In this document: positions 1-64,000 of the stretch, one piece after another
Layout: each line of letters begins with the position of its first letter
How positions within the stretch are numbered: position 1 is the stretch's first letter
From: Treponema sp.
GTDB taxonomy: Bacteria > Spirochaetota > Spirochaetia > Treponematales > Treponemataceae
DNA: 64,000 nucleotides
Assembly (NCBI GenBank): GCA_024682655.1
Contig: JAIKYZ010000108.1
Span: forward strand, 1-64,000
Reading direction: 5' to 3'
Notes under the pieces: model-generated
Told to the model about the DNA's origin: nothing
Seen by the model: the letters and a program-made list of their open reading frames with translations, nothing else
Database searches by the model: none
Translations under genes and position numbers: made by a program

Positions 1-345
1 TATGATTTTCAAGTGCAACATGAAAAATATTTAAAAGACATTATTGATTATGAAACTCTGATTAACTGGAGCAATTATCAGACTGATATTCCAGAGACAA
101 CTTTGCAAAACATTGCATCAAAGTTAAAAGTACCTCTTCAATGGCTTCTTACAAAAGACGAATATCATCATGAGGACGATATAAAAACTTATGGCTGGCT
201 ATTTGGTCTTGCAAAACAATATGAAGGCCTTCTAAAAGGTTACGACTGTCTTGAAGAAGAAGATCAGAAGTTCATAGACAACTATATAACTTCAAAACTT
301 GAGCTCCGCCAGCTAAAACGCGAAAAAGAAATGAAAAATATATAA
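1..345 (+). CDS. XRE-type HTH regulator, 5' end cut by window
   Basis: The frame is open to base 1 (codons for Y-D-F-Q precede the GTG at 13), so the N terminus is outside the window. The first visible 50 residues fit the last two helices of a Cro/C1-type helix-turn-helix domain: an Ile-Pro before the recognition-helix end, then IASKLKVP followed by WLL, as in the usual 'iA..L.vs...ll' ending. The remaining 60 residues are charged and helical, with no recognised domain. It lies inside the integrated element, so a role in controlling that element is plausible but inferred. A hairpin at 354-377 follows the stop. Confidence 0.55.
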   Translation, partial: YDFQVQHEKYLKDIIDYETLINWSNYQTDIPETTLQNIASKLKVPLQWLLTKDEYHHEDDIKTYGWLFGLAKQYEGLLKGYDCLEEEDQKFIDNYITSKLELRQLKREKEMKNI

Positions 346-353
346 ATGACAAC

Positions 354-377
354 GGCTTGCTGGATTACTAGCAAGCC
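354..377. terminator. Possible bidirectional terminator
   Basis: Stem GGCTTGCT / AGCAAGCC (8 bp, 8-nt loop) lies between the convergent XRE-like gene and the ATP-binding protein gene. The T-tract is weak on both sides, so termination is only likely. Confidence 0.5.
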
Positions 378-402
378 ATTATTTATAAAACTTTTTGTAA
401 CA

Positions 403-1947
403 TTATCTTGCCTTATATGCCTGATTCGGATCAGTAGGATTATTTGGAATTGTAAGGTCCAGTTCTACCCCAACCATTTTTGACAAATAAAATTTTTTCA
501 TATATTCTTCATCTCTTTGGAATATTTCCGCTAATTGTTTCTTTGTCTTAGGTGATTCTTTACATAATTCAATTATCAAACTTTTTACAATTTCTTTGTT
601 TTGTCGTTTTCCTAAAGCAGCAATTTTATTTCTTAATGCTGGGGATATTTCATTAGAGCTAGGGATATTAACTGGGGATATTTCATTGGAGCTAGGGATA
701 TTAACTGGGGATATTTCCTTAGCGTTAGGAATATTGCCTGCATCCCAAGAAAAATCATCATTCAGCGGAACTGTAATTCTAAAGACATCTCCTTCTAAAA
801 ATTCTGGATTTTCACCAGAATATTTGTGTGAATAATTAAACAGTTTCCTTACGCCAGAGCCGAGTTTATCTGAATATCCTATGTTTCTAAAAAAAGATGC
901 AATCAATGGATTTTTTGCATAAGGTTCTAAGTTTTCCGGAGTTATAAGTCCATCTTTTCTTGCTCGATTTGCGTTTTCTACATACATTTTGTCTCTTTCG
1001 ATGATGAACTTTGCCTGATAGCCACTTGAAAATTCCCGGTGCATAAGCGTATTCACAATCATTTCACGGGCAAGAATATTTCTGAGAGAAATACGTACTT
1101 TCCCATCTTCCAAATAAAACTTATCTAAGAGATGTTTTGTTGCAAATTCAAAAAGACGATCGTAACTTTCAATCAGATTTGTTTCAACAATAAGCCTGTC
1201 ATCATATCGGTCTACATTCACTTTTCTTAGCAAGGCATCTGTTGAATAGGTCGGGGCAACATCATGAATAACTTCATCTTTTCCAAGTAACATTACGGCT
1301 GCAAGATTAAAACCTTTTTCACCCGTCAGTCGGTCTACTGTATACAGGCCGGCACTTTTTAAAAGTTCCTCATCACTTAATTTTTCCCACGGATGACCTC
1401 CAGCAGAATTATTTTTTGCCATTGTTCTTACAAGTGGTAGCAAATCAATTCGTATATCTTCAAGTTTGACATAAGGAAAGACTTTTCTTTCAGTAAAAAT
1501 TTCCTGCTTCCTGATATACATTTGTGCAATATCTGTCGTAGATGTTACTTTCACATCAGAATCATTTGTCCGGTTGTAAATTACATTTTTGTAGCTGACA
1601 ACTTCACCAGAAACCGGAACATATATGTGAATAATAGTTTTTCCTTCATACTCCATAATTTCTGCATCAATACAGAGAGTTGGAGAGAATAAAGATGGAT
1701 TTGCAAGAACACTTATAAAGTTCTTTACCATGTCGGGAGCTGCTTTTTCTGGAACTCCATTTACAGTACCATCATCAAGGATTCCTAAGAAAATATCACC
1801 ACCGAAACGATTTGAAAATGAACAGACGGTTTCATAAACATCATGCTCAATGTTTCCACCGCAGCGTTTAAATTCTACAGAAACAGTTTCTCCTATTTTC
1901 CTTAGTGTATCCAGTTTTTCTGTCGTCATATTTTTATTATCGCTCAT
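403..1947 (-). CDS. AlbA_2/Schlafen-type ATP-binding protein
   Basis: 514 residues. Residues about 18-140 fit the AlbA_2 (Schlafen AlbA_2, formerly AAA_4) domain: VEFKR near the start, then CSFSNRFGGDIFLGILDDG and a GVP loop. The C-terminal half (about 290-400) has features of the HATPase_c_4 domain found in the same family, including REMIVNTLMHREFS (the N-box-like helix) and GSGVRKL. The C-terminal 70 residues look like a winged helix (KKQLAEIFQRDEEYMKKFYLSKM). Proteins of this type are usually called ATP-binding or putative transcriptional regulators; the exact role is not known. Residues about 405-436 carry an 11-residue tandem repeat, described separately. It ends 403 and starts 15 bp from the integrase stop, so the two are probably one transcript. 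Confidence 0.75.
   Translation of the reverse strand: MSDNKNMTTEKLDTLRKIGETVSVEFKRCGGNIEHDVYETVCSFSNRFGGDIFLGILDDGTVNGVPEKAAPDMVKNFISVLANPSLFSPTLCIDAEIMEYEGKTIIHIYVPVSGEVVSYKNVIYNRTNDSDVKVTSTTDIAQMYIRKQEIFTERKVFPYVKLEDIRIDLLPLVRTMAKNNSAGGHPWEKLSDEELLKSAGLYTVDRLTGEKGFNLAAVMLLGKDEVIHDVAPTYSTDALLRKVNVDRYDDRLIVETNLIESYDRLFEFATKHLLDKFYLEDGKVRISLRNILAREMIVNTLMHREFSSGYQAKFIIERDKMYVENANRARKDGLITPENLEPYAKNPLIASFFRNIGYSDKLGSGVRKLFNYSHKYSGENPEFLEGDVFRITVPLNDDFSWDAGNIPNAKEISPVNIPSSNEISPVNIPSSNEISPALRNKIAALGKRQNKEIVKSLIIELCKESPKTKKQLAEIFQRDEEYMKKFYLSKMVGVELDLTIPNNPTDPNQAYKAR
641..735 (-). repeat. 33-bp in-frame tandem repeat
   Basis: Units begin at 641, 674 and 707, an exact 33-bp period, with two near-identical units and a degraded third. 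In the ATP-binding protein it encodes repeats of NIPSSNEISPV, in the linker between the HATPase-like part and the C-terminal winged-helix region. The multiple-of-three period keeps the frame whatever the copy number. Confidence 0.9.
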
Positions 1948-1961
1948 TTTTATCTCTTTTT

Positions 1962-3143
1962 CTACTCAAACAGCCTGTTAGCCGCTCCATTAGCCGACTT
2001 CACTGCCTCCACCATTTCAGGAATTGCCGCACGAGTATAATAATCAGTCATAGCGATGCTTGTATGTCCTGCAATTTTCTGGACGGTTTCTCCGGCGACT
2101 TCACGGCGCATCCTTGTAATGTAGGTGAAGCGTAAAGAATGAGGAGTAAGAATACGATTTCCGGTCTCAATGCCAGAAGTCTCTAATGCTTTACGAAACC
2201 ATTCTTCTGCAAGCCATTTACGGATTGGTTTTCCATAACGCTGAAAGACATAGTCTTCTGAACTCAGTTTATTTTCTAAAATGTATTCCCGGATAATCTG
2301 AGCAAAATCCTCTGGCAGAGGAACAACACGAATCTTCTTGTCTTCTTCAGAACCGCACTTATTGTAATTTGTCCGCACCAGCTGATTGTGTTTATAAAAT
2401 CCATCCACAAGAAAGACTTCTTGATCAAAGAGAAATTGATTTACTCGCGCCCCAATTGACTCTCCAATACGAAGGCCGCATTTTACGCAGCAAAGGAACA
2501 TCAGATAAATTGCTTTGTGACCTTCATCAAACTGGGGATGCTTTTCATATCGATTTTTGCTTATTGAAATCCAGAGTTTTTCATCAAATAATTGATTTAA
2601 CTCTTCCGTAGTGAAAACGTCTTTCTTTTTCGTATTTCTCTTAAATTTTGGAAATTGCGGTTCCTGAATATAGGGCAGGCCCATAAAAGGAGCTTCCTGG
2701 TAGACTTCCCCGACAACAGTCAGGAAATTATTCTTCCAGCTTCCGCAGTGTTTATCTGCAGAAAGAAATTCCGTAACCATAGGAATGGTCAAATCCTTCA
2801 GTTCAAGACTTCCGTATTGATTGATGAATACTTCAAGCATACTACGCTTGTATTTTAAAATATCAATGGCGTATGTCTTTCCAAGTTTTTCCAGCCTCTC
2901 TATGTGCCTGCCTCCAGGTATGTACATGTCCCGGGTCATTTTTGCAATTGTGATTTTATTTTCTAAAAAAAGAGACGGCAAAGAAGAAACGAAAGCATAA
3001 GCTTCAGCCTGAGTCTTACAGCCCTTGCAGACTTTCTGATGCATTACTCCCGTAATAGGATCATTCCAATAGCAATACCATTTGTGAATCAGTTTGCCTT
3101 TTGATGTAATTGATTTTTTGAAGATGTGATAATTTGAATCCAT
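1962..3143 (-). CDS. Tyrosine-type site-specific recombinase (integrase)
   Basis: About 393 residues. The C-terminal catalytic domain shows the family's residues: Arg in CGLRIGES, His-x-x-Arg in HSLRFTY, a His in AGHTSIAMTDYYTRA, and the nucleophile Tyr in that same segment. The N-terminal part includes a core-binding SAM-like region (about 70-160) and an Arm-type start with a CxxC-like pair (KVCKGC). An ATG exists at 3155, but the ATG at 3143 is preceded at 5 nt by GGAGG, so I chose 3143. It most likely integrates and excises the element by recombining at the tRNA-Ile2 3' end. A palindrome lies just upstream and may regulate it. Confidence 0.9.
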   Translation of the reverse strand: MDSNYHIFKKSITSKGKLIHKWYCYWNDPITGVMHQKVCKGCKTQAEAYAFVSSLPSLFLENKITIAKMTRDMYIPGGRHIERLEKLGKTYAIDILKYKRSMLEVFINQYGSLELKDLTIPMVTEFLSADKHCGSWKNNFLTVVGEVYQEAPFMGLPYIQEPQFPKFKRNTKKKDVFTTEELNQLFDEKLWISISKNRYEKHPQFDEGHKAIYLMFLCCVKCGLRIGESIGARVNQFLFDQEVFLVDGFYKHNQLVRTNYNKCGSEEDKKIRVVPLPEDFAQIIREYILENKLSSEDYVFQRYGKPIRKWLAEEWFRKALETSGIETGNRILTPHSLRFTYITRMRREVAGETVQKIAGHTSIAMTDYYTRAAIPEMVEAVKSANGAANRLFE

Positions 3144-3163
3144 CTGGTCCTCCATGTTTTTTT

Positions 3164-3188
3164 GTTAAGCACTTAACATTCGCTTAAC
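3164..3188. promoter_or_regulatory. Operator-like palindrome upstream of integrase
   Basis: GTTAAG-CA-CTTAAC is a 14-bp palindrome at about 3164-3177, followed by a further CTTAAC half site. It lies between the tRNA and the integrase ribosome binding site, where a repressor or excisionase could bind. The regulator is unknown; the XRE-like protein of the same element is a candidate. Confidence 0.4.
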
Positions 3189-3271
3189 ATTTATAAAAAA
3201 CTGAAGGTCAGATTATTTTGTAAATGCTTGTAAAATAAGGATTTAGCACCTATCCCGAAGTACTAAAAGTA

Positions 3272-3344
3272 TGGGCCATCTTGGATTTGAACCAAGGACC
3301 AAAGGATTATGAGTCCTCTGCTCTAACCGCTGAGCTAATGGCCC
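3272..3344 (-). tRNA. tRNA-Ile2 (anticodon CAU)
   Basis: Read on the minus strand it folds as a complete cloverleaf: a 7-bp acceptor GGGCCAT/ATGGCCC, D arm AGCTCAGCGGTTAGAGC, anticodon loop CTCATAA, TTCAAATC T loop, discriminator A. CCA is not encoded. The anticodon CAU could be Met or Ile2. The D arm and the variable region (CTTTGGTC) closely follow E. coli ileX, so I call it the tRNA-Ile whose C34 is modified to lysidine by TilS. Its 3' end is the probable integration site of the element to the left. Confidence 0.85.
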
Positions 3345-3567
3345 GAATTAAGTTTTAAAAGTATATAAAATTGGACAGGCTTAGTCAAGGTAAGGGGGAT
3401 GGGAATAAAAGTAGGATTTTTTGAGGGGCCCCATCCCATATCAATTCCTAATCAACCATTTCCAAATAGGAATTACTTCGATTCCCAACTCCTCCTTGTC
3501 GATTATAATCGACACGAAAAATTTGAAAATTTTTGTCCCTCCCCCACCAAAACCCCCTTGCATAAAA
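3345..3567. other. Intergenic gap between tRNA and glmS terminator
   Basis: No gene seen. An 8-bp inverted repeat GGGATGGG / CCCATCCC (3396-3403 and 3430-3437) is present, without a T-tract. The tRNA promoter must lie here, but I see no clear -35/-10 pair. Confidence 0.5.
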
Positions 3568-3601
3568 AAAACAGCCTGCTGGTAATCCAACAAGCTGTTT
3601 T
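3564..3601 (-). terminator. Intrinsic terminator of glmS
   Basis: On the minus strand a 15-bp stem (AAAACAGCTTGTTGG paired with CCAGCAGGCTGTTTT, three G-T wobbles) with an ATTA loop is followed by a T run. It begins 6 nt after the glmS stop codon. Confidence 0.9.
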
Positions 3602-3606
3602 CAAAG

Positions 3607-5448
3607 CTACTCAACTGTAACCGATTTTGCTAAGTTACGTGGTTTATCTGGGTCGAAGCCCTTTAAGACTGCGCAGTAATAGGCGAACAATTGGGCTGGG
3701 ATTACGGTCAAAAGGCTGGCCAGAGTTGAGGAACATTCTGGGATTTTGAATACCTGGTCGGTTTTACCTTCGAAAGCTTTTTCGTCCTGGGTGATTACTA
3801 AAACTGTGGCGCCGCGGCTTTTTACTTCTACCATGTTTGAACCAATTTTTTCGTAGAGGTCGGGTTCTGAGGCAATTGCTACTACCAGAGTCTGTGGGTC
3901 AATCAGGGCGATTGGGCCGTGTTTTAATTCTCCGGCAGCAAAGGCTTCGGAATGCATATATGAAACTTCCTTGAGCTTCAAAGCAGCTTCAAGAGAAGTT
4001 GCTGAGTCGAACTGGCGGCCAATATAGAAAATCTTATCCTTATTGAATTGCTGTGAGGCGAACTTCTGGATTACGTCCTTTCCATCCAGGATTTCCTGAA
4101 TTTTTGCTGGGATTGTTTCTAATTCTGACAAAAGTTTTGTTGCTTCTTGATCACTCAAAGTTCCTCTGAGTTTTCCGGCTTTAATTGCAAGAAGATACAT
4201 ACACAATATCTGAGTTGTATAAGCCTTTGTAGAAGCTACGGCAATTTCTGGACCTGCAAGGGTGTAAATTACATCATCAGCTTCGCGGCTTACGGTTGAA
4301 CCTACACAGTTTGTAATTGCAACTACCTTTAATCCGTTTTCTTTTGCAAGTCTGAGGGCAGAAAGGGTATCAGCTGTTTCACCTGACTGACTTACTACTA
4401 TAAATACATCTTTTTTATCAAGAATTGGATTTCTGTATCTGAATTCTGAGGCTACATCTACATCAACCTTCATTCTGGCAATTTTTTCGAAAGCGTATTT
4501 TGCAACTACTCCTGCGTGATAAGCTGTACCACAAGCTGTGATTACTACTCTATCTGCATTTTTCCAGGCTTGGTCCATACTTGATTCTTCGAAGTAAACA
4601 TCTGTAGGCTTTCCACTTCCGTCATGGATAATTCTTGGGCGCATTGTATCGGTAATACCCTTTGGCTGTTCGTGGATTTCCTTAATCATAAAATGTGGGT
4701 ATCCGTTCTTTTCGGCAGCGTTCAAGTCCCAGTCAACATGGCTTGGTTCCTTGATGATTTTATTTCCTTCAAAATCGAACATATCTACGTGGTCTGTATA
4801 CAAAACAGCAAGTTCTTTTTCGCCAAGGTAGTAAACATCGCGGGTATGTTCCAAAAGTGGTGGTACATCTGAAGCAATAAAGTTTTCCCCTTTTCCAATT
4901 CCAATTACAAGTGGAGATTCCTTTCTACAACAAATTATGCGGTCTGGGTAATCGCGGCAAATAACTCCAAGAGCATAAGATCCGTCGATTACGTGAAGGG
5001 CTTTTAAAACTGCCTTAAAAATATCTTTTTCTTCTTTATAGAATTTATCTATAAGATGAACAACAACTTCTGTATCTGTCTGTGATTTGAAAACAATTCC
5101 TTCTGACTGAAGTTTTGCCTTGAGGTCAGCATAGTTTTCGATAATTCCGTTGTGTACTACCGAAATTGCTCCGTCCATAGAAGTATGTGGATGAGAGTTT
5201 GTGTCAGATGGTTCTCCGTGAGTTGCCCAGCGAGTATGGCCAATTCCAAGTGAACCTTTTATTGTTTCGTTTGCGATTTTTTCTTCAAGGAATTTTAAGG
5301 CTCCCTTACATTTGCGAACTAAAATATTTCCATCATCAAGGATTGCTATTCCTGCAGAATCGTAACCACGATATTCCAATTTTTTAAGGGCACTTACCAA
5401 AAGTTGTGATGCCTGTTTATAACCAATGTAACCTACTATTCCACACAT
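3607..5448 (-). CDS. glmS: Glutamine-fructose-6-phosphate aminotransferase (isomerizing)
   Basis: 613 residues, the usual length (E. coli 609). It makes glucosamine-6-phosphate from fructose-6-phosphate and glutamine, the first step to UDP-GlcNAc for peptidoglycan. It starts MCGIVGYIG, giving the N-terminal Cys nucleophile of the class II glutamine amidotransferase domain; GHTRWATHG and HNGIIENY follow. The second half holds two SIS domains (VSQSGETADTL and GRQFDSATSLEAALKLKE). It ends in KSVTVE, the conserved family C terminus. The ribosome binding site is CAGGAG, 10 nt before the ATG. It lies 111 bp downstream of mnmE with no terminator between, so read-through is likely. No glmS ribozyme sequence was recognised. 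Confidence 0.97.
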   Translation of the reverse strand: MCGIVGYIGYKQASQLLVSALKKLEYRGYDSAGIAILDDGNILVRKCKGALKFLEEKIANETIKGSLGIGHTRWATHGEPSDTNSHPHTSMDGAISVVHNGIIENYADLKAKLQSEGIVFKSQTDTEVVVHLIDKFYKEEKDIFKAVLKALHVIDGSYALGVICRDYPDRIICCRKESPLVIGIGKGENFIASDVPPLLEHTRDVYYLGEKELAVLYTDHVDMFDFEGNKIIKEPSHVDWDLNAAEKNGYPHFMIKEIHEQPKGITDTMRPRIIHDGSGKPTDVYFEESSMDQAWKNADRVVITACGTAYHAGVVAKYAFEKIARMKVDVDVASEFRYRNPILDKKDVFIVVSQSGETADTLSALRLAKENGLKVVAITNCVGSTVSREADDVIYTLAGPEIAVASTKAYTTQILCMYLLAIKAGKLRGTLSDQEATKLLSELETIPAKIQEILDGKDVIQKFASQQFNKDKIFYIGRQFDSATSLEAALKLKEVSYMHSEAFAAGELKHGPIALIDPQTLVVAIASEPDLYEKIGSNMVEVKSRGATVLVITQDEKAFEGKTDQVFKIPECSSTLASLLTVIPAQLFAYYCAVLKGFDPDKPRNLAKSVTVE

Positions 5449-5559
5449 TTTTTCAAATCTCCTGAATAAGAAATTTTATATCTCTCAACAATTGTCTTGA
5501 TTTTATACAATTTTATATGTTTTAACAATAAATCCGCTTTTGCTCTTTTTTTTTACTTA

Positions 5560-7041
5560 CTACTTACCTACACAGAAGTTTGCAAAGATTGAAGCCAAAA
5601 CATCATCCGGGGTAATATCGCCTGTTACTTCCGAAAGGGAATCTAAGGCATCTTCCAAATCTTGAACTACTGCATCTAAGGTGTAATTATCATCGGCACT
5701 TACAAGTGCATGTTTTGTTGCTTCCAGGGCCTGGGCTACTGCTTCTTTTTGTCTTGCAGATCCAAGTCCGGCCTGTTGTCTTTCGCTTGAAAGTCCTGCC
5801 TTTAGGATTTTACTGATTTCTGCAAAGAGTGCTTTTAATCCCTGTCCTGTTTTTGCAGAGATTTTTACCTGGGCTTGAGGATTTAGGGGTCTGTCCCCAT
5901 CAATATTTTCTTCCTCCGAAAAAGGGGCGTTGCGGGGAAAAGCAACTTGTTGATTGTCTCCGCTGGAAGGGGGAGCGGAAAAGCTCTGCTTTGAAGCGAG
6001 GGGAAGGCTTTCCCCACCTTTATCGCATTTATTCCAAACCAAAATTAATGGTTCACGGCAATTTTTAATAAAATCGTAATCTTCCTCTTTTAGACCAAGA
6101 CTTTGATCTACCAAATACAAAACGGCATCGGCATCCTGAGCAAGATTTCGGGTAAGTTGTACTCCCTGGGCTTCGATTTTATCCTGGGTGTCGCGTAAAC
6201 CGGCTGTGTCAAATAAACGAACTGGAATTCCATCTATACTGGCCCAAGATTCAAGCCAGTCTCGGGTAGTTCCTTCTATATCGCTTACAATTGCGCGTTC
6301 TTCTTTTAAAATTGCATTGAAAAGTGAAGATTTTCCGGCGTTTGTAGGACCTGCAAGTACAACTCTGGCTCCATCTTGATAAAGTTTTTCGCCCTGCCAG
6401 GAATCTACAAGGGACTGAAGTCTTTTAATTGCAAGTTCAATATCGGCTCGGTCAAAGGTGTCGGCAATTGTTTCTTCGTCTTCGGGATATTCTATTTCCA
6501 CTTCGATTGCGGCAAGGGTATCTAAGATTAATTTTTTGATTGAATCGATTTCCTGAAATAATGAACCGGCCAGTCTTCCAGCGGCATGGGAACGGGAAAC
6601 ATCGGTATGGCTGTCGATAATCTCTTTTACCGCCTCGGCTTTTGTTAAATCTGTTTTGCCATTTACGTAAGCGCGGAAAGTATATTCCCCACGGTTTGCC
6701 TGTCTAAAGCCGCTTTTAAGCATAAGGTTTTGAATTGCTGTAACTACGGCAGGGCCTCCGTGACAAAAAACTTCGACCATATCTTCGCCGGTAAAGGATT
6801 TTGGGGCACGGTAAACTGCACACATTACTTCGTCAATTTTTTCGCCAGAGTGATTTACAATCCAACCGTAAACAAGGGTATTTCCCGGGGCTTCTAATAA
6901 GGCTTTTGGTCTGGAAAAAACTTTACTTACTAAATCTATACAATTTTTTCCAGAAACTCTTACTATTCCAAGGGCGGCTGGAGCGAGTGCTGTGGCGATT
7001 GATGAAATTGCTTCTTCGGGTGTGTAGGAACCGATTGTCAT
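5560..7041 (-). CDS. mnmE: tRNA modification GTPase MnmE with repeat-derived insert
   Basis: 493 residues. With MnmG it installs the cmnm5/nm5 group on wobble U34. The folate-binding N domain (1-120) has RGEYTFRAYVNGKTDL. The G domain shows G1 GPTNAGKSS (231-239), G2 GTTRD (257-261), G3 DTAG (278-281), G4 NKCD (337-340) and G5 SAKTG (395-399), and the C-terminal CVGK keeps the catalytic Cys. Between G4 and G5 there is an extra stretch of about 50 residues (341-390) encoded entirely by the dispersed repeat: the 95-bp unit at 5924-6018 and the core at 5886-5898 (read GDRPL). The frame is intact, so the protein may still work. It starts directly after the upstream stop codon and shares its transcript. 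Confidence 0.95.
   Translation of the reverse strand: MTIGSYTPEEAISSIATALAPAALGIVRVSGKNCIDLVSKVFSRPKALLEAPGNTLVYGWIVNHSGEKIDEVMCAVYRAPKSFTGEDMVEVFCHGGPAVVTAIQNLMLKSGFRQANRGEYTFRAYVNGKTDLTKAEAVKEIIDSHTDVSRSHAAGRLAGSLFQEIDSIKKLILDTLAAIEVEIEYPEDEETIADTFDRADIELAIKRLQSLVDSWQGEKLYQDGARVVLAGPTNAGKSSLFNAILKEERAIVSDIEGTTRDWLESWASIDGIPVRLFDTAGLRDTQDKIEAQGVQLTRNLAQDADAVLYLVDQSLGLKEEDYDFIKNCREPLILVWNKCDKGGESLPLASKQSFSAPPSSGDNQQVAFPRNAPFSEEENIDGDRPLNPQAQVKISAKTGQGLKALFAEISKILKAGLSSERQQAGLGSARQKEAVAQALEATKHALVSADDNYTLDAVVQDLEDALDSLSEVTGDITPDDVLASIFANFCVGK
5886..5898 (-). repeat. Core repeat inside mnmE
   Basis: GGGGTCTGTCCCC on the plus strand, read in mnmE as Gly-Asp-Arg-Pro-Leu. It is the only core copy seen left of 40250. 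Confidence 0.9.
5924..6018 (+). repeat. Long repeat unit, copy 1 (inside mnmE)
   Basis: Begins GGGGCGTTGCGGGG and ends GGGGAAGGCTTTCCCCACC, with the shared block CCGCTGGAAGGGGGAGCGG in between. It can fold into several short stems (CCGCT/AGCGG, GGGGAA/TTCCCC). It is read through in mnmE without a stop, encoding residues about 342-373. Confidence 0.9.
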
Positions 7042-9399
7042 TTAATTACTCCCATTAATCATATTTGGTGTAACCTGTAAGAATGGCAGATATGAACCAG
7101 TATTATCGTACTGCTGCAGGATACTATCTAAAACCGAAACATCCGAATCAATATATTCTAATTTTCTGCGAATTCCAATAGCGGGCTTTCTAAATTCCTG
7201 GCTTGCTTCTGGGGCTGTTCCAATAAATACTTCGCTATCTGTAATATCTGGTGGAGTTACTTCGTAATTTCCTACATTGTTCCAGCACATATAGCCGCGG
7301 TTGATTGCATCTCTGGTTCCAAAAAATTCTTTGCGGATGTAATCTTCGTCATAATATAGGCGGTCGTAAGAACAATTTAAATAGAAAGACTGAACCCAAG
7401 GTCTAACAATTGCTCGGTTTCTACATAAAATTGTATTACGGAAAGAACCATAATAGTAAATTCTGTAAGTTCGGTCGGCCTGAGGATTATAATTTAAGAA
7501 AGTCTGTTCAAAGTGAGATGGATAGAACATTGGGCCTATTACATCAACATACTCTGCAAGCATTTCTGCATCCTGTCCAGTTCTTGTTCCAGACCGGTAC
7601 CAGCCATTAGCTCCGTAAATATCAATTCCTATTGGGGCCTGAATATTTTCTCTGGCATAAGAAAGGAAGGAAATTAAAGCTGATTCCTTGTCCATTCCTT
7701 TATCGGCCCAGCGATATTTTGCATTGTGGAGATTTGCTCCATCGGTTGGGAAACGAATATAGTCAAACTGAACTTCGTCAAAGCCACGGGCGATTAATTC
7801 TTTTGCAACGGCTACATTGTATTCCCAAACTTCTTCTGAATATGGATCTACCCAGTATTCGTCATAATAAGCAAGAGTTTGTTGGCCGGTTGGATTTCCT
7901 TCTTCATCAAGAATGTCTTCCATGCCTTTTATTCCAAGCCATTGTTTATTATTTTTTGAATCCCAGACTGCATATTTTCCCTTTTTGTAAGTTGAAAGGT
8001 GTTTGTCCTTAAAAGTTACAATGCGGGCAATTAAGTATATGTTGTCTTTTTTGAATTCTTTTATGAAATTATCAAGATTTACTGCATATTCTGATATAAA
8101 TGCTTTTTCCAAAATGAATGGGTCTTTTGAATCGTATCGTAAAAGGCCGTAATCATCTTTCATATCGATTACAAGAGCGTTCATATTACGGTCTTTGATG
8201 ATTTTTTTTGTCTTTTCTATTCCCGCATTTGTTCTGCAGGTATAAGCCGAACCATAAATTGCTTTACGTCCGTTTGCAATATCGGCATAAGGTGTATTTA
8301 TTGTACCAGGGTAAAGAAGCCAGAGTTCATTTAACAAAATTCCAGAGGCAAATCCGCTGCGAGTCTGGGGAATCCAGGCGGCATTTATCATTCCTGGAAC
8401 GCAAGCAAAGGCAAGGTCCCAGTTTTTTTCCATTGCAGGACGTCCAGGACTTGTAAGAGTGTCTATATCGATTGAACCAAAACCTTCCAATTTTGTGTAA
8501 AGTAATACGTTGTCGATTAAAGTCAAACCGTCGATTGCTTCTGTTGGTTCTTTACCCTTGTAAATTAATTCTCCCTTTTTTTCCTGCCAGTTGAATTTAT
8601 AAATTCTTGGAATATAAGATTGAGAAATGTAGATTTCTGTATATTTATTTCCCTGGGAATCAAATCTTACAACCGGCAAAATATCTGAAATTTCGTCTGG
8701 TGATGAAAGGGTGTCAATTTTATCAAAACCTGCTGCAACATCTGTCCACTGTGGATTTTTGCTGTCAGGGAAAATATATGAAAGGCCAAAAATTGGATGG
8801 CTCATAAAAATTACACTTTGGCCTTCGATTGTTGCTAGGGCTACGGCTTTTACGCCCGGGGTTGATTTACTCATTGAACCACAGTTTTTCCAGCTTTTTC
8901 CACCGTCTTTTGAATAATAAACATTATCTTTTGTGGCGGTAACTATTTCCTGATTGTTCAGAGGATTTGCACTAATATCCTTAATTTCCTGAATCTGTTT
9001 TTCGAGATAGGTTTTGTTATTTTTATATTTTTTGATTGTTAAAAATGGTAATCCCTCGTCTCTTTCTTCAAAGGTTTTTAAATCCTGGGTTACAAATATA
9101 CCCTTTGAAGTTCTGAGCATCCAGCTTTCTTTTAAATTTCCGTCGGAATCTGGTAGTTTTAATAGAAGAATCTGATCTACACGGCCACCGGTCCACAGAG
9201 GAATTGAATTATTCCTATTTGTGACTCTAAATAATCCATGATCTGAGCCAACAAGGAAGGTGGAGAGAGGAATCTCTGTATCTCCCTCATCATTTACGAC
9301 AAGATTAGGTTTATCAGGAAGTTGATATAAGGGTTTTAACTCCTGAGCCTGAACAAAACTTAGATTTAATAATAATAGCGCAAAAATTATAATAGTCAT
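7042..9399 (-). CDS. Exported DUF4015 putative glycoside hydrolase
   Basis: 785 residues with a signal peptide (residues 1-18, ending VQAQ). Residues about 100-330 look like a beta-propeller region (KDNVYYSKDGGKSWKNCG resembles a BNR/sialidase-type repeat). Residues about 390-720 match the DUF4015 (GH13-like) family: NALVIDMKDDYGLLRYDS, then VAVAKELIARGFDEVQFDYIRFPTDG and GPMFYPSHF. These are the family's barrel strands with probable catalytic acids in FDEVQFDYIRFP. The substrate is not known. It directly precedes mnmE with no gap, and a terminator at 9437-9468 separates it from the next upstream gene, so it probably heads its own transcript with mnmE and glmS. Confidence 0.75.
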   Translation of the reverse strand: MTIIIFALLLLNLSFVQAQELKPLYQLPDKPNLVVNDEGDTEIPLSTFLVGSDHGLFRVTNRNNSIPLWTGGRVDQILLLKLPDSDGNLKESWMLRTSKGIFVTQDLKTFEERDEGLPFLTIKKYKNNKTYLEKQIQEIKDISANPLNNQEIVTATKDNVYYSKDGGKSWKNCGSMSKSTPGVKAVALATIEGQSVIFMSHPIFGLSYIFPDSKNPQWTDVAAGFDKIDTLSSPDEISDILPVVRFDSQGNKYTEIYISQSYIPRIYKFNWQEKKGELIYKGKEPTEAIDGLTLIDNVLLYTKLEGFGSIDIDTLTSPGRPAMEKNWDLAFACVPGMINAAWIPQTRSGFASGILLNELWLLYPGTINTPYADIANGRKAIYGSAYTCRTNAGIEKTKKIIKDRNMNALVIDMKDDYGLLRYDSKDPFILEKAFISEYAVNLDNFIKEFKKDNIYLIARIVTFKDKHLSTYKKGKYAVWDSKNNKQWLGIKGMEDILDEEGNPTGQQTLAYYDEYWVDPYSEEVWEYNVAVAKELIARGFDEVQFDYIRFPTDGANLHNAKYRWADKGMDKESALISFLSYARENIQAPIGIDIYGANGWYRSGTRTGQDAEMLAEYVDVIGPMFYPSHFEQTFLNYNPQADRTYRIYYYGSFRNTILCRNRAIVRPWVQSFYLNCSYDRLYYDEDYIRKEFFGTRDAINRGYMCWNNVGNYEVTPPDITDSEVFIGTAPEASQEFRKPAIGIRRKLEYIDSDVSVLDSILQQYDNTGSYLPFLQVTPNMINGSN

Positions 9400-9436
9400 A
9401 TTCTACTTATCGGTAGAATATAAGTTGAATTTTAGA

Positions 9437-9468
9437 TAAAAAAACGGGAAGATTTTTAGTCTTCCCGT
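9437..9468 (-). terminator. Intrinsic terminator after the HD-domain gene
   Basis: On the minus strand ACGGGAAGA / TCTTCCCGT (9 bp, 7-nt loop) is followed by seven T. It closes the transcript that starts at 18163. Confidence 0.9.
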
Positions 9469-9513
9469 CAAAGGAGATAAGTATTATGTATTAATATTTA
9501 CCATCAAAATTAA

Positions 9514-10989
9514 TTAAACAATTGAATCAAGGGCGTCGACCACTTGAGAATCATAAAACTGTGGTTGGTCTCTTAAGGCCTGAATTGCTGATTCTTTATC
9601 CATTGTCTGTCTGTAATTTCTCTTAGATGACAGTGAATTGTAAGTTTCTGCAACACGAATTAAACGGGCAATCTGAGGGATTTCTTCACCTTTTAAGCCT
9701 TTTGGATAACCAGATCCGTCCATATTTTCGTGATGTTTGATTGCAGCATCTTCAAATACAGACCAGTATTTTTTAGGAACAAAATCAAGATATTTTTCAG
9801 AAAGATTTACGTGTTCCTTCATTGCTTCTTTTTCTTCGTCACTTAAACTTTCGTTAGTCAGTAATTCTGGATCTAAAGCCAAGAAACCTGCGTCATAAAC
9901 CATTGCGGCACAGAAATTAAGCATGGCCATTCCCTGAGGAACTCCTAATTTTACAGACATTTTGTAAACTAATTCACTTACGTTTTTAGAATTATTTTTA
10001 CGGTTTGTTGCCTGGTCGATTTTTCCACCTAATTCTTCACATTTTACAGCAAGTTCTTTTAAGGCTTTTTCATCTTCTTCAGAGAATGAAACATCTGGAA
10101 GGGCTTCTGGTGACTGCCAGGTAGAAGAGCCTGCAATTCTTAAAGTTGGATTTGAACCGTATAAATCTGTAATTCCACCAAGCAATAAGTTGGTTTGATT
10201 TTGCTGACTTGCGGCCAGAGCAGTAACCATTTTGAAGTAATTTTCCTGCTGCTGTTCCTGCTGTTTTAATCCCTTGTGAACAAAAATTGTAACTATAAAA
10301 ATTATCAAAACTATAAGAAGAGCAATTCCAATTACGGCAAAAGCAATTACTCTTGTTGAACGTTTAGTTTCTTTTGCACTTTCGGAAAAAGCGTCTCCCA
10401 TATCTTTAAGTCCACTTGCCAGGGCTTCTTTCATTTCCTGTTGATTTTGTCTTGCAGCTTCGTTTTGTTCACGCAAAGCCTGAGTTGTTTCTTCCATTGA
10501 TTTCTGGAAATTTTCGTTACTTTCAAGCTGGATTTCCATATTGCGCTGCTGGGCTTCCTGAAGTTCCTGCTGAATACGAATATCATCTGCCCTTTCTTTT
10601 TGACGTTGAGCTTCTTTTTTAGCGGCCTGGTCCAGTTCAATCTGTTTTAAGAGTTTTTTGATTTTGGTATTTGAAATATCCTGATATTTTTCCAGATTCT
10701 GTTCTATATCTACCATTTCAATATCATCAAAATTTTCTAAAAGTGCCTGTAACTTCAATACATAAATTGTCTGAGCAAGATAGATAATTTTTGAATGATC
10801 TAATTTATCTTTTTCGGTAGCCAAAGATGCGTTGATATATTTGTATGCATCTGCAATATTTTCTGCCTCTAAAGCTTCATCAGCCTTTGTTAAATATTTG
10901 CTGGAAAGATCATCTGCACTTAACAAAGAAATGGAAAAAAGAGAAAGAAATATTGTAAATATTACTGTCTTAATTTTATTTTGAACCAT
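9514..10989 (-). CDS. Membrane protein with degenerate HD-GYP domain
   Basis: An ATG at 11016 gives a longer form, but the ATG at 10989 begins a normal signal peptide (ending LLSADD) and has GGAG 6 nt before it, so I chose 10989. The mature N-terminal part is helical with a long Gln/Glu-rich coiled coil (about 125-205). A membrane segment follows (about 217-240, IAFAVIGIALLIVLIIFIVTIF), then a cytoplasmic domain. That domain carries the HD-GYP signature block HHENMDGSGYP and RLIRVAETYNSL, but the usual HDIGK is YDAGF: the first metal-ligand His and the Lys are missing. It may bind cyclic di-GMP or act as a scaffold rather than cleave it; this is inference. It overlaps the upstream gene by 14 bp. 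Confidence 0.7.
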   Translation of the reverse strand: MVQNKIKTVIFTIFLSLFSISLLSADDLSSKYLTKADEALEAENIADAYKYINASLATEKDKLDHSKIIYLAQTIYVLKLQALLENFDDIEMVDIEQNLEKYQDISNTKIKKLLKQIELDQAAKKEAQRQKERADDIRIQQELQEAQQRNMEIQLESNENFQKSMEETTQALREQNEAARQNQQEMKEALASGLKDMGDAFSESAKETKRSTRVIAFAVIGIALLIVLIIFIVTIFVHKGLKQQEQQQENYFKMVTALAASQQNQTNLLLGGITDLYGSNPTLRIAGSSTWQSPEALPDVSFSEEDEKALKELAVKCEELGGKIDQATNRKNNSKNVSELVYKMSVKLGVPQGMAMLNFCAAMVYDAGFLALDPELLTNESLSDEEKEAMKEHVNLSEKYLDFVPKKYWSVFEDAAIKHHENMDGSGYPKGLKGEEIPQIARLIRVAETYNSLSSKRNYRQTMDKESAIQALRDQPQFYDSQVVDALDSIV

Positions 10990-12106
10990 TTTCTGCTCCA
11001 ATTGCAAGAACAACACTTGCTCTATTTTCTATACCTTCTGATTTTACAAATAAATAATCTTTTATACCCATCTTCAAAATCATGTTGAATTTTTCGGTTT
11101 CTCCAAAAGGAATTGTTACCATTGCTTTTGCCGAGGCAGCCGCTTTTATGTTTTCATAAAATAAATGCCCCGGAAGATAGTCCATATTAAAAGTCAAATA
11201 TGAAGAACCAATATTTAATCTTTCTAATGACATACCCAGTGCAGGTGAATAAAAATTATCTATTGTTAAACTTCTACTTGTTTCTGCCTCTGCTGATTTT
11301 CCTGTAACAAGTCCGACCATACCAAATCTTAAGAAAAATTTCTTTGAAAAGTTAGTCCAAGCCATTTTTGGCATTACTTCAATTTCTGCAAAAATTGGAG
11401 TATCGCTGGAACCGTCCCCTACCGAAAGGAATTTTCCAGAAAATTCTGTATCAATTCCAAAAGTTTTTTCGTTGCTGGAATATGCATAAGAATAATCCAA
11501 AGAAATACCGTAATTAAAGCCATTGTAGGCAGGGTCATAAGAAGTATCCATAAGATTTGCAAAATTCATCAAACCAAAGTCAATCAACCAAGAGGAATGA
11601 GAAAGTTTTGTGTCGGCACCGGAAATATAAACCTGTCCACCTGATGTTGTGGCGGTAGAAATATATTCCTTATCAACAGAGCCACGCTGACGTTCCTTGG
11701 CTACTTCTATTCTCTGGGCCTTTGCTTCTTCTGCCTGGAGAGCAAGTTCTTCCTGGTGTTTCTGTTCATCGTAAGCATCCGAAATCATGCTGTACAATTC
11801 CAGAGCAGATTCGTTATCCAGATTGTTTTCGATGATGATTACAATTGCATCCATTGCAAAAGTATATTCATCACTTAAAACTAAACGTCTTACCTTTTTC
11901 TGGGCATAATTTTCTATCAGATAATAATTTTTATCATTCTGATATTTCTGGAGAATTTCATTTAAAACTTCTTCAGATTTTTCGCTAAAGCTTTGATCTA
12001 TTTCTTTGTAAATGTTACTGACATATTCATCTACAGCGAACAAGGAAGTTGCCGCAGAAAATAATATCAATAGAAAAAATATAGTCTTAAACCGTCTAGT
12101 AAACAT
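10976..12106 (-). CDS. Exported outer-membrane-like protein, unknown function
   Basis: 376 residues. A signal peptide (1-23, ending SLFAVD) is followed by an alpha-helical part (25-135) with an EEAKAQR coiled coil, then about 220 residues of alternating beta pattern rich in Gly, Ser, Tyr and Phe, as in a small outer membrane barrel. I recognise no family. It sits between the giant Ig-repeat protein (24 bp upstream) and the HD-domain protein (14-bp overlap), so the three are one operon and may form one envelope complex. That link is inferred from position only. Confidence 0.65.
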   Translation of the reverse strand: MFTRRFKTIFFLLILFSAATSLFAVDEYVSNIYKEIDQSFSEKSEEVLNEILQKYQNDKNYYLIENYAQKKVRRLVLSDEYTFAMDAIVIIIENNLDNESALELYSMISDAYDEQKHQEELALQAEEAKAQRIEVAKERQRGSVDKEYISTATTSGGQVYISGADTKLSHSSWLIDFGLMNFANLMDTSYDPAYNGFNYGISLDYSYAYSSNEKTFGIDTEFSGKFLSVGDGSSDTPIFAEIEVMPKMAWTNFSKKFFLRFGMVGLVTGKSAEAETSRSLTIDNFYSPALGMSLERLNIGSSYLTFNMDYLPGHLFYENIKAAASAKAMVTIPFGETEKFNMILKMGIKDYLFVKSEGIENRASVVLAIGAENGSK

Positions 12107-12130
12107 TACAACTCCTCTTTGTTTTTACCA

Positions 12131-15100
12131 TTAGAATACGTTTGTTCTTATACCAACTGCAATCTGGAAGACTTTATTCTGGATTTCAACCGAAGACTGA
12201 ACGTCGGTAGGGATGAACCACAATGAACCTTCTGTATAGAATGCAAAGGAACTGAACATTTTAACGTTATTCAATTTAATCTTAGGGAACTCAAGCTGGG
12301 CCAAAATAGCCGAAAGGGCCTGAGTTTTCTTAGATGTAGTTAAGTCAAACCAGGTGAACTGAGCACCTAAGGCAGCCGAAGCAGACAACCATTCCCAGTC
12401 GTGTCCAAACATAAAACTAAATGGAAGATTAGCAATGTTTGCAAGAATCTTAATACCCATTACGTTTTTTCCACCATAACGAGTATTTGTAAGATCTTGT
12501 TTTAATACTTTAGAAGCGGCATCACGCTGTTCCTGAGTGAACTGTCCCCATTGGAATTGAACTTTTACAACATCATCAAAGAAGGTAAGTCCGGCACCAA
12601 TATCAAAGAGAGTTGCACCCCAGAAATGGAAGTCTAAATATAATCCCTGAATAAATGATGGAACTTCGTAAGAAGCCTTATCACCTTTTCTTAAAGTAAT
12701 CATTACATCTTCAAGCTGAACATCATCTCTAGAAAGTCCTGATACTTCAAGTTTCTGGTTATAAGCACCACCAATTGCAGGTGAAATAAGTTTAATACTT
12801 GGATTTGTATTGTCAATCTGAATTATTGTTCTTGTTACTGCTACTTCATGATTTTTCATTGTAGCTCTTACAAGCATAAAGTGATAACCTTCTGGCAAAT
12901 CCTGATTTTCTACACGGTACATCCATTTTTCGGCTTTAGAAACTTCTGTAAAGGTTTTACCGTTATCAAAAGAGATTTCAACTTTTGCAACTTGTTTTGC
13001 TGCAATTTCTGCCTTAAATTCTGGACTTGCTTCTTTTGTTTTTGAAAGTAACAAATCGTCTTCGCTGATTGAATATCCTGCCTGACCTCTTATATATGGA
13101 CGGTTTGTAGCAAAATCACCATAAGTAAAGTTATCAATTGTTACCCAAGGTCCTACTGGATTGTAAGTAATTGTCTGTTCTCTTGAAGGAACAATCTCTC
13201 CTGTAGCAAGAGCCGCATCAACTCTGTAAGTGTGTGCCCCTTCTGCCATAATTTCAGGAGTAATATCAAACTTGTAGAATCCAGAACCTGTAAGCTGTGT
13301 TTCTGCAATCATCTTCTGGTCAACAAATAATCTAAGGGCATTAATATCACTTTCGCCGGAAGCCTGTCCGTAAATTGTAAATACACCCTGTTTATGTTCA
13401 CCATTTAATGGGTAAAGAATATCAACCACTGCTGGATCTTTATTTTTTTCAAGATGGATATTGCGGCTTACATTTGTAATATTTCCTGCCTTATCTTTTG
13501 CAGTAACTTCTACGTTGTAGAAACCATCTTCCAAATCTGAAATATCAATTACCTGTCCAATAATTCTATCTATCTTGAGGTCTTTTACAATTCCTTCACT
13601 TGTTTTTTCAAGATTACGGATTGTTACATTTAAGTTTGTAACTTCTACGTTATCGTAAGTATTTCCAGAGAAGAATAATGAACCTGTTGTTGATGAATCA
13701 TCAAGTGGAAGTTCAAGATTTAATCCTGGAGCATCGTTATCAATATTAATCAAAGATGAATACAAACCTGTAATTCCGTAATTATCTGTTACGCGGAGGA
13801 ATACTACCTGTGTTCCACCTGGAATAGCACGAGTATCAACTACATAAGACCATTCTTCTGTTCCAACAGCATCATTAAAGGAATTACCGTTATCCAAAGA
13901 AACTTCTACTTTTGCAATTCCGTTTTTATCACTTGCCCAACCAGAAATTGTAACAAGTTCACGAACGGATGTATCAATTGTAGGAAGTTCTACTGCACCT
14001 TTTGGTTCTTCCAGAGAGATTCTAAAGGTTCTTGAAGTTTCTGGTCCCTGAACACCGTTAATATCAACTGCGTAAACTGTAACTGTGTGTTCGTTATCGG
14101 TCATTGTTGAAAGTGGAACATCAATTGCAAAGCTTGTTCCCATTTCTGGTAACTTGCGATATTCCCCGTCATCAATTTTATAGAAGATTGAAGTATCGCC
14201 ATCATCATCGTAAATTACACCGGAAATTGTAAAGTCACGGGTAATAACCTGCATATCCTCTGGAACGTGAATTTCTGAACGAGGTAAGTCAGATTCATTA
14301 TCAATGATAAAGTCCCAGGCTTCTACTCGTTTTGTATTTCCTGCATCATCTGTAAAGTCAAAAGACATTGCTTCGTCAATTGGACATTCTTCTGTTCCAA
14401 TGTAAGTAGAAACTAATGGTCCAATTGCAATATTTTTTCTTACTTCTGGCTGACCTTCTACTGGAGGAGCAATATATTCTGCCTTCTTAAAGTAAGCATT
14501 ATCTTTTACATTAAATACGATTAAATTCTGACCGTTTACAACATCTTCTTTCAAAGGTTCAATTACAGTAACTTCTGGAGCAGTTGTATCTTTGTAGCAA
14601 GTTGTAAATACCTCTGTAACTGCATCTGATTTATCTGTAACTCTAATATTTAATCTTACAAGTCCATCGGCGGCTTTTGAAATATCAACATCCTGGTCAA
14701 AAGTAATTCCCTCTACAGGACCTTTAATTTCCATCTGCTGCCAAGAATTTCCGTTATCAAGAGAATATTCAACAGACTTAATTCCATTTACATCAACAGC
14801 AGTTCCAGAAACTTTTACCGAAGTTCCAAGCCACTGGTGTAAAACTGGAGTAAGCAATACTACTTCCGGAGCCTTCAAATCTGAAATGAAATTGATTTTT
14901 TCTGATTCGTAAATATCACCGTACTTGTCTGTTACTTTAAGACTTACATCTGTAAAATATCCGTCTTTGCTGGCTGTAAGAATAAAGAGTTTTCCTTCCT
15001 GTTTAAGAGAAAGTCCTTCTTTTGCACTTACAATTTCTGCCTTTGGACTTACACAGTTGGCATAGAAATAATATTCTGAACCATTTCTTAGAATATATGA

Positions 15101-18100
15101 GTTGCTTTCTTTTTGATATAAAGTTTGACTAGCAGGGAACTGATAAATCTGCTCTACATCGTCAATATTATCGTTTTGGCGGATTACAGCAATTGAACCC
15201 TTTAGAGATTTTTCCAAAGAATCTGCTTTAATAGAAACTGTAAAATTGTTGATTCTAGATGGCAAATCAATAATTGGAATCTCTGCTGTCCACTTTGTAG
15301 GATTATCTTCTGTTGGTTTAATTAATTTTGCTGAACCCGAAGAAATTACTTTTCCACCTGGAACTTCTGCCCCGGAGAATTCATAACTTACGGAATTAAC
15401 ATTTGCAGCGGTTGTAATATCAACTGTAATTGTTCCTGCTTCAGATGAGGCGTATGGAAGAATAACATTCATTCCACTTAAATATTCACTGCCATTTACC
15501 ATAGCAATATTTGCTTCCAAAGATGGAGCTTTTACAGCATTATATTTTCCAGAATATTCTTTTGCGTCTGGACCGGTAATTGTCATTGTAAGTGGATTAC
15601 TTCCTTCTGCCATTTCCTGACGAGAGAAAATCTGCCAGCTCTGATCTAACTGGCCCTGGTAAGCTACAAGTCCGTAAACATCATTTCCGTCAATAAAGGC
15701 AATTAATGGAGCCTTAACAGCAGGCATTTTTCCATTAACTTCTTCTACATCTGGAATAATTGAAATTGCAGTAGCATTTGTAGATTCATTTCCACCTGCA
15801 CTTTGAGCTACAATTTCGATTACATAAATTCCAGGATTTAAACTTGCACTTTCTACATTGAAGGAATAAGAACCGTCTTCAGAAAGTTTGATTGTTTTAA
15901 ATTCCTGACTGGCTGGATCTGCCTTAAAACTGTTGATTACAGCAGCCTTAATTTCTACTGGGGCAGACAAAATTCTATATTCTGCTTTGCCTATTCCTGT
16001 AGGACAGGTGATTTTTCCAGATACCTTATATTTTCCGCTTCTTGCATCAATTACTTTTGTGGTATTTTGACCACTGATTGTAATTTTAGGGAAAGCTGTA
16101 TCATCTTTGAAAAGTATTTCTCTTGAATAAACTTCATGTCCCTTGTCTGTAATAACTCTGATTTTTACAGGTTCTGAACTTCCAAGATTGATATCGTGTT
16201 TTCCAGGAATTAATTTAATTTGATTTCCAACAAGCTGAGCCTTAGCAAATGGAGTTTCTGGAATTAATTCTACAGAAGCGGCTTTTCCACCAATTAAGTA
16301 AGCGGTTGCCGGATATTCTTTGTTATTTATGATTGAACCATCTTCTGCAATTCTACTGTCCGACAAAACAATCTCAAGGTCATCAGATTTTACCTGAGAA
16401 GTATTTGTTACATAGAAGATTGATTCATATTTGTTTGTTCTATCTCTTGAATCAGTTGCAATAATTGTATAGTGAAGTAAACCTTTTGGAGTATCTGCTG
16501 TAATTGGAAGTTCAACCTTCTGGCTTGAAACATTCTTTAATTCAAGAGTATTTTCAAGACTTCCGTTACTTCCCCAATTAAGGATTGTATTAATCTGTTT
16601 AATGCCAACTCCAGATTCAACTGTTACTGTGTAAACTGCGCCACTTTCTGGGTGGATTTGGTAACCATTTACAAATGGAAGAGTTTCTTTATTTACTGTA
16701 ACTTCGCCTTGATTAAATTGAGGAATTTGGCCAATTACATCAACTTCTGTTACTACAGGATTTCCAACTACCCCGTTGATATCGGTAGCGGTAACTGTAA
16801 TTTTATGTACTCCTGTTAAAAGTTCTTCTGTACTTCCTAAATCAAAATAGAAATCGCCTTTAGTTTCCTGTACAAGTGCTTCATTTGAATCAAGCTGAAC
16901 CTGAACTGATTGAACGGCATCGTCATCGCTGGCAATACCTCTTACAATCATTTTTTTATCCTGACCGAACACTTCAAGATTTTCTGGTTCAATCATAGAA
17001 ACTATAGGTTTATCTTCTTCCTGATTTAAAGGAATTGTAACTGTTACATCAACAACGTTATCTACACGGTCTACTGCATGAACTATAAATTTTGCAGATT
17101 TATCTTTCATACCGATTGTGTCTAAATCAACACACCAGTAAGGGTTTCCAGGGATTAATTCAAAGGCGCCAGTTAAATCGCCAAAAGTCCAGGTAAGTTC
17201 CTTTACACCAATTTCATCTTTTGCAAAACCGGCTACAGAGAATTTTCCGTTCATAACCTGATCTGGTAAAGGATAAACTACTTGAACATCAGGTTTTGTA
17301 TTGTCAATAAAGAAAAGGAATGAATATAAACCAACCGAAGAAGCGCGGTCAACAGCCTTAAACCATAAAACTGCAGGACCATCTTCGAATTTTTTTGTAT
17401 CAATAGAAAAATCAAATTCACAGGTAGAAATATCTTTAGATCTCTTAAGTTTGACTTGTTTGAATGTCTGTCCATTGTCAACTGAATAACTTAACTCTTT
17501 AATTCCATTTCCATCTTCTACTGTTCCGTGGAATTTCTGATTTCCAGAAACCAGCATACCCATTGAACGGTCTAAAACTGTTGTTAAAGGCTGTTTACGG
17601 TCAAGCTGCCAGGTTAAAATTGTATTTTTAGGATCTGAAGCTTTCTTTTCGTTGTAATAATTTGTTTTTGGTTCATCGTTAATATCATAACCAATTACAC
17701 GAATTGTATGAGGTCCTTCTTCGAGGTCATTTGTATCAAGATAATATGACCAGAATTCTGTTCCTTCGGCCAAAACTGTTTTTTCGTGATCGGTTCCTTC
17801 ATCTAAAACTAATTCAACTTTAGAAACTCCATCATCATCTACACAGGTACCTACGATATTTAAGTTTCCTACAACTCTCATATCTGGATAAGGGTTTGTA
17901 ATACCACATTTTGGTAAGTCAGAATTTGGATCAAGCATAATATTATGTGGTCCTTCAACGTAGACATTACCTCCCAAATCTGTTGCGGTAATCATGATGT
18001 TGTACTTTCCAGGTTTTTTACCTTCAAGGTCAAATTCTTCCTGCCAGCTGTTAATGTTCGATGCCGGAATTTCTTCAATGTCACTCTTTTTACGAGCAAA

Positions 18101-18163
18101 CATTGGTAAAGCTAAAAGAATTGATAAAGATACTAATACAATTGTTTTAAATAATTTTGACAT
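12131..18163 (-). CDS. Giant exported Ig-like repeat protein
   Basis: 2010 residues. Signal peptide 1-23 (ending PMFARKK). The rest is mostly bacterial Ig/fibronectin-like repeats of about 90-100 residues, recognised by recurring units such as G-x-V-x-G-x-A-x-D and V-E-x-S-L-D-N-G-x-x-W/F, for example SVEYSLDNGNSWQQM, KVEVSLDNGNSFND, KVEISFDNGKTFTEV. The last 190 residues differ (LDFHFWGATLFDIGAG to the terminal VGIRTNVF) and look like a barrel or barrel-docking part ending in Phe. No catalytic motif seen. Likely surface or periplasmic, perhaps structural or adhesive; this is inference. A ribosome binding site AAGGGG lies 7 nt upstream. First gene of a three-gene operon. Confidence 0.75.
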   Translation of the reverse strand: MSKLFKTIVLVSLSILLALPMFARKKSDIEEIPASNINSWQEEFDLEGKKPGKYNIMITATDLGGNVYVEGPHNIMLDPNSDLPKCGITNPYPDMRVVGNLNIVGTCVDDDGVSKVELVLDEGTDHEKTVLAEGTEFWSYYLDTNDLEEGPHTIRVIGYDINDEPKTNYYNEKKASDPKNTILTWQLDRKQPLTTVLDRSMGMLVSGNQKFHGTVEDGNGIKELSYSVDNGQTFKQVKLKRSKDISTCEFDFSIDTKKFEDGPAVLWFKAVDRASSVGLYSFLFFIDNTKPDVQVVYPLPDQVMNGKFSVAGFAKDEIGVKELTWTFGDLTGAFELIPGNPYWCVDLDTIGMKDKSAKFIVHAVDRVDNVVDVTVTIPLNQEEDKPIVSMIEPENLEVFGQDKKMIVRGIASDDDAVQSVQVQLDSNEALVQETKGDFYFDLGSTEELLTGVHKITVTATDINGVVGNPVVTEVDVIGQIPQFNQGEVTVNKETLPFVNGYQIHPESGAVYTVTVESGVGIKQINTILNWGSNGSLENTLELKNVSSQKVELPITADTPKGLLHYTIIATDSRDRTNKYESIFYVTNTSQVKSDDLEIVLSDSRIAEDGSIINNKEYPATAYLIGGKAASVELIPETPFAKAQLVGNQIKLIPGKHDINLGSSEPVKIRVITDKGHEVYSREILFKDDTAFPKITISGQNTTKVIDARSGKYKVSGKITCPTGIGKAEYRILSAPVEIKAAVINSFKADPASQEFKTIKLSEDGSYSFNVESASLNPGIYVIEIVAQSAGGNESTNATAISIIPDVEEVNGKMPAVKAPLIAFIDGNDVYGLVAYQGQLDQSWQIFSRQEMAEGSNPLTMTITGPDAKEYSGKYNAVKAPSLEANIAMVNGSEYLSGMNVILPYASSEAGTITVDITTAANVNSVSYEFSGAEVPGGKVISSGSAKLIKPTEDNPTKWTAEIPIIDLPSRINNFTVSIKADSLEKSLKGSIAVIRQNDNIDDVEQIYQFPASQTLYQKESNSYILRNGSEYYFYANCVSPKAEIVSAKEGLSLKQEGKLFILTASKDGYFTDVSLKVTDKYGDIYESEKINFISDLKAPEVVLLTPVLHQWLGTSVKVSGTAVDVNGIKSVEYSLDNGNSWQQMEIKGPVEGITFDQDVDISKAADGLVRLNIRVTDKSDAVTEVFTTCYKDTTAPEVTVIEPLKEDVVNGQNLIVFNVKDNAYFKKAEYIAPPVEGQPEVRKNIAIGPLVSTYIGTEECPIDEAMSFDFTDDAGNTKRVEAWDFIIDNESDLPRSEIHVPEDMQVITRDFTISGVIYDDDGDTSIFYKIDDGEYRKLPEMGTSFAIDVPLSTMTDNEHTVTVYAVDINGVQGPETSRTFRISLEEPKGAVELPTIDTSVRELVTISGWASDKNGIAKVEVSLDNGNSFNDAVGTEEWSYVVDTRAIPGGTQVVFLRVTDNYGITGLYSSLINIDNDAPGLNLELPLDDSSTTGSLFFSGNTYDNVEVTNLNVTIRNLEKTSEGIVKDLKIDRIIGQVIDISDLEDGFYNVEVTAKDKAGNITNVSRNIHLEKNKDPAVVDILYPLNGEHKQGVFTIYGQASGESDINALRLFVDQKMIAETQLTGSGFYKFDITPEIMAEGAHTYRVDAALATGEIVPSREQTITYNPVGPWVTIDNFTYGDFATNRPYIRGQAGYSISEDDLLLSKTKEASPEFKAEIAAKQVAKVEISFDNGKTFTEVSKAEKWMYRVENQDLPEGYHFMLVRATMKNHEVAVTRTIIQIDNTNPSIKLISPAIGGAYNQKLEVSGLSRDDVQLEDVMITLRKGDKASYEVPSFIQGLYLDFHFWGATLFDIGAGLTFFDDVVKVQFQWGQFTQEQRDAASKVLKQDLTNTRYGGKNVMGIKILANIANLPFSFMFGHDWEWLSASAALGAQFTWFDLTTSKKTQALSAILAQLEFPKIKLNNVKMFSSFAFYTEGSLWFIPTDVQSSVEIQNKVFQIAVGIRTNVF

Positions 18164-18272
18164 TCAATGCCCCTTTTCAAGGAAATAGACTTTTTCTTAT
18201 TTACTTATCGGATGAATTCGCTTATTTTATGAGTAAAAACAGGTTAAGATAAATATATGGGAGAAATCACTT

Positions 18273-19025
18273 ATGGAAGATACAAATGCATCCAATAACG
18301 TTAATAGTTTACAACTAGTTATTAATAAAAGCAAAAATATAGTCTTTTTTGGTGGAGCCGGAGTTTCAACAGAATCTGGTATTCCTGATTTTAGAAGTAT
18401 GGATGGATTGTATAACCAAAAGTGGAAATATCCTCCAGAAACAATAATAAGTCGTACATTTTTTTACAATAACACAAAAGAATTTTATAGATTTTACAGG
18501 GAAAAATTACTGGTAGATGGAATTAAACCAAACGCCGCTCATTATAAACTTGCAGAACTGGAAGAAAAAGGCCGCCTAAAAGCAATTGTTACCCAGAATA
18601 TTGACGGTCTGCATCAAATGGCAGGTAGTAAAGTGGTTTATGAACTTCACGGAAGTACCCTGCGCAACTATTGTCTGAATTGCCATAAATTTTACGATGC
18701 AAATTTTATAAGGGAAAGCCAGAATGCCCCGGACGGTCTTCCACATTGTAGTGACTGTTCAGGGCTGGTAAAACCAGATGTTGTATTGTACGAAGAAGGC
18801 CTGGACGACCAAATTATTCAAAAGTCAATTGAAGCCATCTCAAAAGCCGACACCCTTATTATTGGTGGAACTTCTCTGGTAGTTTATCCGGCAGCAGGAT
18901 TAATTAGATTTTTCCAGGGCGATAACCTGGTACTGATCAACAAATCTGAAACAGCCCAGGATTCTATCGCCAGCCTTGTAATTCACGATTCAATTGGAAA
19001 GATTCTTTCGCAAATTAAGGCCTAG
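18273..19025 (+). CDS. Sir2-family NAD-dependent protein deacylase
   Basis: 250 residues, usual bacterial length. It removes acyl groups from protein lysines using NAD. Motifs in order: GGAGVSTESGIPDFRS (NAD loop), TQNIDGLH, the catalytic His in ELHGS, four zinc Cys as CLNC and CSDC, VLYEEGL, GGTSLVVYPAAG. The presence of GIPDFR followed by MDGLYNQ suits a class U/III-like sirtuin, but the subclass is not certain. Ribosome binding site GGGAGA 8 nt upstream. It is divergent from the Ig-repeat operon and its stop overlaps by 4 bp the stop of the convergent metallopeptidase gene. Confidence 0.93.
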   Translation: MEDTNASNNVNSLQLVINKSKNIVFFGGAGVSTESGIPDFRSMDGLYNQKWKYPPETIISRTFFYNNTKEFYRFYREKLLVDGIKPNAAHYKLAELEEKGRLKAIVTQNIDGLHQMAGSKVVYELHGSTLRNYCLNCHKFYDANFIRESQNAPDGLPHCSDCSGLVKPDVVLYEEGLDDQIIQKSIEAISKADTLIIGGTSLVVYPAAGLIRFFQGDNLVLINKSETAQDSIASLVIHDSIGKILSQIKA

Positions 19026-22000
19026 AATTTTACATCAAATCCAAAAGTAAAATTAAAATAGCTTGTAGAATTTTCATTAATAAGATGTCCGGCAATATAA
19101 GCATATTCTTTTATTCCACCACATAATCCACCAAAATTTGTAGGACAGAAACCTAAATCAAGTTTGAGGGAAATTGATGATTTTGGATTAAAATCATTAT
19201 CTGCAATTTCTTCTATATATTTCTGTAACTGCAAGAAACGCCAGGTATCAGATTTTGTAGAAGAATTATAATCTGCACCAAAAGTTCCATTCAAAGTAAC
19301 TCTTAAATCATACAAATAAAGGAAAGGCAGCAAATCTATTGATTTTTGAATTTCGCAGCCAAATAAAACTGTTTCAAAGTTTATAAATGCAAAGGTTGGG
19401 AATTCATAGGCATAAGACAAAGAAGAAGCAACTTTATCGGCCGAGAAAATTCCAGCAAGAACTTTTGTTGGCATATTATATGTGAAATTTTCTACGCAAT
19501 TAATTGGAATCAATTTTGGAATATAAGCCTGGGTAAAGAAAGAAAGATCTCCGCCATTGTAATAAATTTCAGATTTATCCAAAGTTGCATTGTAAACATA
19601 ATAAGGAACTAGTCCTACAAGAATACCAAATTTAGACATTCTGGAAGGATCCTGTTTATGAAAATTAGAATAATAGAGAATCAACTGATTTTCGCTGTAA
19701 ATGTAGTTGGTCATATCATAAGATTCATAAGCACCAAACATTCCGCCAAAAAGTCCTAAAACTTCTGACTCTGTTGATGCCAAAGTGGCCAGTCTATTTT
19801 CGGCTTCGGATTTTGAAGCAGAGGCACGTCCAATATGGAAGAGGGCTGTAGGTTGAATTGTAAGACCTGAAATTCTTCCAAAGGCAAAAGAACTTAAAAC
19901 TTCGGCCTTTGCTGTAGATTGTTTCCATCCATAACGGTCAAATTCTGCATTTCCACTTACTGAATAATTTAAAACACTTGTATGACTTCCACTCTTGTAC
20001 AAAAGTTCTAAACCTGCAGAGTTTGTTGAAGGGGAATATCCACTTGTAATGTAATAATTATTTCCACCCCAAGGATCCGAAGTATAGTAACTAACTCCAA
20101 TTGGAAGGCTGTAAGTATTTTCTGAATGGTATGGATCATAAGAAACAGAATTCATAAGGCCAAGTGGAATTAAAAGTCCCCTTTTTAAGAATTTAAACTG
20201 ATTATATTTTTTGGCCTTTTGGTAAAAATCAGACTCTTTTTCTGCTGACTCTGCTGACTCTTCCTGATTTTCTTTTACAGTGCCAACTTCTTCTACACCC
20301 TCAAGTTTCCAGACATATTCTTCAAGATAAGATTCATCACTTGTATCAATTGGAGAAGGCTCAAGAGTCAAATCATCCATTGTTAAGATTTTATTTGAAG
20401 TGTAAAAGTTACCAATATAAACAATTTTGTCAGCTTTCTTTACAGGATAGAAAACACCACCAGAAAAATCCTGGTCACTCAAGGCAAATGTATTTTCTGC
20501 CAAATTATAAGAACCTAAACGTGGCATTGTACCAGGCTTTACCCAAGAAAAATAAAGTTTTCCTTCCGAGTAAGATAAATATCTAACATCCATTCTTTTA
20601 TATGGAAGAGGAATTCTAGATAATTCTTTTCCAGCTAAATCTGCACGGCAAATAAAATGTTCGAGTTTATCTCTTAAAACATAGGCAAAAGTTCCGTCCA
20701 GACAATCAACAAAATATGCAGGAGTTTGAAGTCTAGTATATGGAATATAAACAGCTTCCTCTTCTCCAATAATTTTATTTCCAGAGAAAATTAACTTTGT
20801 AATTCTGATTTTCCAGTCTTCTCCCTGATATTTTACAGCTGTCAGATAATAATCATTTCCTGACTTTATAATAGAAGCTTCTGTTAAACCACTTTCTTTT
20901 ACAGTGTAAGATTTTTTTGTCTGAGTATTGTAAATAGAAACTCTGTAACGTTCACTTCCTGTGTAATCGGTGTAATAATTTATGGCAATATAATTTCCAT
21001 CTGCCGATTGTCTTGCCTGAGACAAATAAGATTGAGACAGTATTTTTTTAGGCTTAATAGATTTTTTAGACGATTCGTTTGGAATAAAATAAAGGGCGGA
21101 AGTTTTACTATCGATGTAGGTAATTCCTTTCTGGCTGATAGATAAAGATTCTGCCAAAGCGCCCATTTTATTGTATTTTGATTCATCACCTGAAGTAAAA
21201 AAGTCTTGAACTAATCCTGTTTCCATAGGATTTGCAGGAACAGAAGGAACTTTATAATCAAAAGCAAACATCTGCCAGGCATTTACAAGTTTAAATCCAT
21301 ATACTTTCTTAAAAGAATTTCTGATTGTAATTGATTTAAAATTTACACAATCAAACCACCACTGGGCATATTTTTCCAGGCCATATTTATCCTGCAGCCA
21401 CTGATGAAAAGCACCATTAAAATAATAAAAGGAACCCGATGGATAAATATCGCGGGCGCCCTGAACATCATTGAACTTTGGAAATTTACCTTCAATTTTT
21501 GCCTGCTTTACAGACTGTTTTTCGAATTCATTGTTTAAACGACCTTCCCCATCGGCACTTTCTGCTGTTACGGTTGCACCTTCTGCCATTCCAGAAGTTA
21601 CAAGCATAAAAGAAGGATTAATCGAATCTCCAAAAACCTTATCAATAGACTTCCATAAATCACTTTTAAGATTGTATGTAAAATTGTGAGTTAATTCGTG
21701 TTTAAAAGTTTTTAATAAATTATCAGATTCAACATTACAACTTTCGATTGGATAAGAAGCGTATAAAACAATGTGGTTATAATATTGAGATGTGTAATAA
21801 GCGTTATACAATTCTACTGAACTTGTAATTGTAACTGGCAATCTGCAGGGAATATCCATTTTGTACATTTTTGCAATATCCCGGTAAATATCATCAGCAT
21901 TTTCGTAAAGAATTTTTGCACTTTCTTCACAAGATTCTGGATAAACAATATCAAACCATTCTGAAGAAATCATTTTAAGATTTTTTTCGCCCCAGAGTGC

Positions 22001-22066
22001 ACCACTGGCAGCAAATAAATTACTTGAAAATAATAGAAATAAAATGAATGAATAAATCTTTCTCAT
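19022..22066 (-). CDS. Exported gluzincin-like metallopeptidase with propeller and barrel-like parts
   Basis: 1014 residues. Signal peptide 1-19 (NLFAAS). Residues about 35-270 look like a peptidase MA-type domain: the HExxH zinc site is in FKHELTHNFTYN, followed by a GMAEGA segment that could give the third ligand Glu. Residues about 310-590 have the YIDSKTSALYFIP-type blades of a TolB-like propeller. The last 400 residues are amphipathic beta ending NFTFGFDVKF, a terminal Phe typical of outer membrane barrels. Likely a surface-anchored protease; the substrate is unknown. RBS GAGGAG. It lies 85 bp downstream of the GH9 gene on the same strand. Confidence 0.7.
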   Translation of the reverse strand: MRKIYSFILFLLFSSNLFAASGALWGEKNLKMISSEWFDIVYPESCEESAKILYENADDIYRDIAKMYKMDIPCRLPVTITSSVELYNAYYTSQYYNHIVLYASYPIESCNVESDNLLKTFKHELTHNFTYNLKSDLWKSIDKVFGDSINPSFMLVTSGMAEGATVTAESADGEGRLNNEFEKQSVKQAKIEGKFPKFNDVQGARDIYPSGSFYYFNGAFHQWLQDKYGLEKYAQWWFDCVNFKSITIRNSFKKVYGFKLVNAWQMFAFDYKVPSVPANPMETGLVQDFFTSGDESKYNKMGALAESLSISQKGITYIDSKTSALYFIPNESSKKSIKPKKILSQSYLSQARQSADGNYIAINYYTDYTGSERYRVSIYNTQTKKSYTVKESGLTEASIIKSGNDYYLTAVKYQGEDWKIRITKLIFSGNKIIGEEEAVYIPYTRLQTPAYFVDCLDGTFAYVLRDKLEHFICRADLAGKELSRIPLPYKRMDVRYLSYSEGKLYFSWVKPGTMPRLGSYNLAENTFALSDQDFSGGVFYPVKKADKIVYIGNFYTSNKILTMDDLTLEPSPIDTSDESYLEEYVWKLEGVEEVGTVKENQEESAESAEKESDFYQKAKKYNQFKFLKRGLLIPLGLMNSVSYDPYHSENTYSLPIGVSYYTSDPWGGNNYYITSGYSPSTNSAGLELLYKSGSHTSVLNYSVSGNAEFDRYGWKQSTAKAEVLSSFAFGRISGLTIQPTALFHIGRASASKSEAENRLATLASTESEVLGLFGGMFGAYESYDMTNYIYSENQLILYYSNFHKQDPSRMSKFGILVGLVPYYVYNATLDKSEIYYNGGDLSFFTQAYIPKLIPINCVENFTYNMPTKVLAGIFSADKVASSLSYAYEFPTFAFINFETVLFGCEIQKSIDLLPFLYLYDLRVTLNGTFGADYNSSTKSDTWRFLQLQKYIEEIADNDFNPKSSISLKLDLGFCPTNFGGLCGGIKEYAYIAGHLINENSTSYFNFTFGFDVKF

Positions 22067-22082
22067 ATAATCTCCTCTAAAA

Positions 22083-22135
22083 AAAATAAGTCTCTGATTA
22101 TTTTTGGGTTAAATAATAATACAAAGACTTATTTT
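22083..22135 (-). terminator. Possible weak terminator after GH9
   Basis: AAAATAAGTC pairs with GACTTATTTT across a 33-nt loop, and a T run follows on the minus strand. It is A+T-rich with a long loop, so it may be leaky. Confidence 0.35.
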
Positions 22136-22151
22136 TACTTTATGGAGCAGA

Positions 22152-23810
22152 TTATATCATTTTAGAAATTAAATAAACAACAGGTGAATTCCAGTAGATA
22201 TCAACTTCGTTTGTGCTGTAAGAAGACTGATTATCAATAAAACAGCGCATTGGAGGAAGGCCCTGTAACTTTTCTTTTGCAATTTGATCTGCAAGTCCCT
22301 GACAAGGTCCGCCACTTACCATTCCAGGCATTGTACTTTTAAGGGCCCCGGAAGGTCTGTGATGAGTATGCTGAGGATAATTACTACCATTTCCAGTCAG
22401 ATAGCAGAGATTTAAAGTGTTACAGCCCAAAACATAATCCAACTGGCGGAAGGCCGCATTCTGATATTCAATTTTTCCTGTAAGTTCATGAGCAAGCAGT
22501 AAAATATGAGCCTGGTCGCAAATGTGTCCGTTAGAACCCCAGCCCAGCCATTTAAGACAAGTTCCAAAAGAAGCATTTTCAGAAATACTTAAATTTGCAT
22601 CAGCTTCTTGTAAAAGGTCCTTCATTAAAGAATCTTTGTAGTCCTGACTAAAGGATTCGTAATTTGCTGTGTATTTTAAGAGGATTTCAATTCCATAAGC
22701 GCTAACATTACCCCAGCCATATCCAACATTCCACATCTTAAAAGCAGGATTAGGAGAAGGAAGATTAATTGCCTTCTGTCTGATTTCCATGGCCTTTTTA
22801 AGATATTCAGGATTTTCTGTAGCAAAATAAAGGGCAGCCAGCGCAAAAAATCTTTCGTCAAAAAGATTATAATCCCCGTATCCGCCGGTAGTAATTTCAG
22901 GAGGATTTTTATAAATTTCATCTTGGTGACTATCCAGATAAGCCTGAGCCTTTAGAGCCGCATCCAGCATTTTTTCTGACAATTCTTTATTTGACTTGTA
23001 AAAATAAGAAGCAAAGGCAAGAAAGCCTGCAAAATCCGCAGTGGCACTTGTAGAAACCGGAGCTAAAACTTGAGTTTCTTTTTCTTCGTGAGGAAGTACA
23101 AAGGCTGGAAAGTGGTAGCAGGTAATTTTGTGATAAACGCCACCATCTTCTCTTTGCATTTGCAACAACCAGTCTATAGCGTAGGCAACTTCATCTAAAA
23201 TAGTTTTTTGCATTTTAGAAATATATTCTTTATCTGCGTGACTAGTAGAAAGATTTTGATAAGTTAAAAGTAAATCTAAGGCGGCTTTTGTAGTGGCAAT
23301 TGTATAACGACCGTAATCGCCAGCATCATGCCAGCCACCAATCACTTTTTTACTTTTACCCTTTTGACCATAAATTTCGGCAGTGGATGTATGACAGGCC
23401 GGGTGATTCCATTTTCCGCCATCACAATCAGATTTTATTTCCTGACCACAACGAGAAAGATAAAAATAATGTAGAGAATCGTAAAAAGCCTTATGGTAGA
23501 CATTATCAGAAATTTCAAAGGGATAACTTTTGCAGTCAAAATCATTGAGTTTAATAAGATACTGGCCCACCTCATTAAAATCTGAAAAATCTGCTTTGGA
23601 AATAAATTCTCCAGTAAGGATATCTTTTACAGGACTAGATAAAGTTCCTGTATAAAGAAAACGGTCGTTCAAATCATAAATAGAAAAATACAATTTACCT
23701 GCATCAAAACCTTCTTCAATCCAGGAAGGAAGTCTTTCAACAGCAACATAAGCGTATTTTTTTTCAAAAGTCTTATAACCAACTTGATTTACAAAGATAA
23801 TGTTTTCCAT
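22152..23810 (-). CDS. Glycoside hydrolase family 9 (endoglucanase-type)
   Basis: About 552 residues. The N-terminal Ig-like CelD_N domain begins at once (FVNQVGYKTFEKKYAYV), then the (alpha/alpha)6 GH9 domain with the DAGD motif (GGWHDAGDYGRYT, catalytic base region), LGCNTLNLCYLTGNG-type and HHRPSG segments, and SYSTNEVDIYWNSP with the acid Glu. Acts on beta-glucans such as cellulose oligomers. No signal peptide is seen from either start, so it may work inside the cell on imported cellodextrins, or the start is wrong. The ATG at 23810 fits the domain start but has no Shine-Dalgarno. A TTG at 23852 has AAGGAG only 2 nt before it. Confidence 0.88.
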   Translation of the reverse strand: MENIIFVNQVGYKTFEKKYAYVAVERLPSWIEEGFDAGKLYFSIYDLNDRFLYTGTLSSPVKDILTGEFISKADFSDFNEVGQYLIKLNDFDCKSYPFEISDNVYHKAFYDSLHYFYLSRCGQEIKSDCDGGKWNHPACHTSTAEIYGQKGKSKKVIGGWHDAGDYGRYTIATTKAALDLLLTYQNLSTSHADKEYISKMQKTILDEVAYAIDWLLQMQREDGGVYHKITCYHFPAFVLPHEEKETQVLAPVSTSATADFAGFLAFASYFYKSNKELSEKMLDAALKAQAYLDSHQDEIYKNPPEITTGGYGDYNLFDERFFALAALYFATENPEYLKKAMEIRQKAINLPSPNPAFKMWNVGYGWGNVSAYGIEILLKYTANYESFSQDYKDSLMKDLLQEADANLSISENASFGTCLKWLGWGSNGHICDQAHILLLAHELTGKIEYQNAAFRQLDYVLGCNTLNLCYLTGNGSNYPQHTHHRPSGALKSTMPGMVSGGPCQGLADQIAKEKLQGLPPMRCFIDNQSSYSTNEVDIYWNSPVVYLISKMI

Positions 23811-23955
23811 AATTTGAATAATAAAAAAAGAATTTGGACTTAAATTGTACAAATCTCCTTTGTTTTGGGCAAAAAGTTGAATTTCTACTAATTCTTCTAT
23901 ATTATTTAATTCAGATGGGTGAAAGATATAACTTTCATCGTCAGGAGGATATTTT

Positions 23956-24828
23956 ATGGATAAATTAAAAATTTTACTTGCAAAGGGAAGAATTTACGAA
24001 TCAGTTTATGAACTATTAAACGATGTAGGTATTTCAATCCATCTTCCTGACCGTCAGTACTTTCCTACAACAAATCAAAAAGATCTTGCCTTCCAGGTTG
24101 TAAAACCACAGATTACAAGTTTCTTACTTGCAAATAATAAAGCTGACCTGGGTTTTTCTGGTAAAGACTGGGTTTACGAAAATGGCGTAGAAGACAAAGT
24201 TGTAGAAATTATGGATTTGGGTTTTGATCCAGTAAGAATTGTTGCTGCCATCCCAGAAGAAAAAGATTATGACAAACTTTTAAAAGGCCCTGTAACAATT
24301 GCAACAGAATATCAGAATTTAAGCCGCAAATATGTTGAAGATAAAAAAATTCAAGGAACTATTTTCCGTACCTGGGGAACTTCAGAAGGTTTTGTTCAGG
24401 ACAATGAAGAATCAATTGCACAGATTTTAATTGATAATACTTCTACAGGTTCTTCTTTAAGAGCAAACAGACTTAAGATTGTAGATACCCTTATGGAATC
24501 TTCTACAAGAATGTATGCCTCAAAAGAAGCAATGAATGATCCAGAAAAAAAGCAGAAGATTATGGAATTGAAGATGCTTTTTGAAACAGTTCTTAATGCC
24601 CGCGACAGAGTTATGCTTGAAATGAACGTTAGTGAAAAAGATTTCCAGGGTCTTATCAAAGGTATTCCAAGTATGAAGAGTCCAACTGTTTCTCCACTTT
24701 TTGGTGGAAATGGATATGCTGTAAAAATTGCCGTAAAAAAATCAGAAGTTCCAACACTTTTGCCAAAACTTCAGAGCCTTGGTGCCAGCGATATCGTTGA
24801 ATATGAATTGCGCAAGGTTATGCTTTAA
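23956..24828 (+). CDS. hisG: ATP phosphoribosyltransferase (long form)
   Basis: 290 residues, the long HisG form with a C-terminal ACT-like regulatory domain (about 215-290, GNGYAVKIAVKKSEV). It catalyses the first step of histidine synthesis, joining ATP and PRPP. Seen: LAKGRIYESVYELL at the start, ADLGFSGKDWVYENG, and the PRPP loop region QILIDNTSTGSSLRANRL. The long form is usually inhibited by histidine and needs no HisZ. A very good ribosome binding site (AGGAGG, 8 nt) precedes the ATG. hisB follows 57 bp downstream; no other his genes are in the window. Confidence 0.95.
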   Translation: MDKLKILLAKGRIYESVYELLNDVGISIHLPDRQYFPTTNQKDLAFQVVKPQITSFLLANNKADLGFSGKDWVYENGVEDKVVEIMDLGFDPVRIVAAIPEEKDYDKLLKGPVTIATEYQNLSRKYVEDKKIQGTIFRTWGTSEGFVQDNEESIAQILIDNTSTGSSLRANRLKIVDTLMESSTRMYASKEAMNDPEKKQKIMELKMLFETVLNARDRVMLEMNVSEKDFQGLIKGIPSMKSPTVSPLFGGNGYAVKIAVKKSEVPTLLPKLQSLGASDIVEYELRKVML

Positions 24829-24885
24829 TCTTTAGTGGCGAATTTCTTTATTTATTCCGAAAATAAAAAGACGGAGTTTTAAATT

Positions 24886-25506
24886 ATGTCTCGAATTGCT
24901 AATGTAAAAAGAATTACAGGTGAAACACAAATTGAACTCACCTTGAATTTAGATGGTAGTGGTAAATGCGAAGTTGAAAATCCAATCGGTTTTTTTGACC
25001 ACATGCTTAAATCCTTTTGTAAGCACGGATTATTTGATTTAAGTGGAAGTATCAAAGGGGATTTAGAAGTAGACCAGCACCATACAATAGAAGATACAGG
25101 AATTGTTCTTGGCGAATGTTTCAAAAAAGCTTTGGGAAATTGCGCAGGAATTTACAGAAGTGGATTTTTTATTTATCCAATGGACGAAAGTTTAGTTCAG
25201 GCTGCTGTAGATTTTGGTGGACGCCCTTATCTTGTTTTAAATGCAGATATTTCAGGAATGCCTTTAGTTTCTGTGAGTGGTGGTAAAGAAGCTTCTTTCC
25301 AGACTGATTGTTTTGAAGATTTCTGGCAGGGTTTTGTAAACAGCGCTCAGTGTAATCTTCACATTGATGTTATTCGAGGTCGCTCAGACCATCACAAAAT
25401 TGAAGGAAGTTTTAAAGCTGTTTCAAGAGCCATTCGTGAGGCAGTAGAAATTGATCAGCGTAGAAACGGAAGTGTTCCCTCTACAAAAGGTGTAATCGGA
25501 AATTAA
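24886..25506 (+). CDS. hisB: Imidazoleglycerol-phosphate dehydratase
   Basis: 206 residues, single-domain HisB. It converts imidazole glycerol phosphate to imidazole acetol phosphate in histidine synthesis. Metal-binding His motifs are present: FFDHMLKSFCKHG, DQHHTIEDTGIVLG, and SDHHKIEGSFKAVSRA near the C terminus. It follows hisG by 57 bp and is followed 3 bp later by rnhA, so the three genes form one transcript. Confidence 0.96.
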   Translation: MSRIANVKRITGETQIELTLNLDGSGKCEVENPIGFFDHMLKSFCKHGLFDLSGSIKGDLEVDQHHTIEDTGIVLGECFKKALGNCAGIYRSGFFIYPMDESLVQAAVDFGGRPYLVLNADISGMPLVSVSGGKEASFQTDCFEDFWQGFVNSAQCNLHIDVIRGRSDHHKIEGSFKAVSRAIREAVEIDQRRNGSVPSTKGVIGN

Positions 25507-25509
25507 TAT

Positions 25510-25959
25510 ATGGATAAAATAATTATTTATACAGATGGCGGATGTCATGGAAATCCAGGTCCCGGCGGTTGGGGAATTGTTGTAATTGCTGATGGACAGG
25601 CAAAACAACTTTCTGGCGGTGAAAAACGTACAACTAATAATCGCATGGAACTTATGGCAGCTATAAATGCACTTACAATTATCCATAACACAGAAGGCTT
25701 TGCCCAAAGACCTGTAACCCTAAATATCGACAGTCAGTATGTTAAAAATGGAATTACAAGCTGGATTAAAAACTGGAAGGCAAAAGGCTGGAAAACTGCA
25801 GATAAAAAACCTGTAAAAAATCAGGACTTGTGGGAACAACTTGATGCCTTAAATTCCGGACTAAATGTAGAATGGAACTGGGTAAAAGGTCACGCAGGAA
25901 TTGAATACAATGAAATTTGTGATCAACTCTGCCAGGACGAAATAGCAAAGTTTGAATAA
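25510..25959 (+). CDS. rnhA: Ribonuclease HI
   Basis: 149 residues, usual size. It cuts RNA in RNA-DNA hybrids. The catalytic acids are visible: Asp in YTDGGCHGNPGPGGWG, Glu in NRMELMAAI, Asp in NIDSQYVKNG, and the C-terminal His/Asp block KGHAGIEYNEICDQLC. It starts 3 bp after hisB, so it is translationally coupled to a histidine gene with no functional link. Confidence 0.96.
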   Translation: MDKIIIYTDGGCHGNPGPGGWGIVVIADGQAKQLSGGEKRTTNNRMELMAAINALTIIHNTEGFAQRPVTLNIDSQYVKNGITSWIKNWKAKGWKTADKKPVKNQDLWEQLDALNSGLNVEWNWVKGHAGIEYNEICDQLCQDEIAKFE

Positions 25960-26005
25960 AAAATTCATAAAAATCTTTATAAATTTTTGACGAAAAAATT
26001 CAATT

Positions 26006-26055
26006 GCGGCAATTAAATAAGTATGAAGAAACTTAATTTGATTGCCGCTTTTTTT
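26006..26055 (+). terminator. Terminator-shaped hairpin over the next gene's start
   Basis: GCGGCAAT (26006-26013) pairs with ATTGCCGC (26041-26048), followed by seven T. The loop contains the ATG of the lipoprotein gene at 26023. It would end the hisG-hisB-rnhA transcript and hide the next start in any read-through RNA. Confidence 0.6.
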
Positions 26056-26958
26056 ATTTCTCTTATCATTTTTACTTCCTGTCAAAATGTAACAAAGGGC
26101 CAGGACAATAACTTAATTATTGATTTAACAAATGACTTCGCCTACCAAACAGAAGAAGTTGTAGTTGAATTGCCTGGCTGGCCCCCAGAAGATAATTTAC
26201 AAGAAAAATACCCCGCCTTAGATAAATGGCTGATAGAGATAAACTCAAAATTACTTTCCAAAAAATTTTACACTTGCAGGGAATCTTTTATTTTACGGAC
26301 TTATAAAAATCAGCCCGTGAGTATTCTTGCAAAACCGCTGACTATTTTATCTAATAACTCCACCTGTCAGTTTTTTTATCCGGCGGGGACTTTATATCCT
26401 TATGAATGGAAGGATTCTGCCATAAAATTAAAATGGGAACTGGGATTTTCTGCAGACCTGATGAAAAGCCTTTTTTTATCCCCCCTCCTCCTTGGAATTA
26501 GCCCCGAAGAATTAAATTATTATCTGATGACTTTCAACTGGAAAAAGTTTAATTCAATTATCCAGGAAAAGATTCAAAACTCCATTTTTGAATTTTCTGA
26601 AGATTTTAAGTCAGCGACTTTTTATAATCCCTGGCAAAGTGATCAAAAAAAACTACTGGAAAATCTTTCATCCTCCAAGTTTTCGCAAAATTTACTTAAG
26701 ACAAAAAATGTTGTAAATCTTCCTCTGGACAATATTGGCCTTCCACCTTGCCAGAGTATATTTTCTCCCTTTATTCCAGAAAATCAGATTCTTGGTCACT
26801 ATGGGATTTTTGCCCTTAAAAAAGAGGAAGATCAGATTTTGATGCTGGATAATGAATTTGCAGACATTATAAATAGCCCTTCTATAAAAAAAGTATCACA
26901 TCACTTGATTTATATGCCGATATTTATAGATGACTATGAAAATACTGATTTCTTTTAA
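26023..26958 (+). CDS. Putative lipoprotein, unknown function
   Basis: 311 residues. N-terminal MKKLNLIAAFF then a lipobox ending IFTSC with the modified Cys at about residue 20, so probably a membrane-anchored lipoprotein. The rest is rich in Trp, Leu and Lys with no recognised domain. It has no visible Shine-Dalgarno, and its start codon lies in the loop of a terminator-like hairpin. The next gene overlaps its 3' end by 29 bp. Three exported genes in a row (26023, 26930, 28164) suggest one envelope-related operon. Confidence 0.7.
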   Translation: MKKLNLIAAFFISLIIFTSCQNVTKGQDNNLIIDLTNDFAYQTEEVVVELPGWPPEDNLQEKYPALDKWLIEINSKLLSKKFYTCRESFILRTYKNQPVSILAKPLTILSNNSTCQFFYPAGTLYPYEWKDSAIKLKWELGFSADLMKSLFLSPLLLGISPEELNYYLMTFNWKKFNSIIQEKIQNSIFEFSEDFKSATFYNPWQSDQKKLLENLSSSKFSQNLLKTKNVVNLPLDNIGLPPCQSIFSPFIPENQILGHYGIFALKKEEDQILMLDNEFADIINSPSIKKVSHHLIYMPIFIDDYENTDFF

Positions 26959-28150
26959 GACACCATCAAAAATAATTTTTACTGCTCTAGTTTTCTTAGC
27001 TTGTCTGGGATTTGCTTCTTGTAAAAAAGATAAAATACAAAGTAACCAGGAAATAGAAGTCGCTCCGGAAATTAAATTAACACAATCAAATCACACCTGG
27101 TATTATTTTACAGACGACGGATATTTTAAAACCGATAAACCTCAGAATTCCCCTTACCGTTTGCAGGCTCCCTGGACAGAAGTAACAAGAATTTCTTCCT
27201 CTGGAACTGCCGCAGAAGATCAAAATCTGGTAAATAAAGGTTTTGCAGTGGTAAATAGGCTTGGAATTTTATGTTTTGAAAATGACAGAATTGTTCTGGC
27301 CAGGGATAATAATCTTTTTTCCAACCGAACAGCCGGAAATCTGGTATTTTTAAACAACACACCAATATTTTCAGTTTACAAGAGTGCCTTTTTTAACGAC
27401 ACAATTACCGATCCAAATTATAAATCAGATGATAGTCAGCATTTTTTCCTTATCCAATTTGATGATAAAACAAAAGTCTGCTATCCAATTTTACATTGTA
27501 ATAATTTAATAGAAGAATCTAATTCTGAAATCACAGATTTTTCCTGGGACGGCTTAAACTGGTATTGCAGCATAAAAACTATTTCTGACACAAAAAACTC
27601 TTTTTCCTACGTAAGCTGGAAACCTACAATTTCACTTTTGGACCTTTCTCCATCAAACGCAAAAGGAAATATTACCGTAAAAGAAATCAGTCAGGATGAT
27701 TTTAGAAATACAAAAGCCCAGATAGATTATTCAAAAGCTCCAAACAGAATAAAAAATATGCTTTCTAATTTTTCATCAAAAATACCATTTCAGATGGAAT
27801 TAAAAGCAGCCGGCGGTCATTCTTCGCAAACCTATTTAAATTCAATTGAAAACAGTCAAAAAGAAGAATTAAAAGCAAAAGCAATAATTTCTCAAAGTTG
27901 GTCTTGTGTTATTTTCGAAGATGGCACATTATTTATTGAAGGCGCATTATCAGAAAAACATATTTTACGAAATGGAAAAGCGGTAGCCATAAGACTTCCA
28001 AAACTTCCAGCAGGATATGTTTATTCTGATTTTACAATTTCTGGAACAACTTTATACGTTGGCTGGGAAGAAGCTGCCTTTTATGAAACAAGCAGGAGTG
28101 GTTTTCTTCAAGTAAATCTTGAAAAAACTTTGTATTCTAAGATATTGTAA
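26930..28150 (+). CDS. Putative lipoprotein, unknown function
   Basis: 406 residues. After a hydrophobic segment (about 14-30) there is a lipobox LGFASC, so a lipoprotein is likely. The rest has repeated aromatic-rich strands (HTWYYFTDDGYF, FSWDGLNWYC, VIFEDGTLFIEG) that could form a propeller, but no family is recognised. Two in-frame ATGs lie at 26930 and 26936; which is used cannot be told. It overlaps the upstream lipoprotein gene by 29 bp and is followed 13 bp later by an exported protein, so translation is probably coupled. Confidence 0.7.
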   Translation: MTMKILISFKTPSKIIFTALVFLACLGFASCKKDKIQSNQEIEVAPEIKLTQSNHTWYYFTDDGYFKTDKPQNSPYRLQAPWTEVTRISSSGTAAEDQNLVNKGFAVVNRLGILCFENDRIVLARDNNLFSNRTAGNLVFLNNTPIFSVYKSAFFNDTITDPNYKSDDSQHFFLIQFDDKTKVCYPILHCNNLIEESNSEITDFSWDGLNWYCSIKTISDTKNSFSYVSWKPTISLLDLSPSNAKGNITVKEISQDDFRNTKAQIDYSKAPNRIKNMLSNFSSKIPFQMELKAAGGHSSQTYLNSIENSQKEELKAKAIISQSWSCVIFEDGTLFIEGALSEKHILRNGKAVAIRLPKLPAGYVYSDFTISGTTLYVGWEEAAFYETSRSGFLQVNLEKTLYSKIL

Positions 28151-28163
28151 AGCTGGAGTAAGC

Positions 28164-29033
28164 GTGAAAATCAAAAGATTATTTTTATCATTTTTAATAA
28201 TCTCAATTTTATGTCCGGGCCTTTTATTTGCTCAGGAAAGCCAGACATCAAATCAAAATTCGCAGGAAGAAATAGAAGGCCAGACTCAATTAAAAGAAGA
28301 AAGCCCAGATTCTGAAAAAGGCGCAGATGATTCTCAAGAAGAAGAAAAAAAAGACGAAAGAAGATTCAAATTATTTAATCAAGACTTTACACTTTCTTTG
28401 GAGAGCAAGATTTATTCCAGCCCAGAAGATTTTGGCGATTTTGTACATTCCACAAACTTTTTTATTGAATTAACACCGGGATTTTATTTGAATCCTTATA
28501 AAAGCGAACTGAATAGTGGGCCATCAGCTCCTATTTATCCATTTTCCCTGGGATTTATCTGGCCAAATTATACCTTCCTTGCAATCCAGCCAACTCTTAC
28601 TTACTTTTCTATGTATCACTTATGGTATGACGGTAATGCTTATCCTGCCGAAATTGAAAACCGAACTGTAACAACTTATTCAATCATGATGGATATACCA
28701 ATTGTTTTTTCAGTTTATATGAAAAAAAATCGTTTTCAGTTAAAAACAGGAATTGCGGGAATATTTAGGATTGGAAGTCTTGCAAATGGAGTTTCGGAAG
28801 ATGATTCAGGTTATACAGGAAGTGCCGGCGGAGATTTAAAAGAAATCAATAAATGGTATTGGTCTAAATTAAATTTCCTCTATCTTTCAAGTGGTTTTGC
28901 CTGGCTGCGAGAATTAACAGGTTCCTTAAAAGGCGGTCCAATCATAAACGTTTATTTTCCGGTTGGATCTTTTATAAGTCAGAGAGCCTTTTTAGGAACA
29001 ATAATTTCTTTTGGAGTTAAAGTATCACTTTAA
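28164..29033 (+). CDS. Exported beta-rich protein, unknown function
   Basis: 289 residues from the GTG at 28164, chosen because GGAG lies 7 nt before it and because it yields a clean signal peptide ending LLFAQ. The ATG at 28119 would add 15 odd residues and overlap the previous gene. An acidic, Gln/Glu/Ser-rich linker (about 20-60) is followed by amphipathic strands with conserved-looking Phe/Tyr/Gly pattern ending SFGVKVSL, as in a small outer membrane barrel. It ends 9 bp inside the convergent M48 protease gene. Confidence 0.65.
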   Translation: MKIKRLFLSFLIISILCPGLLFAQESQTSNQNSQEEIEGQTQLKEESPDSEKGADDSQEEEKKDERRFKLFNQDFTLSLESKIYSSPEDFGDFVHSTNFFIELTPGFYLNPYKSELNSGPSAPIYPFSLGFIWPNYTFLAIQPTLTYFSMYHLWYDGNAYPAEIENRTVTTYSIMMDIPIVFSVYMKKNRFQLKTGIAGIFRIGSLANGVSEDDSGYTGSAGGDLKEINKWYWSKLNFLYLSSGFAWLRELTGSLKGGPIINVYFPVGSFISQRAFLGTIISFGVKVSL

Positions 29034-30347
29034 TTTATTCAAAGCATGAATTCTTTCAATCAAAGTTGGATGGCTGAAATTCCAGAAAACATATAATTTT
29101 GGTGGAAGCAATTCACTTAGATTTTCAGCATTCAATTTAATCAAACCAGAAATAAGATTGTCTCCACCACCGCAAACTTTTGCTGCATAGGCATCGGCCT
29201 GATATTCTTGTTTTCTTGACGAAAGATTTCTGATTGGAGAAAGTAATTCCGAAAGACTGCCATATAAAGTTGCCGCAAGGAATAATCCAATGAACTGGGC
29301 ATTATTTATATTTGCAGAGTTAATCATATCAAATCCAAATCCCTGATATAAAAGTGGGAACTGGGCCAAAAAATAAAGAAGGAATAAAAGTAAAAATTCC
29401 AGAGGAATCATCACAAATAATCTTTTAGTAATATGGTGAAGTTTAAAATGACCTAATTCATGGCCTAAAACTGCCGCAAGTTCATCTGGGGTCATTGACT
29501 TTACCAGAGTATCATATAAAACAATTCTCTTTGATTTTCCAAAACCGCTGAAATAAGCATTACTGTGACCACTTCTTTTTGAAGCATCCATTACAAAAAG
29601 TCCGCCGTTTTTAAAACCGCATTTATCCAAAATCTGAGTGATTTTTTCTTTTACAGGACCTTCTGGAAGGGGTTCAAATTTATTAAAAAGAGGAGCAATA
29701 AACTTTGGATAAATTATCTGCATGATAAAGGTAAATCCAATCAAAATTGCAGCTAAAATCCACCACCAGTTATTTGGCGCTTTGATAAAAAAGAAGGTAG
29801 CCACAGTTATTAAAAGGGCTCCCAAAATTCCAGATAAAATCAAACCTTTAAACTGATCTGCCAGCCAGAGTTTAAAAGTCATATTACTAAAACCAAATTT
29901 CTTTTCCAGATGAAATTCCCGGTAAAGCGAAAAAGGAATTGAAAGAATTTCTGAAGGAATTGAAGATAAAATCAAGAAAAATGCAATCACAAGCCAGGTA
30001 TTTCCAAAAGTCTGAGGAAATCCAAAGCAGGAAGAAGCAAGATTAAAAATAAAAGGATAAAAACCAAAAATTACCAGGGCTAATTCTAAAATCAAAGAAC
30101 AAATTGAAGAAGGAATCCAGGCAAAATATTTGGCATTTTCGTAATCGCTGATTTTTGCCAGTTTTTCTTTATCAAAAGTTTCCTGAGCCTGAGGAATTGA
30201 CGCCAACTCTTCTGGTAATTGACCGGCATTTTTAACTCTGGCCCTGTAATCTATAAACTCTAAAAAATGATTAATTAAAAAACTTAAAAGACTTCCAAAT
30301 AAAAAAATAATTACAAAGGGATTAGTAAAATCAAGAACGTTTTTCAT
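29025..30347 (-). CDS. M48-family (Ste24-like) membrane metallopeptidase
   Basis: About 440 residues. Several transmembrane segments (around 10-30, 80-110, 130-150, 180-200, 205-230, 310-340) surround the HExxH zinc site in AAVLGHELGHFKLHH; the third ligand region is KQEYQADAYAAK and the C terminus has the family's SHPTLIERIHALNKLK. This matches CAAX prenyl protease 1/Ste24 relatives, which in bacteria probably act in membrane protein quality control. An ATG at 30398 is in frame, but the ATG at 30347 lies 6 nt after an extended -10 (TGCTATAAT at 30354-30362). I therefore favour 30347, possibly as a leaderless mRNA. Confidence 0.88.
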   Translation of the reverse strand: MKNVLDFTNPFVIIFLFGSLLSFLINHFLEFIDYRARVKNAGQLPEELASIPQAQETFDKEKLAKISDYENAKYFAWIPSSICSLILELALVIFGFYPFIFNLASSCFGFPQTFGNTWLVIAFFLILSSIPSEILSIPFSLYREFHLEKKFGFSNMTFKLWLADQFKGLILSGILGALLITVATFFFIKAPNNWWWILAAILIGFTFIMQIIYPKFIAPLFNKFEPLPEGPVKEKITQILDKCGFKNGGLFVMDASKRSGHSNAYFSGFGKSKRIVLYDTLVKSMTPDELAAVLGHELGHFKLHHITKRLFVMIPLEFLLLFLLYFLAQFPLLYQGFGFDMINSANINNAQFIGLFLAATLYGSLSELLSPIRNLSSRKQEYQADAYAAKVCGGGDNLISGLIKLNAENLSELLPPKLYVFWNFSHPTLIERIHALNKLK

Positions 30348-30353
30348 AAAAAT

Positions 30354-30362
30354 ATTATAGCA
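30354..30362 (-). promoter_or_regulatory. Extended -10 promoter of the M48 gene
   Basis: TGCTATAAT on the minus strand, with only a weak -35 (TTTTAT) 17 bp upstream. The predicted start of transcription falls on the A of the ATG at 30347. Confidence 0.5.
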
Positions 30363-30444
30363 AAAAGCAAGTTTATATAAAAGTTTGAACAAGGCCATTT
30401 GAATATGATATGATAGGACAGTTTGATTTAATTTTGGAGGAAAT

Positions 30445-31344
30445 ATGAAAAATCTTAAAGACTTAAATTACGGAATTGTGGGACTTGGAATTATGGGAGG
30501 CTCAATTGCTAAAGCTATCCGCCAGAATATTTTAAATCAAACAGAAGCAAAAGGAAAAATACTTGCCTGTAACAGAAGTATTGCAAGTCTTGTTCAGGCT
30601 ACAAATGAAGGAATAATTGATCAGTCTTACGAAAGTGATAAAGTTGCTCAGATGATTCCTCATTGTGACATAATTTACGTTTGTCTTTATCCACATGCAA
30701 CTTTAGATTTTTTATTACAATACAAAGACCTTTTTAAAAGTGGAGCAATTGTAACAGATATAAGCGGTATTAAAGGAATCTTTGAAAAAGACCTGCCAAA
30801 TATTTTACGTGATGATGTTGATTTTATTATTGGACATCCAATGGCTGGTGGGGAAAAAGAAGGTTATGCAAATTCCGATGCAAAATTCTTTATCAACCAT
30901 AACTATATTCTTTGTCCTCAGACTTTTAATAAAAGTGAAAATCTTGAATTGATGAGAGATTTTGTAACTGCAATTGGATTTTCTAGAATTACAGAAACTA
31001 GCTGCGATATTCATGACTACAAAATTGGATTTACTTCCCAGCTTTGCCACGTAATTGCCAGTGCCTTAGTTGAAAGCGCAGAAGATCCAGAAATTACAGC
31101 CTTTGGTGGTGGTTCTTTTGAAGATTTAACAAGAATTGCCATGATAAATGCTCCACTGTGGACAGAATTATTTATCAGCAATAAAGAAAAACTTGTAGCC
31201 CACATAGATAATTTCCAGAAGAAAATGGAAGAATTCAAAAAGGATATTCAAAATGAAGATTCTCAGGCTTTAAAAGCCCTGCTGGAAGACACCCGCGAAA
31301 AACGAATCAGAATGGGTTCAATTAGAAGTGTGAAGAAGGATTAG
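30445..31344 (+). CDS. tyrA: Prephenate dehydrogenase
   Basis: 299 residues, a monofunctional TyrA. It oxidises prephenate to 4-hydroxyphenylpyruvate for tyrosine synthesis. The N-terminal Rossmann motif is GIVGLGIMGGSIAKA; the prephenate-site motif GHPMAGGEKEGY is clear, followed by SQLCHVIASAL. There is no fused chorismate mutase; that activity is in the window's PheA. It stands alone, 10 kb from the aromatic operon. Ribosome binding site GGAGG, 6 nt. A strong terminator (31355-31389) follows the stop. Confidence 0.93.
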   Translation: MKNLKDLNYGIVGLGIMGGSIAKAIRQNILNQTEAKGKILACNRSIASLVQATNEGIIDQSYESDKVAQMIPHCDIIYVCLYPHATLDFLLQYKDLFKSGAIVTDISGIKGIFEKDLPNILRDDVDFIIGHPMAGGEKEGYANSDAKFFINHNYILCPQTFNKSENLELMRDFVTAIGFSRITETSCDIHDYKIGFTSQLCHVIASALVESAEDPEITAFGGGSFEDLTRIAMINAPLWTELFISNKEKLVAHIDNFQKKMEEFKKDIQNEDSQALKALLEDTREKRIRMGSIRSVKKD

Positions 31345-31354
31345 GATTTGGGAC

Positions 31355-31389
31355 AAAAAAAGGTTGCTTCTAGCGAAGCAACCTTTTTT
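31355..31389. terminator. Bidirectional terminator, tyrA / groEL
   Basis: Stem AAAAAAGGTTGCTTC / GAAGCAACCTTTTTT with a 4-nt loop TAGC. It gives A and T tracts on both sides, serving tyrA on the plus strand and groEL on the minus strand. Confidence 0.93.
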
Positions 31390-31423
31390 GTACTCACTTT
31401 CTATTAGTACATTCCACCCATAT
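31390..31423 (-). repeat. Duplicate of the groEL 3' end
   Basis: 34 bp matching 31479-31512 at 31 positions, 89 bp further along. Read on the minus strand it encodes the GroEL tail M-G-G-M-Y-stop plus the first bases after the stop. All three differences are at third codon positions and silent. Confidence 0.85.
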
Positions 31424-31478
31424 GTCGCACGCTTCCGCGTGCTTACCGAGTTTGCTTTCGCAAACTCGCGCGTGAATT
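31424..31478. other. Hairpin-rich spacer between groEL tail copies
   Basis: 55 bp, more G+C-rich than its surroundings. Two perfect stems: GCACGC/GCGTGC (31427-31442) and CGAGTTTGC/GCAAACTCG with loop TTTC (31447-31467). No T-tract, so more likely an inserted or structured element than a terminator. Confidence 0.6.
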
Positions 31479-31492
31479 GTACTCACTTTCTA

Positions 31493-33118
31493 TTAATACA
31501 TACCGCCCATATCAGGAGATGGAGTTACGGGAGCCTTTGGTTCTGGGATGTCGGTGATTGCACATTCGGTTGTCAAAAGGGTTCCGGCAACTGATGATGC
31601 GTTCTTCAAAGCTGAACAGGTAACCTTAGCTGGGTCGATAATTCCGGCTTCGAGCATATTTACCCATTCGTTTGTACGAGCGTTGAAACCAACTCCCTTC
31701 TTTTCGTTCTTAGCACGTTCTGCAATTACTGCACCGTCCAAACCAGCATTTTCTGCAATCTGGCGGATTGGTTCTTCCAAAGCGCGGCGAACAATCTTAA
31801 ATCCAACCTTTTCATCTTCAGAAAGATCTTCTGGAATATTAGAAAGTGCTTTTGCAGCATCGATGAGGGCCATTCCACCGCCAGATACAATACCTTCTTC
31901 CAAAGCAGCGCGTGTAGCAGCAATTGTATCTTCAACGCGGAATTTCATTTCCTTCATTTCAGTTTCTGTATTAGCACCAACACTGATTACAGCAACTCCA
32001 CCTGCTAATTTAGCAAGACGTTTCTGTAACTGTTCTTTATCATAAGATGATGTAGATTTTTCAATAGCATTTTTGATTTCTTCAACTCTTTCTTTGATTA
32101 CTTTTGAAGAACCAGCACCACCAACGATTGTAGTGTTGTCTTTATCAATCTTGATTGATTTAGCCTGACCAAGAACATCAATATCACTTGTTTCAAGTTT
32201 TAAACCAACTTCTTCAGATACAACTGTTGCACCAGTCAAAATAGCGATATCCTGGAGCATATCCTTACGGCGATCACCAAAACCTGGAGCCTTAACAGCA
32301 CAAACTTTGATTGTTCCACGAATTGTATTTAATACCAAAGTTGTAAGAGCTTCACCATCAACATCTTCACAAATGATTACCAATGCTTTACCAGCATTTG
32401 CAACTTTTTCAAGAATTGGGAGAAGGTCTTTCATTGCTGAAATCTTCTTGTCGTAAATTAAAACGTAAGCATCATCAAAATCAGCTTCCATTCTTTCGCG
32501 GTCAGTTACAAAGTAAGAAGAAATGTATCCGCGGTCAAACTGCATACCTTCTACAGTATCAACCTTCATTTCCATATTCTTTGATTCTTCTACAGTAATA
32601 ACACCGTCTTTTCCAACCTTTTCGATTGCATCAGCAAGCATTTTACCAATTTCTGGATCGTTGTTTGCTGAAATTGTTGCGATGTTTGTAATATCAGCAG
32701 AGCCCTTTACAGGTTTTGCATTCTTTTTAATTTCTTCTACAGCGAGTTTAACGGCTTTATCCATACCGCGTTTAATTTCGATTGGGCGCATACCAGCTGC
32801 AACTGATTTTACACCTTCGCGAACTAAAGCATACGAAAGTACAGTAGCTGTTGTTGTACCATCACCGGCATCATCATTTGTTTTTGAAGCAACTTCGCGA
32901 ACGAACTGAGCACCCATATTTTCATAAGGATCCTGAAGTTCAATTTCTTTTGCTACAGAAACACCGTCTTTAGTAATAGTTGGGGCACCATATTTTTTGT
33001 CCAACATAACCATACGTCCACAAGGACCTAAAGTTGTCATTACGGCTTTAGAAATCTGTTCTACACCGCTTAAAAGTTTTTTACGAGCATCTTCACTAAA
33101 CAATAACTGTTTTGCCAT
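31493..33118 (-). CDS. groEL: Chaperonin GroEL (60 kDa)
   Basis: 541 residues, usual length. It forms the ATP-driven folding chamber with GroES. Conserved blocks: [16 protein letters not shown] (normally GPKGRNV), [21 protein letters not shown], the ATP site [26 protein letters not shown], and a short GGM-type tail DMGGMY. No groES lies next to it, so GroES must be encoded elsewhere. I searched the 141-bp upstream gap for a CIRCE operator (TTAGCACTC-N9-GAGTGCTAA) and found none. RBS AAGGAG. Confidence 0.97.
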
Positions 33119-33259
33119 TTTCTATTTACTCCTTATTAATTACCATTTTGTAACTATAAAGATATAAAAAAAAAGTAGATATCGGCAAGTAAAAAATTTT
33201 GTATGACGGCAATAAAATGAGAAAAATTTGTAAAAAAATGAGTTTATATATAGAAGAAA

Positions 33260-33904
33260 CTATTTAAGAGAAATAGAACCTGTAAGTGTCAGTAACTTTA
33301 CAAGAGAAACTGTATTTACAGATTTACTTCCATCAGGATTGATGATTGTAATTTTTACGTTACTATACTGAACTTCTTTTGCTGCAGATTCCCCGTAAAA
33401 AGAAGCTAAAACATCAATATATTCAGATTCAGTCATTACTTCATCATTAAAAACAGGGGCAAGAAGTAAATCTAAAACCATTTGCATAGATTCATCAGCA
33501 GAATTATAGAAAGATTTTAATTTTGCAGGGTCTAAATCCATTCTAAGAGTATTTTTTTCTACACTTGCCAAACCCGAAGTAAAAAGATATGAATTTTTTA
33601 GGCTATCGCTCATAGAAACCGAAATATCACTCACATTTGTAGAAACAACTTTTACATTTGTAAAACCTGATTTTGAAAGTTGATAGGAAATTTCAGCAAC
33701 GTCAAAAGTAGCATTTGTATCGACCTCTGTAGTATTGGCCAGAATCATATTTGTAAATGCTTCGCCTGCTCCAGCTACTAATTTAATATCAACAGAGCCG
33801 TTTTTATTCAATTGAAGAGTTAATTCTGTTGTACACGAAAAACTGACAAATGAACAAAGAATCAAACAAAAAACAAATAAAATATTTTTAACTTTAGTAT
33901 TCAT
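33260..33904 (-). CDS. Putative lipoprotein, unknown function
   Basis: 214 residues from the ATG at 33904, which has AAGGA 7 nt upstream; the ATG at 33922 is less well placed. A hydrophobic stretch (about 7-24) ends in a lipobox SFSC at about residue 24, so it is probably a lipoprotein. The mature part begins TTELTLQLNKNGSVDIKL and is rich in Ser, Val and Leu with alternating strands, reminiscent of small LppM-like domains, but I cannot assign a family with confidence. Flanked by groEL and an NlpC/P60 protein on the same strand, each separately spaced. Confidence 0.65.
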   Translation of the reverse strand: MNTKVKNILFVFCLILCSFVSFSCTTELTLQLNKNGSVDIKLVAGAGEAFTNMILANTTEVDTNATFDVAEISYQLSKSGFTNVKVVSTNVSDISVSMSDSLKNSYLFTSGLASVEKNTLRMDLDPAKLKSFYNSADESMQMVLDLLLAPVFNDEVMTESEYIDVLASFYGESAAKEVQYSNVKITIINPDGSKSVNTVSLVKLLTLTGSISLK

Positions 33905-33988
33905 AAATTTTCCTTCTGACATATTCAGCCTATCTTAACATCAATCAAGTAACAATAATAGTAGAGATAAAGTTACAAAATGTAAAAA

Positions 33989-35125
33989 CTAGGCATCTTT
34001 CTTTACTTCTTTTTTATCATTTACCTTTTGTGATTTTTTGAAAATTGAAGCGGGAATTGTAATTCTTATACCTGAATTAAAAAGAAGCCCTGATGATATC
34101 GATTCAACAAAATTTAAGGCAGAATCATCTGTATTATTAAAGGTGGAATAACTTATATCCTGAACAAACTGAATGCCTACTTCCTTAATTTTGATTGCAG
34201 GAGTAGAAACAGCAAATCCAAGAATACCTGGGAAAACAGAAGCCTTTACAGTTTTTTCTGTATCAAGTAAGGTTCCCTGAGAAAATGAAAATACAGGACC
34301 AAAGTAAGCCCTGAAGTAATCATTTACACTTGTAGAAAAAATCATTGGGATTTGGAAAAGTCCCATTCCACGATTAAATCTTAAAAAAAATCCAAAACCT
34401 GGCTGAAGTTTTGCGGCGGCATAACGCAAATGGAACTGAGCATCTACACCCCTGAAACTTATCATAAAAGAACTTGGAGAAAAAACAGACCAATCTACAA
34501 AAATTGAAGTGTCAATGTATAAATTATTTTTTAACTTCTGTCCAAAAGAAATATTAGAAGCCTGAACAGAAGAATCATTTGACTCTGGAATATATTCTTC
34601 ATCTACAAATTCTTCTTTTTGCTTTCCAGATTTTAAAAATTGACCTGTAGCAACATATTTTCCCTTCCAGTAATCCTGTTTTAGGGAAGAAATAATAACC
34701 CCAGTGTTTGGACCATCACTAATGGCAGAAATAAACTGACCATTACCAATATAAATTCCCACATGAGATATATTTCCACTGCTTGTTGTTTTAAAGAATA
34801 AAAGATCTCCAATTTCTTTATTACTATCTGGAACAATTTTACAATAACTGTAGATTGCTTTTGCGGTTCTTGGTAACTGCTTTCCAACTGATTCATGGGC
34901 AACATAATAAATTAAACCTGAACAGTCAAAACTGTCTGGGCCCACAGCTCCATAAACATAAGGACTTCCAACATATTGTTTTGCTGCAGCTACAAATTTT
35001 TCTCTTTCAACCTGAGCCTGGGCTGGTGAAATATAAATTTCTTCTGCACATAATTTAAGACAGCACAAAAAAAAGATTCCGGCAAAAACAATTAATAAGC
35101 GCTTAGCAAAGTTCTCTGTAATCAT
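33989..35125 (-). CDS. NlpC/P60 peptidase with C-terminal beta domain
   Basis: 378 residues. A hydrophobic N-terminal segment (about 8-26) acts as signal peptide or anchor. Residues about 40-160 are an NlpC/P60 (C40) domain: the Cys nucleophile is in PDSFDCSGLIYYV, the His in SHVGIYIGNGQFI, and a third polar residue follows. Such enzymes cut peptidoglycan stem peptides. The last 200 residues are beta-rich with an acidic linker and end KVNDKKEVKKDA; they may form a barrel-like or binding domain of unknown role. Confidence 0.85.
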   Translation of the reverse strand: MITENFAKRLLIVFAGIFFLCCLKLCAEEIYISPAQAQVEREKFVAAAKQYVGSPYVYGAVGPDSFDCSGLIYYVAHESVGKQLPRTAKAIYSYCKIVPDSNKEIGDLLFFKTTSSGNISHVGIYIGNGQFISAISDGPNTGVIISSLKQDYWKGKYVATGQFLKSGKQKEEFVDEEYIPESNDSSVQASNISFGQKLKNNLYIDTSIFVDWSVFSPSSFMISFRGVDAQFHLRYAAAKLQPGFGFFLRFNRGMGLFQIPMIFSTSVNDYFRAYFGPVFSFSQGTLLDTEKTVKASVFPGILGFAVSTPAIKIKEVGIQFVQDISYSTFNNTDDSALNFVESISSGLLFNSGIRITIPASIFKKSQKVNDKKEVKKDA

Positions 35126-35198
35126 AAGCCTATTTTCGACATCTTTAGGCTTTTAATCAAGTTATTTCAAGTATATATAAGTAGGAATTTCGTTTATA

Positions 35199-35226
35199 TT
35201 GACATTTTAACAGATTTTGTTATATT
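35199..35226 (+). promoter_or_regulatory. Promoter of the acyl-CoA synthetase gene
   Basis: TTGACA (35199-35204), 16-bp spacer, TATATT (35221-35226). The ribosome binding site AGGAG follows at 35251. Confidence 0.7.
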
Positions 35227-35261
35227 GAATATTATTAATATCTTAAAATCAGGAGCGAAAT

Positions 35262-37022
35262 ATGTCTAAATCAAGCAATACAAGGCCTTGGGACTTCCTT
35301 GCTGAATATCGTAATAAAGATTTCTCTGGCGAATGGCCAACATTTCCAGAACTTCTTCGTATTCAAGTAAAACGTTTTGGAGAAAGACCATACTTTACAG
35401 ACTTTGAAGGCGAAAATGAATCTAAAAATACATTAACCTACTCACAGGTTTTTGCAAACATCGAAAAACTTGCCAAATGGATGATTTCACAGGGATTAAA
35501 AAAAGGAGATAAAGTTGCTGTTAGTGGTAAAAACTCTCCTGAATGGGGAACTGTTTATCTGGCAACACTTTATGCAAGTGGAATTATTGTTCCAATCGAC
35601 AATGGATTGAAAGAAGCAGATGTTCTTAACATCTTAAACACAGCAAAACCAAAAATTATCATTGCTGATGATGAAAAAATTGAATACCTTTCAAAGAGTT
35701 ATCCAGATGCAATCAAAAAATCTTTGAATAAAACAAAGTCAGAAGATTACGTTTACAATCTTACAAGTGAAAAAGATGTAGAATGGAATCCTGCTCCTGT
35801 AGAAGATGATACAGCAGCAATTCTCTTTACATCTGGAACAACCGGTAAACCAAAAGGTGTAATGCTTAGTCATAAAAACTTAATCAGTGATGGTTATATT
35901 GCTATGACTCACCTTACAATTTACCCAACTGATGTATTCTATGCTTTACTTCCTGTACACCACGCATACACAATGCAGGCAGCATTTATTGTTCCATTGG
36001 AAAGTGGTGCAGAAATCGTATTCGGTAAGAGTATGGCCGTTACAAGATTGATGAAAGAACTCCGCGAAGGAAAAATTTCTATCATGCTTGGTGTTCCATT
36101 ACTCTACAATAAATTACTTGCAGGAATTAATAAGGGACTTAAATCTAAGGGACCAATTGTTGTTGGAATTATGGGTATTCTTAGAGCAATTTCCTTCCTT
36201 ATTAAGAAACTTACAGGAAAAAATATTGGAAAGAAACTTTTCAAACCAGTTCTTACTCAGGCAAATATCTATACTTTACGTGTAGCAATTTGTGGAGGTG
36301 GACCACTTACTAAAGGTGTATTCAAACAGTATCAGGCTATGGGTCTGGACTTTATTCAGGGATACGGTTTAACAGAAACTTCTCCAATTATCACCTTAAA
36401 TCCAAAAGAACACTTCAAAATTGAATCAATCGGATCTGTTTTTGAACCATACGAAGAAATGAGAATTCAGAATACAGAAACTGGTGAATATGGAATTGGT
36501 AAAAATTTCGTAGGTGAAATTGTAATCAAAGGTCCAATGGTAATGCAGGGTTATTACAATATGCCAGAAGAAACAGCCGCTATGTTCAACAAAGACGGAT
36601 TCTTAAAAACTGGTGACCTTGGTTGGATGGATAAAGAAAAGTACATCATGCTCTGTGGTCGTGCTAAAAACCTTATCGTTACAAGTGGTGGTAAAAACGT
36701 TTATCCAGAAGAAATTGAAGATGGATTCCAGCTTTACACAGATATTCAGCAGGTAACAGTTCAGGGTTATTACAAAGACGAAGAAAAATCTGTTGAAGAC
36801 ATTGAAGCTCTTATTTACCCAGCTGATGATTTATACAAACGTCTTGGCGTAGATCGTGCCGCTGACCCAGAAAATAAGGCTGTTGTAAATGAAGTTTCAA
36901 GCATTGTTGCTAAAGTAAACAAAAACTTCCAGTCTTATTCACACATTTCAAAGATTACAATCTTAAAAGAACCTCTTGAAATGACAACAACACTTAAAGT
37001 AAAGAGAAATTACAATAAATAA
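35262..37022 (+). CDS. Long-chain acyl-CoA synthetase (AMP-binding)
   Basis: 586 residues. It activates fatty acids to acyl-CoA (or acyl-ACP) through an acyl-adenylate. The P-loop-like AMP motif is ILFTSGTTGKPKGVMLSHKN (about 188-207); other ANL-family motifs are GYGLTETSP, the hinge TGDLGWMDKEKYIMLCGR and the C-terminal KNVYPEEIED. The C-terminal adenylation Lys is in LKVKRNYNK. A second, related enzyme is cut by the right window edge. A strong promoter is directly upstream and a terminator directly downstream, so it is a single-gene transcript. Confidence 0.88.
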   Translation: MSKSSNTRPWDFLAEYRNKDFSGEWPTFPELLRIQVKRFGERPYFTDFEGENESKNTLTYSQVFANIEKLAKWMISQGLKKGDKVAVSGKNSPEWGTVYLATLYASGIIVPIDNGLKEADVLNILNTAKPKIIIADDEKIEYLSKSYPDAIKKSLNKTKSEDYVYNLTSEKDVEWNPAPVEDDTAAILFTSGTTGKPKGVMLSHKNLISDGYIAMTHLTIYPTDVFYALLPVHHAYTMQAAFIVPLESGAEIVFGKSMAVTRLMKELREGKISIMLGVPLLYNKLLAGINKGLKSKGPIVVGIMGILRAISFLIKKLTGKNIGKKLFKPVLTQANIYTLRVAICGGGPLTKGVFKQYQAMGLDFIQGYGLTETSPIITLNPKEHFKIESIGSVFEPYEEMRIQNTETGEYGIGKNFVGEIVIKGPMVMQGYYNMPEETAAMFNKDGFLKTGDLGWMDKEKYIMLCGRAKNLIVTSGGKNVYPEEIEDGFQLYTDIQQVTVQGYYKDEEKSVEDIEALIYPADDLYKRLGVDRAADPENKAVVNEVSSIVAKVNKNFQSYSHISKITILKEPLEMTTTLKVKRNYNK

Positions 37023-37047
37023 TTACTTTTACTAAGTGATTAAGGAG

Positions 37048-37086
37048 ATCCACAGGGCTTGAATAAAGTACTGTGGATTTTTTTTG
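37048..37086 (+). terminator. Intrinsic terminator of the acyl-CoA synthetase gene
   Basis: ATCCACAG / CTGTGGAT (8 bp, 15-nt loop) followed by eight T, 25 bp after the stop. Confidence 0.85.
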
Positions 37087-37110
37087 TTTAAATTGGAATT
37101 GGAAGAGGTA

Positions 37111-37139
37111 AAAAAAATCCCTGATTGCTCAGGGATTTT
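37111..37139 (-). terminator. Intrinsic terminator of the CBM48 gene
   Basis: AAAATCCCTGA / TCAGGGATTTT (11 bp) with a 4-nt loop, then a T run on the minus strand. Confidence 0.9.
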
Positions 37140-37175
37140 AACTATCGTTTATATTTGATTATATCGATTAAAATC

Positions 37176-37490
37176 TTATTTTGAAGTAACAACTACAGAA
37201 TTATCTGCGTTGCTGTATGGAGCTGGGATGTACTTATCAGCTTTCCAATCGTTTTCCCACTTGTAACCATCTAACAAATAACGGAACTGATATTCACGGT
37301 TTGCATCAAGCTCAAGTTTAACTAAAAAAGAACCATCTGGCTGTTTCTGCATAGGAGTATCTGTTGAACTCCATGAATTAAAATCTCCAGCCAAATTAAT
37401 AGTTTTTGCACCATGAGCAGCTTCTGCACTCACAATAAAAGTAACGGTACATTTTGCTTTATCCTTTGAAAAGGTCTTCTTTAATGCCAT
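37176..37490 (-). CDS. Small CBM48 (glycogen-binding-like) protein
   Basis: 104 residues, consisting of almost nothing but one CBM48/AMPK-beta-type domain: KTINLAGDFNSWS, then MQKQPDGSFLVKLELDANREYQFRYLLDG and W-ENDWKADKY. In this family the Trp residues bind alpha-glucans. There is no catalytic domain, so it may bind glycogen or act as a partner of a separate enzyme; this is inference. It has its own terminator and is divergent from metK, across 215 bp. Small stand-alone proteins of this kind are seen in several bacteria, but the role is not settled. Confidence 0.8.
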   Translation of the reverse strand: MALKKTFSKDKAKCTVTFIVSAEAAHGAKTINLAGDFNSWSSTDTPMQKQPDGSFLVKLELDANREYQFRYLLDGYKWENDWKADKYIPAPYSNADNSVVVTSK

Positions 37491-37705
37491 TAAACTAACT
37501 CCTTCCCCATACCCTTTTAGTGCACTTTATTAAATTCTATATATAACTTTAATAAAATATTATATTTTTACCATTTATGCAATAGTTGTATTTTTTACAT
37601 CATTTTATTATATTTTTAATACAAATTATTTCCGGCGATTTATCCAAATTGCAACCGGGGTTGTTTCGTACGATTCAGCAAATCTGCTAAATAGGAGGCT
37701 CAATT
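37491..37705. other. Divergent intergenic region, CBM48 / metK
   Basis: A very A+T-rich half (37500-37630) is followed by a 70-bp more G+C-rich leader before metK with a small inverted repeat CAACCGGGGTTG. I compared the leader by eye with SAM-I and SAM-II riboswitch consensus features and found no match. AGGAGG is the ribosome binding site of metK. Confidence 0.4.
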
Positions 37706-38911
37706 ATGAGTACTAATTTATCCACAAAACATTATTTATTTACTTCTGAATCTGTAAGTGAAGGTCACCCAGATAAACTTTGTGATCAGATTTCAGATGC
37801 CATTCTTGATTACTGTCTAACTTTAGATCCAAATGCACATGTAGCTTGCGAAACTTTTGCTACTACAAACTTCTTGCTTGTAGGTGGTGAAATCGGCTTT
37901 CAGGATCCTAAGGTAGACCTCGAAAAATTCAAAAAAGATGTAGAAGGAATTGCAAGAAAAGTAGCAGTTCAAATAGGTTATACAGCACCAGAACTTGGAC
38001 TTGATGGTGCAAATTGTATTTTTGAAAATAGATTACATGCACAATCAACTGATATCAATCAGGGGGTTGTAGGAAAAGGCCTTGATGAATATGAAGGACA
38101 ACAGGGAGCTGGCGACCAGGGAATGATGTTCGGTTTTGCCTGCAATGAGACACCAGCCTTAATGCCTGCACCAATTTATTATTCACATCAGCTTCTTCTT
38201 AAAGCCCATGAATTAAGACACAGTGGAAAAATTGCCTGGCTTAGACCTGATGCAAAGTCTCAGGTAACAATTGAATACGAAGGTAATAAACCTGTTAGAA
38301 TTGATACAGTTGTAATTTCGCATCAGCATTCTGATAATGTTGAATATGAGGAAATCAAAAAGACAATTATTGAAGAAATCATTAAACCAGTTCTTGAACC
38401 AACAGGACTTTTGGATGACAAAACTAATTACTACATAAATCCTACAGGAAGATTTGTAATTGGTGGACCAGATGGAGATGCCGGACTTACAGGTAGAAAA
38501 ATCATTGTTGATACCTACGGTGGAATGGGAAGACATGGCGGTGGAGCTTTTAGTGGAAAAGATCCTAGTAAAGTTGACCGTTCAGCTGCATACATGGCCC
38601 GCTACATTGCTAAAAATATTGTAGCCGCAAATCTTGCAGATAGAGCTGAAATTGAATTAGCCTACGCAATTGGAGTTCCACATCCAGTTTCTATTACAGT
38701 TGAAACCTTTGGAAGTGAAAAAGTTGAACTGGCTAAAATTGAAAAAGCCGTAAAAGAAGTTTTTGATTGTTCACCAGCGGGAATAAGCAAGACATTGAAT
38801 TTGAAGCGACCAATTTATTCAAAGACCGCCGCTTATGGACACTTTGGACGAGAAGGCTTCCCTTGGGAAAATACCGATAAAGTTGATGCTTTGAAGGCTG
38901 CCGTAAAATAG
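37706..38911 (+). CDS. metK: S-adenosylmethionine synthase
   Basis: 401 residues. It makes S-adenosylmethionine from ATP and methionine. Signature motifs: [18 protein letters not shown] at the start, the hexapeptide [10 protein letters not shown], and the phosphate-binding [28 protein letters not shown] lies at the right distance from the ATG. A strong bidirectional terminator follows. It stands alone between divergent and convergent neighbours, so it is a single-gene transcript. Confidence 0.97.
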
Positions 38912-38931
38912 TAAAATGTAAAAGGCATAAA

Positions 38932-38961
38932 AAATCCCGAAATCGAGAGATTTCGGGATTT
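38932..38961. terminator. Bidirectional terminator, metK / dapL
   Basis: AAATCCCGAAATC / GATTTCGGGATTT, a perfect 13-bp stem with a GAGA loop, between convergent genes. Confidence 0.93.
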
Positions 38962-38981
38962 GCATTTAACGGGAAGTAAAA

Positions 38982-40184
38982 TTAATTTTTTCCGTAAACT
39001 TTCTTAATTCTTTCTACAGCTTCGATTGTCTTTTCCTTATTTCCAAAGGCTGTAAGACGGAAGAAACCTTCACCAGCTGCACCAAAACCTGAACCTGGAG
39101 TTCCAACAACATGGCACTTATCCAAAAGTTCATCAAAGAAAGACCATGAAGTATATCCTTCTGGAACTTTAAGCCAGATATATGGAGAGTAGATTCCACC
39201 GTAACACTTAAAGCCTGCTTGAGTAAGACCATCAAAAATAATCTTGGCATTTGCACGGTAGTAGTTCAAATTATCCTGAATCTGTTTCTGACCTTCTTCG
39301 GAATAAACAGCTTCGGCAGCTCTCTGAGTAACATAAGAAACACCGTTGAATTTTGTAGACTGACGGCGATTCCACATGTGATTAAGTTCTGTTCCATCAA
39401 ATACTAAATCGTGAGGAACAACAGTATAACCACAACGAACACCGGTAAAGCCTGCAGTTTTAGAGAAAGATCTCATTTCGATTGCGCAGGAACGGGCCCC
39501 TTCAATTTCGTAGATTGATTTAGGAACACTTGAATCTGTTACAAAAGCTTCATAAGCAGAATCAAAGAGGATTAAAGAGTGGTGAGCGTTTGCATAATCA
39601 ACCCATTCTTTAAGCTGTTCGCGACTTGCAACAGAACCAGTAGGATTGTTAGGGAAACAGAGATAAATGATATCTGGAACAGCATCATTTGCACCAGGAA
39701 CCTTTGGCATAAAGCCGTTTTCTTCAGTACAAGGCATTATGATGATGTTCTTTTTACGGCCGTACATGATATTTGTATCCATATAAACAGGATAAACTGG
39801 ATCACAAATTGCAACCTTGTTGTCTACATCAAAAATATCACCGATATTTCCGCAGTCTGATTTTGCACCGTCAGAAAGGAAGATTTCATCCTTAGACATT
39901 TTGATTCCACGGTCTGTGTAGTCATGTTTTAAAATCTTTTCGAGAATAAAATCATAACCCTGCTCAGGTGGATATCCGCGGAAAGTTTCTTCTTTGGAAA
40001 GTTCATCAACAGCCTTGTGCATTGCATCGATTACTGCAGGGCAAAGAGGCTTTGTAACATCACCAATAGAAAGCTTAATTACATCAGCATCTGGGTGAGC
40101 AGCCTGATATTCCCTCTGTTTTTTTCCAACAGTGGAGAAAAGATAATTTGCTTCCAAATCCAAAAAGTTCTTGTTTATTTTCAT
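38982..40184 (-). CDS. dapL: LL-diaminopimelate aminotransferase
   Basis: 400 residues, a fold-type I PLP aminotransferase. It makes LL-diaminopimelate from tetrahydrodipicolinate in one step, bypassing the acyl-DAP route to lysine and peptidoglycan. Typical DapL features: [66 protein letters not shown], and the PLP Lys in [15 protein letters not shown]. This enzyme is found in spirochaetes, chlamydiae and plants, which supports the organism guess. RBS GAGG. Confidence 0.93.
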
Positions 40185-40252
40185 TTTATACCTCGGCTTA
40201 TAAAAGCTTTTACCGAATATTAACGGTCTATTAAATTAAATTCAATGTATTA

Positions 40253-40463
40253 GGGGACAGACCCCGAGTTTTTCAAACCTGTGGGGACAGACCCCGAATT
40301 TTTTCAAAAACCGTGGGGACAGACCTCTATGTTTTTTCAAAAGCTGGGGGACAGACCCCTAACTTTTTCTAAAGCTGTGAGGACAGACCCCGAGTTTTTC
40401 TAAATCTGAGGGGACAGACCTCTATAATCTAAACCTTTTTCATTAAATGAGGGGTCTGTCCCC
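40253..40463. repeat. Tandem array of core repeats
   Basis: Six plus-oriented cores start at 40253, 40283, 40315, 40347, 40379 and 40410, spaced 30-32 bp. Each is followed by a T-rich stretch such as GAGTTTTTCAAACCTGT, so the whole unit of about 31 bp is tandemly repeated. Cores 3 and 6 read GGGGACAGACCTC; core 5 reads GAGGACAGACCCC. A seventh, inverted core lies at 40451-40463. Unlike CRISPR, the stretches between cores are themselves similar. Confidence 0.92.
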
Positions 40464-40490
40464 TCAGATTAGGTATTTTCCGCAAAATTG

Positions 40491-40570
40491 GGGGCGTTGC
40501 GGGGGTGCCACCCGCTAGAAGGGGTAGCAGAAAACCGAAGGTTTGAAGCGAGGGGAAGGCTTTCCCCTCC
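40491..40570 (+). repeat. Long repeat unit, copy 2
   Basis: GGGGCGTTGCGGGGG to GGGGAAGGCTTTCCCCTCC, with CCCGCTAGAAGGGGTAGC in the middle. It ends 4 bp before the stop codon of the minus-strand DAHP synthase gene, so it would form that mRNA's 3' hairpins. Confidence 0.9.
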
Positions 40571-40574
40571 CAAA

Positions 40575-41603
40575 TTAAAGTTTTTCTGCGATATCGTAGA
40601 TTAATTTTTCGGATTTTTCCCAGCCTAAACATGGGTCAGTGATTGATTTTCCGTAACAGCCTTCGCCAATTTTCTGGGCACCGTCTTCTATGTAACTTTC
40701 AATCATAAAGCCCTTTACGATTTTCTTAATTCGGTCACTGTGGGCGCATGAATTCAAAACATCCATTACAATACGTGGCTGTTCAAATGGGTTTTTCTTT
40801 GAATTTGAGTGATTTGTGTCAATTATACAGGCTGGATTTTTAAGTTCACGTTCATCATAAGCATCGCAAAGGCGGATAAGATCTTCGTAATGATAATTCT
40901 GCTGATTGTTTCCGTGTTTATTTGTAGATCCACGGAGAATTGCATGTGTATCTGGATTTCCCTCTGAATGAACTTCCCATCCACGATAAATAAATGTGTG
41001 CTGATGCTGAGCTGCGTGAATTGCGTTCATCATAACTGCATAATCACCAGAAGTTGGATTTTTCATTCCGACTGGAACTTCTATTCCTGATGAAACCAAA
41101 CGGTGTTCCTGATTTTCTACCGAACGGGCGCCAACAGCAACATAACCCAAAAGATCGTCAAGGTACTGATAATTATCTGGATAAAGCATTTCATCGGCGA
41201 ATACAAAACCTGTTTCTTCTACAGCGCGCATATGCATACGGCGGCAGGCAATCAATCCTTTATACAAATCTGGCTTAGAATTTGGATCTGGCTGATGTAA
41301 CATTCCTTTGTATCCATCTCCTGTTGTTCTTGGCTTATTTGTGTAGATTCTAGGAACCATTAAAATTTTGTCCTGAACTTTTTCCTGAACTTTAGCAAGA
41401 CGATTCATGTAATCTAAAACTGCATCTTCATTATCTGCTGAACAAGGTCCTATAATCAAAAGTAATTTGTCAGATCTGCCTTCAAAAACAGATTTTACTT
41501 CTGCCCTCTTCTTTTCTACAATTTTACTTACCTTTCCTGTTACCGGAAATTCTTCTTTTACCTCTGCGGGAATAGCAAGCTTTCTTTCAAATTCCATATT
41601 CAT
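40575..41603 (-). CDS. 3-deoxy-7-phosphoheptulonate synthase (class I)
   Basis: 342 residues, class I-alpha (AroF/G/H type). It condenses PEP and erythrose-4-phosphate, the first step of the shikimate pathway. Visible motifs: IIGPCSADNEDAVLDY, VPRIYTNKPRTTGDGYKG, GARSVENQEHR, GMKNPTSGD, LRGSTNKHGNNQQNYH (usually LRGGxxPNY), IDTNHSNSKKNP. Feedback sensitivity cannot be told from sequence alone. It is the last gene of the aromatic operon, 175 bp beyond aroEKA, and ends beside a long repeat unit. Confidence 0.93.
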   Translation of the reverse strand: MNMEFERKLAIPAEVKEEFPVTGKVSKIVEKKRAEVKSVFEGRSDKLLLIIGPCSADNEDAVLDYMNRLAKVQEKVQDKILMVPRIYTNKPRTTGDGYKGMLHQPDPNSKPDLYKGLIACRRMHMRAVEETGFVFADEMLYPDNYQYLDDLLGYVAVGARSVENQEHRLVSSGIEVPVGMKNPTSGDYAVMMNAIHAAQHQHTFIYRGWEVHSEGNPDTHAILRGSTNKHGNNQQNYHYEDLIRLCDAYDERELKNPACIIDTNHSNSKKNPFEQPRIVMDVLNSCAHSDRIKKIVKGFMIESYIEDGAQKIGEGCYGKSITDPCLGWEKSEKLIYDIAEKL

Positions 41604-41640
41604 TTATGTTTTCTCCTGTTCTATAACCTTTTTGATTTAA

Positions 41641-41787
41641 GATTTTTTGTTTTATTGGATAAAATCTTCCTTAAAATCAAATACCGCAGGTTGTTTCAAC
41701 AACCGAGGATATTTGATTCGCAATATAAGAGTTTCGCAAGAAACTCTAAGTTAAATTGAATGGCGATATTTTAGCCATTCAATTTAA
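41641..41787. other. Cluster of hairpins between aroEKA and DAHP synthase
   Basis: Three perfect stems: GGTTGTT/AACAACC (41689-41704), AGAGTTTC/GAAACTCT with GCAA loop (41728-41747), and TTAAATTGAATGGC/GCCATTCAATTTAA (14 bp, 41751-41787). The last contains the aroEKA stop codon. None is followed by a T-tract on the minus strand, so processing or stability sites are likelier than termination. Confidence 0.6.
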
Positions 41788-44430
41788 ACCTTCTTTTTTT
41801 TCAATTTTAATTCCCAAACTTTTGATTACTTCAAAATATGATGGGAAACTTTTTTCTACGGCATGGGCATCGTCGATTTTTCCACCTGTTTTTGTTAGTA
41901 GAGTTGATAAAGCCATTACAATTCGATGATCGTTATATCCATGAATTATTTGATCTGGAGCGTGAATTTGATTTTTCTTAATTTCAATCTGATTTTCAGA
42001 ATAATTACTTTCAACCCCAAATTTTTTCAATTCGTCGCACATGATTTTTCCGCGATTACTTTCTTTAATTGCTAAACGCTTTGTACCTGTGAATATTCCT
42101 CCGTTATGGGTAGCAGCAAAAACAAAAAGAATTGGTCCTAAATCTGGACAATCTGAAATATCCAGAGTTGGACAAGTTTTTGTAAGTTGCTCAAACATTT
42201 CTTTATAAACCCGGTCTCCCTGTAAACTGTGATCATATAAGCCCTGGACTTTTACATCTCCACCTAAGCCATTAAAAACATCAAGAAAAGCAGCGTTAGA
42301 ATAATCACCTTCTACAGCAATATTTTTTGCTTTATATTTTTGATTTCCTTTGATTTCCAGAGTGGATTCATCTTTCCAATTAACCTCAACACCAAAATCA
42401 GCCATAGCCTGAATGGTTAGATCGATGTAAGGACGACTTTCTACAGGAGGTAATAATTTTATCTGACTGTCCCCCTGCAAAAGTGGAAGGATAAACAAAA
42501 GCCCCGTAATAAATTGACTGCTGATATTTCCTGCAACTTCATAAGTTCCGCTAGAAAAATTATTACCTTTTGTGTTGATTACTATTTTTTCTCCCTGACG
42601 TTCAAAAGAGATTCCATTTTTTGCACATAAATCTTCGTAAATTGACTGTGGCCTTGTCATCAAAACCGGAGCCCCGTAAAATTCGGAAATCTGACTGAAG
42701 TAAATTCCCATCGGGATGAAAAAACGGAGTGTTGAACCACTTTCGCGGCAGTTAAAGATTAGAGCTGAGGGGTCTGTCCCCATAGGATGCTGAGGGGTCT
42801 GTCCCCCAGGAATTTTAGGGGTCTGTCCCCCATGTTTAGCAGCAAAACCTGAAATCTTTACCCAATCAGGCCCCATCTGAACTTTTGCACCAAGATTTTT
42901 TACGCAATCCAATGTTGCAAGAATATCCTGGGAATATTCGATATTTGAAATTTCACTCTGTCCTTCAGAAAGGGCTGCGCAAATTATTGAACGGTGGGCC
43001 AAACTTTTAGACGGAGGAGCGCTCACCTGGCCTTTTGCTATTCCCGGTGAAATTGTAGCGATGTCGTCTTTGACATCATCCTCCAGGCCCGCAATTTGAA
43101 TGATTTGGTCTGCAATTTTTTCTGGGCCAATTCCACCCTTTACCTCAGCATCTGCACAAGCCTTATAAATTGGCAGCCTGTAATTATAAAGCCCACGGAT
43201 TTTTTCTGAACTATTTGCAGTTGGTCTGTCCTCTGTTGGCAATAATTCTTCCAATGGACGATTTATAAAGTAGATTTTTCCGTTTTTCTTGAGATTTTTT
43301 ACATTCTGTGGATTTAGAACCGCACCTCCTCCTGTTGAAATTACAGAGGAAGTTTTTTCAGAAAGTTGGGCAATAACTTGAGATTCCACTTTTCTAAAAT
43401 ATTCCTCGCCCTCTTTAGCAAAAATTTCGGAAATCTCTCGGCCTTCTACTTTTACTATTTCTGCATCCGAATCGATTAACTGACGATTTAGGAGTTTTGC
43501 AATTGCTTTTCCGACTGTTGTTTTGCCACAAGCAGGCATTCCAACCAGAACAATATTTTCTTTACGACCTAAGATTGTTTTGAAAATCTTATCAGCTTTT
43601 TGATTTTCGATTTTTTTATCAAAAAAGAACTCAGCCGCTTTGATTGCCTGGCCAACTAACATATAAAGTCCGCCTTCTGCCTTTAGACCACGTTTTTTGG
43701 CATCTAAAATCAAATTTGTGGAGTTTGGATTATAAATTGCATCAAGAACTCCTTCCAATTTTGGAAAATGCTCAAGATTAATCGGCTGATCATCACTTTT
43801 TGGAAACATTCCGCATGGAGTTGTGTTGATTATGATATTTGTTTCTTTTAGATTTTCTGCTTCCTGATAGGTGATAATTTTTATAGGGGTCTGTCCCCAA
43901 GATAATTCATTTTTACCTTCGGGGTCTGTCCCCTCAGCTTTTTCGGGGTCTGTCCCCTCGCCTTTTTCCATAGAAATCTTAGGGGTCTGTCCCCCAGGTC
44001 CCCCATGACGACTTACTTTTACAACCGAAGCACAACCCAAAGACTGAACCAGGGCACAGGCAGTTTTACTTGTTCCACCAGTTCCCAAAATCAATACATT
44101 TTTTCCTTTTACAGAAAGTTCCATTTTTTCCAGAAGAGATTTCATTCCGTAAAAATCTGTGTTGTAGCCGTACAATTTTCCATTTTTATTTACGATTGTA
44201 TTTACAGCCCCTATCAACTTTGCTGACTCATCAATTTCATCAAGATAGGGAATTACATCCTGCTTATAGGGAATTGTTACATTGATTGCCTTAAAATCAT
44301 GAAGCTTCATAAAAGCATCCAGTTTTTCTGGTGCAATTTCTTTTAGTTCATATTTATAATCCCCAATCAGATTGTGAATATCTTTTGAAAAGGAGTGACC
44401 TAAATGTTCACCAATTAAACCATATTCCAT
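41779..44430 (-). CDS. Fused shikimate dehydrogenase-kinase-EPSP synthase
   Basis: 883 residues with three enzymes of the shikimate pathway. Residues 1-285, shikimate dehydrogenase: GEHLGHSFSKDIHN, AINVTIPYKQ, NAD(P) loop ILGTGGTSKTA. Residues about 290-450, shikimate kinase: P-loop GMPACGKTT (297-305), STGGGAVL, RPLEEL. Residues about 465-883, EPSP synthase: APPSKSLAHRSI, CRESGSTLRFF, NDHRIVMAL. Two repeat-derived inserts are present: residues about 142-182 after the dehydrogenase Rossmann strand (four cores), and about 531-555 in EPSP synthase (three cores). All remain in frame. It follows aroC by 3 bp. Confidence 0.93.
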   Translation of the reverse strand: MEYGLIGEHLGHSFSKDIHNLIGDYKYELKEIAPEKLDAFMKLHDFKAINVTIPYKQDVIPYLDEIDESAKLIGAVNTIVNKNGKLYGYNTDFYGMKSLLEKMELSVKGKNVLILGTGGTSKTACALVQSLGCASVVKVSRHGGPGGQTPKISMEKGEGTDPEKAEGTDPEGKNELSWGQTPIKIITYQEAENLKETNIIINTTPCGMFPKSDDQPINLEHFPKLEGVLDAIYNPNSTNLILDAKKRGLKAEGGLYMLVGQAIKAAEFFFDKKIENQKADKIFKTILGRKENIVLVGMPACGKTTVGKAIAKLLNRQLIDSDAEIVKVEGREISEIFAKEGEEYFRKVESQVIAQLSEKTSSVISTGGGAVLNPQNVKNLKKNGKIYFINRPLEELLPTEDRPTANSSEKIRGLYNYRLPIYKACADAEVKGGIGPEKIADQIIQIAGLEDDVKDDIATISPGIAKGQVSAPPSKSLAHRSIICAALSEGQSEISNIEYSQDILATLDCVKNLGAKVQMGPDWVKISGFAAKHGGQTPKIPGGQTPQHPMGTDPSALIFNCRESGSTLRFFIPMGIYFSQISEFYGAPVLMTRPQSIYEDLCAKNGISFERQGEKIVINTKGNNFSSGTYEVAGNISSQFITGLLFILPLLQGDSQIKLLPPVESRPYIDLTIQAMADFGVEVNWKDESTLEIKGNQKYKAKNIAVEGDYSNAAFLDVFNGLGGDVKVQGLYDHSLQGDRVYKEMFEQLTKTCPTLDISDCPDLGPILFVFAATHNGGIFTGTKRLAIKESNRGKIMCDELKKFGVESNYSENQIEIKKNQIHAPDQIIHGYNDHRIVMALSTLLTKTGGKIDDAHAVEKSFPSYFEVIKSLGIKIEKKEGLN
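42769..42830 (-). repeat. Three core repeats inside the EPSP synthase part
   Basis: Cores at 42769, 42794 and 42818, spaced 24-25 bp, all in the gene's sense orientation. They are read as GTDPS, GQTPQ and GQTPK, so two frames are used within 62 bp. Confidence 0.93.
43886..43994 (-). repeat. Four core repeats inside the shikimate dehydrogenase part
   Basis: Cores at 43886, 43921, 43945 and 43982. They add about 40 residues, with GQTPI, GTDPE, GTDPE and GQTPK, to a loop after the NADP-binding strand. Confidence 0.93.
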
Positions 44431-44433
44431 TTA

Positions 44434-45534
44434 TTAATTATCCCCCTGAGCAAAATAATCACTTCCGTAACGGCCTAAAAGCGCGTCATATAAAACTAAA
44501 GCCGCTACACTGTCCACTACAACACGCGCTCGGTGGATAATTGCAGGATCATGACGACCTTGAATCTGAAGTTTTGCATTTTCTTTACTATTCATATTGA
44601 TTGTATCCTGCTCTTTATAGATTGAAGGCGTTGGTTTTACAGCACAACGGAAAGTAATTGGCATTCCATTTGAAATACCTCCATTAATTCCGCCATTATT
44701 ATTTGTACTTGTAATAACTTTTCCATCTTCAATTCTAAAAGAATCATTAAATTCACTGCCCTTATGATCAACTAAATCAAAAGCGGCCCCGAACTGTACA
44801 CCTTTTACAGCAGGAACACTAAAAAGTGCATAAGAAAGCTGACCTTCCAAAGTTCCAAACCAAGGTTCACCTAATCCTGCAGGAAGTCCTACAACAAGGC
44901 TTTCAAGAACGCCCCCAACACTGTCACCTTCGGCAGCAATTTTTTCCATGTAAGAGTGCATTTTTTCAGCCTGATTTTTATCTAAAACCGCAAATGTTGA
45001 ATTATTCAGATAATCAATATCCTCAGAAAGATTTTCAAAATCACGGTCTTTTATTCCACCGCAACTTTTAATATGACTTGCAATTTTTATACCTTTTTTT
45101 GCCAGTTGTGGAATTACAATTCCCCCAGCCGCAACCAGAGCCGCAGTAATTCTTCCAGAAAAATGACCACCACCACGATAATCTTGAAATCCATGATATT
45201 TTACATTTGCAGTATAATCTGCATGACCTGGACGAGCTAACATTGCAGTTTTTTCGTAATCTTTACTGTGTTGAACAGAATTTGGAATTAAAATTGTAAG
45301 AGGAGTTCCTGTAGTTTTATCATTAAAAACTCCACTAGCCAGAATATACTGATCTTTTTCTACACGAGCAGTAGAGATTTTTCCACTTGGACGACGTAAA
45401 TCCAACTGATGATTAATAAAATCATTATCAACAATCATACCAGGTGTAAGACCGTCTAAAACAACTCCAATATAAGGACCGTGACTTTCTCCAAAAATAG
45501 TAACTGTAAGATTTTCTCCAAGTGAATTTTTCAT
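44434..45534 (-). CDS. aroC: Chorismate synthase
   Basis: 366 residues from the ATG at 45534, which has GGAG 6 nt upstream; the ATG at 45552 is not supported. It converts EPSP to chorismate with reduced FMN. Conserved blocks: FGESHGPYIGVVLDG, RRPSGKISTARVEKD, HADYTANVKY, RGGGHFSGRITAALVAAG, and the C-terminal GRHDPAIIHRARVVVDS. It is between aroB (21 bp) and aroEKA (3 bp) in the operon. Confidence 0.96.
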   Translation of the reverse strand: MKNSLGENLTVTIFGESHGPYIGVVLDGLTPGMIVDNDFINHQLDLRRPSGKISTARVEKDQYILASGVFNDKTTGTPLTILIPNSVQHSKDYEKTAMLARPGHADYTANVKYHGFQDYRGGGHFSGRITAALVAAGGIVIPQLAKKGIKIASHIKSCGGIKDRDFENLSEDIDYLNNSTFAVLDKNQAEKMHSYMEKIAAEGDSVGGVLESLVVGLPAGLGEPWFGTLEGQLSYALFSVPAVKGVQFGAAFDLVDHKGSEFNDSFRIEDGKVITSTNNNGGINGGISNGMPITFRCAVKPTPSIYKEQDTINMNSKENAKLQIQGRHDPAIIHRARVVVDSVAALVLYDALLGRYGSDYFAQGDN

Positions 45535-45555
45535 ATCTGACTCCAAAAACAATTT

Positions 45556-46566
45556 TTATTTATCGATAACCATTTCAAGTTTGCTTCTAAGTTCCTGTAA
45601 AGACATATCTTTTTGCTCAAAAGTTCCGATTTCATTGACATAGATAGTATGAATAGAATCTTTACCAGCCTTTTTATCATGTTTGATTGCATTACAAGCA
45701 TCATCGATATTTATTTTACAAGAAGTAGGAAGACCTAATTTTTTCAAAAGAGGAATTAATTCAGAACGAACTTTCTCTGAACACATTGGAATCATTCCAA
45801 GAGCAACACATTCACCATGATAAAATTTTTCATCACAATTTGTTTCGATGCCATGGCCTAAAGTATGACCAAAATTTAATACACGGCGAAGACCGCTTTC
45901 TTTTTCATCAGCTTCTACAACCCGGGCTTTAATTTCGATTGATTTTTGAACCAAAAGTTCAACCTTTTCAAAAGGATCCTGAATTTTAAATAATTCAACA
46001 GTATCTTTATCAAAAGTCATTGCCATCTTGAGGGCTTCAGAAAGGCCATTTGCAATCTGACGCTTTGGAAGAGTTTTTAAAAGATCTGCATCAATCAAAA
46101 CTTTTTTAGGCTGATGAAAAGCACCAACGATATTTTTTACGCCATTAAAATTTACACCAGTTTTACCGCCAACAGAAGAATCAACCTGGGACAAAACTGT
46201 GGTTGGAATATTATAAAAATCAAGACCGCGCATATAACTTGCGGCAACAAACCCCGCTAAATCACCAACAATTCCGCCACCAACAGCAACAACACAATCA
46301 CCACGGGTAAAATTATTATCAAGCATCAATTTAAGAAGCTTCTGCCAGCTTTCCAGACTTTTATTATCTTCTCCACTTTGAATAAGACCAATCACCGCTT
46401 CTTTTGATTTATCAGCCACAAATTGAGCATATTCTTTTGGAACTCCAGAATCAGTTACAACTAAAACTTTGCGATTTAAATTTAATTCCTGGTCAACTCT
46501 AGAAAGAAGACCTTTTTCTATAACAACATCATAACTGTGCTGACCTAAATTCACATGAACAATCAT
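45556..46566 (-). CDS. aroB: 3-dehydroquinate synthase
   Basis: 336 residues, slightly shorter than E. coli AroB (362). It converts DAHP to 3-dehydroquinate with NAD and zinc. NAD motif GGGIVGDLAGFVAASYMRG, substrate motif PTTVLSQVDSSVGGKTGVN, zinc ligands in LNFGHTLGHGIE and NCDEKFYHGECVALGM. It lies 21 bp after pheA. The next step, 3-dehydroquinate dehydratase (aroD/aroQ), is not in the window. Confidence 0.96.
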   Translation of the reverse strand: MIVHVNLGQHSYDVVIEKGLLSRVDQELNLNRKVLVVTDSGVPKEYAQFVADKSKEAVIGLIQSGEDNKSLESWQKLLKLMLDNNFTRGDCVVAVGGGIVGDLAGFVAASYMRGLDFYNIPTTVLSQVDSSVGGKTGVNFNGVKNIVGAFHQPKKVLIDADLLKTLPKRQIANGLSEALKMAMTFDKDTVELFKIQDPFEKVELLVQKSIEIKARVVEADEKESGLRRVLNFGHTLGHGIETNCDEKFYHGECVALGMIPMCSEKVRSELIPLLKKLGLPTSCKINIDDACNAIKHDKKAGKDSIHTIYVNEIGTFEQKDMSLQELRSKLEMVIDK

Positions 46567-46587
46567 AAAACCTACCTTGCCCTTATT

Positions 46588-47688
46588 TTATTTAATCTGA
46601 TCAGTATGGAGATTGTAAGAACCCAGAACTTTTAGCATCTTACATTTATCTTCCAGATCTTTAATCATTTTTTGACCAGCCTCAGATGAAATTTTACCTT
46701 CAGCTTCTACATAAAAATAATATTCCCACTGGGAGTTTTTAAGAGGGCGGCTTTTTACAACCCTCATGTTATAACCATTATTACTGATAGCACTTAAAGC
46801 TTTTACCAAAGAACCCGATTCATTTTTAACGACAAACATTAAGATGAAAGTGCTGTAATCTTCAGAGTTGATTACATTTTCTTTAACCTTGGAAAAAACT
46901 GCAAAACGAGTTGTATTAGAAGAATTTTCGTTGATTTTTTCTTGAATAACTTCCAGCCCGTATAATTTGGCTGTTTCCAGACTGGCAATAGCAGCGATAG
47001 AACTGTCCCCCATATCAGCAACTTCTTTAGCGGCACGGGCAGTATTACTTGCAGATTTTGATTCCAGATTATGATCGCGAATAAAAGTAGCACATTGATC
47101 CAAAGCCTGAGGATGACTGATAACAGTTTTGATATCTTGGAGTTTTGATCCAGGAAGGGCCAGAAGATTTTGAGTTACGGACATGGAATAAACGCCGTTT
47201 ACATAAAGTTTTCCGGTGAACATTAAATCTGTTACTTGAGAAACTTCACCAGCAAATGAATTTTCAATAGGAAGGACAGCAAGATCACAATCGCCTTTTT
47301 CGACAGATTCATAGGCGGACTGGAAATCGGCATAGGGAATTAAAACACCGTCTGGGAATATTTTTTTAGCAGCAATATTTGCAAAAGCCCCTTCAATTCC
47401 GCTGTAGGCAATTTTTGCACCTTCAAGGAGTTTATGCTGATATTTTTTTGAGATATCCATCAAATCCTGGATAAACTGAACATAATAAGGCTGAAGATTA
47501 AGATTTTTGATGTAGCCTACACAACGTTCGATAACCTGTTTTTCGCGAGAAGAATCAAAAATTGGCATACCATTTTTCTTTTTATAATCAGCAACATTTA
47601 CAACAAGATTCATACGTTCTTCGAAAAGTTCAGCCATTTTCTTATCAATTTTATTAATACCATCGCGTGCTTTTTCCAGTTCAGTCAT
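46588..47688 (-). CDS. pheA: Chorismate mutase / prephenate dehydratase
   Basis: 366 residues, bifunctional P-protein. Residues 1-90 are an AroQ chorismate mutase (RDGINKIDKKMAELFEERMNLV); about 95-270 are prephenate dehydratase (YSGIEGAFANIAA, PIENSFAGEV, SNTARAAKEV, NTTRFAVFS); 280-360 are an ACT domain (LMFVVKNESGSLVKALSAIS) for phenylalanine feedback. It is the first gene of the aromatic operon. Its 230-bp leader holds a Phe-rich leader peptide and an attenuator. RBS GGAGG, 5 nt. Confidence 0.96.
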   Translation of the reverse strand: MTELEKARDGINKIDKKMAELFEERMNLVVNVADYKKKNGMPIFDSSREKQVIERCVGYIKNLNLQPYYVQFIQDLMDISKKYQHKLLEGAKIAYSGIEGAFANIAAKKIFPDGVLIPYADFQSAYESVEKGDCDLAVLPIENSFAGEVSQVTDLMFTGKLYVNGVYSMSVTQNLLALPGSKLQDIKTVISHPQALDQCATFIRDHNLESKSASNTARAAKEVADMGDSSIAAIASLETAKLYGLEVIQEKINENSSNTTRFAVFSKVKENVINSEDYSTFILMFVVKNESGSLVKALSAISNNGYNMRVVKSRPLKNSQWEYYFYVEAEGKISSEAGQKMIKDLEDKCKMLKVLGSYNLHTDQIK

Positions 47689-47743
47689 AAAACCTCCAAA
47701 AATATTTCACAAAAACCAGAAATTATTCTAACAAAAAATAAAA

Positions 47744-47773
47744 AAGGCCCTACCCGATAAAGAGTAGAGCCTT
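47744..47773 (-). terminator. Attenuator (intrinsic terminator) of pheA
   Basis: On the minus strand AAGGC-T-CTAC pairs with GTAG-G-GCCTT (9 pairs, one mismatch), then TTTTTTATTTTTT. It lies between the leader peptide and pheA. Its 5' arm overlaps the antiterminator, so the two structures exclude each other. Confidence 0.88.
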
Positions 47774-47833
47774 CTTTCACTTATATCAAAAACCTTGCCT
47801 TTTTACGTTTCGATATTCGTTCTACGCTTTATC
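47756..47833 (-). promoter_or_regulatory. Antiterminator pairing in the pheA leader
   Basis: The RNA segment GATAAAGCGTAGA (47833-47821) is complementary to TCTACTCTTTATC (47768-47756) at 12 of 13 positions. The second segment includes the TCTAC of the terminator's 5' arm. The first segment overlaps the leader stop codon (47829-47831), so a ribosome finishing the leader would cover it. Confidence 0.82.
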
Positions 47834-47921
47834 TAGCCTTCCTTGACTTATTAAAGCCATAAAAGGAAAAAGCCTCAAAAGAGAAGAATGAATATGATAC
47901 AAAGTTGAATGAAATTTTCAT
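47829..47921 (-). CDS. Phe-rich leader peptide of the pheA operon
   Basis: 30 codons, ATG at 47921 to TAA at 47829. Begins MKISFNFVSYSFFSF. Phe is at residues 5, 7, 12, 13, 15, 18, 20 and 23, Tyr at 10 and 21: eight Phe in 19 residues. Its place between a strong promoter and the attenuator, with the stop codon in the antiterminator, matches the E. coli pheL design. No Shine-Dalgarno is seen; the predicted 5' end is only about 7 nt before the ATG. Confidence 0.8.
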   Translation of the reverse strand: MKISFNFVSYSFFSFEAFSFYGFNKSRKAR

Positions 47922-47934
47922 AGTTTATGATTTT

Positions 47935-47963
47935 AATATATCTGCATAGCCCTTTAATGTCAA
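47935..47963 (-). promoter_or_regulatory. Promoter of the pheA-aro operon
   Basis: On the minus strand TTGACA (47963-47958), exactly 17 bp, TATATT (47940-47935). A near-consensus sigma-70 promoter, giving a start near 47928. Confidence 0.85.
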
Positions 47964-48042
47964 TAAAAAGACAGTGATTTTTTAAATTTTACTTACTTTC
48001 TTTAGTATAATTAAAAGTGTGGTATAAGGAGGAGGAAATGTT

Positions 48043-48286
48043 GGGGACAGACCTCTATTTTTCTTTGGGGTCTGTCCCCAACTATAAATAAAATCCTTTT
48101 AGAATAATTTTTAAAGGGGACAGACCCCTCAATATCTGGGGACAGATCTCTAAATATTGTGAGTGAAATTACTTAATAACAGTGGAAATATTAAAAAATT
48201 GGGGACAGACCTCTGTTTTTCTTTGGGGTCTGTCCCCAACTATAAATAAAATCCTTTTAGAATAATTTTTAAAGGGGACAGACCCC
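48043..48286. repeat. Cluster of core repeats with a 92-bp duplication
   Basis: Cores: plus at 48043, 48116, 48138, 48201 and 48274; inverted at 48067 and 48225. About 48041-48132 and 48199-48290 are a direct repeat of about 92 bp with one difference seen. Each copy holds an inverted core pair (GGGGACAGACCTC with GGGGTCTGTCCCC) that can form a long hairpin. This and the next unit fill the 48030-48382 gap; no gene seen. Confidence 0.9.
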
Positions 48287-48298
48287 TCAATTTAGACA

Positions 48299-48382
48299 GG
48301 CGTTGCGGGCTGGCGATTGAAGCCCGCTGGAAGGGGTAGCGGAAAACCGGAGGTTTGAAGCGAGGGGAAGGCTTTCCCCACC
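48299..48382 (+). repeat. Long repeat unit, copy 3
   Basis: GGCGTTGCGGGCTGGCGATT to GGGGAAGGCTTTCCCCACC. It ends exactly one base before the stop codon of the minus-strand patatin gene. Confidence 0.92.
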
Positions 48383-49249
48383 TTAAATTGATTTTTGATT
48401 TAAGAAATTTTTAATTTCGTCAATTTTTTCCAAAGCGGATTGGCGACCAGCTTCATAACAGGCCTGAAGTTTTTGGGGGTTATGTTCAAGTCGGTTCATT
48501 TTGAAATTTTCAGGAGGACAAATTACTATAACTTCGCCTTTTGATTCCTTTTCGAAAACATATTTTTTTTCGGAATTATATCTTTTAGGACGATTTTTCA
48601 TCGATTCTACAACTTTTGGGTACTTATGGAGCATAAATTTCATAAGACCAATCATTTTAGTAGGCTTTTTTACGAATGAACGGGTTTGTGTGAGTATTAC
48701 TATATTGCGATTATAACCCAGACTTTCAAAATATTGGAGTGGAATTGAATCTGTCATTCCACCGTCCAGCAATTTATAACCATCTACTTCAACTACTTTT
48801 GAAACTAAGGGAATGGATGCACTTGCTCTCATCCAGGTAAGTTCATTTTTATCGCAAGTTTCTAATTTCTTGTAAATTGGATTTCCACTTACACAATCTG
48901 AAACGACAACATAAAATTCCATCGGATTTTTTTTATAGGTTTCTAAGTCAAATACATCCAGTTTATGTGGAAGGATATCGTAGCAAAATTCAGGATCATA
49001 AAGATTTCCAGTCTTAAAAAGATTAGAAAAAGAACCATACTTAGGATGATGAGAATATTTTTTATTGTATCTGATGGCGCGGCCTATTTGTTTTGATTTA
49101 TAATTGCATCCAAAAGTCGCACCTGCAGATACCCCAATAGCACCTTCAAAGATAATTCCATTTTCCATCAGAACATCTATTGCCCCGGCGGTGAACATTC
49201 CTCTCATTCCACCACCTTCCATTACTAATCCAGTCTTAAAGTTTTCCAT
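48383..49249 (-). CDS. Patatin-like phospholipase family protein
   Basis: 288 residues. Lipid acyl hydrolase fold with the oxyanion loop GGGMRGMF, the nucleophile Ser in GVSAG (GxSxG), and the catalytic Asp in LLDGGMTDSIP (DGG). The closest described relatives are the RssA/YjjU-type bacterial patatins; substrate unknown. No signal peptide, so probably cytoplasmic. Stop codon directly next to a long repeat unit; two cores lie 23-61 bp upstream of its start. Confidence 0.85.
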   Translation of the reverse strand: MENFKTGLVMEGGGMRGMFTAGAIDVLMENGIIFEGAIGVSAGATFGCNYKSKQIGRAIRYNKKYSHHPKYGSFSNLFKTGNLYDPEFCYDILPHKLDVFDLETYKKNPMEFYVVVSDCVSGNPIYKKLETCDKNELTWMRASASIPLVSKVVEVDGYKLLDGGMTDSIPLQYFESLGYNRNIVILTQTRSFVKKPTKMIGLMKFMLHKYPKVVESMKNRPKRYNSEKKYVFEKESKGEVIVICPPENFKMNRLEHNPQKLQACYEAGRQSALEKIDEIKNFLNQKSI

Positions 49250-49271
49250 AAATTTTTCCTTTTGTATGGAT

Positions 49272-49322
49272 GGGGACAGACCCCTAAATCTTTTTTTAAT
49301 TTTGACAGAGGGGACAGACCCC
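49272..49322 (+). repeat. Two core repeats between patatin and cysK
   Basis: GGGGACAGACCCC at 49272-49284 and 49310-49322, followed each time by TA and a T-rich stretch. The second ends 15 bp before the cysK stop. Confidence 0.92.
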
Positions 49323-49336
49323 TAGTTTTTTATGAT

Positions 49337-50269
49337 TTAATCCTGAAATAAAGCTGTAGATAAATACTTATCGCCATTATCTGGAATGAGAACTACAATA
49401 GTTTTACCCGAATTATCTTCTTTTTGAGCTAAGTCTATTGCAACTTTTAGAGCTGCACCTGCTGAAATACCAACTAAAAATCCTTCTGTACGATTGAGAA
49501 TCTTACCATACTTAAAAGAATCATCATCTTCGACTGTATGAACTTCATCGTAAATCTTTGTGTCAAGAACTTCTGGTATAAATCCAGCTCCAATTCCTTG
49601 AATTTTATGAGCTCCTGAAATTCCCTTGGAAAGAATTGGCGAACCTGCTGGTTCAACTGCTACTATTCTGATTTTTTTGTTTTTTGACTTTAAATATTGT
49701 CCTACCCCAGTCAAAGTTCCACCGGTTCCAACCCCAGCAACAAAATAATCTACTTTTCCATCTGTATCTTCCCAGATTTCTGGCCCAGTACTTTCAAAAT
49801 GGGCCTTTGGATTTGAAGGATTTACAAATTGACCTGCAATCCAACTGTTAGGTGTTTTTTTAGCAATTTCATCTGCTTTTTCAATAGCACCTTTCATACC
49901 TTTTGAACCTTCTGTAAGAACCAGGTCAGCTCCATAGGCTTTCATAATTTGTCTTCTTTCAACTGACATAGTCTCTGGCATTACAATTATTATTTTGTAT
50001 CCACGGGCGGCTGCAACAGATGCCAATCCTATTCCTGTATTTCCAGAAGTTGGCTCAATGATTGTAGAACCTTCCTTTAATTTTCCTTCTTTTTCTGCAT
50101 CATCAATCATTTTCTTTGCAATACGGTCTTTTGCACTGCCAGCCGGATTGAAATATTCCAATTTTGCTAAGATTTTAGCTTTAGTATTAAATTCTTTTTC
50201 TATATGAGTAAGTTCTAAAAGTGGAGTGTGTCCAATCAATTGATCAATTGAAGTATAGATTTTTGCCAT
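49337..50269 (-). CDS. cysK: Cysteine synthase (O-acetylserine sulfhydrylase)
   Basis: 310 residues, fold-type II PLP enzyme. It makes cysteine from O-acetylserine and sulfide. Motifs: IGHTPLLEL, the PLP Lys in NPAGSAKDRIAKKM, EPTSGNTGIGLA, GTGGTLTGVGQYLK, and the phosphate cup GISGAHKIQGIGAGFIP. The last is the pattern of the CysK type rather than CBS. No other cys genes are in the window. Upstream lies a 569-bp repeat-filled gap. Confidence 0.95.
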   Translation of the reverse strand: MAKIYTSIDQLIGHTPLLELTHIEKEFNTKAKILAKLEYFNPAGSAKDRIAKKMIDDAEKEGKLKEGSTIIEPTSGNTGIGLASVAAARGYKIIIVMPETMSVERRQIMKAYGADLVLTEGSKGMKGAIEKADEIAKKTPNSWIAGQFVNPSNPKAHFESTGPEIWEDTDGKVDYFVAGVGTGGTLTGVGQYLKSKNKKIRIVAVEPAGSPILSKGISGAHKIQGIGAGFIPEVLDTKIYDEVHTVEDDDSFKYGKILNRTEGFLVGISAGAALKVAIDLAQKEDNSGKTIVVLIPDNGDKYLSTALFQD

Positions 50270-50356
50270 AATTTGACCTCTTTATATTAATAAAATTACA
50301 TAAATTTTTATTTTTTAAATTTTATAATCCTTGATTTTGTAAGTGTCAATAAGAGT

Positions 50357-50676
50357 GGGGACAGACCCCTAAAGATTTGATTAATTACATAGGGGGTTAG
50401 GGGTCTGTCCCCAGGGATTTCAATATATCCACTGATTTTTTTATTTTGGGGTCTGTCCCCACGCTTTGTATAGAAAAGCAATAAAAATTGAATTGCCTAA
50501 CAGTCCATTTTAGTATTTTTTCTGAAGTTTTCTTATTTAAAGGGGACAGACCCCTAATTTAGCTAGGCGTTACGGGCTGGCGATTGAAGCCCGCTAGAAG
50601 GGGTAGCGGAAAACCGAAGGTTTGTAGCGAGGGGAAGGCTTTCACCTCTTATGTAAAAATCAAGGGGACAGACCCC
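50357..50676. repeat. Core repeats upstream of cysK
   Basis: Plus cores at 50357, 50542 and 50664; inverted cores at 50400 and 50448. Together with the long unit they fill most of the 50270-50838 gap, where no gene is seen. Confidence 0.9.
50566..50646 (+). repeat. Long repeat unit, copy 4 (diverged)
   Basis: GGCGTTACGGGCTGGCGATT to GGGGAAGGCTTTCACC. It resembles copy 3 most, but the last stem is broken (TTTCACC for TTTCCCC) and it has GTTTGTAGCG for GTTTGAAGCG. Confidence 0.88.
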
Positions 50677-50838
50677 TACAAATTGACTTTCATTGACAAT
50701 TGAAACTATAAAAATATAATTGTTTGTATAAATGTGAAGTTTTTTATTTAACATCAAAATTTTTTCCATAATTTAGCTATAAAAATGTACTTTTTTATGA
50801 AACTTTATCAAAATTTATAGATATAGAGAGGTTCTTCT

Positions 50839-52605
50839 ATGAAAAAATACAGTTTTGTGTTTATTTTTTTACTTTTTGTCAGTTCTATGTTTTATTCTCA
50901 AAATAACCAAAAGATTTGGAGCGTAGATTCAGAGGTTTACACTTATATGACCTATCTATATGTAAATGAAGGCCGCGCTCTTCCAAGTTCTACTGGTCCA
51001 TGGTCGACCCAGGAATTAAAAAATATGCTCGGGGTATTCTGTGAAAAAAATAAAATTGATGGGGACAGACCCCTAGAAAGTGCGGAAGTCAAAAATGGTG
51101 GGGGCAGCCCCCTATTAAAAAACAAAAATAGTTACATTCTTTACGACAAAATCTATGAAATCCTTAATAAACCTTCCAGATTTTCGACAAAAGATAATTT
51201 CAATTTTTCATTGAACGGAAGCCTTAATCCAGAATTCTTTTTCCACACAAACTCTCAAGATTTTACACAAGAATCTGACTGGTACTATGATTTTGAAAAA
51301 AGAAATAGATTATTATTGCTCGAAGCTGAGGGATTTGCTGGTAATTATATTTACGGATATTCAAATCTTTCTTTAGGTTATACTTCAGGAACCGGAAATT
51401 CTGATTTAGAAACACAGATTTACGGTTCTAATTTCATGTCAAATATTCCTTACCTTCCCTTACAGGCAATTTCTTGTATAGATTTAAATTTTCCATTCCG
51501 TTCTTTCATGTCCGCCGGTAGTGAACATTGGAGTTTATCTGCTGGTAGAGATGTAATTCGATGGGGAAATGGTGAAAGCGGCAATCTTTTACTTGGTGGA
51601 AATGCCCTTTATGACAATAATCTGAGAATGTCTATATTTTACAATCAATTTAAATGGTCTTTTGTATCAATTTTCTATCCACATTCTCAAGATTTAACTA
51701 ATAGTGATCAAAATGATTCTGTGGAAGGAATAAAAATGTTCATGGCCCATCGTTTTGATTTCAGATTTTTCAAAGATAGAATCAATCTAAGCATTGCCGA
51801 AGCTATGTTGTATCAAAACTTAGATGGAATACTGGATTTAAGATTTTATAACCCTCTTGGTCTTTGGCATAACTACTATATTCGTGGAAATTCAAACTCA
51901 ATTCTTGATTTTACTATTGATTATACAATTATTGATGGCCTTAACCTTTATGGAGAATGGATTATAGATGAAATGGTAGGTCCTGGAGAACCAAAAGGAA
52001 AAAATGGGGAGGGATGGAGACCTGGAAAAAGCGGATATTTACTTGGGGTAAAATACATAAATCCTCTTAAAACAGGTGTTTTTAAAATCTCTATTGAAGG
52101 AGTTTATACTGATCCATGCCTTTATCTAAGAGAAGCATACGATTCTTCAACTGGAACACAAGGTCTCAGTTTTTACGGACATGTAAGGGAATTTGATAAT
52201 AATACAGGAATCAATTACATCAAAAATTGTATAGGTTATGTATACGGTGGTGATTGCATTGTAGGTAATTTAAAAGCAACATACCAATCCTGGAAAAAAT
52301 GGTCTTCCACAGCAGAAATTTTCTATATGGCTCATGGAATTATGGTCAATGAGTTAAATTATGACTGGAGTGTAAAAGAACCGGTCCTTGCTCCAAGTAC
52401 ACAAGATCCAACAATTAACCCTTCCAATGAAGACGGGGAAGTAGAATCTATCCTAAGACTTTCACTCTCTGGTGATTACCAAATCCTAAAAAATCTAAAT
52501 ATTTACGGTGGTTTGGACAATTATTTCATTTGGAATAAAGATAATGTAGAAACTTCGATGCTATATGACTTCCAATTGTACTCGGGAGTTGTTTTTACTT
52601 TTTAG
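50839..52605 (+). CDS. Exported barrel-like protein, repeat inserted
   Basis: 588 residues. Signal peptide 1-20 (SMFYSQ). The bulk is Tyr/Asn/Phe/Gly-rich beta strand (YGYSNLSLGYTSGTG, FYNPLGLWHNYYIRG, LYSGVVFTF at the end), as in a large outer membrane barrel; parts recall Wzi-like capsule proteins, but I cannot confirm. Residues about 75-91 (GDRPLESAEVKNGGGSPLL) come from a core at 51061-51073 and a variant at 51100-51112. RAYT follows 151 bp downstream. A weak AGAGAGG lies before the ATG. Confidence 0.7.
   Translation: MKKYSFVFIFLLFVSSMFYSQNNQKIWSVDSEVYTYMTYLYVNEGRALPSSTGPWSTQELKNMLGVFCEKNKIDGDRPLESAEVKNGGGSPLLKNKNSYILYDKIYEILNKPSRFSTKDNFNFSLNGSLNPEFFFHTNSQDFTQESDWYYDFEKRNRLLLLEAEGFAGNYIYGYSNLSLGYTSGTGNSDLETQIYGSNFMSNIPYLPLQAISCIDLNFPFRSFMSAGSEHWSLSAGRDVIRWGNGESGNLLLGGNALYDNNLRMSIFYNQFKWSFVSIFYPHSQDLTNSDQNDSVEGIKMFMAHRFDFRFFKDRINLSIAEAMLYQNLDGILDLRFYNPLGLWHNYYIRGNSNSILDFTIDYTIIDGLNLYGEWIIDEMVGPGEPKGKNGEGWRPGKSGYLLGVKYINPLKTGVFKISIEGVYTDPCLYLREAYDSSTGTQGLSFYGHVREFDNNTGINYIKNCIGYVYGGDCIVGNLKATYQSWKKWSSTAEIFYMAHGIMVNELNYDWSVKEPVLAPSTQDPTINPSNEDGEVESILRLSLSGDYQILKNLNIYGGLDNYFIWNKDNVETSMLYDFQLYSGVVFTF
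51061..51112 (+). repeat. Core repeat plus a variant inside the barrel-like gene
   Basis: GGGGACAGACCCC at 51061-51073 (read GDRPL) and GGGGGCAGCCCCC at 51100-51112 (read GGGSPL), a compensated stem change. Confidence 0.85.
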
Positions 52606-52613
52606 ATAATTTT

Positions 52614-52713
52614 GATGGGGACAGACCCCTCTAATTAAAACCACAGAGCACTCTAAGGGAACTGTCCCCATCAAATGATTATAATAATTTAAAAAAATAA
52701 GGGGACAGACCCC
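52614..52713. repeat. Core repeats and inverted pair before RAYT
   Basis: GATGGGGACAG (52614-52624) and CTGTCCCCATC (52662-52672) are perfect 11-bp inverted repeats; the first is part of a core at 52617-52629. Another core at 52701-52713 lies 43 bp before the RAYT start. Confidence 0.88.
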
Positions 52714-52756
52714 AAAAATTGACAAAAATGTAACAATCAAATCAATAATATAATAT

Positions 52757-53503
52757 ATGAGAGAAAAACGAAAACGAGGCGAAAGTGGTATTTACCATAT
52801 AATTTTAAGGGGAAATAATCAGCAAAACCTTTTTTATGATGATGAAGACAGATATTTTTTCCTGAATAGAATCAAAAAATATAGTCAAAATTTGGGAATA
52901 GATATTTATGCCTATTGTTTAATGGGAAATCATGTTCACATTCTAATCGGGAAAGGAAATGATTTTATGTCTCTTTTTGTAAAAAAACTGGCATGTTCAT
53001 ATGTTTACTATTTTAATCACAAATACGAAAGAACGGGCCACTTATTTCAAGGCAGATATAAAAGCGAGCCTGTTGATTCTGAGGAATATTTTAAGGTTGT
53101 TTACAGATATATTATTCAAAATCCCGAAAAAGCCGGAATATGTGCGTGGTTTAAATATCAGTGGAGCTCTAAACAATCTATAAACCATGATATAAATTAT
53201 GTAAAAATCTCGTTTGTATTTGATATTTTCAATGGTAAAAATAATTTAATAAAGTTTTTATATGAAGAAAATGATGATTTATGTATGGAATACAATTCCG
53301 TAGGATTAGACAAATTAAAAAATGATGAATTAAAAACAATATTCATAAAACGGATTTTCGAAGTATCAAACATTTTTGAAATTAATCATTTACCGCTTGA
53401 AAAAATTCAAGATCGTTTAAAGTTATTAAAAAATAGTGGTATAAAAGAAAATCAAATAGCTCGTTTAACAGGTATTTCAAGAAAAATTATAAAAAACGCT
53501 TAA
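52757..53503 (+). CDS. REP-associated tyrosine transposase (RAYT, Y1_Tnp)
   Basis: 248 residues. Single-strand-DNA transposase fold of the IS200/Y1 type: the start GIYHIILRGNNQQNLFYDDED, the HUH motif in CLMGNHVHILI (His59, His61), RTGHLFQGRYKS, and the Tyr nucleophile in RYIIQNPEKAG (Tyr118). The first basic stretch REKRKRG and the GxYHII(L)RG block are RAYT-like rather than IS200-like. A C-terminal part ends in a likely helix-turn-helix (ENQIARLTGISRKIIK). It has no second transposon gene and no IS ends, only core repeats on both sides, as expected for a host-fixed RAYT acting on REP sequences. No clear Shine-Dalgarno. Confidence 0.88.
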   Translation: MREKRKRGESGIYHIILRGNNQQNLFYDDEDRYFFLNRIKKYSQNLGIDIYAYCLMGNHVHILIGKGNDFMSLFVKKLACSYVYYFNHKYERTGHLFQGRYKSEPVDSEEYFKVVYRYIIQNPEKAGICAWFKYQWSSKQSINHDINYVKISFVFDIFNGKNNLIKFLYEENDDLCMEYNSVGLDKLKNDELKTIFIKRIFEVSNIFEINHLPLEKIQDRLKLLKNSGIKENQIARLTGISRKIIKNA

Positions 53504-53815
53504 CTACCAATAAAATTTTCACTTAACCTTCAAATTCAATCACTTTATTCTATTTATAAGCCACAAAATTTTATTCCAGCACGTAAAAGTTTTAACTTAT
53601 TTTGAAACTCCACAAAAAATCTAACTAGGGAAACAAAAAAATAAAGGGGACTGTCCCCACAAATCCGTCCCCACAAATCCCCCAAACCAAAAATCCCCCA
53701 TCACATCAAAACTTGTGGGGACAGACCCCTCGCCCCCTCCCTTGACCCATCCCAATAAATCAATTACCCTAAAACCATAAAATCTTCTATAACGAATTTA
53801 GAAAAGGATCCTACT
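53504..53815. other. Gap downstream of RAYT with repeats
   Basis: No gene seen. It contains GGGGACTGTCCCC (53646-53658), a more perfectly palindromic variant, partial cores with CCGTCCCCACAAATCC, and a core at 53717-53729. Confidence 0.7.
53646..53729 (+). repeat. Core repeats after RAYT
   Basis: A variant GGGGACTGTCCCC at 53646-53658 and a core at 53717-53729, giving RAYT a copy on each side. Confidence 0.85.
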
Positions 53816-54979
53816 TTGAAATATATTCCACAGCCACTTCCACCAGCAGGCTCAACCGTTGTTGTTGGACTTTCTGGGGGCGTCGATTCTACATTAACAG
53901 CTCTTCTCTTAAAACAAAAAGGATGTAAAGTTATCGGTGTTACGATGTCTTTATGGGATGGCCATCTCAAAAATTTTGAGGAAGTTGCATTTCAGGAAGC
54001 CTGTTACGGCCCTAAAGAAATTGAAAACATAAAAGAATGTGAATTATTTTGCAAGCAGGAAAACATTGAATACCATGTAATTGACGTCAGCAAAGAATAC
54101 AATGAACAGGTTCTGGACTATTTCACAAATGAATATCGATCCGGAAAAACCCCAAATCCCTGTATTCGCTGCAATCGATTTGTAAAATTCGGAGCTCTTT
54201 TAGAGGGACTTAAAAAAATAAATATTGAGTATGATTATTTCTGCACTGGCCATTACGCAATGATTGTCCGCCCGGAAAATGGACTGTGGGGAAGTGAATC
54301 AAACCCCTGTATGATAGCCTGTGCCCTTGATGATAAAAAAGATCAAACTTATTTTCTTTGCCGTCTTCCTTCTGAAATTTTGGAAAAAGTAAGATTTCCT
54401 CTTGCAAATGTTCACAAAAGCGAAGTTTTTGAATTAGCCCGCAAATATAATCTTCAGGCCGCCACTCGCAAAGAAAGCCAGGATTTTATCGACATGAAAT
54501 ATTTTGATGTTTTATTCGCCGATAAAGAATCAATTCCCGGAGATTTTGTAGACATCAATGGAAAAGTTTTAGGAAAACACAAAGGTATAGAACATTACAC
54601 TATCGGTCAACGCCGGGGCTTGGGTGTTTCTGGTCCAATTCCTTATTACGTCAAAAAAATTGATGCCAAAAATAATCAAATCGTTCTCGCAGAAAAATCC
54701 CTATTAAATTCCACCAGCCTGATTGCCGATGATTTTGTCTGGCCAGGAAATATAGAACCAAACGAAACTTTTGAAGCCTTTGTAAAAATAAGACTTAGAA
54801 GTAAAACAGAACTCGGAACTATCGAAAAATACCTTCCATCCCCAGACGATGATACAGAATACAAAGGTCAACCTTGGAAAATTACATTCAACGAAGGCCT
54901 ATATGCCGTAACCCCCGGTCAATCTGTAGTTTTGTACAAAGATAACGTAATTATAGGTGGAGGAATTATCTTAAGATAA
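53816..54979 (+). CDS. mnmA: tRNA-specific 2-thiouridylase MnmA
   Basis: 387 residues. It adds sulfur to C2 of wobble U34 in Lys, Glu and Gln tRNAs, the partner modification to MnmE. N-terminal P-loop VVVGLSGGVDST; FCTGHYAMI; the nucleophile region reads NPCIRCNRFVKFG, with Cys119 as the expected nucleophile and an additional Cys116 making CxxC. The second essential Cys of E. coli (C199, in STGICFI) is not there: the segment reads KESQDFIDMKYF. The C-terminal HYTIGQRRGLGV and the beta domain are normal. Start ATG or nearby TTG at 53816 cannot be checked further. Confidence 0.92.
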   Translation: MKYIPQPLPPAGSTVVVGLSGGVDSTLTALLLKQKGCKVIGVTMSLWDGHLKNFEEVAFQEACYGPKEIENIKECELFCKQENIEYHVIDVSKEYNEQVLDYFTNEYRSGKTPNPCIRCNRFVKFGALLEGLKKINIEYDYFCTGHYAMIVRPENGLWGSESNPCMIACALDDKKDQTYFLCRLPSEILEKVRFPLANVHKSEVFELARKYNLQAATRKESQDFIDMKYFDVLFADKESIPGDFVDINGKVLGKHKGIEHYTIGQRRGLGVSGPIPYYVKKIDAKNNQIVLAEKSLLNSTSLIADDFVWPGNIEPNETFEAFVKIRLRSKTELGTIEKYLPSPDDDTEYKGQPWKITFNEGLYAVTPGQSVVLYKDNVIIGGGIILR

Positions 54980-55035
54980 ATAATTCTAACAATAAATTAT
55001 AGTTTTCTTTTATTGCTTACCTTATAATTATAATA

Positions 55036-57207
55036 ATGTCAGCAAGTGCAAAAAAAAATGCCATAATTATAGGTTCCACCTCTTGTATTTTTATACTATT
55101 AGAATTTTTCATCATTAAATTCATTGTCCCAAACGAAACCCCAAGAGAAATTTTTAAGAACTTATTACTAGCACTTTTTACAATCGGCAGTGGTATCTTT
55201 TGTGCTTTTTATTATGCTGAAAATAAATATTCAAAACCAATAATCTATTTTCTCTACTGCCTTGGACTTTCCATCTTCAATTTTTATTTTGAAATTCCTA
55301 AATCAGAAATAGTTGTAAATATCAGCTCTGTTCTTTTCGATGTTTTTGGAACTCTGACAATTTTCACCTTTTTTATTTTCATTTCCAGAAGTTTCCACGG
55401 TAATCGAAAATTTTCTTTTATTAAAAGGATTTCATTAATATCCTGTGTAGCAACTGCAGAAATCACCTTGCTAAAATATTTTCTTATCAGTTTAAAACCA
55501 GGTTTTACAATCTTGCATAATCCCCTGTTCTACCTTGTTCACCTTATGATTATTCTTGCTGGCCTGACCCTTATTGTTCTTTCAATCTACCTTTTGGCAT
55601 CAGCTTCAAGACAGGCTACAATGCTTTTAAGATATCTTAGTATGGGAATTTTTTATTCCCTTTTTACACTTTTTGCTTATAATATAAAAAATCTTATAAT
55701 GCATATTCCTTTAATGCACTTTTCTACATCTGAATTCAATTCGATTGCAGTTACTTTTTTATATCTTCCAATAATTCAGATTGCTTCTGTTTTCCAATAT
55801 AGAAGTGAAAAGATAAATTATTTAATTCGAAGACTGTTAATTGGTCTTGGATTTTCAAGTTCAATTGCAGTTACTTTATCAATTCTATATAAAACAAATT
55901 CTATGGGTGGATTTAAAAACTTATCTGCAATTGTAGCAATGGTTTCTCCAATATATTTCTACCTTGTAAAAACTACAGTAAATACCTTTTTGACTTTGGA
56001 ATCCAGAACTATTAAAACAGACTTACAGACTTTTAAACAGGAACTCGAAAAAATTTCCGATTCAAAAGATGCCTATTTATTGACTGCCACAAGAATCACA
56101 AAACTTCTTCATTGCAGATACATTTTTTTCTATATAAAACAGGAAGGTGATAACTATCAAATTCCATATTCAACTGCAGATAAGCATATAGCCGCACGGC
56201 AGATAAAAGAAAGTGACAAAAATAAAATAAAAAAGGAAATTCAAACTTTTGAAGATAACACTTTCGCCTATGCCTACTATCAGGATAAAAATCCATTTTT
56301 CAAGATATTTATTGGGCAAAAATATAATTCAGATGAATATCTCCCTAGTGAAATGACTTTGGTTGCACGTTATGGTCACATTCTTGTAGAAAATTTACTT
56401 CAAAAATACAGTAGGCAACTTACAACAGAACTTCAAACAATTTCAAGACATTCAAAACAGGTCGACAAGGAATTATTACTTGCCTCTTATGTTCAACAGA
56501 GTTTCTATCCACAGAATTATGAAAAACCGGATGGCTGGGAATTGAATTGTTATTTTAAGGCAATGTCAGGAGTTTCCGGAGACCTTTATGATTTCTTCCT
56601 CAGAGATAAAAAATTAGACGGTCTAGCCATTTTTGATGTTTCGGGCCATGGTATCGGTTCTGCTCTGGTTGCCATGCTTGTCCACAATATTATTCATCAG
56701 GAATTCTATTTAAATAAAGACAAAAAGATAAAAGACGTATTAAAAATCATAGATAAACGTTTTAAAAGTGAAAAGAACAATATCGAAAACTTTATGACTG
56801 GTATTCTTATCAGAATTGAGGGTAACAAAATACAACTTGTAAACGGTGCCCATCCAGATCCTATTATTTATAGAAAAAATGAAGATAAACTTTATTTTCT
56901 CAATCAGATTTTTGAAATTCCAAGAAGTAATATTATTGGTTTTGATGGAATTGAGCCAAAATTCACCGAGATAAATATGGAATTAGCTCCTGGTGATGAA
57001 TTAATTTTATACACTGATGGAATTTATGAATCTATAAATCAAGAAAGAAAACAATATGGCCGCCAGAGATTAATGGAAACTATCCACAAAAACATAAACC
57101 TCTCTATCGAAGAACAAAGCAAATCACTTATTGATGATTTAAATACTTTTGTTGGTGATACAGAGGCCTACGACGACGTGACTGTAATTTTTCTTAGAAA
57201 AGAATAA
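55036..57207 (+). CDS. Membrane SpoIIE-type (PPM) serine phosphatase
   Basis: 723 residues. About ten hydrophobic segments fill residues 8-325. A regulatory stretch (about 335-465, coiled coil then a GAF-like region) follows. Residues about 495-723 are a PP2C/SpoIIE domain with the metal-ligand Asp in GVSGDLYDFF, the IFDVSGHGIGSAL motif and LYTDGIYES and DDVTVIFLRKE at the end. Such proteins dephosphorylate anti-sigma-factor antagonists; none is in the window. Starts 56 bp after mnmA and ends 2 bp from the convergent purF stop. Confidence 0.88.
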   Translation: MSASAKKNAIIIGSTSCIFILLEFFIIKFIVPNETPREIFKNLLLALFTIGSGIFCAFYYAENKYSKPIIYFLYCLGLSIFNFYFEIPKSEIVVNISSVLFDVFGTLTIFTFFIFISRSFHGNRKFSFIKRISLISCVATAEITLLKYFLISLKPGFTILHNPLFYLVHLMIILAGLTLIVLSIYLLASASRQATMLLRYLSMGIFYSLFTLFAYNIKNLIMHIPLMHFSTSEFNSIAVTFLYLPIIQIASVFQYRSEKINYLIRRLLIGLGFSSSIAVTLSILYKTNSMGGFKNLSAIVAMVSPIYFYLVKTTVNTFLTLESRTIKTDLQTFKQELEKISDSKDAYLLTATRITKLLHCRYIFFYIKQEGDNYQIPYSTADKHIAARQIKESDKNKIKKEIQTFEDNTFAYAYYQDKNPFFKIFIGQKYNSDEYLPSEMTLVARYGHILVENLLQKYSRQLTTELQTISRHSKQVDKELLLASYVQQSFYPQNYEKPDGWELNCYFKAMSGVSGDLYDFFLRDKKLDGLAIFDVSGHGIGSALVAMLVHNIIHQEFYLNKDKKIKDVLKIIDKRFKSEKNNIENFMTGILIRIEGNKIQLVNGAHPDPIIYRKNEDKLYFLNQIFEIPRSNIIGFDGIEPKFTEINMELAPGDELILYTDGIYESINQERKQYGRQRLMETIHKNINLSIEEQSKSLIDDLNTFVGDTEAYDDVTVIFLRKE

Positions 57208-57209
57208 TT

Positions 57210-58589
57210 TTACTTACTTCCAGCAACAGGATAAACACCACTAAAACAGCCCTGGCAGAATCCAGTTTTTCCTTCTGGTGATTCCTGAATTGAAGAATTT
57301 AGCGCATCTAGCATTCCTTTTAAACTGATAAAGGCAAGACTGTCTGCACCAATTTCAGCACGGATTTCTTCTACTTCATGATTACTAGAAATCAACTCAC
57401 TTTTACTTGGTGTATCAATTCCCAGATAACATGGGAATTTTACAGGTGGAGAAGAAACTCTAAAGTGAACTTCTTTTGCACCTGCACGTTTTAATATCTG
57501 AACTAAACGACGACTTGTTGTACCTCTAACAATTGAATCATCAATTACAACAACTCTCTTATCTTTTAGATCACTGGAAATTGCATTCAACTTAACAAAA
57601 ACCATATTTTCACGTTCTTCTTGAGTTGGAGCAATAAAAGTTCTTCCAATATATTTATTTTTGATAATTCCAGTTACATAAGGAATACCAGTAGCTTTAG
57701 CATACCCCATGGCAGCACCAATTCCACTATCTGGAACACCAATTACAACATCAGCATCAACAGCAGATTCTTTTGCAAGAACTTCACCCATTTTGTAGCG
57801 GGCATTTTGAACTGGAATACCATCAATCACAGAATCCGGACGGGCAAAATAAACATATTCAAAAATACAAGTCTGTTTATTAGTCTTTTCACCAAAATTA
57901 ATTGATTTAAGTCCATCTTTATTAATAATTATGATTTCCCCTGGAGCAACATCACGAATGATTTCGCCATTTACAGAATCAATTGCACAAGATTCAGAGG
58001 CAAGAATAAATCCATCGCCTACTTTTCCCAAAATTAAAGGACGAATACCATTAGGATCCCTTACACCAATTAAGGTATCTTCAGTTATAATACAAAGTGC
58101 ATATGAACCTTTTATCAACTGAATTGTATTTACCAGAGCAGTTTCCATGCCCTTTTTATAATTTCTTGCAATTAATTTTAGAATAACCTCAGTATCACTT
58201 GTAGATGAAAAAGTATTTCCTGAATCTTCCAGCATTTCTCTAAGAGGTTCATAATTTACAAGCTGACCATTATGAGCTAATGCAATTGTACCAAGTTTAA
58301 ATGTATTTAAAAAAGGCTGTGCATTTTCAATTGTACGTCCACCTGCAGTAGCGTAGCGGACATGTCCTACAGAAATTGAACCCTTAAGATTTTCAAAATG
58401 CCCCTGCTGAAAAATATCTCCAACCAGGCCCATGTCTTTATGTAAATTGATTGTCTGGCCATTACTAACTGCTATACCTGCACTTTCCTGACCTCGATGC
58501 TGTAAAGAAACCAATGCAAAGTAAGTCAGTGAAGCTGCATTTTCAGCGCCATAAATACCAACAACACCACATTCATCACGTAAGCCCAT
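57210..58589 (-). CDS. purF: Amidophosphoribosyltransferase
   Basis: About 459 residues from the ATG at 58589, which has GGAG 7 nt upstream and gives MGLRDECGVVGIYG; removal of the short propeptide exposes the Cys nucleophile. The ATG at 58622 would add 11 residues. It makes phosphoribosylamine from PRPP and glutamine, the first step of purine synthesis. PRPP motif VVVIDDSIVRGTTSRRL; Cys pairs such as FCQGCFSGVYP near the end suggest the iron-sulfur type. A 13-bp hairpin lies 36 bp upstream. Confidence 0.95.
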   Translation of the reverse strand: MGLRDECGVVGIYGAENAASLTYFALVSLQHRGQESAGIAVSNGQTINLHKDMGLVGDIFQQGHFENLKGSISVGHVRYATAGGRTIENAQPFLNTFKLGTIALAHNGQLVNYEPLREMLEDSGNTFSSTSDTEVILKLIARNYKKGMETALVNTIQLIKGSYALCIITEDTLIGVRDPNGIRPLILGKVGDGFILASESCAIDSVNGEIIRDVAPGEIIIINKDGLKSINFGEKTNKQTCIFEYVYFARPDSVIDGIPVQNARYKMGEVLAKESAVDADVVIGVPDSGIGAAMGYAKATGIPYVTGIIKNKYIGRTFIAPTQEERENMVFVKLNAISSDLKDKRVVVIDDSIVRGTTSRRLVQILKRAGAKEVHFRVSSPPVKFPCYLGIDTPSKSELISSNHEVEEIRAEIGADSLAFISLKGMLDALNSSIQESPEGKTGFCQGCFSGVYPVAGSK

Positions 58590-58624
58590 ATAAAAACTCC
58601 AGAGTTTTATTAGTAAAAACAAGA

Positions 58625-58675
58625 AGGTCGCAGATAAAAAGGCATAGTAATTTTATACATCCTTATCTGCGACCT
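58625..58675 (-). promoter_or_regulatory. Perfect 13-bp hairpin upstream of purF
   Basis: AGGTCGCAGATAA (58625-58637) pairs exactly with TTATCTGCGACCT (58663-58675), 25-nt loop. On the minus strand it lies 36-86 nt before the purF ATG, followed by TTCTTGTTTTT. It could be a leaky terminator, attenuator or protein site. It does not resemble the purine riboswitch. Confidence 0.5.
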
Positions 58676-58791
58676 CCCGTCAACTGATGTTAGTAATATA
58701 GCGTTTTTTTACAATTTTGAGAAGTAATATACAAATAGAAGTGTGTTATATTTCAATTCAAATTGAAGAATAAAATTGATATACTTAAAAT

Positions 58792-59829
58792 ATGACTACA
58801 AAAGAAAAGGTTTTAGAAATCTTATCCCAAAATATTAATATTCCTCTTTCTGGGGAAAAACTTGCAGAATCTTGTGGAGTTAGCCGAGCAGCAATATGGA
58901 AAGCAGTTAATTCTTTAAGAGACAAAGGCTGCATAATTGAAGGAACAACAAACGGTGGATATATTTTAAAAGTTCCTGCAGATATTTTTTCACAGGAAAG
59001 CCTATCAACTTTTCTTTTAGAAAAATATCCGGAATTAAAAGACAGCCATATAGAAGCCTTTAGTCAGATTGATTCAACCAATACTTACGCAAAAAAAATC
59101 TTAAGCCAGTGTGGAAATCTAAGAAATTCTGACGGAAGTTTAACAGAAGCCGGAAAAAAGTATCATAAATCATTAATTGTGGCAGAAAGTCAAACAAGTG
59201 GACGAGGACGATTAGGAAGAACTTTTGTTTCACCAGCAAAAACTGGAATATATTTGAGCATAATTTACGCCCCGGAAAATGGAATAAAGGACGCTGCCAG
59301 ATTTACCGCCTTCAGTGCAGTAGCGGTTTGCAGGGTAATTGAAAGACTTTTTAGTGTAGAGACAAAAATTAAATGGATAAATGATATTTTTATTAACCAG
59401 AAAAAAGTTTGTGGCATACTGACAGAAGGATTTACCAATTTTGAAAGCGGAATAATTGAATCTGCAATTATTGGAATTGGAATTAACATAAAAGATAATG
59501 AAGAAATTTTTTTAGCAAATAAAAATGCAGGCTCTATTGAAGGTAAAAACAATAAAAATATTTCCCGTTGCCAACTTGCAGCAGAAGTAGCAGGTGAAGT
59601 TATAAAAATTTTAGAAGAAAAGCCACAAGAACTAATAAAAGAATATAAAGAAAAATCATTTTTGATTGGAAAAACCTTAACAATCCACCCAGTGATTGGC
59701 GACGAAAAATCAATTTACCAGGCAAAAGCAATCGATATCGATGAAAAGGCTTCTTTAATTGTTGAACTTCCTGACGGAAGTAGAAAAACTCTTAATTCCG
59801 GAGAAGTAAGCCTACATTCTGAAGAGTAA
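58792..59829 (+). CDS. birA: Biotin-protein ligase / biotin repressor BirA
   Basis: 345 residues, bifunctional type. Residues 1-60 are a winged helix (GEKLAESCGVSRAAIWKAVNSLRDKGC); the central ligase domain has DSTNTYAKKIL, the biotin loop SGRGRLGRTFVSP, KWINDIFI and GIGINI; the C-terminal SH3-like domain ends NSGEVSLHS. It attaches biotin to carboxylase carrier proteins and, with biotinyl-AMP, binds bio operators. A matching operator is in front of bioY in this window. No ribosome binding site of note; its own promoter was not resolved. Confidence 0.94.
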   Translation: MTTKEKVLEILSQNINIPLSGEKLAESCGVSRAAIWKAVNSLRDKGCIIEGTTNGGYILKVPADIFSQESLSTFLLEKYPELKDSHIEAFSQIDSTNTYAKKILSQCGNLRNSDGSLTEAGKKYHKSLIVAESQTSGRGRLGRTFVSPAKTGIYLSIIYAPENGIKDAARFTAFSAVAVCRVIERLFSVETKIKWINDIFINQKKVCGILTEGFTNFESGIIESAIIGIGINIKDNEEIFLANKNAGSIEGKNNKNISRCQLAAEVAGEVIKILEEKPQELIKEYKEKSFLIGKTLTIHPVIGDEKSIYQAKAIDIDEKASLIVELPDGSRKTLNSGEVSLHSEE

Positions 59830-59842
59830 TTTTTGATACCGT

Positions 59843-60068
59843 GGGGACAGACCCCTCCTTTTTTTATTGTGTGGGGACAGACCCCATAAAATTCACATTA
59901 AATCCCAGGGGACAGACCCCTAAATTTTTTAGTCAAACTGGGGCGTTGCGGGGGCAAAAGTAGAGTAAATTCTCCCGCTAGAAGGGGTAGCGGAAAACCG
60001 GAGGTTTGAAGCGAGGGGAAGGCTTTCCCCACCTAAGAAATTTTTGAAATTATTTGGGGACAGACCCC
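59843..60068 (+). repeat. Core repeats downstream of birA
   Basis: Cores at 59843, 59873, 59908 and 60056, the first three spaced 30 and 35 bp like the array at 40253. Confidence 0.92.
59940..60033 (+). repeat. Long repeat unit, copy 5
   Basis: GGGGCGTTGCGGGGGC to GGGGAAGGCTTTCCCCACC. Its central part is longer (AAAAGTAGAGTAAATTCT between the two GCGGG/CCCGC arms) than in copies 2-4. Ends 51 bp before the ecfT stop. Confidence 0.92.
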
Positions 60069-60083
60069 TCACTTTGAAATAAA

Positions 60084-60857
60084 TTACTTTCTAATTGAAA
60101 TTGCTCTTGCCATGTTGTAGGCCTTTTTCATTCCGACAGAAAATAAAAGAGGGATGAGCACTTTATACATTTTGATGGAAATTTTTCCGCCGCGGGCAAG
60201 CCAGGCTTTTTTTGATTGATTCCAGATTTTTGATACCATGGGGATAAAATTTAAGAACATTGATAGTGAATCTGTTAGGAGATTTTCTTTTTTTAGGTGA
60301 AATATTTTGCGCAAAAAGGATTCAATTTTTCCGATTCCTTGCCGAAGTTCCAGAGCTGTTGAAGTCTTAAAAATTAAAGACGCACTTTGCATAATTGAAA
60401 AGAGTTTTAACAAAAGAAACACTGTGTCCTTTTCTGATTCCCAGGTGAAAATAGGGGGCTGTCCCCCCTGCCCTCCCGAATTTCCAAAATCTGTAGAGGT
60501 CTGTCCCCAACATTGTCCCAACCAATTTTTGAAATATTCCCAAAGTGATTTTAAAGGGGACAGACCCCACTCAAAATTGGAAAAAAATACTACAAAATAC
60601 GAAATTATCTTAAAAGCTAAAAGCAAAAAGGCATAATAAATAATGGGTTTTACATCGCAAAATTGTTCTCTAAAAGAAAAACGCAAAGAGGTGGCGATAA
60701 TAAACTGCAGAACAATCAAAATTATCGCGAAATATGGAGGAAGCGAGAGAAATAAAATATTGATAAGGGGAATAAAAATTATTTTCCAGGTAGCGGGGAT
60801 TTTGTGCAGGAAAGAGGAACCTTGTTTATATGAAAATAAAGAAACATCCTGTGACAT
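60084..60857 (-). CDS. ECF transporter T component, repeat inserted (biotin)
   Basis: 257 residues. Hydrophobic segments about 28-48, 65-88 and 218-245, plus the coupling helix with the A-R-G motif in KAWLARGGKISIK, mark the EcfT/CbiQ family. It joins the ATPase to the S component BioY. Residues about 96-134 (from LSPLKSLWEYFKN to QGGQPPI) are not family sequence: the cores at 60556 and 60496 and a variant at 60454 encode them. Hydrophobic pattern resumes directly after. It follows the ATPase gene by 51 bp, and a core (60876) lies in that spacer. BioN is the likely role by context. Confidence 0.85.
   Translation of the reverse strand: MSQDVSLFSYKQGSSFLHKIPATWKIIFIPLINILFLSLPPYFAIILIVLQFIIATSLRFSFREQFCDVKPIIYYAFLLLAFKIISYFVVFFSNFEWGLSPLKSLWEYFKNWLGQCWGQTSTDFGNSGGQGGQPPIFTWESEKDTVFLLLKLFSIMQSASLIFKTSTALELRQGIGKIESFLRKIFHLKKENLLTDSLSMFLNFIPMVSKIWNQSKKAWLARGGKISIKMYKVLIPLLFSVGMKKAYNMARAISIRK
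60454..60568. repeat. Core repeats inside ecfT
   Basis: A variant GGGGGCTGTCCCC at about 60454-60466, an inverted core GAGGTCTGTCCCC at 60496-60508, and a plus core at 60556-60568. Both orientations are read through in one gene without a stop. Confidence 0.88.
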
Positions 60858-60875
60858 ATTTTTTTTGAAATCCTA

Positions 60876-60888
60876 GAGGTCTGTCCCC
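60876..60888 (-). repeat. Core repeat between ecfA and ecfT
   Basis: GAGGTCTGTCCCC, inverted, in the 51-bp spacer just upstream of the ecfT start. Confidence 0.88.
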
Positions 60889-60908
60889 TCTACATTTCTT
60901 CACTCCTT

Positions 60909-61622
60909 CTACCAAATTAAATCATTCAAAGAGTTATAAGAAAGCAAAGGATTTCTTATATTCCACTTTTCAAGATCTTCTTTAAGGCCATCCTCTGCTT
61001 TTCCATCAAACATTTTTTCACCCCGGAAAAGGACTACAAATCTATTTGCAAGGCCCATACATTTTTCAATTTCATGTGTCAGTATAATAACCGTTCTTCC
61101 TTCGGATTTTAGTTTCTTGATTAATTGATTAACCTGCTTTACTCCCGAATAATCTAGATTTGCATATGGTTCATCCAAAATAATAACAGGAAGATCCATG
61201 GCAATCATACAGGCAACCGCCAATCTTCTTTTTTCCCCACCCGATAAAAATCTTGCCGGAAAATCGGCTTTTGATGTCAATCCTGTTTTTTCTAATGCAT
61301 TTTCAAGAGCAGATTGAATTTTCTCATTTTTCCATCCCAGATTTTTAGGACCAAAGGCAATATCTTCTCTGGGAGTCTCCCCCAAAATTTGAGTTTCTGC
61401 TTCCTGAAATACTAAACCAACCCGGGAATTAGATTCTATCTGACCAGAATCTGCTTCTTCCAGGCCGGCAATTATGGACATTAAAAGACTTTTTCCTGAA
61501 CCATTTTCACCGGCAATAAGGAGACAGTCGCCATCACAAATATCCAGTGAAATATTTTTTAAGGCCTGGATTTTTCCTTGGGCGGTTACAAATGATTTTG
61601 AAAGATTTTTGATTGAAATCAT
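60909..61622 (-). CDS. ECF transporter ATPase (biotin)
   Basis: 237 residues, a single ABC ATPase. Walker A GENGSGKSLL, Q-loop region VFQEAETQI, signature LSGGEKRRLAVACMIAMD, Walker B VIILDEPYANLD, H-loop LTHEIEK. Lying between bioY and ecfT, it is the BioM-like energising subunit. Only one ATPase gene is present, as in many BioMNY systems. Confidence 0.93.
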   Translation of the reverse strand: MISIKNLSKSFVTAQGKIQALKNISLDICDGDCLLIAGENGSGKSLLMSIIAGLEEADSGQIESNSRVGLVFQEAETQILGETPREDIAFGPKNLGWKNEKIQSALENALEKTGLTSKADFPARFLSGGEKRRLAVACMIAMDLPVIILDEPYANLDYSGVKQVNQLIKKLKSEGRTVIILTHEIEKCMGLANRFVVLFRGEKMFDGKAEDGLKEDLEKWNIRNPLLSYNSLNDLIW

Positions 61623-61658
61623 ATCTGTTTATCCAATTTAAGTATTTATAATATCAGA

Positions 61659-61780
61659 GGGGACAGACCCCTAAGATATTCCAGTTATCCTGCAATATTA
61701 GGGGACAGACCCCACCATTTTCAACATTTTTTTTCAAAACGACCAAGGCCAAGGCTTCAAATCCCTTGGGGACAGACCCC
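61659..61780 (+). repeat. Core repeats between bioY and ecfA
   Basis: Cores at 61659, 61701 and 61768, occupying most of the 161-bp spacer between the two genes. The last is 4 bp from the bioY stop. Confidence 0.92.
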
Positions 61781-61783
61781 TAT

Positions 61784-62404
61784 TTATTCTCCCGATTTTT
61801 CCTCTTTTTTCAAATCAGTCCCAAAATATTGGGCCAAAACAGGACGAAGTTTTAAAACAACAGGAACTCCAACTATAATTTTTATTAAATCTCCAGGAAG
61901 GAAAGGTAATACACAAGCCGACATTGTATATGCAAAGGCTGTCTTATCCACTGGAACCTTACCAGCCTTAGAAGCCCAGCGTATAAAATGAATTACTCCA
62001 GGTACATAAAGAATAATCATTCCAGCTAAAAATGCCAGACTGATTCGAATTAAATTTTTTACTGAAAATTTCTTTTCGCTAACACTTGGACGCCCCGCAA
62101 TAATACCTGCACAAAGAGCGCCAAGAAAATATCCAAATAAAAATCCACCGGTTGGACCAATCCATACTGCAATTCCACTTGAACCGGCAGAATAAACTGG
62201 AAATCCAATCAATCCTGCAAGTAAAAATAGCAAAGTAGGAATTCCACCAAGCCATCCGCCAAGCAAACTTGCTGTTAAAATACACAAAGCATTCTGAAGA
62301 ACAATAGGAACAGGTCCTAGAGGGATTTTCAAAAAGCAGCCAATACAAATAATTGCCGCAAAGAGGGCAATAAAAGAACTTTTAAGTAAGATTTTATTTT
62401 TCAT
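61784..62404 (-). CDS. bioY: Biotin transporter S component BioY
   Basis: 206 residues with about six membrane segments. BioY family pattern: FLKIPLGPVPIVLQNALCIL, then SLLGGWLGGIPTLLFLLAGLIGFPVYS and GPTGGFLFGYFLGALCAG. It binds biotin and works with the EcfA and EcfT encoded downstream. No Shine-Dalgarno is seen before the ATG, and the predicted transcript starts about 1 nt before it. A BirA operator overlaps the promoter. Confidence 0.95.
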   Translation of the reverse strand: MKNKILLKSSFIALFAAIICIGCFLKIPLGPVPIVLQNALCILTASLLGGWLGGIPTLLFLLAGLIGFPVYSAGSSGIAVWIGPTGGFLFGYFLGALCAGIIAGRPSVSEKKFSVKNLIRISLAFLAGMIILYVPGVIHFIRWASKAGKVPVDKTAFAYTMSACVLPFLPGDLIKIIVGVPVVLKLRPVLAQYFGTDLKKEEKSGE

Positions 62405-62411
62405 GACTGCA

Positions 62412-62440
62412 ATATTATCGAATTGTAAACCTTACTTCAA
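62412..62440 (-). promoter_or_regulatory. Promoter of bioY
   Basis: On the minus strand TTGAAG (62440-62435), 17 bp, TAATAT (62417-62412). The predicted start is near 62405, one base before the bioY ATG. The BirA operator covers its -35 and upstream part. Confidence 0.6.
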
Positions 62441-62458
62441 GTTTAAAGTTTACAATTC
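62420..62458. promoter_or_regulatory. BirA operator (biotin repressor site)
   Basis: Perfect 11-bp inverted repeat GAATTGTAAAC / GTTTACAATTC. The inner halves read TTGTAAACC (62423-62431), N15, AGTTTACAA (62447-62455), one mismatch from the known consensus TTGTAAACC-N14/15-GGTTTACAA. It overlaps the bioY promoter, and BirA with an N-terminal winged helix is encoded at 58792. Confidence 0.88.
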
Positions 62459-62470
62459 AACACTTAATTA

Positions 62471-62533
62471 GGGGTCTGTCCCCATTGATTTTTGCACAAT
62501 CTCTCGGGGTCAACTCCCTAGGGGTCTGTCCCC
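62471..62533 (-). repeat. Core repeats between the acyl-CoA synthetase gene and bioY
   Basis: Inverted cores at 62471-62483 and 62521-62533 and a degraded copy (GGGGTCAACTCCC) near 62506. Confidence 0.88.
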
Positions 62534-62550
62534 ACAAATTTCAAAAAAAT

Positions 62551-64000
62551 CTATTTTCCCAGTTCTTCTTCTTCGAGTTTACGATAAGCAACTTTTCCAA
62601 CAAGAGTTTTTGGTAATTCTGCCCTAAACTCAATATCGTATGGCATAGCATATTTAGCGATATTTTTACGGCAATAATCTAATATTTCCTCTTTCAATTC
62701 TTCTGTTGCTTCAATTCCAGGTTTAAGCATAATAAATGCCTTTACCTTTTGAATCTTGATTGGATCTTTTACACCTATTACACAAGACATCTGAACTTTT
62801 TCGTGAGCATCAATTATATTTTCAAGTTGACTTGGATAAACATTATAACCATTTGTGATTATCATTCTTTTAATTCTCTGCTTAAAATAGATAAATCCTT
62901 CCTGGTCCATAGAGCCTAAGTCACCAGTGTGAACCCAAGTCATACCATCAGCATGTTTTCTCAAAGTATTTGCAGTTTCTTCCGGTTGATTTACATATTC
63001 CATCATAACTGTAGGACCAGCAAGACAGATTTCACCTTCCTCTCCGTATGGAAGTTCTTCTTCACTACCTGGTTTTACAATTTTGTAATACATATCTGGT
63101 AATGGAATACCAATACTACCTTCTTTTTCTTTATTGTATGGAGTTAAACAAGAAGCAGTAACACATTCTGTAGTACCATATCCCTCACGTACACGAACAC
63201 TACATTTATGATCTTTTAAGAAAGCATCAAATTTCTTCTTTAATTCAATTGAAAGTGAATCCCCACCAGAGAAAATACCTTTAAGACAAGATAAATCTGC
63301 ATCTTTAAGATAATCATTTCGGATTAAAGCTTCATACAAACTTGGAACACCGGCAATATAATTTGGACGACATTTGATTATTAATTTTGCATAAGTCTTA
63401 GGAGTAAATCTTGGTACCAAAATACATCTGGCACCTTTTATCAACATAGTATGAATTGAAACTCCAAGGCCAAAACCGTGGAACATTGGCATTACGGCTA
63501 ACATTCTTGAACCAGGTTCAAATCCATGGCACATTGCTTCAAGTTGTGAGCCCAAGGCATTAAAATTCAAGTTACTTAATAAAATTCCCTTTGTAGTTCC
63601 AGTTGTTCCGCCTGAATACAAAGTTACAGATGGATCTTTGCCCTGGCGATTTGCCTTATATTCACTTACTCCTAAAGCCTTTTTTAAAAGTGATTTCCAC
63701 AAAATAACATTATCTTTCTCTATAACCTTTGGAATTTTTCTACCTTGTGTAATCGAATATCCAAAAGCCTTAACTGGCCCCAAAGCATCTTTTACATTTG
63801 CAATAATCAGGTGATTTAAATTAATAACTTTTTCTTTGATTGAATCAAATTTACCATAAAATTGATCTAAGGTAATAGCGGCAACACTCTTTGAATCATT
63901 CAAATAAAAAGCAATTTCATTTTCACTTGAAAGTGGATGAATCATATTACTGATTGCGCCAATCATATTTACGGCATAAAACATAGTAACTGCCTGAGGA
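62551..64000 (-). CDS. Acyl-CoA synthetase (AMP-binding), 5' end cut by window
   Basis: At least 482 residues; the frame stays open from the ATG at 63984 to the window edge (P-Q-A-V-T precede it), so the true N terminus lies to the right. ANL family motifs: LYSGGTTGTTKGILLSNLN, GYGTTECVT, HTGDLGSMDQEGFIYFKQR, NGYNVYPSQLE, and the C-terminal KTLVGKVAYRKL with the adenylation Lys. Substrate unknown, probably fatty acids. Compared with the protein at 35262 it has a different motif 1 (SGGTTGT), so it is a distant paralogue. Confidence 0.88.
   Translation of the reverse strand, partial: PQAVTMFYAVNMIGAISNMIHPLSSENEIAFYLNDSKSVAAITLDQFYGKFDSIKEKVINLNHLIIANVKDALGPVKAFGYSITQGRKIPKVIEKDNVILWKSLLKKALGVSEYKANRQGKDPSVTLYSGGTTGTTKGILLSNLNFNALGSQLEAMCHGFEPGSRMLAVMPMFHGFGLGVSIHTMLIKGARCILVPRFTPKTYAKLIIKCRPNYIAGVPSLYEALIRNDYLKDADLSCLKGIFSGGDSLSIELKKKFDAFLKDHKCSVRVREGYGTTECVTASCLTPYNKEKEGSIGIPLPDMYYKIVKPGSEEELPYGEEGEICLAGPTVMMEYVNQPEETANTLRKHADGMTWVHTGDLGSMDQEGFIYFKQRIKRMIITNGYNVYPSQLENIIDAHEKVQMSCVIGVKDPIKIQKVKAFIMLKPGIEATEELKEEILDYCRKNIAKYAMPYDIEFRAELPKTLVGKVAYRKLEEEELGK

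Follow-up and report, generated by a model that had tools for sequence, protein, structure and literature searches.

Repeats resembling the ends of a tyrosine transposase unit inserted in frame into enzyme genes of a Treponema-like genome

A 13-bp repeat, GGGGACAGACCCC (referred to below as the core), is dispersed in numerous copies in a Treponema-like genome, and many of these copies are located in frame within genes encoding functional enzymes. Judging from its sequence and surroundings, the core is best filed as the end-repeat (TIR) family of a putative REP-type tyrosine transposase (TIRYT), with an unusual intragenic life. The explanation that we favour, with a probability of roughly 0.7, is that the core is the TIR of a transposon-like unit, which is mobilised by the TIRYT and filtered by the tolerance of protein loops. 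The source genome, G000, is a 2.74-Mb MAG composed of 151 contigs, and the window analysed comprises 64,000 nucleotides of one of them (C145:1-64000). The genus comparison covered 36 genomes, all of which are MAGs.

Abundance and genic location of the core

The core occurs in 115 copies in the 2.74 Mb of G000, whereas the reversed pattern, used as a control, occurs in none, which excludes a chance origin of the 13-mers. When the variant GGGGACAGACCTC was added, the number of copies rose to 132. A copy was considered genic if it lay inside an ORF of at least 150 aa, with ORFs called simply, as stop-free frames; the stretches taken for this count include 114 of the 115 exact copies. By this definition, 41 of the 132 cores are placed, at 23 sites, within 19 ORFs. 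The coding fraction of the stretches examined is approximately 0.88, compared with about 31% of cores in ORFs, and the core therefore avoids genes overall. After the merging of arrays, 19 genic sites are in the sense and 4 in the antisense orientation (p = 0.0026). All three sense frames of the core, which the earlier note on this DNA had described as open, are used within genes, and they encode the peptides GDRP, GQTP and GTDP. The hosts include MnmE, AroEKA, CarA, an ABC ATPase, a FecCD permease, a DUF763 protein, HrpB, a metallo-beta-lactamase fold protein and an SLT transglycosylase. The missing TAA as the next codon after GTDP copies was discarded as evidence, since the ORFs were defined by the absence of stop codons.

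Intergenic cores of the window form (i) an array at 40253-40463, mostly on the + strand, (ii) a group in both orientations at 48043-48287, and two groups that each flank an R1 element (see below), at (iii) 50357-50677 and (iv) 59843-60069 (+ strand). The second of these groups lies within a tandem duplication of approximately 158 bp, in which the same three cores, of mixed orientation, appear twice. A CRISPR array was ruled out, as the repeats are 13 bp long, are separated mostly by uneven linkers of 1-28 bp and are found within enzyme genes.

The transposase gene and its end repeats

A search of the G000 genome with Y1_Tnp (PF01797) retrieved a single gene (E 4e-14), located in the window at positions 52757-53503 of the + strand. 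The predicted product (248 aa), which carries the HUH motif NHVHI, is a candidate REP/TIR-type tyrosine transposase. Its match to the NCBIfam model REP_Tyr_transpos (NF047646; E 6e-14) is below the cut-off of that model, as is the weak similarity of its C-terminus to HTH_7 (E 0.005). A search of solved structures gave no real match, and a search of PHROGs gave no match.

An exact core, which constitutes the upstream terminal repeat, is situated 43 bp before the transposase gene (52701-52713, + strand), and an inverted core variant, GGGGACTGTCCCC, is situated 142 bp after it (53646-53658, - strand). The same layout (core, transposase, inverted core) was found in G082, G024, G010a, G030, G006 and G033a. 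The downstream repeat of G033b is far from the transposase gene, and the layout of G010b is less clear. In nearly all of the genus homologues examined, the gene is preceded by GGG(G)ACAG and followed by CTGTCCC. Units of this kind, with end repeats fitting the motif GGGGWSAS, have been named TIRtrons and their enzymes TIRYTs (Di Nocera et al. 2013, PMC3733652), and most TIRYTs have been placed in subclass 2.1 of TnpA-Y1 (PMC6006769). The end repeats of the genus homologues agree with this published motif, which supports the TIRYT reading.

At least 10 cores are present in 4 of the 6 genus genomes with the transposase gene, compared with 1 of the 30 without it (p = 0.0012). G006 and G033 have the transposase and 0-1 exact cores, and the flanks of their genes carry core variants of their own (GGGACAGACCTT in G006 and GGGACAGCCTT in G033). 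In G007, 14 cores were counted and the transposase was not detected; the gene may have been lost, or the MAG may be incomplete.

When cores no more than 500 bp apart were merged into clusters, 17 of the 46 clusters of G000 were located within 25 kb of the transposase gene (0.84 expected; P 3e-18), and the same was true of 16 of the 46 clusters of G024 (0.85 expected; P 1e-16). The two genomes are not fully independent cases, because part of the transposase neighbourhood is common to both; an EcfT-like gene is found near the transposase in each of them. The clustering suggests that the core transposes over short distances, although it may also reflect a permissive region of shared ancestry.

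The high-GC genome G038, from another family of the order, contains 62 exact cores in direct arrays (loci L238-L246). Its Y1 transposases are flanked by GGGGACAGAGCTC-type repeats, and GGGGACAG repeats are abundant near the Y1 genes. The cores of G038 and the repeats flanking its transposases point to an old age of the GGGGACAG motif within the order. As nearly all frames are open at this high GC content, the genome is not informative on in-frame insertion.

Insertions in AroEKA and other proteins

The AroEKA, MnmE, CarA, FecCD, DUF763, EcfT-like and ApbE-like genes were compared with orthologues, and for these genes the insertion in frame into functional enzymes is established. The aroEKA fusion (41779-44430, - strand), an ORF of 883 aa encoding shikimate dehydrogenase, shikimate kinase and EPSP synthase (Pfam matches Shikimate_dh_N, SKI and EPSP_synthase), contains seven exact cores in frame, arranged in two arrays. 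The four-core array (43886-43994, - strand; residues ~146-182), read as GQTP, GTDP, GTDP and GQTP, occupies the AroE loop that follows the VSR motif. The three-core array (42769-42830, - strand; residues ~534-554) occupies the loop of AroA (EPSP synthase) that precedes CRESGSTLRFF. In an AlphaFold model of the protein (13 sequences; mean pLDDT 82.5), the pLDDT falls below 50 over more than 10 residues in just two internal stretches, 143-180 and 531-553, i.e. the two core arrays, which are thus predicted to be disordered. In alignments with relatives, the inserts are present in G000 and in the sister genome G082, are represented by one core per loop in G024, and are absent in G006, G033, G065, G079 and more distant loci. 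In G033, G065 and G079, separate aroEK and aroA genes take the place of the fusion. In the aroEKA region of G010 (C79; L050, L112), a TGA and a TAA are found within one tblastn span.

The mnmE gene (5560-7041, - strand) hosts one core and one R1 element, next to each other in the stretch that separates the GTPase motifs NKxD and SAK. The exact core (5886-5898, - strand) is read in the frame GDRPL. The insert of MnmE had been attributed to the core in the earlier note; this applies to just these ~5 residues, and residues 341-373 are encoded by R1 (5923-6018, + strand), which is antisense to the gene and specifies GGESLPLASKQ...PRNAPF. The EcfT-like gene (60084-60857), for which a Pfam search gave no match, contains sense variants of the core at 60454 and 60496 and an exact antisense core at 60556 (60454-60568, - strand). 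The barrel gene at 50839-52605 matches the Pfam family Caps_assemb_Wzi (E 7e-8) and contains, on the + strand, an exact core (51061-51073) and a variant with two mismatches (51100-51112); no orthologue of it was found among the related loci examined. Cores are thus present in all the genes that had been named previously, i.e. mnmE, aroEKA (seven copies), ecfT and the barrel-like gene. For the remaining ORFs, including the Wzi-like gene, the integrity of the reading frame suggests that insertion was likewise in frame.

Outgroup orthologues of MnmE and of the EcfT-like protein have no inserts in our alignments, and the insert of the ApbE-like gene is likewise missing from an outgroup. The absence of inserts from outgroup orthologues, which had been predicted for AroE 142-182, AroA 531-555, MnmE and EcfT, agrees with these alignments. 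At the places of insertion the outgroups have short linkers of variable length, and the insert sites are therefore loops that already tolerated changes in length. When the inserts were excluded, the dN/dS values between G000 and G082 were 0.10 for AroEKA, 0.06 for MnmE, 0.10 for CarA, 0.11 for FecCD, 0.06 for DUF763 and 0.09 for the EcfT-like gene, and these six proteins are full length in both genomes. The host genes compared are under purifying selection and show no sign of inactivity, and the proposal that the repeats entered loops of intact genes in frame is borne out.

In nucleotide alignments, G000 and G082 have their insert sites in common, which places the inserts before the split of these genomes, and differ in the number of copies and in the linkers. 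HrpB contains three cores in G000 and one in G082, and a methyltransferase gene contains a single core in G000 and an expanded stretch in G082. A search for empty sites among G000, G082 and G024 yielded no clean single-copy case, only differences in array length.

A second element family, R1

R1 is an element of ~76-142 bp with three stems, unrelated to the core, whose conserved blocks are GGGGCGTT(G/A)CGGGG...TAGAAGGGGTAGCG...AGCGAGGGGAAGGCTTTCCCC. A covariance model detected five copies in the window and 41 in the G000 genome; of the 36 genus genomes covered, 32 contained at least one copy (maximum 53 per genome). Apart from the copy in mnmE, those of the window are intergenic and located on the + strand (40490-40570, 48296-48382, 50563-50649 and 59939-60033). 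The stems of R1 covary strongly: in an alignment of 82 copies, which was fitted to the model and somewhat favours it, 94.8% of the cells are paired, and cells with double changes number 232, compared with 65.5 in shuffled controls and no more than 38 in slid ones. An RNA known to Rfam was rejected, as R1 has no match in that database, and the element was not found in the literature searched.

Genic copies were studied in a sample of 51 copies from four genomes, chosen from the best-scoring matches. Eighteen of them lie in ORFs, 17 of these in one frame (frame 0), which encodes GGVxGVSP...EGVA...SEGETSP in the sense and GGESLPLA...ATPSSG...SPRNAP in the antisense orientation. Several frames are open in the intergenic copies, and stop codons alone therefore do not account for this bias. 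In G014, R1 is inserted in the CarA linker and in the DUF763 loop, i.e. the same loops that hold cores in G000.

In three species (L078, L198, L232), R1 was also observed in frame in the gene for CarB, the large subunit of carbamoyl-phosphate synthase, at the same junction in G000 and G023 and at another junction in G014. For seven of 18 G000 copies, a core lies no more than 26 bp away, in some cases on both sides (window positions 40490, 48296, 50563, 59939 and 5923; L095 1630; L096 13363), as if cores inserted beside R1 or both elements had permissive places in common.

Proposed mechanism and alternative explanations

The unit that we propose would consist of a core, the TIRYT gene and an inverted core, with the 13-bp core as its end repeat. 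The position of the core beside the gene, their co-occurrence and the clustering suggest that the transposase acts on it. The TIRYT would transpose the short end repeats alone, by a cut-and-paste or a copying reaction via single-stranded DNA and mostly to nearby sites, as RAYTs are thought to act on REPs. Copies in essential genes would persist only if the frame was kept and the insertion was tolerated at its site, in a surface loop or a linker; the core, open in three sense frames and encoding short hydrophilic peptides, may pass this filter unusually often. Local duplication or re-insertion of the seeded copies would subsequently produce arrays, the linkers of which are not identical. The unrelated, three-stemmed R1 would also pass this filter, at the same loops and with a strongly preferred frame. 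We consider it unlikely, but not far-fetched, that R1 and the core are unrelated "coding-ready" mobile elements for which the chemistry of insertion, too, favours codon-compatible entry, with transposition regularly furnishing conserved enzymes with in-frame peptides genus-wide.

It might be argued that the genic arrays are ordinary minisatellites, each begun by a chance or ancestral G-rich motif in a loop and extended by replication slippage, with no part played by a transposase. Many arrays do run in the same direction with a spacing of ~14-50 bp, one intergenic array (C76) has nearly identical linkers, and G000 and its sister G082 have sites in common, with copy number as the main difference. 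However, local slippage cannot make 115 exact 13-mers at approximately 46 separate places, the transposase gene of several genomes is bracketed by this same sequence, and the linkers of genic arrays are often unrelated, so that we regard this origin as improbable. Even less can be said for the core being primarily a regulatory or structural DNA or RNA signal (a terminator, nucleoid or replication site) that is tolerated in genes. Such a role would suit a short GC-rich palindrome that is mostly intergenic in an AT-rich genome and lies 6-26 bp from some R1 elements, but not one that is sporadic across the genus and the phylum, tied to the presence of the transposase and clustered around it.

The all-frame use of the core, the intergenic position of most copies, the differences in copy number and linkers between sister genomes and the unrelated functions of the hosts make it very improbable that the repeats are kept for protein function, with the GQTP/GTDP loops or the R1 peptides acting as a regulatory, binding or modification site. 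This holds despite their recurrence in enzymes of related pathways (AroEKA and CarA; R1 in CarB), the strong sense bias of the core and the frame bias of R1 beyond the effect of stop codons. The fragmented state of the MAG and the simple ORF calling might raise the suspicion of an artefact of binning, assembly or gene calling (chimeric contigs or pseudogenes). This is hardly credible, as separate assemblies (G082, G024) contain the same inserts at corresponding loops and the ORFs are full length, with dN/dS values of 0.06-0.11. For the six genes tested, the independent assemblies and the purifying selection refute it.

Comparison with known systems

The arrangement resembles the TIRtrons/TIRYTs in having an HUH Y1 transposase gene between inverted repeats that conform to GGGGWSAS (GGGGACAG in the present case), end repeats that are also dispersed singly and in groups, and possibly a C-terminal HTH. 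It differs in that about one third of the copies in the stretches examined are genic, form tandem arrays and use three frames, in that the cores gather around the gene, at distances of no more than tens of kb, and in its spirochaete host. The intragenic repeats described in PMC3733652 (including those of O. terrae and Thauera) belong to the GTAG and CGTC families and are not TIRs.

The earlier note had likened the repeats to the palindromic elements of Rickettsia (RPEs). As a functional analogy this is good, since small palindromic elements are found in frame in many unrelated protein genes, also as arrays; however, the core is not an RPE and matches the GGGGWSAS class of TIRs. The analogy fits R1, which the note had not told apart from the core, better, because R1 is a structured element of ~76-142 bp, carried on both strands of genes mostly in one preferred frame. 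R1 is a new family that, judged by its features, appears to work as the Rickettsia elements do. The analogy is also less unique than was implied, as intragenic REPs have already been described outside Rickettsia. With respect to RPE and CGTC elements, compared here by features, the Treponema repeats differ in phylum, in the transposase linked to the core and in the three stems of R1. CGTC elements (including RPE-4 and RPE-6) have been reported without a dedicated transposase (PMC3733652), which is partly why the in-frame entry of RPEs is puzzling. A core family found in frame beside a candidate transposase, with relatives that have and lack it, renders such entry testable, and brings a rare kind of protein change, familiar chiefly from Rickettsia, within reach of tests in another phylum. 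Moreover, the presence of two unrelated families in the same loops (MnmE, CarA, DUF763) provides a natural map of insertion-tolerant sites in conserved enzymes.

The core shares with the REPIN/GTAG REP and RAYT system (PMC3116915) the association of short hairpin-like repeats with a Y1 tyrosine transposase gene. Unlike those repeats, it has no GTAG/GTGG tag at the hairpin foot in its flanks and forms arrays of the same direction rather than inverted doublets, and it is not randomly extragenic, whereas the REP doublets of P. fluorescens are reported to be randomly spread in extragenic space (PMC3116915). No Treponema report of spirochaete or in-frame coding palindromes was found in the literature searched. 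Intragenic REP- and RPE-like elements are already known as such, and the Treponema variant is new.

Follow-up and report, generated by a model that had tools for sequence, protein, structure and literature searches.

In Escherichia coli, pheA attenuation uses the Phe-rich leader peptide PheL (PMC11802643). Antiterminator and terminator structures compete there, with pheA downstream. In Corynebacterium glutamicum the aroR-aroF attenuator has a Phe/Tyr leader (Phe-Tyr-Phe in aroR) ahead of a DAHP synthase gene (PMC11802643, PMC4046766). Furthermore, the motif uORFC-13-1 was proposed as a Phe-reading uORF with a terminator before the DAHP synthase gene aroF in Acholeplasma; it is described from 24 Acholeplasma and environmental examples with at least one Phe coded, and is compared here by description only (PMC8632094). 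According to the passages on this point in Naville and Gautheret 2010 (PMC2965389), the leader-peptide systems demonstrated so far came, to those authors' knowledge, from Proteobacteria and Actinobacteria alone, to which Firmicutes were added. Leader genes in Spirochaetales were counted by Korolev et al. 2016, in whose main text the words "Treponema" and "phenylalanine" are absent (PMC4833913). In the literature searched, a scope mostly without subscription papers, we found no leader-peptide attenuator described for a spirochaete, in agreement with the initial annotation, whose author knew of no such description in this group. The locus analyzed here probably represents a known kind of switch, working like enteric pheL attenuation, in a phylum for which no description was found.

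The window, a stretch of 64,000 nucleotides from a Treponema sp. contig (JAIKYZ010000108.1), carries the locus on its minus strand, to which all coordinates of the locus refer. The promoter (47935-47963) consists of a -35 box TTGACA (47963-47958), a spacer of 17 nt and a -10 box TATATT (47940-47935), with 11 of 12 consensus matches. It is followed by a leader ORF of 30 codons (47921-47829) without a Shine-Dalgarno sequence, which encodes the 30 aa peptide MKISFNFVSYSFFSFEAFSFYGFNKSRKAR with 2 Tyr and 8 Phe, all of the latter within residues 5-23, and ends with the stop codon TAA (47831-47829). Arm 1 of a putative protector hairpin (47876-47886) covers three of the eight Phe codons (FFSF core). 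The upstream arm of the antiterminator, arm 2 (47821-47833, GATAAAGCGTAGA), includes the leader stop codon and pairs at 12 of 13 positions with the downstream arm, arm 3 (47756-47768, TCTACTCTTTATC). Arm 3 is shared with the 5' arm and loop of an intrinsic terminator formed by arms 3 and 4 (47777-47740; 16 bp, loop of 6, T-run), located 51 nt ahead of pheA on the same strand. The 196-nt leader RNA had a folding energy of -52.6 kcal/mol (z -4.2), and none of 200 shuffles was as good. All parts named in the initial annotation were recovered: the near-consensus promoter, the leader of 30 codons with its 8 Phe, the 12/13 antiterminator enclosing the leader stop, and the terminator with a shared arm before pheA.

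The first gene of the operon, pheA (46588-47688), encodes a chorismate mutase-prephenate dehydratase (Pfam CM_2 and PDT). It is followed on the same strand by aroB (3-dehydroquinate synthase, 45556-46566), aroC (chorismate synthase, 44434-45552) and an aroE-aroK-aroA triple fusion (41779-44430), whose single protein of 883 aa joins the N-domain of shikimate dehydrogenase to shikimate kinase and EPSP synthase. After a gap of 175 nt follows a DAHP synthase gene (40575-41603), which, from gene order and strand, is probably the last aromatic gene of the pheA operon; this probable membership goes beyond the initial annotation. We take the gene set of the operon to be complete for the route to phenylpyruvate except for 3-dehydroquinase. 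Two strong inverted repeats lie in the gap itself (41604-41778), one perfect over 14 nt and the other of 21 nt at 81%; neither has a T-run.

The presence of shikimate genes and a DAHP synthase in the operon, the lack of a Shine-Dalgarno sequence before the leader and the host, a member of a spirochaete family, distinguish the locus from E. coli pheL-pheA. It differs from C. glutamicum aroR-aroF by phylum and by leader peptide. The Rfam model for Phe_leader (RF01859) scored 21.9 bits (E 0.19), below its gathering score of 55. Within this genome, no amino-acid-rich leader with a terminator was found upstream of trpE and hisG, nor upstream of the second DAHP synthase (contig C83).

In DNA rich in T, a high Phe content is weak evidence by itself. 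When the window leader was dinucleotide-shuffled 2000 times, 37 of the products had at least 8 Phe, and 12 of the 378 short ATG frames in the window, the leader counted among them, were equally Phe-rich. For several leaders the Phe count was explained by T-rich composition; that of L085 was reached by 958 of 2000 shuffles. Promoter-like sites in the region were not commoner than expected (3 found, shuffle mean 3.6), and terminator-like sites were (3 found, shuffle mean 0.7). Since Phe richness alone is only modest evidence, the relatives were used to decide.

PheA proteins were searched in 200 genomes of the genus (185 with a match), 195 of the family and 241 of the order, these sets overlapping, and the upstream DNA was inspected for a subset of the matches. 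The named close relatives are Treponema or Spirochaetia metagenome assemblies, e.g. UBA4267. In the genus, a Phe-rich leader and a terminator were present ahead of 16 of the 21 chorismate mutase-PDT genes (L087 and L094 being cut by a contig end), and five loci had no leader (L088, L098, L099, L100, L101). Among the PDT-only loci both were found upstream in 20 of 26; L104, L111, L121, L123 and L127 had no leader and L126 was too short to judge. Three further genera of the family carried leader and terminator at five loci (L151-L155), and loci L162 and L163 of other genera of the family had no leader. No leader was found at the 12 pheA loci from other families of the order, where pheA was mostly located close behind an upstream gene.

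The genus also contains fusions of prephenate dehydratase and DAHP synthase in two different orders (L128-L149). A Phe-rich leader preceded 3 of the 18 loci in the group of DAHP synthase-PDT fusions and other loci (L139, L143 and L144 in genomes G023, G016 and G191; L138 and L141 were unjudgeable), and none of the five PDT-DAHP synthase fusions. The leaders of L139 and L144, which read MTFNFSFKSFNFFSFSFFSFAFSAFF..., were accompanied by a terminator-like repeat. The pheA loci L088 and L104, both without the leader, share a palindrome, ACCTACTATGTCAATAGGTA, close to the start of the gene; it may be a repressor site that replaces the attenuator.

The initial annotation had proposed to look for conserved Phe codons and paired bases in relatives; in this comparison both the leader frame and the paired bases turned out to be kept. 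Judged from sequence, such conservation is strong evidence for the attenuator reading. Taken singly, the features are weak evidence; their combination, conserved as it is in relatives, is not due to chance.

When 30-codon leaders of the PDT group were aligned, all 18 had Phe at codons 8, 12, 13, 16, 18 and 20, with TTT and TTC interchanged at codons 12, 13 and 18. Pairwise codon differences over codons 1-24 of this group were synonymous in 308 cases vs 905 not, so the peptide is overall free to vary, with conservation centred on the Phe codons. Close leaders differed in length by 3, 6 or 9 nt. Leader L113 is frameshifted within a T-run, perhaps through misassembly, perhaps because the frame has truly been lost. 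Overall, the leader gene appears to be read in frame.

In some leaders Tyr codons accompany those for Phe. Four chorismate mutase-PDT leaders contained SFYFYFYF or SFYYYFYF runs (L092, L095, L096, L097), the aroC leader of L213 had 3 Phe and 6 Tyr, and the window leader itself has 2 Tyr, all of which would fit a leader that senses Phe and Tyr together and not Phe alone. We consider joint sensing rather unlikely, since Phe predominates in the window leader and the PDT set and since aroR of C. glutamicum, with Phe-Tyr-Phe, is reported in PMC11802643 to respond to Phe only.

The preferred reading, a leader that responds to Phe, depends on competing folds. Of the 39 complete leaders, 35 have their stop codon inside arm 2; for L124 and L154, a wider search found arms just upstream of the stop, with pairings of -15.5 and -17.4 kcal/mol. 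Two alignments were compared: A2 with 20 rows of the PDT group, and A3 with 15 rows of chorismate mutase-PDT and other loci. Both alignments leave out L091 and L151 of the 37 distinct rows, and rows of the L102 type occur in A2 only; the identical rows L086 and L090 were dropped. The A2 antiterminator was 94.9% paired vs at most 53.5% in slid controls, with A-U/G-C exchange and with five cells changed on both sides, a number reached by none of 500 shuffles. The A2 terminator was 97.1% paired and its variation was no better than that of shuffles. In A3 the antiterminator was 77.8% paired vs at most 52.8% in slid controls; one of its pairs alternates between A-U and G-C (7 and 6 rows), and its covariation score was 0.128, which one slid control nearly equalled (0.126). 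Here the terminator was 97.1% paired with four pairs changed on both sides. When arms were swapped among 12 representatives, own pairs had a mean of -15.8 vs -10.2 kcal/mol for swapped pairs, and the own arm 3 was the best partner of arm 2 in 8 of 12.

For the folding predictions a ribosome was modelled as covering 14 nt from the first base of a codon, and the antiterminator probability was taken before arm 4. A ribosome at the last Phe codon gave a predicted probability above 0.5 in 34 of 39 leaders; for one at the stop the value fell below 0.1 in 33 of 39. For the window leader the model gave 0.03 without a ribosome and 0.99 for a stall at either the first or the last Phe codon, and with the ribosome at the stop 0.00, in line with the earlier proposal that a Phe stall would free the antiterminator and a finished leader would cover it. 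Without a ribosome more than half of arm 2 paired back to the leader in 27 of 39 leaders (64% of arm 2 in the window leader), and the antiterminator was predicted to form even then in 8 of 39. The protector hairpin was absent in the SFYFYFYF clade and in L151, so an untranslated leader might give readthrough there. At equilibrium the terminator won in nearly every state; the choice must therefore be kinetic and made during transcription, as it likewise is in enteric attenuators.

The element is very probably a ribosome-mediated transcription attenuator that reads the charging of Phe-tRNA. The traits of such a leader-peptide attenuator are found here: a short ORF, conserved in relatives, with many codons for the amino acid that the pathway produces, mutually exclusive antiterminator and terminator structures with a common arm, and a geometry and predicted folding in which a stall would leave arm 2 free and a ribosome at the stop would cover it. 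From the observed pairing and geometry we infer the following course of translation, stalling and termination in the cell. Transcription would start near the leader ATG and a ribosome would enter the leader at once. If Phe-tRNA is scarce, the ribosome would stall on the Phe codons and open the protector hairpin of arms 1 and 2; the freed arm 2 would pair with arm 3 before arm 4 exists, no terminator would form, and RNA polymerase would proceed into pheA, aroB, aroC, aroEKA and probably the DAHP synthase gene. If Phe-tRNA is ample, the ribosome would reach the stop codon inside arm 2 and cover this arm, and the terminator of arms 3 and 4 would end transcription. In the case of no translation, arm 2 would be held by arm 1 and the terminator would form as well.

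A covariance model, R1, was built from 33 rows of alignment A1. It matched 42 places in 39 of the 200 genus genomes, 40 of them located before pheA, DAHP synthase or aroC; among places not used in building, 11 of 13 had this position. Seven places were not known before: three ahead of DAHP synthase (G119, G120 and G124), one ahead of aroC (G092, leader MKKTFYAYSFYYYYFSPVR), one ahead of pheA (G093) and two plain terminators. The latter, second places in G002 and G003 near other genes, were rejected as examples of the element. Two of the leaders ahead of DAHP synthase, e.g. MNKLFNFVYFSFFSFKAFSFYYFSNLKIAR, resemble the window leader. In the window genome, DAHP synthase stands at the end of the pheA operon, unlike in G119, G120 and G124, where it has its own upstream element. 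R1 did not match the leaders of the fusion loci L139, L143 and L144. It matched 4 of 74 genomes from other genera of the family and, in a search run without a positive control, none of 80 order genomes searched out of 148. Relatives carry the element before DAHP synthase and aroC, and one clade mixes Phe and Tyr codons, neither of which was part of the initial annotation.

These positions bear on a different explanation. By this, T-rich DNA produces the Phe frame incidentally, and the terminator is part of an RNA switch to which an effector or protein binds, such as a riboswitch, a T-box or the target of a leader-binding protein. The Phe counts near composition in several leaders would agree with it. 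It is nevertheless highly improbable, as frame, Phe positions and the stop-in-arm geometry are conserved, length changes preserve the frame, the element stands before three kinds of aromatic genes, and the window has no Rfam match at gathering scores except a tRNA (the best match below threshold by bits was PyrR, with 30.5 of 54 needed). A mere terminator after an upstream transcript, without regulation, would explain the strong hairpin and its T-run and is scarcely credible for a structure that shares the strand of pheA, ends 51 nt short of this gene and has its own promoter upstream and a conserved competing pairing.

Upstream of the leader ATG, 27 of 44 leaders have a promoter with at least 9 of 12 matches that ends 6-13 nt away, vs 146 of 2200 shuffles. 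With -5 kcal/mol as the limit, 38 of 44 leaders lack a Shine-Dalgarno pairing, which 31 of 39 downstream gene starts have; leaders of the SFYFYFYF clade have a GGAGG. In the window leader the promoter ends 13 nt before the ATG, and we infer a 5' UTR of about 7 nt, predicted for a transcription start at the usual distance. Most leaders, including that of the window, look leaderless or close to it, which again goes beyond the initial annotation.

In Leptospira, also a spirochaete, many mRNAs are leaderless (PMC5243855), and among actinobacteria Streptomyces is known to have leader peptides of this type (PMC8079986). With some reservation we favor the view that the Treponema family has a lineage-specific regulon of leaderless Phe attenuators (Phe/Tyr in one clade). 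Their start codon would coincide with the transcription start or follow it by a few bases, so that the end of the nascent RNA may take up a ribosome with no need of a Shine-Dalgarno sequence. The element would stand before whichever gene heads the aromatic operon, be it pheA, DAHP synthase, a DAHP synthase-PDT fusion or aroC. Leaderless leader genes, known from actinobacteria, are thereby suggested to drive attenuators in a second phylum. A spirochaete family would be added to leader-peptide attenuation, along with a regulon, the covariance model that describes it and predictions that are clear, and aromatic synthesis in Treponema gains a specific regulatory hypothesis.

An operator over the -35 box was considered and rejected. 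Palindromes similar to TGTTTCTATTGACAGAAACA occur in some leader promoters and at trpE, and a 6-of-7 palindrome was present in 30 of 44 leaders vs 50.6% of shuffles. TTTCTATTGACA, also considered as an operator, occurs in the window at chance frequency (19 found vs 16.4 expected).

Additionally, a dispersed near-palindrome, GGGACAGACCCC, is present in the window in 46 copies (5886-62532) vs 0.01 expected. The copies are often paired or clustered beside genes, such as two 98-nt copies at 48036-48291. Seven copies are located inside the aroE-aroK-aroA coding sequence (42769-42829 and 43886-43993), where they are read as GQTP/GTDP peptides.
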